A stretch of DNA of 11,036 nt, from assembly GCA_020441225.1 (NCBI GenBank), contig JAGRMP010000372.1, positions 1 through 11,036 of the forward strand, given 5' to 3'. Positions 1 through 11,036 of the stretch are shown one piece after another. The notes beneath the pieces were generated by a model. The model ran no database searches. It saw only the letters and a list, made by a program, of their open reading frames with translations, and was not told where the DNA came from. Origin of the DNA: Maritimibacter sp. (GTDB lineage Bacteria; Pseudomonadota; Alphaproteobacteria; Rhodobacterales; Rhodobacteraceae). Made by a program: the position numbers and the translations under genes. The number at the start of each line of letters is the position of its first letter. Within the stretch, counting starts at the first letter, position 1.

Positions 1-1048
1 CGCCTTCAAGCGCTTCCAGACCGGCCGGCACCGGCGGGTACCACTTGATGTTGTCCACGGCTTCCGGCGGGAAGGTCACCTGGAACTTCGCCTTGAGCGC
101 GTCGTTGACATAGGCGTCCGACCCCGCCGAGGCGGTGAAGTTGCCGACCGCATCGGTGATCTTGGCGGCGATCTCGGGCTGCATCACGAAGTTGATCCAG
201 GCATAGGCGGCATCGTCGGCCTGGCCCTTGGCGGGCAGGGCGAAGGTGTCGATCCAGCCGAGCGCACCGGACGTCGGCGCGACGGTGGTGATGTCGGGGT
301 TGTCGTCGTTGAGCTTCCAGCCGCCGGTATCCCAGGCCATCGAGGCCACGGTCTCGCCCGAGCGCATCAGGTTCAGAAGCTCGTCGCTGCCCGACCAGTA
401 GGTCTTCACGCCCGGCTTGCATTCGATCAGCTTGGCCTCGACCGCGTCGAGGATCTCCTGGTAGGCGGCCTCGTCGCCATAGGCGGCGAAGGGGTCCATG
501 CCCATCGCATAGGCGAACCCGATCAGCGTCGGGCGCTTGAGCCGGTAGGTCACCTTGCCGGCCACTTCGGGCAGGCACAGATCGGTGTAATCCTTGACCA
601 TGCCGGCCTTGGCGGTGTCGACCACCAGCGCCGAGGTGCCCCAGACATGCGGCACGCCGTAGACTTCGCCATCGACGGTGGTGTTGCCCTTGGTGGCTTC
701 GAGCATCGAGGGGATGAACTGCGCGGTGTCGAGCTTGGTGAGGTCCATCGGCTTGTAGATGCCGAATTCGGCCTGCGGGCCGGCGATCCGGTCCTGGCTC
801 GGCTGGGCGAGGTCGAAGCCGCCGCCGCCGGTGGCGCGCAGCTTGGAGATCATCTCTTCGTTGTTCGAAGTCGTTACCTCGACCGTGTGGCCGGTCTGTT
901 CCTCGAACATCGCGATGACATCCTCGGGCGCGTAGCCGCCCCAGGTGAGGAGCCGGAGCGTATCGGCCCCTGCCGGCAGGGTTGCGCCGAGCAGCGCGAT
1001 GGTCGCGGTGGCAGCAAGGAATTTGGTCTTTTGAGGTTGTGTCATCAT
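1..1048 (-). CDS. PotD-like ABC transporter substrate-binding protein (partial, 3' end outside window)
   Basis: This is a periplasmic binding protein of the extracellular solute-binding family 1/PotD type, which delivers a solute, probably a polyamine or similar cation, to an inner-membrane ABC importer. The reading frame is open for 349 residues and runs off the window edge. A Sec signal peptide is visible: K7 and K9, a hydrophobic stretch at residues 10-24, and likely cleavage after A28 (AGA|D). The mature protein opens with LRLLTWGGYAPEDV, typical of PotD/PotF proteins. W265 and D267 in GWIDTFALP match the W-x-D segment that contacts the ligand amine in PotD, and WDTGGW lies at 239-244. 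The start is the ATG at 1048, the first of two tandem ATGs, with AGAGGGAA just upstream. The upstream gene is a regulator on the same strand 196 bp away, so a separate promoter is likely. The permease and ATPase genes would lie outside the window. Family call is firm; ligand is inferred. Confidence 0.9.
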   Translation of the reverse strand, partial: MMTQPQKTKFLAATATIALLGATLPAGADTLRLLTWGGYAPEDVIAMFEEQTGHTVEVTTSNNEEMISKLRATGGGGFDLAQPSQDRIAGPQAEFGIYKPMDLTKLDTAQFIPSMLEATKGNTTVDGEVYGVPHVWGTSALVVDTAKAGMVKDYTDLCLPEVAGKVTYRLKRPTLIGFAYAMGMDPFAAYGDEAAYQEILDAVEAKLIECKPGVKTYWSGSDELLNLMRSGETVASMAWDTGGWKLNDDNPDITTVAPTSGALGWIDTFALPAKGQADDAAYAWINFVMQPEIAAKITDAVGNFTASAGSDAYVNDALKAKFQVTFPPEAVDNIKWYPPVPAGLEALEG

Positions 1049-1087
1049 CGGTTTCCCTCTTGGCGACGGTGAAGTTACTTCTCGGAA

Positions 1088-1116
1088 ACAATGGTCGAAC
1101 TCGATCATCTGGTCAA
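1088..1116 (-). promoter_or_regulatory. Candidate promoter of the PotD-like gene
   Basis: On the minus strand TTGACC (1111-1116) and CATTGT (1088-1093) are separated by 17 bp and lie about 40 bp upstream of the start codon. The -35 matches 5 of 6 consensus bases and the -10 only 3 of 6. An alternative -10, TAGAAT (1117-1122), matches 5 of 6 but has no convincing -35. A short palindrome, GAAGT-t-ACTTC (1071-1081), lies in the putative leader. Sequence match only. Confidence 0.3.
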
Positions 1117-1223
1117 ATTCTATCCGAGCGTAGCGGCACAAGATACCGGTCAGATGTCGCGGGTATGACGGTGCGCGCATTTTCAGCGCCTGTCGGGGTG
1201 TCGCTTGTCGGGGCGTCCTGGTC

Positions 1224-1237
1224 CGGGAGCTCTCCCG
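1224..1237 (-). terminator. Weak hairpin after the SARP-like regulator gene
   Basis: The perfect inverted repeat CGGGAG-ct-CTCCCG begins 8 bp beyond the regulator stop codon. No U-tract follows on the minus strand, so it is at best a weak or Rho-assisted terminator. A nearby direct repeat of TGTCGGGG (1191-1198 and 1206-1213) has no evident role. Confidence 0.22.
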
Positions 1238-1244
1238 CGCCCGG

Positions 1245-2864
1245 CTACGGTCCGTCGAGGCCGAGCAGCACACCGGGGTCGATCAGGCCCACCCGGCGGG
1301 CGAGGCTGACGGGATAGCTGTCGTCGCGGGCGAAGGCGTCGAGCGTGAAGGTTTCTTCCAGCGCGGAGAGGTCCCTGACCATCCGCCCGGCCCGGTCGTG
1401 CTCTCCCTCGTGCGCATAGAGTGCGAGCAGGTAGCGTCGGGGCGGGCGGAACGAGGGGGCGATGGCGGCCGAGGTTTCGAGCGACCGGCGCGCCAGCTCC
1501 ATCCGGCCGGCGGCGAGCGCGGCGAGGCCGAGCTGGAACTGGCACCAGAATTGCAGGGGCGTGCTCCAGGCAAGCTGGGTCGCGGTCGCCGCGTTGTCGA
1601 GCGCCCGGTCGAAGGACTGGGTGTAGAGCGCGACATTGGCCTGCGCCCACCAGGCGAGCGGGTTGGCGCGGTTGGTCCGCAGCGCCAGCGCCGCGAGTTC
1701 CGCCCCCGCGTCGATATCCCATTTCAGGAAGACCTGGGCATTGGCCGCGGCGGCGAGGACCTGCGAGTTGAACGGATCCGCCTCGATTGCCTTGGCCGCG
1801 AGATACAGCCCCTGTTCCACGGTCTCTTCCGGCGTGGCGGTGAGGCGCTCGATGTCGCGAATGACCGAGATCTGCGCGCGCATGCCCAGCACGACACCGC
1901 GCTCGCGACCGTCCTGAAGCCCGATCAGGCTGCTGTCGGTGCGGGTGAGCGTGTCGGCGTCGAAGCTGAACACCCGATGCGAGGACCGCGCGAGAACCTG
2001 CGCCTCGGCGTCCAGACCCGGCGGCAGATCGCCCGCCCGCGCGACCTCGCGCAGGATCGCGACCTGGGTATTGGCGAGCAACGCCATCAGGGGCGCGGTG
2101 TCGTCCAGCCTGTCCGGGGCGACCTCGACGGTCTCGGTGGCGGACCACAGATAGCGCCGGCGTGCCGGCCGCTGCACCGACACCCGCGCGCCGTGCCGGC
2201 CGTGCCCGAGCGGCGTGAGCGCGAGGGTGACGTCGATCGCCAACGGATCGTCCGGGTCGTTCCCGCCGGCAGCGATCTCGGCGACACCGGTTTCAAGCAG
2301 GCTCTGGGACAGGCGCGAGATGAGATGCGATTCGAGATACCGGCTCAGGCCATCGCCCGCGCCGGACCCCTCGAGAGCGATCCGCCAGCGCCGCGGCCCG
2401 TGAACATACGGTGCGGTCGGAACCGGCCCGCCGCCGATCTGCTCCGGGCCGCTGCGCTGGATCGTCAACCAGGCGTCGAACTCGGGGTCGTCGATGTCGA
2501 TCCCTTCGAGGAAGGCGGCCGGGTCAAGCCCGGCCCGCGCGCCCCAGTCGGAGGTGAACAGGGCCGGGTCCAGCCAGACCGCGCGCCGGTCGGCCTGGAG
2601 CAGGTCCGCCCAGGGCGACAGCGCGCGCCGGAGCGTGGCCAGGACCTGGCGCAGGTTGGCGCTGCCGCTCGACGGGTCGCTGCGGCTCCACAGCTTGTCC
2701 TGCAGCCAGCTCCGGGTGTGTTTGTGTTGCGGGGCGGTGACCAGCAGGGCCAGAAGCGCCTGTCCTTTCGCGCTCCGCGGAGTCAGGTCCACGCCGTCGC
2801 GTCCGGTCACGCTGAACGCGCCGAACAGGTGAATCTTCACCGGTTTGACCCCGACCTCCGTCAT
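1245..2864 (-). CDS. SARP/BTAD-family transcriptional regulator with TPR tail
   Basis: This is a predicted cytoplasmic DNA-binding regulator of 539 residues. Residues about 8-85 form an OmpR-type winged helix; the stretch PRSAKGQALLALL through LRQVLATLRRAL is characteristic of AfsR/SARP proteins. A short BTAD-like segment follows (about 100-140), ending in FLEGIDIDDPEFDAWL, a common signature in this family. Residues about 155-265 form an alpha/beta region reminiscent of the TolB/FlgO-like middle domain of CadC- and cyclase-type regulators. Residues about 335-500 look like TPR repeats. No NB-ARC ATPase, kinase or membrane segment is seen, so the effector is unknown. Two starts are possible: ATG at 2864, with GGTGGAG only 3 bp upstream, or GTG at 2873, adding three residues. 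It diverges from the haloperoxidase/protease pair across about 136 bp, which suggests it controls them. Fold call is strong; targets are inferred. Confidence 0.85.
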   Translation of the reverse strand: MTEVGVKPVKIHLFGAFSVTGRDGVDLTPRSAKGQALLALLVTAPQHKHTRSWLQDKLWSRSDPSSGSANLRQVLATLRRALSPWADLLQADRRAVWLDPALFTSDWGARAGLDPAAFLEGIDIDDPEFDAWLTIQRSGPEQIGGGPVPTAPYVHGPRRWRIALEGSGAGDGLSRYLESHLISRLSQSLLETGVAEIAAGGNDPDDPLAIDVTLALTPLGHGRHGARVSVQRPARRRYLWSATETVEVAPDRLDDTAPLMALLANTQVAILREVARAGDLPPGLDAEAQVLARSSHRVFSFDADTLTRTDSSLIGLQDGRERGVVLGMRAQISVIRDIERLTATPEETVEQGLYLAAKAIEADPFNSQVLAAAANAQVFLKWDIDAGAELAALALRTNRANPLAWWAQANVALYTQSFDRALDNAATATQLAWSTPLQFWCQFQLGLAALAAGRMELARRSLETSAAIAPSFRPPRRYLLALYAHEGEHDRAGRMVRDLSALEETFTLDAFARDDSYPVSLARRVGLIDPGVLLGLDGP

Positions 2865-2945
2865 CGTCTCCACCGAGCGCTGGGCTCCGCCCCCCGGGGG
2901 TGCGGATGCCCGAAACCGTCGACGCTTCCTGTACCGAAGGCCAGC

Positions 2946-2974
2946 TTGACACGACTAGCGAGCATTTCAAAACT
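2946..2974 (+). promoter_or_regulatory. Candidate promoter of the haloperoxidase-like/protease operon
   Basis: A perfect -35 hexamer TTGACA (2946-2951) is followed after 17 bp by AAAACT (2969-2974), a poor -10 matching 3 of 6. Transcription would begin about 20 bp before the start codon at 3001. The stretch 2965-2988 is the only AT-rich part of this intergenic region. A good -35 with a weak -10 is compatible with an activator-dependent promoter, and a regulator gene diverges from the same gap. I could not find clear repeated operator words here. Confidence 0.4.
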
Positions 2975-3000
2975 ATTGGTTAATTTTCGGAGAGAACGAA

Positions 3001-4119
3001 ATGACATTTTCACAGAATTTCCTCGGCGGCGGCAAAGGCGGTGGCAAAGGCGGTGGCAAGGGCGGTGGCAAAGGTGGCGGCAAGGGCGGTGGCAAGGGCG
3101 GCGGGAAAGGCTATGACGCCGACGCGTCGATCGCCGACGCGCGGCTGACGATCCACGATGCCATCGCTGCCGACTGGGACGGCACGCCGGGGCGCGCGGT
3201 GTCGGCCTACCAGCCGTCCGATGACATCAAATACCTGTCGCAGACCCGCCGGCTCGATCTCCTGCTCGGCGTGGCGATGTCGGCCTTCACGGTGCGGGCC
3301 GCAGGCACCGGCACCGCCTGCACGGTCGCGGTCGGTGGGCAGGACATCTGCACCCTCGCGCGTCCCGAAATCGCGCTCCTTGAACGCCAGCTGGGCTGGG
3401 TGCGGGCCTATTCCGATCTGCGTGCCGACCGGGAAGGCGAGATCCTCGTGCAGCTCGACGAGATCGTCTCCGCCTTTTCCGGCGTGAGCGCCTTCGATCT
3501 GCCCTCGCGCGAGGCGACGGCGGAGTTCGTTGCCCTGACCCAGGACGTGGCGATCATGGTCGAGATGCAGGTGAAGCATTTCCTCCGGTCGCCGCGGCCG
3601 GCGGATTTCTCCGAACGGGTGGTGCCGCTGATCGACACGCCCGACCACAGCACCTTCCCCTCGGGCCATTCGACCGAGGCCTTCGCCATCGCCACCGTGC
3701 TTGCGCGGATCGAGCGCGGGCAGCGGCCCCAGGCGGCGGGCGGCGGGATCCTGTTCCCGCTGGCGCACCGGATCGCGGTCAACCGCACCGTGGCCGGGGT
3801 GCATTTCCCGGTCGATTCCGCCGCCGGCGCGCGGCTCGGCTGCGCCATCGGCGAGGCGATCTGCGCGCTGGCGGGCGGCGGCAACGCGGCCCGCTACGAC
3901 TACGACTGCAACATCGGTCCGGCCGGGGGCGATCCCGCGAAGCACAACCCGGATTTCACCCGCCGGGCTCTGGCCGATTTCCTCGCCGCCCAACCGGCCG
4001 ACGACGTCACTGTCGCCCCGCCCGCCAACCCGGCGCTGGCCGCGCGCTGGCAGGCGGCCCTTGCGGAATGGCCCGACCGCGGCGGCTACGACCCGGACGG
4101 CGACGGCGATCCGCAATGA
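3001..4119 (+). CDS. Vanadium haloperoxidase/PAP2-fold protein with N-terminal GGGK repeats
   Basis: The protein has 372 residues. After MTFSQNFL come seven GGGK units (residues 9-36), then a mostly helical domain. The full PAP2/vanadium-haloperoxidase signature is present: K192-x6-R199-P200, P220-SGH223, and R262-x5-H268-x3-D272. In this superfamily these residues bind phosphate or vanadate and H268 or H223 act in catalysis. The spacing and the segment PLIDTPDHSTFPSGHS resemble bacterial vanadium-dependent haloperoxidase-like proteins more than membrane lipid phosphatases, and I see no run of transmembrane helices. No Sec or Tat signal is visible, so it is predicted soluble and cytoplasmic unless exported unconventionally. 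The tail YDPDGDGDPQ is acidic. The start is supported by GGAGAG six bases upstream. The stop overlaps the protease start (ATGA), implying translational coupling. Haloperoxidase versus acid phosphatase activity cannot be decided from sequence. Confidence 0.88.
   Translation: MTFSQNFLGGGKGGGKGGGKGGGKGGGKGGGKGGGKGYDADASIADARLTIHDAIAADWDGTPGRAVSAYQPSDDIKYLSQTRRLDLLLGVAMSAFTVRAAGTGTACTVAVGGQDICTLARPEIALLERQLGWVRAYSDLRADREGEILVQLDEIVSAFSGVSAFDLPSREATAEFVALTQDVAIMVEMQVKHFLRSPRPADFSERVVPLIDTPDHSTFPSGHSTEAFAIATVLARIERGQRPQAAGGGILFPLAHRIAVNRTVAGVHFPVDSAAGARLGCAIGEAICALAGGGNAARYDYDCNIGPAGGDPAKHNPDFTRRALADFLAAQPADDVTVAPPANPALAARWQAALAEWPDRGGYDPDGDGDPQ
3025..3108 (+). repeat. Seven 12-bp tandem units encoding GGGK
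   Basis: The units run without interruption from 3025 to 3108. The third bases vary among units (ggc/ggt/ggg for glycine, aaa/aag for lysine) while every unit encodes Gly-Gly-Gly-Lys. This pattern points to maintenance of the peptide rather than very recent slippage. The encoded segment should be disordered and strongly basic. The G-rich strand also has many GG pairs, so a weak two-tier G-quadruplex is conceivable. Confidence 0.97.
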
Positions 4120-6107
4120 CCGGCTGGACCGACTGGCAGGCGCATGACCGGGCCTACCGGTCCCCCTATGTCGACTGGGAAGTCGCGCTGTTCGACCGGC
4201 TCGGCAGGCTCGACGCGATGACCATGATCCCGGTCCCGCCGCTGCTCGTCGGGTCCGAGCGGGGCGGCGCGGCGCAACCGGGTGCGCGCGAGGTCTTCCC
4301 CGTGCCCAGCGACGCGGCCAATCCCGATCCGGCGGCCAACCTGCCCGCCGACGGCGTGATCGCTCCGGCCGATCCGGCGGATCTTCCGGTGCTCGACCCG
4401 GACCTTGCCCCGACCACGGTGGTGGTCGGCGTGATCGACATCGACATCGGCCTCGGCCACCGCCGGTTTCGCACGGGCGACGGCAAGACCCGCGTGCTCG
4501 GCGCCTGGCAGCAGGGCGCACCCTGGCGCGCCGAGACCCGTCCGGGCCTGCCCTTCGGCGAGGAGATCTTTTCGGGCGGGATCGACGCGCTGCTCGCCGC
4601 CCACCGGCTGGACGGTCCGACCGGCACGCTGGACCACGACGGCTTCTACGGTCGGCTGGGGCTGATTTCCCACGACAGGATCGACGGCATGGGCGCGCTT
4701 GCGCATTCCGCGGCGCACGGGACCCATGTGCTCGGGCTCGCAGCAGGGCAGGACCCGGGCGACGACCCGGACGGGTTCAGCGACAATGTCCGGCTCCTGG
4801 TGGTGAACCTGCCGCCGCCGTCGTTCTTCGGCGAAGGGGGCGCCTTTCTCGACTACTACCTCTCCTACGGGCTGCAATGGATCGTGAAGACCCATGCCGC
4901 CATCGTCGCGGCAAGCGGTGCCGTCGCCGCGCCGCCGCTGATCGTGAATATCTCCTTCGGCAAGCAGGCGGGCGCGGCGGACCCGTGGCAGGCCTCGGAT
5001 ACGCTGGCGCTGTCGGTGCCGCAGGGCGCGGCGGCCCCGGTGATCCTGGTGCCCGCGGGGAACGACAACCTCGAGCGCTGCCACGCGCAGTTCGCCCTCG
5101 GCGACGACGCGCAAAGCCTCGCCTGGCGGGTCCAACCCGATGACGAGACCTCGAATTTCCTCGAGATCTGGGTCCTGCCCGAATACCGCGCCGGGGCGGC
5201 GGGGGGGCTGCCGGATGTGGCGCTGCCGCTCGAAATCGATCTCGAACTGCCCGACGGCACCCGGTCCGGATTCGGCACGCCGCAGCACGGAGCGGTGCGC
5301 GAGCTCTCGGGCGGGCTCGGGCGGATCTACTGCGACTGGGTCTACAGCGAACACCGCGCCGCCTACCGGCTGCGCTATCTCGTCTGCCTGGCGCCCGACC
5401 GGCTGATGGTGCCGGACGATCCCGCCTGCCGCGGCGCGCCGGCGGGAGGGTACCGGCTGCACCTCAGGAACAGCTCGGCCCACAAGCGGCTCGACGTGAG
5501 CGCCCGGATCCAGACCGACGAGGCCACCTTGCCCTCGGCGCGCAATGCAAGGCGGGCCTATTTCGAGGATCCGGACTACGCGATGTTCGAGCCGAGCGGG
5601 CGGCGCGCCGATACCTATCCCTATCCGCTCGACCCCCGGGTCGGAAGCTTCGACACCGACAGCCCGATCCGGCGGCACGGGACGATGAACGCCTATGCGG
5701 CCCATGAACAGGTGGTGGCGATCGCGGGCTTCCGGCTCACCGACGGGCGGCCCGCGCCCTATTCCGCGTCCGGGCTCGGGCTCGGCGATGCGCGCTGGGG
5801 ACGGGCGGGACCGACCGCGGCCTTTCCGAGCGACGATGGCGCGGCGCATTTCGGGCTCCGGTCCGACGGAGCGCGCGACGGCTCGACCGTGGCGCTGCAG
5901 GGGACGAGCTTTGCCTGTGCGGCAGCGACGCGGTTCGTGACCGAGGCGACGCTGGACGCGCTGATCCAGGGCCGCGCCCCGGCGCTCTCCGAGACGTTCA
6001 GCGACGGTGCGCAAGGCGCAGCCTGGCATGGCCCGGCCGTCGCGCTGGCCAAGGCGGGATGGGGACGGGTGCCGTTCCAGCCCGCCCGCCGGATCGACCG
6101 CATGTAG
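4116..6107 (+). CDS. Subtilisin-like S8 family serine protease with large insertion
   Basis: This is a predicted endopeptidase of 663 residues. The subtilase catalytic set is complete: D108 in VVGVIDIDIG, H201 in AAHGTHVLG, oxyanion N316 in LVPAGNDN and S598 in QGTSFAC. Between N316 and S598 lie about 280 residues, roughly twice what a minimal subtilisin has. This holds a probable beta-rich insertion (about 335-470) with segments such as NFLEIWVLPEY and YRLHLRNSS. The first 100 residues do not resemble an I9 propeptide, and there is no signal peptide, so action inside the cell or unconventional export is implied. The start is the ATG at 4116, which overlaps the previous stop by ATGA; in-frame codons further upstream lie inside the preceding gene and are less likely. 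The substrate is unknown. The partner gene, or the orphan protein downstream, are the obvious candidates by context only. Confidence 0.92.
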   Translation: MTGWTDWQAHDRAYRSPYVDWEVALFDRLGRLDAMTMIPVPPLLVGSERGGAAQPGAREVFPVPSDAANPDPAANLPADGVIAPADPADLPVLDPDLAPTTVVVGVIDIDIGLGHRRFRTGDGKTRVLGAWQQGAPWRAETRPGLPFGEEIFSGGIDALLAAHRLDGPTGTLDHDGFYGRLGLISHDRIDGMGALAHSAAHGTHVLGLAAGQDPGDDPDGFSDNVRLLVVNLPPPSFFGEGGAFLDYYLSYGLQWIVKTHAAIVAASGAVAAPPLIVNISFGKQAGAADPWQASDTLALSVPQGAAAPVILVPAGNDNLERCHAQFALGDDAQSLAWRVQPDDETSNFLEIWVLPEYRAGAAGGLPDVALPLEIDLELPDGTRSGFGTPQHGAVRELSGGLGRIYCDWVYSEHRAAYRLRYLVCLAPDRLMVPDDPACRGAPAGGYRLHLRNSSAHKRLDVSARIQTDEATLPSARNARRAYFEDPDYAMFEPSGRRADTYPYPLDPRVGSFDTDSPIRRHGTMNAYAAHEQVVAIAGFRLTDGRPAPYSASGLGLGDARWGRAGPTAAFPSDDGAAHFGLRSDGARDGSTVALQGTSFACAAATRFVTEATLDALIQGRAPALSETFSDGAQGAAWHGPAVALAKAGWGRVPFQPARRIDRM

Positions 6108-6152
6108 CCGGACCCCGCGACGGCAGCCGCCAACCCGCCCGGCACAGGCGGC

Positions 6153-6176
6153 GCCGGCCCCCGCGGGAGTGCCGGC
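6153..6176 (+). terminator. GC-rich hairpin after the protease gene
   Basis: GCCGGC (6153-6158) pairs with GCCGGC (6171-6176) around a 12-nt loop that contains the self-complementary CCCGCGGG. It lies about 45 bp beyond the protease stop. No U-tract follows on the plus strand, so any termination would be weak or Rho-dependent. Confidence 0.28.
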
Positions 6177-6189
6177 CGGCGGCAAAAAT

Positions 6190-6205
6190 TGTGACCGCGT
6201 TCACG
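6190..6205 (+). promoter_or_regulatory. CRP/FNR-family-like operator
   Basis: TGTGA-CCGCGT-TCACG matches the CRP consensus TGTGA-N6-TCACA at 9 of 10 informative bases. It lies about 50 bp upstream of the proposed -10 box, within the range where CRP-family activators often act. Its right half-site is also the first ATCACG-like repeat, so the match could be a by-product of that array. Which Crp/Fnr protein would bind is unknown. Confidence 0.35.
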
Positions 6206-6238
6206 CAAATCACGCCCGGAATCACGAAACGATCACGC
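6200..6238 (+). promoter_or_regulatory. Four ATCACGC-like direct repeats, possible SARP operator
   Basis: Heptamers TTCACGC (6200), ATCACGC (6209), ATCACGA (6221) and ATCACGC (6232) lie on one strand with starts 9, 12 and 11 bp apart, close to one helical turn. SARP proteins are known to bind heptameric direct repeats about 11 bp apart, with the last one roughly 8 bp upstream of the -10 box. Here the last heptamer ends 6 bp before TGTAAT. The only SARP gene in the window is at 1245-2864; its role here is inferred. Confidence 0.42.
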
Positions 6239-6244
6239 GCGCCC

Positions 6245-6250
6245 TGTAAT
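6245..6250 (+). promoter_or_regulatory. Candidate -10 box of the orphan gene
   Basis: TGTAAT matches the TATAAT consensus at 5 of 6 positions. No -35 hexamer lies at 16-18 bp; the ATCACG repeats occupy that place instead, as in activator-dependent promoters. Transcription from here would give a leader of about 170 nt before the start at 6427. Confidence 0.35.
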
Positions 6251-6340
6251 CAACGGCGAGTCATGAGTTCCTGCGCGCGATGCCGGGTCCGTTTCCAGCG
6301 GTCCGTCTCGCGCGCATTCACACCAGAATTATTCGCCGCC

Positions 6341-6360
6341 GCGCCCCGAAAAGGGGGCGC
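6341..6360 (+). other. Strong leader hairpin upstream of the orphan gene
   Basis: GCGCCCC (6341-6347) pairs perfectly with GGGGCGC (6354-6360) around a GAAAAG loop. It sits about 66 bases before the start codon, inside the proposed leader RNA. There is no U-tract, so an mRNA-stability or translation role is more likely than termination. Function unproved. Confidence 0.35.
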
Positions 6361-6426
6361 CTGCGGTCCCCATACGGGCCGGTGGTCGACCGCCCCCTTG
6401 CAAAACGGCGTGCAAAAGGAACCGTG

Positions 6427-7143
6427 ATGATGCGCTCGCTCTCCTTCGTGATCGATGAAACGGTGACCACGCAGGTCTGTGTGACGGGCAATCTCGACGG
6501 GACGCTGTCGTTCGAATTCACGGTGTTCGGGGCGGGCAATGCCGCGACGCTGGAGGCCGTTTTCATCGACCTGATCCGGCCGCTTCCGGGCGGCGGGCTC
6601 AGGGTGTACGGCGATGCGGGGCTCTCCCTCGGGCCCTGCGTCGCCGAAGGCACCGACACGCTCGGCCGTGCGGCGACGCTGGCGCGCCCGGCGGTCGATG
6701 CGCGGGGGGGGTTCGACATCGGCATCGCCTTCGGCCCGTGCGATCCCGCGGCGCCGGCCGCGCGCCGTACCGGCTTCACCCTCGCGCACGACACCGCGGT
6801 GCTGTCGCTCGACCTTTTCGATCTTGCGGGTATCGGACTGCGCTACCGTCAGCCCACGGCGGTCGAGATCCTGGCCCGCGCGGCGGGAGATCCGGGCGAC
6901 GTCGTGCAGGTCTGGCCCGACCAGGAGGTGCTCGAGGTGATCGAGTTCCGGGCCGTGGGCACCCGGCCCCTCGCCGGCAATCCCGGCGCCGGCAATCTTG
7001 GCGGCGGGGCGCTCGCCGTGCTCGACCTTGCCGGAACGCAGGACGTCTTCGCCGAGCTCGCGCGCGAACAGGGCTGGTGGGGCGTCGACGGGCCGCAGCC
7101 GTTCTATGACGGATTGTCGCCCGCGTTCTCGCCCGACCGCTGA
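6427..7143 (+). CDS. Hypothetical beta-rich protein of unknown function
   Basis: I do not recognise a named family. The product has 238 residues, no signal peptide and no transmembrane helix. Alternating hydrophobic stretches (QVCVTGNLDGTLSFEFTVFG, EAVFIDLI, GFDIGIAFGP, GFTLAHDTAVLSLDLF) suggest a beta-sandwich. From memory these resemble a domain found in large alphaproteobacterial RTX/VCBS-type secreted proteins, where FDVGIEFGTPG and SFTLS segments recur; this is a recollection, not a search result. Residues 180-196 are Gly/Asn/Ala-rich, and the end is GWWGVDGPQPFYDGLSPAF. The start is the first of two tandem ATGs, six bases after AAAAGGA; an in-frame GTG lies just before. The gene has its own promoter-like region and faces the TRAP operon convergently. 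Its link to the haloperoxidase/protease pair is by position and shared regulator hypothesis only. Confidence 0.75.
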   Translation: MMRSLSFVIDETVTTQVCVTGNLDGTLSFEFTVFGAGNAATLEAVFIDLIRPLPGGGLRVYGDAGLSLGPCVAEGTDTLGRAATLARPAVDARGGFDIGIAFGPCDPAAPAARRTGFTLAHDTAVLSLDLFDLAGIGLRYRQPTAVEILARAAGDPGDVVQVWPDQEVLEVIEFRAVGTRPLAGNPGAGNLGGGALAVLDLAGTQDVFAELAREQGWWGVDGPQPFYDGLSPAFSPDR

Positions 7144-7156
7144 GGCTTGTGCGACC

Positions 7157-7188
7157 CTGACGGGGGTGGCGCGGTGCGCACCGGTCAG
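7157..7188. terminator. Possible bidirectional terminator between convergent genes
   Basis: The 41-bp gap between the orphan gene and dctM contains a perfect 12-bp palindrome CGGTGCGCACCG (7172-7183), enclosed by CTGAC (7157-7161) and GTCAG (7184-7188); the right arm covers the dctM stop codon. A hairpin can form on either transcript. Neither strand has a U-tract, so the call rests on position and symmetry. Confidence 0.35.
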
Positions 7189-8480
7189 CCCGGGTAGCCC
7201 ATCAGACGGGGCAGCCAGAGCACCAGGTCGGGCAGGCAGATCATCGCGCCGAGCGCGATCACCAGCACGGCAAGAAACCCCCAGATCTCGCGAATGATCT
7301 CCCTGAGCGGGATCCCGGTCACGGCATTGGTCACGAACAGGAGCACGCCGTAGGGCGGGGTGATGAGCCCGATCATCGCGTTGACCACCATGAGCACACC
7401 GAAATGCACGAGATCGATCCCGAGTTCACGGGCGGTCGGCAGAAACAGCGGCACGATCACCAGGATCAGCGTGGTCGCGTCGAGCACCGCGCCGAGGAGC
7501 AGGACGAACAGGTTCACCCCGACGAGGAAAACCAGCGGCGGCAGCGCCGTCCCGGCCAGCGTCTCGGAGATCTTCGCCGGGATGTTCTCGCTGGCGACGA
7601 CGAAATTGAGCATCAGGGCCCCGGCGATGACCAGCCCGATGGCGGCCGAAGCGCGGGCGCTGTCGAGAAAGATGCCGTAGAGCGCGCGCCAGGACAGGGC
7701 GCGGTACACTGCCGCTGCGAGCAGGAGCGCATAGAGCGCGGCGATGGCCGCGGCCTCGGTCGGCGTGGCGATACCGCCGTAGATGCCCCCGAGCAGGAGC
7801 GCCGGCATCAGGAGCGCGGGGATGGCGCGCGCGGTCCGGCGCGGGAGCGCGGCCAGCGGCACCGGGTCTTCGGCGGCGAACCCGCGGCGGCGCGCGGCGC
7901 GGGCGTTCATGGCCATCAGCGCAAGCGCCATCGCAAGGCCCGGCAGGACCCCGGCGAGGAACAGCGCGCCGATGGACTGGCCCGAGACCAGCGCGTAGAG
8001 CACCATCGGGATCGAGGGCGGCACGATCGGGCCGATTGTGGCCGAGGCGGCGGTGAGCGCGGCGGCGTATCCGCGCGGATAGCGGTTCCCCTCGGTCATC
8101 ATCCCGGTGACGATCTTGCCGAGCCCGGCCGCGTCGGCGAGGGCGGAGCCGGACATGCCGGAAAAGATCACCGAGGCGACGATGTTGACATGCCCGAGCC
8201 CGCCGCGAAACCGTCCGACCAACGCTTGGGCGAAGCCGAGGAGCCGGTCGCTGATCGTGCCCGCGGTCATGATATTGGCGGCGGTGATGAAGAGCGGCAC
8301 GGCGAGCAGGACGAAGCTGCCGTAAAGCCCCTGCAGCGCGGTCTCGCCCGCAAGCGCCAGGTCGCGCCCGCCGAGGCCGAGATAGAGCAGGGTCGCGGCA
8401 AAGATCGCATAGGCCACCGGCATGCCGATCGCGGCGAGGCCGAACAGGACCACAAGCAGCGCGCCGAAGGCAAAGCTCAT
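7185..8480 (-). CDS. dctM: TRAP transporter large permease subunit DctM
   Basis: This 431-residue integral membrane protein is the ion-coupled transport subunit of a tripartite TRAP importer. It has about a dozen hydrophobic helices. Family landmarks are present: IFSGMSGSALADAAGLGKI (about 109-127), ASATIGPIVPPSIPMVLYAL (about 143-162), TPTEAAAIAALYAL, GAVLDATTLILVIVPLFLP and NAMIGLITPPYGVLLF. The length is normal for DctM. The start is the ATG at 8480, which overlaps the dctQ stop by ATGA, so the two are translationally coupled; the native Shine-Dalgarno sequence is weak. It is last in a dctP-dctQ-dctM operon. The substrate is set by DctP and cannot be read from this subunit. Confidence 0.95.
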   Translation of the reverse strand: MSFAFGALLVVLFGLAAIGMPVAYAIFAATLLYLGLGGRDLALAGETALQGLYGSFVLLAVPLFITAANIMTAGTISDRLLGFAQALVGRFRGGLGHVNIVASVIFSGMSGSALADAAGLGKIVTGMMTEGNRYPRGYAAALTAASATIGPIVPPSIPMVLYALVSGQSIGALFLAGVLPGLAMALALMAMNARAARRRGFAAEDPVPLAALPRRTARAIPALLMPALLLGGIYGGIATPTEAAAIAALYALLLAAAVYRALSWRALYGIFLDSARASAAIGLVIAGALMLNFVVASENIPAKISETLAGTALPPLVFLVGVNLFVLLLGAVLDATTLILVIVPLFLPTARELGIDLVHFGVLMVVNAMIGLITPPYGVLLFVTNAVTGIPLREIIREIWGFLAVLVIALGAMICLPDLVLWLPRLMGYPG

Positions 8481-9019
8481 GCCCCGTCGTCCCCGATTGT
8501 CGCGTCGAGCGGGTCGTCGGCCCCGTCGCCCCTGAGGTCGGCCTGGAGCAAGCACGCGGCGCGCCAGCCGTAGCGGGCCGCCAGGGCGAGCAGGAACACC
8601 GCAAAGACCGAGAACACGCTGCGCATCGGGATGCCCGCGCCGGTGACCGGGTTGCGCACGGTCGCGGTCTTCCGGATCGCCAGAAAGTCGATGTAATCCC
8701 AGCTCGGTACGACCGCCCAGGCCATGGCGACGGCGATGGTGGCGGCGCAGACCAGGGCCAGACGTCGGCGCAGCCGGCGCGGCGCGGCGCGGGTGAAGAC
8801 GTCAAAGCGGATGTGGTCGCGCTCTCCGAGGGTGAAGGCGGCGGTGAAGAACACCAGCCAGACCCAGAGGATCAGGCTGAGTTCCAGGGTCCAGCCGAAG
8901 GGCGTCTGCATCACCAGCCGCGAGACGATCTGGACCAGGAAGGTGAGAAACAGCGCCGCCAGCAGCGTCGCCGAGATCGCCTCGGCGCCGCGGGTGAGCC
9001 AGTATGCCAGCCGTTTCAT
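8477..9019 (-). CDS. dctQ: TRAP transporter small permease subunit DctQ
   Basis: This 180-residue inner-membrane protein is the small subunit that pairs with DctM in a TRAP importer. Four hydrophobic segments are visible at about residues 14-36, 44-64, 86-106 and 130-148. The hallmark FGWTLELSLILWVWLVFFTAAFTLGERDHIRFDVF carries the conserved Glu, Trp and the H-x-R-x-D end of the DctQ family; it spans about residues 41-75. The tail after residue 160 is acidic. The start at 9019 has a strong GGGGGGAG upstream and lies 23 bp beyond the dctP stop. Family assignment is firm. Confidence 0.93.
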   Translation of the reverse strand: MKRLAYWLTRGAEAISATLLAALFLTFLVQIVSRLVMQTPFGWTLELSLILWVWLVFFTAAFTLGERDHIRFDVFTRAAPRRLRRRLALVCAATIAVAMAWAVVPSWDYIDFLAIRKTATVRNPVTGAGIPMRSVFSVFAVFLLALAARYGWRAACLLQADLRGDGADDPLDATIGDDGA

Positions 9020-9042
9020 GACGCTCCCCCCCACCCGCGGCC

Positions 9043-10086
9043 TCAGTCCGCGAGCGCGTTGATGCGGGCGAGCAGGCCCGGGGGCCAGGTCGCGGCGAAG
9101 TCCGAACCTTGGTACTGCGCCTGGACATGGGCGCGGAAGGCTGCGACGTCGGGGGTGTAGATCTCCAGCCCCTCGGCGCGGAGGCTGTCGATCAGCCGGG
9201 CTTCGTCGTCGAGCTGCTTGAGCCTTGCATAGGCCGCAGCCGCATCGGCGGCGCGCTGCACGGTCAGTTTCTGATCGGCGGTGAGCCCGTCCCAGGTGGC
9301 CTTGGAGAAGGCGAGGTAGTTGAGATCGACCAGATGTGCGGTGAGCACGATCTGGCAGGTCACCTCGTAGAATTTCGCGTCCACGACCGTCGGCAGGGGG
9401 TTGTCCTGGCCATCGACCGCGCCGGTGGCGAGCGCGGTGTAGACCTCGGGGAAGGCCACCGGCGTCGGGGCGGCGCCGAGTGCCCGGCCGAGGAACTGCC
9501 AGGCCTCGGTGCCCGGCATCCGCAGGGTGATCCCCGCGAGGTCGTCCGGGGTCTGCACGTCGAGCTCGTCGCGACATTGGCGCAGGTTCACGTGGCGCCG
9601 TCCCAGATACATGACCGTGAGGAGCTTGACGCCGAGCCGTTCCTCGACCTCGCGCTTGAACGGTTCCATCAGCGCATCGTTGAACACCCGGACCTGGTGG
9701 GCTGCGTCCTGATGGACGTATCCGGCGGTGAAGATCGAGAACGCGGGGATGTACTGGGCGAGCTCCTGCGCCGAGGCGATCGACATGGTCAGGTTGCCCC
9801 GGCTGATGGCTTCGATCTCGGTGCCCTGGGAAAACAACGTGCCGTTGTAACCCGGTTGGTAATCGGCGAACCCCGCGACCATCGGCGCAAAGATCTCGGC
9901 AAGCGCCGCCGAGCGGCGGTCGGATTGCGAGGCCGGTGTGGCGAGCGTGAAGGTCAGCCGCTCTTGCGCCATGCCCGGTGCGGGCACGCAGAGGGCGGCG
10001 AGCAGCAGGACGGTTGTCACAAGGCCGGACGGGATGCGGGCCAGGAGGCCGGGCAAGTGGGTCCGGCGGCCGGTGGTTGTGCGCAT
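9043..10086 (-). CDS. dctP: TRAP transporter substrate-binding protein DctP
   Basis: This is the periplasmic solute receptor of the TRAP system, 347 residues. The signal peptide has RR at residues 7-8, a hydrophobic core at about 21-33, and likely cleavage after A40 (GMA|Q). R189 in GITLRMPG is the position that in DctP proteins binds the substrate carboxylate, so an organic acid ligand is expected. The typical motif PEVYTALATGAVDGQDNPLPT spans about 213-233 and is followed by AKFYEV. The start at 10086 is chosen because GGGGAGG lies 8 bases upstream and the signal peptide follows at once; in-frame sequence further upstream reads like non-coding DNA. It is the first gene of the operon and diverges from a sodium:solute symporter operon across 599 bp. 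The exact acid is unknown. Confidence 0.94.
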   Translation of the reverse strand: MRTTTGRRTHLPGLLARIPSGLVTTVLLLAALCVPAPGMAQERLTFTLATPASQSDRRSAALAEIFAPMVAGFADYQPGYNGTLFSQGTEIEAISRGNLTMSIASAQELAQYIPAFSIFTAGYVHQDAAHQVRVFNDALMEPFKREVEERLGVKLLTVMYLGRRHVNLRQCRDELDVQTPDDLAGITLRMPGTEAWQFLGRALGAAPTPVAFPEVYTALATGAVDGQDNPLPTVVDAKFYEVTCQIVLTAHLVDLNYLAFSKATWDGLTADQKLTVQRAADAAAAYARLKQLDDEARLIDSLRAEGLEIYTPDVAAFRAHVQAQYQGSDFAATWPPGLLARINALAD

Positions 10087-10170
10087 CGTCAGTGCCTCCC
10101 CTGGCTGGTTGCGCCGTCGGTTGCACCAAGTCGTCGTCGGCCCGGCGCTACGAGATGACTTGTGGCGGCA

Positions 10171-10196
10171 TTTGCGCCGGTTTGCAAAAATTTCGC
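10171..10196. promoter_or_regulatory. Three TTTGC-like repeats at 10-bp period upstream of dctP
   Basis: TTTGCGCC (10171), TTTGCAAA (10181) and TTTCGCAC (10191) start exactly 10 bp apart, so they lie on one face of the helix. TTTGCAAA is the word I recall for operators of ScfR/RamB-type regulators of short-chain acyl-CoA metabolism, for example PccR of Rhodobacter sphaeroides. The site is about 85-115 bp upstream of dctP. Binding by such a regulator is inferred; none is encoded in the window. Confidence 0.33.
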
Positions 10197-10328
10197 ACCG
10201 GCCCTCCGGATCGGACGGTCGCCGGGCAGGGGGGCGAGGCGCTACGGCAGATGCGAATCCGGCCCGGCGCGACCGCGCTCCATGGCGTCGCACAGCGCGC
10301 TCGGGGAGCGATTGGTGACACACTTGTA

Positions 10329-10362
10329 GCGCAGTTGTTGCCTGTTTGCGCACAAACTGCGC
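10329..10362. repeat. 8-bp inverted repeat with 18-bp spacer
   Basis: GCGCAGTT (10329-10336) is the exact reverse complement of AACTGCGC (10355-10362). The spacer contains TTTGCGCACAAA (10345-10356), itself partly symmetric and sharing TTTGC with the repeats near dctP. It lies midway between the two operons and could be an operator or a looping site. Confidence 0.35.
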
Positions 10363-10430
10363 CTGCGGCAGGTCCCGCCCGGGCCGGTACCGCTCGGGTG
10401 TAGGCTTTGGGTTCAAAGGGAAATTTCGCG

Positions 10431-10461
10431 CTCTGTAAATTAATTGACAAAATTTACAGAG
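10431..10461. promoter_or_regulatory. Perfect 11-bp inverted repeat (operator candidate)
   Basis: CTCTGTAAATT (10431-10441) and AATTTACAGAG (10451-10461) are exact reverse complements separated by 9 bp, so half-site centres are 20 bp apart, about two helical turns. The spacer contains TTGACA (10444-10449), a perfect -35 word, though 17 bp downstream only the poor GAGATT follows. This is the most symmetric site in the window and is AT-rich against a GC-rich background. A dimeric or tetrameric regulator controlling the symporter operon is a reasonable reading. Confidence 0.55.
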
Positions 10462-10508
10462 TTGCGGAGATTGCTTTTACTTTCTTTTCAACGCCGATCA
10501 CGAACCAA

Positions 10509-10536
10509 TCCACAAATTGTGAAACTGGCCTATGAT
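10509..10536 (+). promoter_or_regulatory. Candidate promoter of the sodium symporter operon
   Basis: TATGAT (10531-10536) matches the -10 consensus at 5 of 6 positions, and TCCACA (10509-10514) matches -35 at 4 of 6, with a 16-bp spacer. The small palindrome CACAA-a-TTGTG (10511-10521) overlaps the -35 region. Transcription would start near 10543 and give a leader of about 140 nt. Confidence 0.38.
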
Positions 10537-10636
10537 CGCCTCCAATTCGGCGGGCGCTCCGGTTGTATCGAGCGCCGAAACATCGCCGGGGACCGATCGC
10601 CGCCGGCCGAGGAACCGGTGGCGTGACAGGGACGGT

Positions 10637-10655
10637 CGCGCGGAGGAGCCGCGCG
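10637..10655 (+). other. Leader hairpin with an AGGAG loop
   Basis: CGCGCGG (10637-10643) pairs perfectly with CCGCGCG (10649-10655), leaving the five-base loop AGGAG, which is itself a Shine-Dalgarno-like word. It lies about 30 bases before the start of the small symporter subunit. The following purine-rich stretch supplies the real ribosome binding site, GGGGAGG (10675-10681). A role in translation or mRNA stability is possible but unproved. Confidence 0.35.
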
Positions 10656-10685
10656 GGCCGGGAGGAAACGGAAAGGGGAGGACCT

Positions 10686-10946
10686 ATGTCCGACAGTTCT
10701 ACCAACAACGCGTACTGGTCCGCCAATGTGCGCATCATTCTGATCAGCCTCGTCATCTGGGCGCTGGTCTCGTTCGGGTTCGGGATCCTGCTGCGTCCGC
10801 TGCTCAGCGGCATCAGCGTCGGCGGTACCGATCTCGGCTTCTGGTTCGCCCAGCAAGGCTCGATCCTGGTCTTCCTGGTGCTGATCTTCAATTACGCCTG
10901 GCGGATGAACAAGCTCGATCGCGCCCACGGCGTCGACGAAGAATAA
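10686..10946 (+). CDS. DUF4212 small subunit of a sodium:solute symporter
   Basis: This 86-residue membrane protein matches the DUF4212 family, the putative small subunit found directly upstream of a particular subgroup of SSS-family sodium:solute symporters. It has two transmembrane segments at about residues 16-38 and 52-70, an aromatic-rich start (NNAYWSANVRI) and the typical FNYAWRMNKLDRAHGVDEE end. The ATG at 10686 is preceded by GGGGAGG at 4 bases. The large-subunit gene begins 13 bp after its stop. In this gene pair the transported solute is usually thought to be acetate or another small carboxylate, which is family knowledge rather than evidence here. Confidence 0.92.
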   Translation: MSDSSTNNAYWSANVRIILISLVIWALVSFGFGILLRPLLSGISVGGTDLGFWFAQQGSILVFLVLIFNYAWRMNKLDRAHGVDEE

Positions 10947-10959
10947 GGGACGGGGACAG

Positions 10960-11036
10960 ATGGATCAGTTTACAATCAACCTCTTGTTCGTGGGCGCGTC
11001 TTTCGCGCTCTACATCGGCATCGCGATCTGGGCCCG
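10960..11036 (+). CDS. Sodium:solute symporter large subunit (partial, 5' end only)
   Basis: Only the first 25 codons lie in the window. They read MDQFTINLLFVGASFALYIG and continue IAIWA, a typical first transmembrane segment of the SSS-family large subunit that accompanies DUF4212 proteins. The ribosome binding site AGGGACGGGGACAG fills most of the 13-bp gap after the small-subunit stop, so both are co-transcribed. Identification rests on the N terminus and the partner gene; the rest of the protein and its substrate are not visible. Confidence 0.85.
   Translation, partial: MDQFTINLLFVGASFALYIGIAIWA

Follow-up and report, generated by a model that had tools for sequence, protein, structure and literature searches.

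The window, meaning the whole stretch of 11,036 nucleotides from Maritimibacter sp. that was analysed, carries a TPR regulator resembling the SARP type on the minus strand (1245..2873; 542 aa), with an N-terminal winged helix and a TPR region at about residues 358-506. Three genes lie downstream on the plus strand: a PAP2/vanadium-haloperoxidase-fold enzyme with an N-terminal repeat tail, hereafter VC (3001..4119; 372 aa; PAP2 E 6.5e-15), an S8 subtilase with a Csp-like jelly-roll insertion (4116..6107; 663 aa; E 4.1e-7) and an orphan protein (6427..7143; 238 aa). A preliminary description of this DNA had named the same four genes, and all are present at the places it gave. The S8 start codon overlaps the VC stop (ATGA), and the nearest S8 homologues begin at the identical place; between regulator and VC (2860-3010) no direct repeats were found. 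Judged by eye, the three downstream products lack a signal peptide, as had been described. The further suggestion of an intracellular set fits the window on the same inspection, but two divergent fused relatives (L192 and L201) begin with an apparent Tat signal.

The active-site motifs of VC, K192-x6-R199-P, H216, P220-S-G-H223 and R262...H268 (3574..3804, plus strand), align with those of solved PAP2/haloperoxidase chains. VC thus has the K-x6-R ... PSGH ... R-x5-H vanadate/phosphate pocket, which is found in acid phosphatases too. In alignment A4 (52 VC sequences, some of them fragments) K192, R199, S221, H223, R262 and H268 are invariant, as is H216, four residues before PSGH. The algal bromoperoxidase 1qi9 has a histidine at this position, like VC, whereas the acid phosphatase 7f17 does not. 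The reaction catalysed may be halide oxidation or phosphate release.

The tail consists of seven GGGK units, all exact, at VC residues 9-36 (3025..3108, plus strand). The structure model has low confidence here, with pLDDT below 50 almost throughout residues 1-27, and the tail is probably disordered. The preliminary description, made from this single sequence, had the GGGK tail right and missed that the unit is hypervariable across the family. A short tandem repeat occurs in 180 of 185 VC proteins with distinct cores, a set in which any difference in the core match counted as distinct, so that close relatives remain. Masked bases run across the tail in L001, which was counted as repeat-less, and in L003, and no clear repeat was seen in L106, L140, L167 and L198. 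The 179 arrays comprise 113 distinct units, among them GGGK, GQ, NAE, SAY, GWE and NR. A glycine-rich tail is not the shared feature, given the NAE, SAY, NSF, ENW, HAD and NSQ tails, nor is the tail tied to S8 pairs, since loci lacking S8 are tailed as well. The idea that the tail is a fused substrate of the RiPP kind, on which the haloperoxidase would act, was rejected on account of the many GGA, GGGA, GQ and GS tails, which offer no readily oxidised side chain.

The tail is translated in the family, as a Shine-Dalgarno 4-mer precedes the tail methionine in 97 of the 135 strong VC genes examined (upstream controls, 0.08) and the first post-tail methionine in only 4 of 101. Its occurrence also far exceeds chance: among 9318 ORFs, drawn from VC-centred and partly redundant loci rather than random genomes, 188 VC ORFs hold a perfect tandem run of at least 12, as do 45 further ORFs, of which 44 are alternative frames of VC tails.

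Within an array the copies are identical in amino acids and saturated for synonymous codons. Across 165 tails, synonymous differences between copies affect 0.616 of codons, against 0.573 in random draws, and neighbouring copies show an excess of +0.124, that is, they avoid identical DNA. Of the 165 arrays with at least two copies, not one repeats the same DNA in every copy (L140, the sole array counted as such, holds a single copy of its unit). These analyses dropped six of 172 arrays, those scoring below 9 (L001, L050, L087, L106, L167 and L170). The window array, with a codon diversity of 0.43 (median 0.63), is less diverse than most. On the sequence evidence, the identical units are kept by selection at the protein level, and recent slippage was rejected as their origin on the synonymous divergence between copies.

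D108, H201, N316 and S598 are conserved in the S8 protein. Its structure model (pLDDT 87.9) has strands in residues 323-466 that form a jelly-roll interrupting the S8 domain, and the best Foldseek matches are CspB, CspA and CspC (E 1.2e-20 or better; CspB 4i0w E 1.8e-23, TMt 0.74), the next match standing at 6.2e-7. A phmmer search of PDB chains gave no Csp match and returned only tripeptidyl-peptidase 2 (E 0.77). A fold match without a sequence match means that the protein may be said to work like a Csp protease, not to be one.

In the fetched DNA of the 185-protein set, S8 lies within 2.5 kb of 145 of 148 strong VC genes. The other three are L155, at a contig end, L121, on a 5.5-kb contig, and L142, where 2.3 kb remain after VC. 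Likewise, 394 genomes of one family gave 114 VC matches scoring above 140 bits, and for 105 of these an S8 match lies no more than 3 kb away. Ten tested ORFs downstream of VC comprised two S8, four papain-like C1 (one below cutoff) and one A4 protease, and three without a protease match. Among the 37 weak VC loci, an HMM built from the four C1 proteins matched nine, four being the source loci, and one built from the A4 protein matched two, one its own; a recognised protease was absent at eight, some of them on short stretches. PAP2 and S8 are joined in a single chain in four ORFs. It had been proposed that the protease could process the tailed enzyme; the swapping of classes, the VC-S8 fusions and the Csp-like fold agree with this, and the cleavage itself we infer.

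The regulator was initially read as a SARP/BTAD protein. A winged helix/TPR layout is weakly apparent, with matches to Trans_reg_C (E 0.0049; 17.4 bits against a cutoff of 26.2) and TPR_2 (E 0.0029) that fall below the Pfam cutoffs and an NCBIfam TPR match at 358-506 that is also below cutoff, but a search for BTAD in the window protein gave no match. Above cutoff, BTAD occurs in the related locus L168 and Trans_reg_C in L061. A match to the profile of the regulator's relatives lies near 181 of 185 VC genes, some of these perhaps being TPR-only.

The orphan protein matched nothing in Pfam, NCBIfam or PADLOC, and a homologue search returned 11 matches, itself included. Its profile occurs in just two of 26 loci, and in one of them (L009) the domain sits at the N-terminus of an RTX protein. 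It was therefore rejected as a core member, against the initial view that it belonged to the set, and is treated as accessory. Upstream of it lie ATCACG direct repeats (6208..6241, plus strand) spaced 11-12 bp, within a block conserved in L001, which make the SARP-like promoter assigned to this gene plausible as an accessory feature.

In a genome-wide protease scan, regulator, VC and S8 occurred together in 26 of 26 loci. The recurrence in distant genomes that the preliminary description had looked for is found: the trio is present in Rhodobacterales, in Hyphomicrobiales (Bosea, Microvirga, Roseibium) and in Paraburkholderia, with the regulator differing among loci in position and in N-terminal domain. 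One Phaeobacter inhibens strain has the module on a plasmid. VC matches above 140 bits are present in 96 of the 394 sampled genomes of one family, about a quarter, and VC was found in 16 of 398 genomes of a phylum sample, seven of them common to the family sample. In the first genome scans the candidates scored were capped at 5 and 2 per genome, and VC matches below 40 bits were dropped. Five annotated records give VC and S8 no fuller names than PAP2 phosphatase, S8 peptidase or hypothetical protein; the regulator appears there as a TPR, winged-helix, cyclase or hypothetical protein. Among open-licence PMC papers searched, none was recognised as describing the trio.

The chemistry of the tail is matched by the VC core of the same protein, foremost in charge. 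Tests on two trees found more VC columns in covariation with tail chemistry than chance predicts: at a stricter threshold 11 where 4.0 and 4.1 were expected (p 0.003 for both), and at a looser one 29 and 25 columns against 15 expected (p 0.0015 and 0.012). In the rank version of another test the excess at the strict threshold was weaker (9 against 4.0; p 0.036). The first scan used columns with 70% occupancy and later tests 85%. An acidic residue stands at core position 105 in 16 of 18 proteins with basic tails, 11% of 115 with neutral tails and none of eight with acidic tails. These tallies include related sequences (e.g. L002, L003 and L007), and the four acidic tails that go with a basic residue at core position 101 appear to form one clade. 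A four-site test gave r -0.59, a value inflated by preselection of the sites from the earlier scan. Four of the eight most charge-opposed columns, 149 and 154 being the strongest and 142 and 153 the others, lie in helix 124-153 or at the residue after it (3370..3462, plus strand), and columns 50, 82, 90 and 212 lie outside, so the charge match is not limited to one helix face. Covariation of S8 columns with the tail is weak (p 0.04-0.28 and 0.05-0.16 in two tests), with no significant window, and residue-specific reading of the repeat by S8 is not supported.

The near-constant company of regulator, VC and S8 points to an undescribed module in which an enzyme is under the control of a protease. 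We favour, at a probability of about 40%, a core unit in which enzyme and protease work as a pair, accompanied by the TPR regulator, and the VC tail acts like a docked propeptide. VC would be a soluble member of its fold, and the flexible tail of identical repeats would dock on its own VC core or that of an adjacent subunit, and a dedicated protease (a Csp-like subtilase here, elsewhere a papain-like or A4-type enzyme or a fused S8 domain) would process the tailed protein. Processing would free or activate VC, much as Csp proteases do with the pro-SleC propeptide, probably under conditions sensed via the regulator. Comparison of sequences establishes the gene association, the swapping and fusion of proteases, the translated tail, the selection on its unit and the covariation of tail and core; docking, cleavage and activation we infer. 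A possible, if doubtful, elaboration is a lock that can be rewritten: the periodicity would be selected and the unit free, lineages would rewrite all copies together with the docking core, and a protease of any class could open it. The repeat code of each system would then insulate it from relatives and paralogues.

The charge-opposed columns beyond helix 124-154 weaken both the docked propeptide and the rewritable lock, and strengthen the alternative that the tail is a multivalent tether. It would dock on many VC copies to build an oligomer or condensate, the protease trimming it or acting on a shared outside substrate. Identical units, covariation with the protein's own core, low model confidence in the tail and the internal position of the repeat in three fused relatives (L192, L201 and L202) all suit such assembly, which leaves the nearly constant protease neighbour, of whichever class, unexplained and which we consider unlikely.

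It is also conceivable, though improbable, that the protease frees repeat peptides as signals that the TPR region of the regulator binds, a circuit for which RRNPP receptors and tandem pheromone precursors are models. The near-constant presence of a regulator match is in its favour, and on the VC+S8 tree TPR columns do covary with tail chemistry (11 against 4.0, p 0.007; 22 against 12.7, p 0.019; best 70-residue window, p 0.000-0.013). However, this vanishes on the regulator tree (7 against 4.9, p 0.22; 15 against 13.5, p 0.37), in comparisons covering the 132 of 141 loci with a full regulator, and support for a regulator that reads the tail is not robust. Passages of PMC10115654 describe designed repeat proteins that bind tripeptide repeats, which lends the circuit some plausibility, but among the families listed no transporter family exceeds two of the 107 neighbours, a set from which proteins above 650 aa were excluded.

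More improbable still is a defence system, in which the protease would activate an effector and an arms race would have made the tail hypervariable. Bacterial gasdermin genes likewise adjoin proteases of differing, swappable classes, and one VC locus lies near qatA. Nevertheless, none of the four window proteins matched PADLOC at E 1, no PADLOC family occurs in more than two of the 107 neighbours, and animal haem peroxidase (seven proteins) is the sole family in more than three, so a defence island was rejected; a transcriptional regulator is, moreover, atypical for defence systems. That the tail is neutral low-complexity sequence left by replication slippage is highly improbable: copy number varies, units switch between lineages and the window array is less codon-diverse than most, but slippage predicts that many orthologues would have lost their tails or let them decay, the opposite of what is seen, with repeats in 180 of 185, and accounts neither for the codon saturation, the above-random difference of adjacent copies and the lack of DNA-identical arrays nor for a chemistry matched to the core.

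An unstudied enzyme-protease module is present in about a quarter of one family's sampled genomes and more thinly across the phylum, with protease partners of several classes. Its tail poses an evolutionary puzzle, in that identical repeats are old enough for their codons to be randomised and yet, from one lineage to another, every copy has switched to a different unit. For testing how a disordered repeat co-evolves with a folded protein, nature supplies over a hundred pairs of tail and core.

Among known systems, VC shares its fold and catalytic motif with the vanadium haloperoxidases and class A acid phosphatases of the PAP2 superfamily. The window regulator has the winged helix and TPR layout of SARP/BTAD proteins, from which the family departs in L060 and L062, where guanylate cyclase is the N-terminal domain. 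In gasdermin-protease pairs the class of the protease beside the effector varies, as at VC loci, but VC is an enzyme with a repeat tail and a defence context was not found. A parallel in arrangement is offered by the Csp proteases and pro-SleC of clostridia, in which a jelly-roll subtilase also serves an enzyme with an N-terminal extension. In passages of PMC3567191, cleavage of pro-SleC releases its propeptide, and mutation of the catalytic serine of CspB leaves only about 5% of pro-SleC cleaved. Pro-SleC is a cortex hydrolase, whereas the partner here is a PAP2-fold enzyme with a repeat tail, and the module in the window is further set apart by its own TPR regulator.

The window opens on the reverse strand with a gene for a PotD-like binding protein, leftmost and ahead of that for the TPR regulator (542 aa, 1245-2873), and continues on the forward strand with those for the PAP2/vanadium-haloperoxidase-fold protein (VC; 372 aa, 3001-4119), the S8 protease (663 aa, 4116-6107; ATGA overlap with VC) and an orphan protein (238 aa, 6427-7143), to the right of which TRAP transporter genes lie on the reverse strand. 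The seven-unit GGGK tail of the preliminary description is an exact repeat, (GGGK)7, and its place is the N-terminus of VC (bases 3025-3108, forward strand).

Regulator, VC and S8 protease form a real trio. A scan for S8 relatives with one genome per species gave 26 loci, all of them with VC and a regulator relative, which bears out the proposed recurrence across genomes; the regulator is divergent in 20 and downstream of the VC-S8 pair in six. In 394 genomes from the family of genome G001, a VC profile found, among the matches listed, at least 114 matches above 140 bits in at least 96 genomes; an S8 match lay within 3 kb of 105 of these 114 (downstream on the same strand in 73, downstream on the opposite strand in 31, upstream in 1) and of none of the 36 weaker listed matches. 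Several listed matches (e.g. in genomes G320, G102 and G025), many of the convergent type, show one internal stop codon; VC genes of this kind that were fetched scored well as single ORFs, and the stop is therefore probably near the C-terminal end. The pair is also plasmid-borne in Pontibrevibacter, Bosea, Microvirga, Roseibium, Phaeobacter and Paraburkholderia. Fetching more DNA enlarged the set to 185 VC proteins with distinct cores, 148 strong (>140 bits) and 37 weak. S8 was found within 2.5 kb of VC in 145 of the strong cases, the other three being L155 (VC at the contig end), L121 (a 5.5-kb contig) and L142 (2.3 kb remaining past VC), and regulator-profile matches, some perhaps to TPR alone, lay near 147/148 strong and 34/37 weak VC genes.

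The partner protease can be exchanged, and can be fused to VC. Ten downstream ORFs from S8-less or weak loci were tested against Pfam, giving Peptidase_S8 in two, Peptidase_C1 in four (L165, L168 and L174 above the cutoff, L169 below), Peptidase_A4 in one (L078, E 3.4e-23) and no protease match in three. Among the 37 weak loci, S8 is present at 14, and profiles of the C1 and A4 proteins match nine and two, source loci included; no recognised protease was found at eight (L166, L170, L171, L172, L173, L189, L198 and L203). At L172 a gene with a SAM domain, guanylate cyclase and AAA ATPase (3103-5001) lies downstream of the repeat-tailed VC. PAP2 and Peptidase_S8 share one chain in four ORFs (L192, L193, L201, L202); six further ORFs tested alongside gave one weak C39 match and, in the other five, no protease match. 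The fused chains of L192 and L201 start with a segment resembling a Tat signal; a comparable segment is present in L202, where no start codon lies ahead of it. At L184 a single ORF (2813-5041) looks like a collapsed trio: it joins a regulator's N-terminal portion to an S8 domain and to a segment that, by eye, is similar to the start of VC.

The orphan, previously placed in the set with a SARP-like promoter, is accessory: the promoter is plausible, and core membership did not hold up, few relatives being found (10 besides itself, plus the first 200 residues of a cadherin/RTX protein of 1595 aa whose gene, at L009 4059-8846, immediately precedes VC). ATCACG direct repeats at 11-12 bp spacing precede it in the window (6208-6241) and at L001 (5694-5731), in a block better conserved between the two than the flanking spacer, which suggests that the orphan may be under a SARP-type (winged-helix/TPR) regulator; the regulator-VC spacer (window 2860-3010) yielded no direct repeats of any kind. 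Other neighbours recur in the 26 loci: an animal-haem-peroxidase-family protein of ~590 aa in seven (L005, L008, L010, L011, L014, L021, L024) and a ~300-aa family in four (L011, L012, L021, L005), whose member at L012 is lipoprotein-like by eye and matches nothing in Pfam. Related genes lie near the trio at L002 (12121-13734) and L018 (6644-8302), the former encoding a GMC oxidoreductase that might supply peroxide.

The tail itself is hypervariable. A repeat is present in 145/148 strong and 35/37 weak VC proteins, and 179 scored arrays comprise 113 units distinct up to rotation, with periods of 3 (n=108), 4 (n=44), 2 (n=19), 5 (n=6) and 6 (n=2), e.g. GGGK, GGGR, GQ, SAY, NAE, ENW, GWE, HAD, NSF, MAS, NR and TK. 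The units NNS, NSS, SNH, NTS, NHT and NFS (L143, L157, L158, L159, L160, L171) fit the N-x-S/T sequon pattern, which may be a mere clade habit. Among the 9318 ORFs of VC-centred loci, tail-like runs are limited to VC, save for 44 ORFs that read VC tails in another frame and a single short ORF of no relation. In strong VC proteins the tail starts a median of 4 residues past the nearest Met; a Shine-Dalgarno motif precedes this Met in 97/135 (control 0.08) and the first Met past the tail in 4/101, which supports translation starting ahead of the tail, and all five annotated VC starts (L057-L061) take it in.

Selection acts on the tail at the protein level. Only 67 of 1541 units differ from their own array's unit, while the codons of copies of one unit differ at a median 0.63 of positions (0.43 in the window array). 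When codons were drawn at random according to each locus's own usage, the expected between-copy difference over 165 tails was 0.573; the observed one was 0.616, and 110 tails exceeded expectation. The arrays are therefore not recent products of slippage. Between adjacent copies the excess over expectation is 0.124, which indicates that identical DNA is avoided in neighbouring copies. Counting gene pairs, which are not independent, the unit is shared by 8/9 at ≥70% core identity, by 25% of 44 at 60-70% and by ≤13% lower down, and a one-residue change across all copies separates 14-26% of pairs at 45-70% identity and 4-5% below 40%. AGV and TGV arrays, for example, accompany cores 69% and proteases 81% identical.

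The tail also matches its own VC core. Phylogenetic contrasts over 132 loci, relating VC columns to tail hydropathy, charge or volume, gave 11 covarying columns, where 3.3 were expected from permutation (0/500 as high) and, under sign flips, 4.0 on one tree and 4.1 on the other (p 0.003 each); a looser threshold gave 29 and 25 vs 15 by sign flips (p 0.0015 and 0.012), and the weakest of four settings in another scan p 0.036. S8 columns showed a weak excess at most (p 0.04-0.28), and covariation of regulator TPR columns with the tail, seen on the VC+S8 tree, is not relied on because it is absent on the regulator tree. Charge-charge correlations over 157 VC columns were lopsided, running from -0.45 to 0.19 on the VC+S8 tree and from -0.40 to 0.21 on the regulator tree. 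Negative correlation is strongest at eight columns, which correspond to window VC residues 149, 154, 50, 90, 153, 212, 82 and 142, four of them in helix 124-154, where 142, 149 and 153 share one face by spacing; the match is thus not confined to one helix face, which slightly lowered our odds. An acidic residue at core position 105 (residue 153) accompanies 16/18 basic tails, 11% of 115 neutral and 0/8 acidic ones, and a basic residue at core position 101 accompanies 4/8 acidic tails, apparently one clade, and no neutral or basic tail. Summed charge at 142, 149, 153 and 154 correlates with tail charge (r -0.59 and -0.53; 0/5000 flips as extreme), values inflated by preselection of these sites from the earlier covariation result, the column scans being the test; net core charge did not correlate with tail charge (r -0.13 and -0.03).

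The most economical reading is that VC would be an enzyme whose repeat tail docks and works like a propeptide, to be cleaved by a dedicated protease that thereby activates the enzyme, and that the TPR regulator accompanies this pair; here we infer docking, cleavage, activation and chemistry. The main rival would make the tail an assembly element. No other system with a repeat tail of this kind is known to us, and none came up in searches of open-licence PMC papers. In its presumed mode of working the module may be likened to the clostridial Csp/SleC system, a subtilase and a propeptide-bearing enzyme, of which it is not a member.
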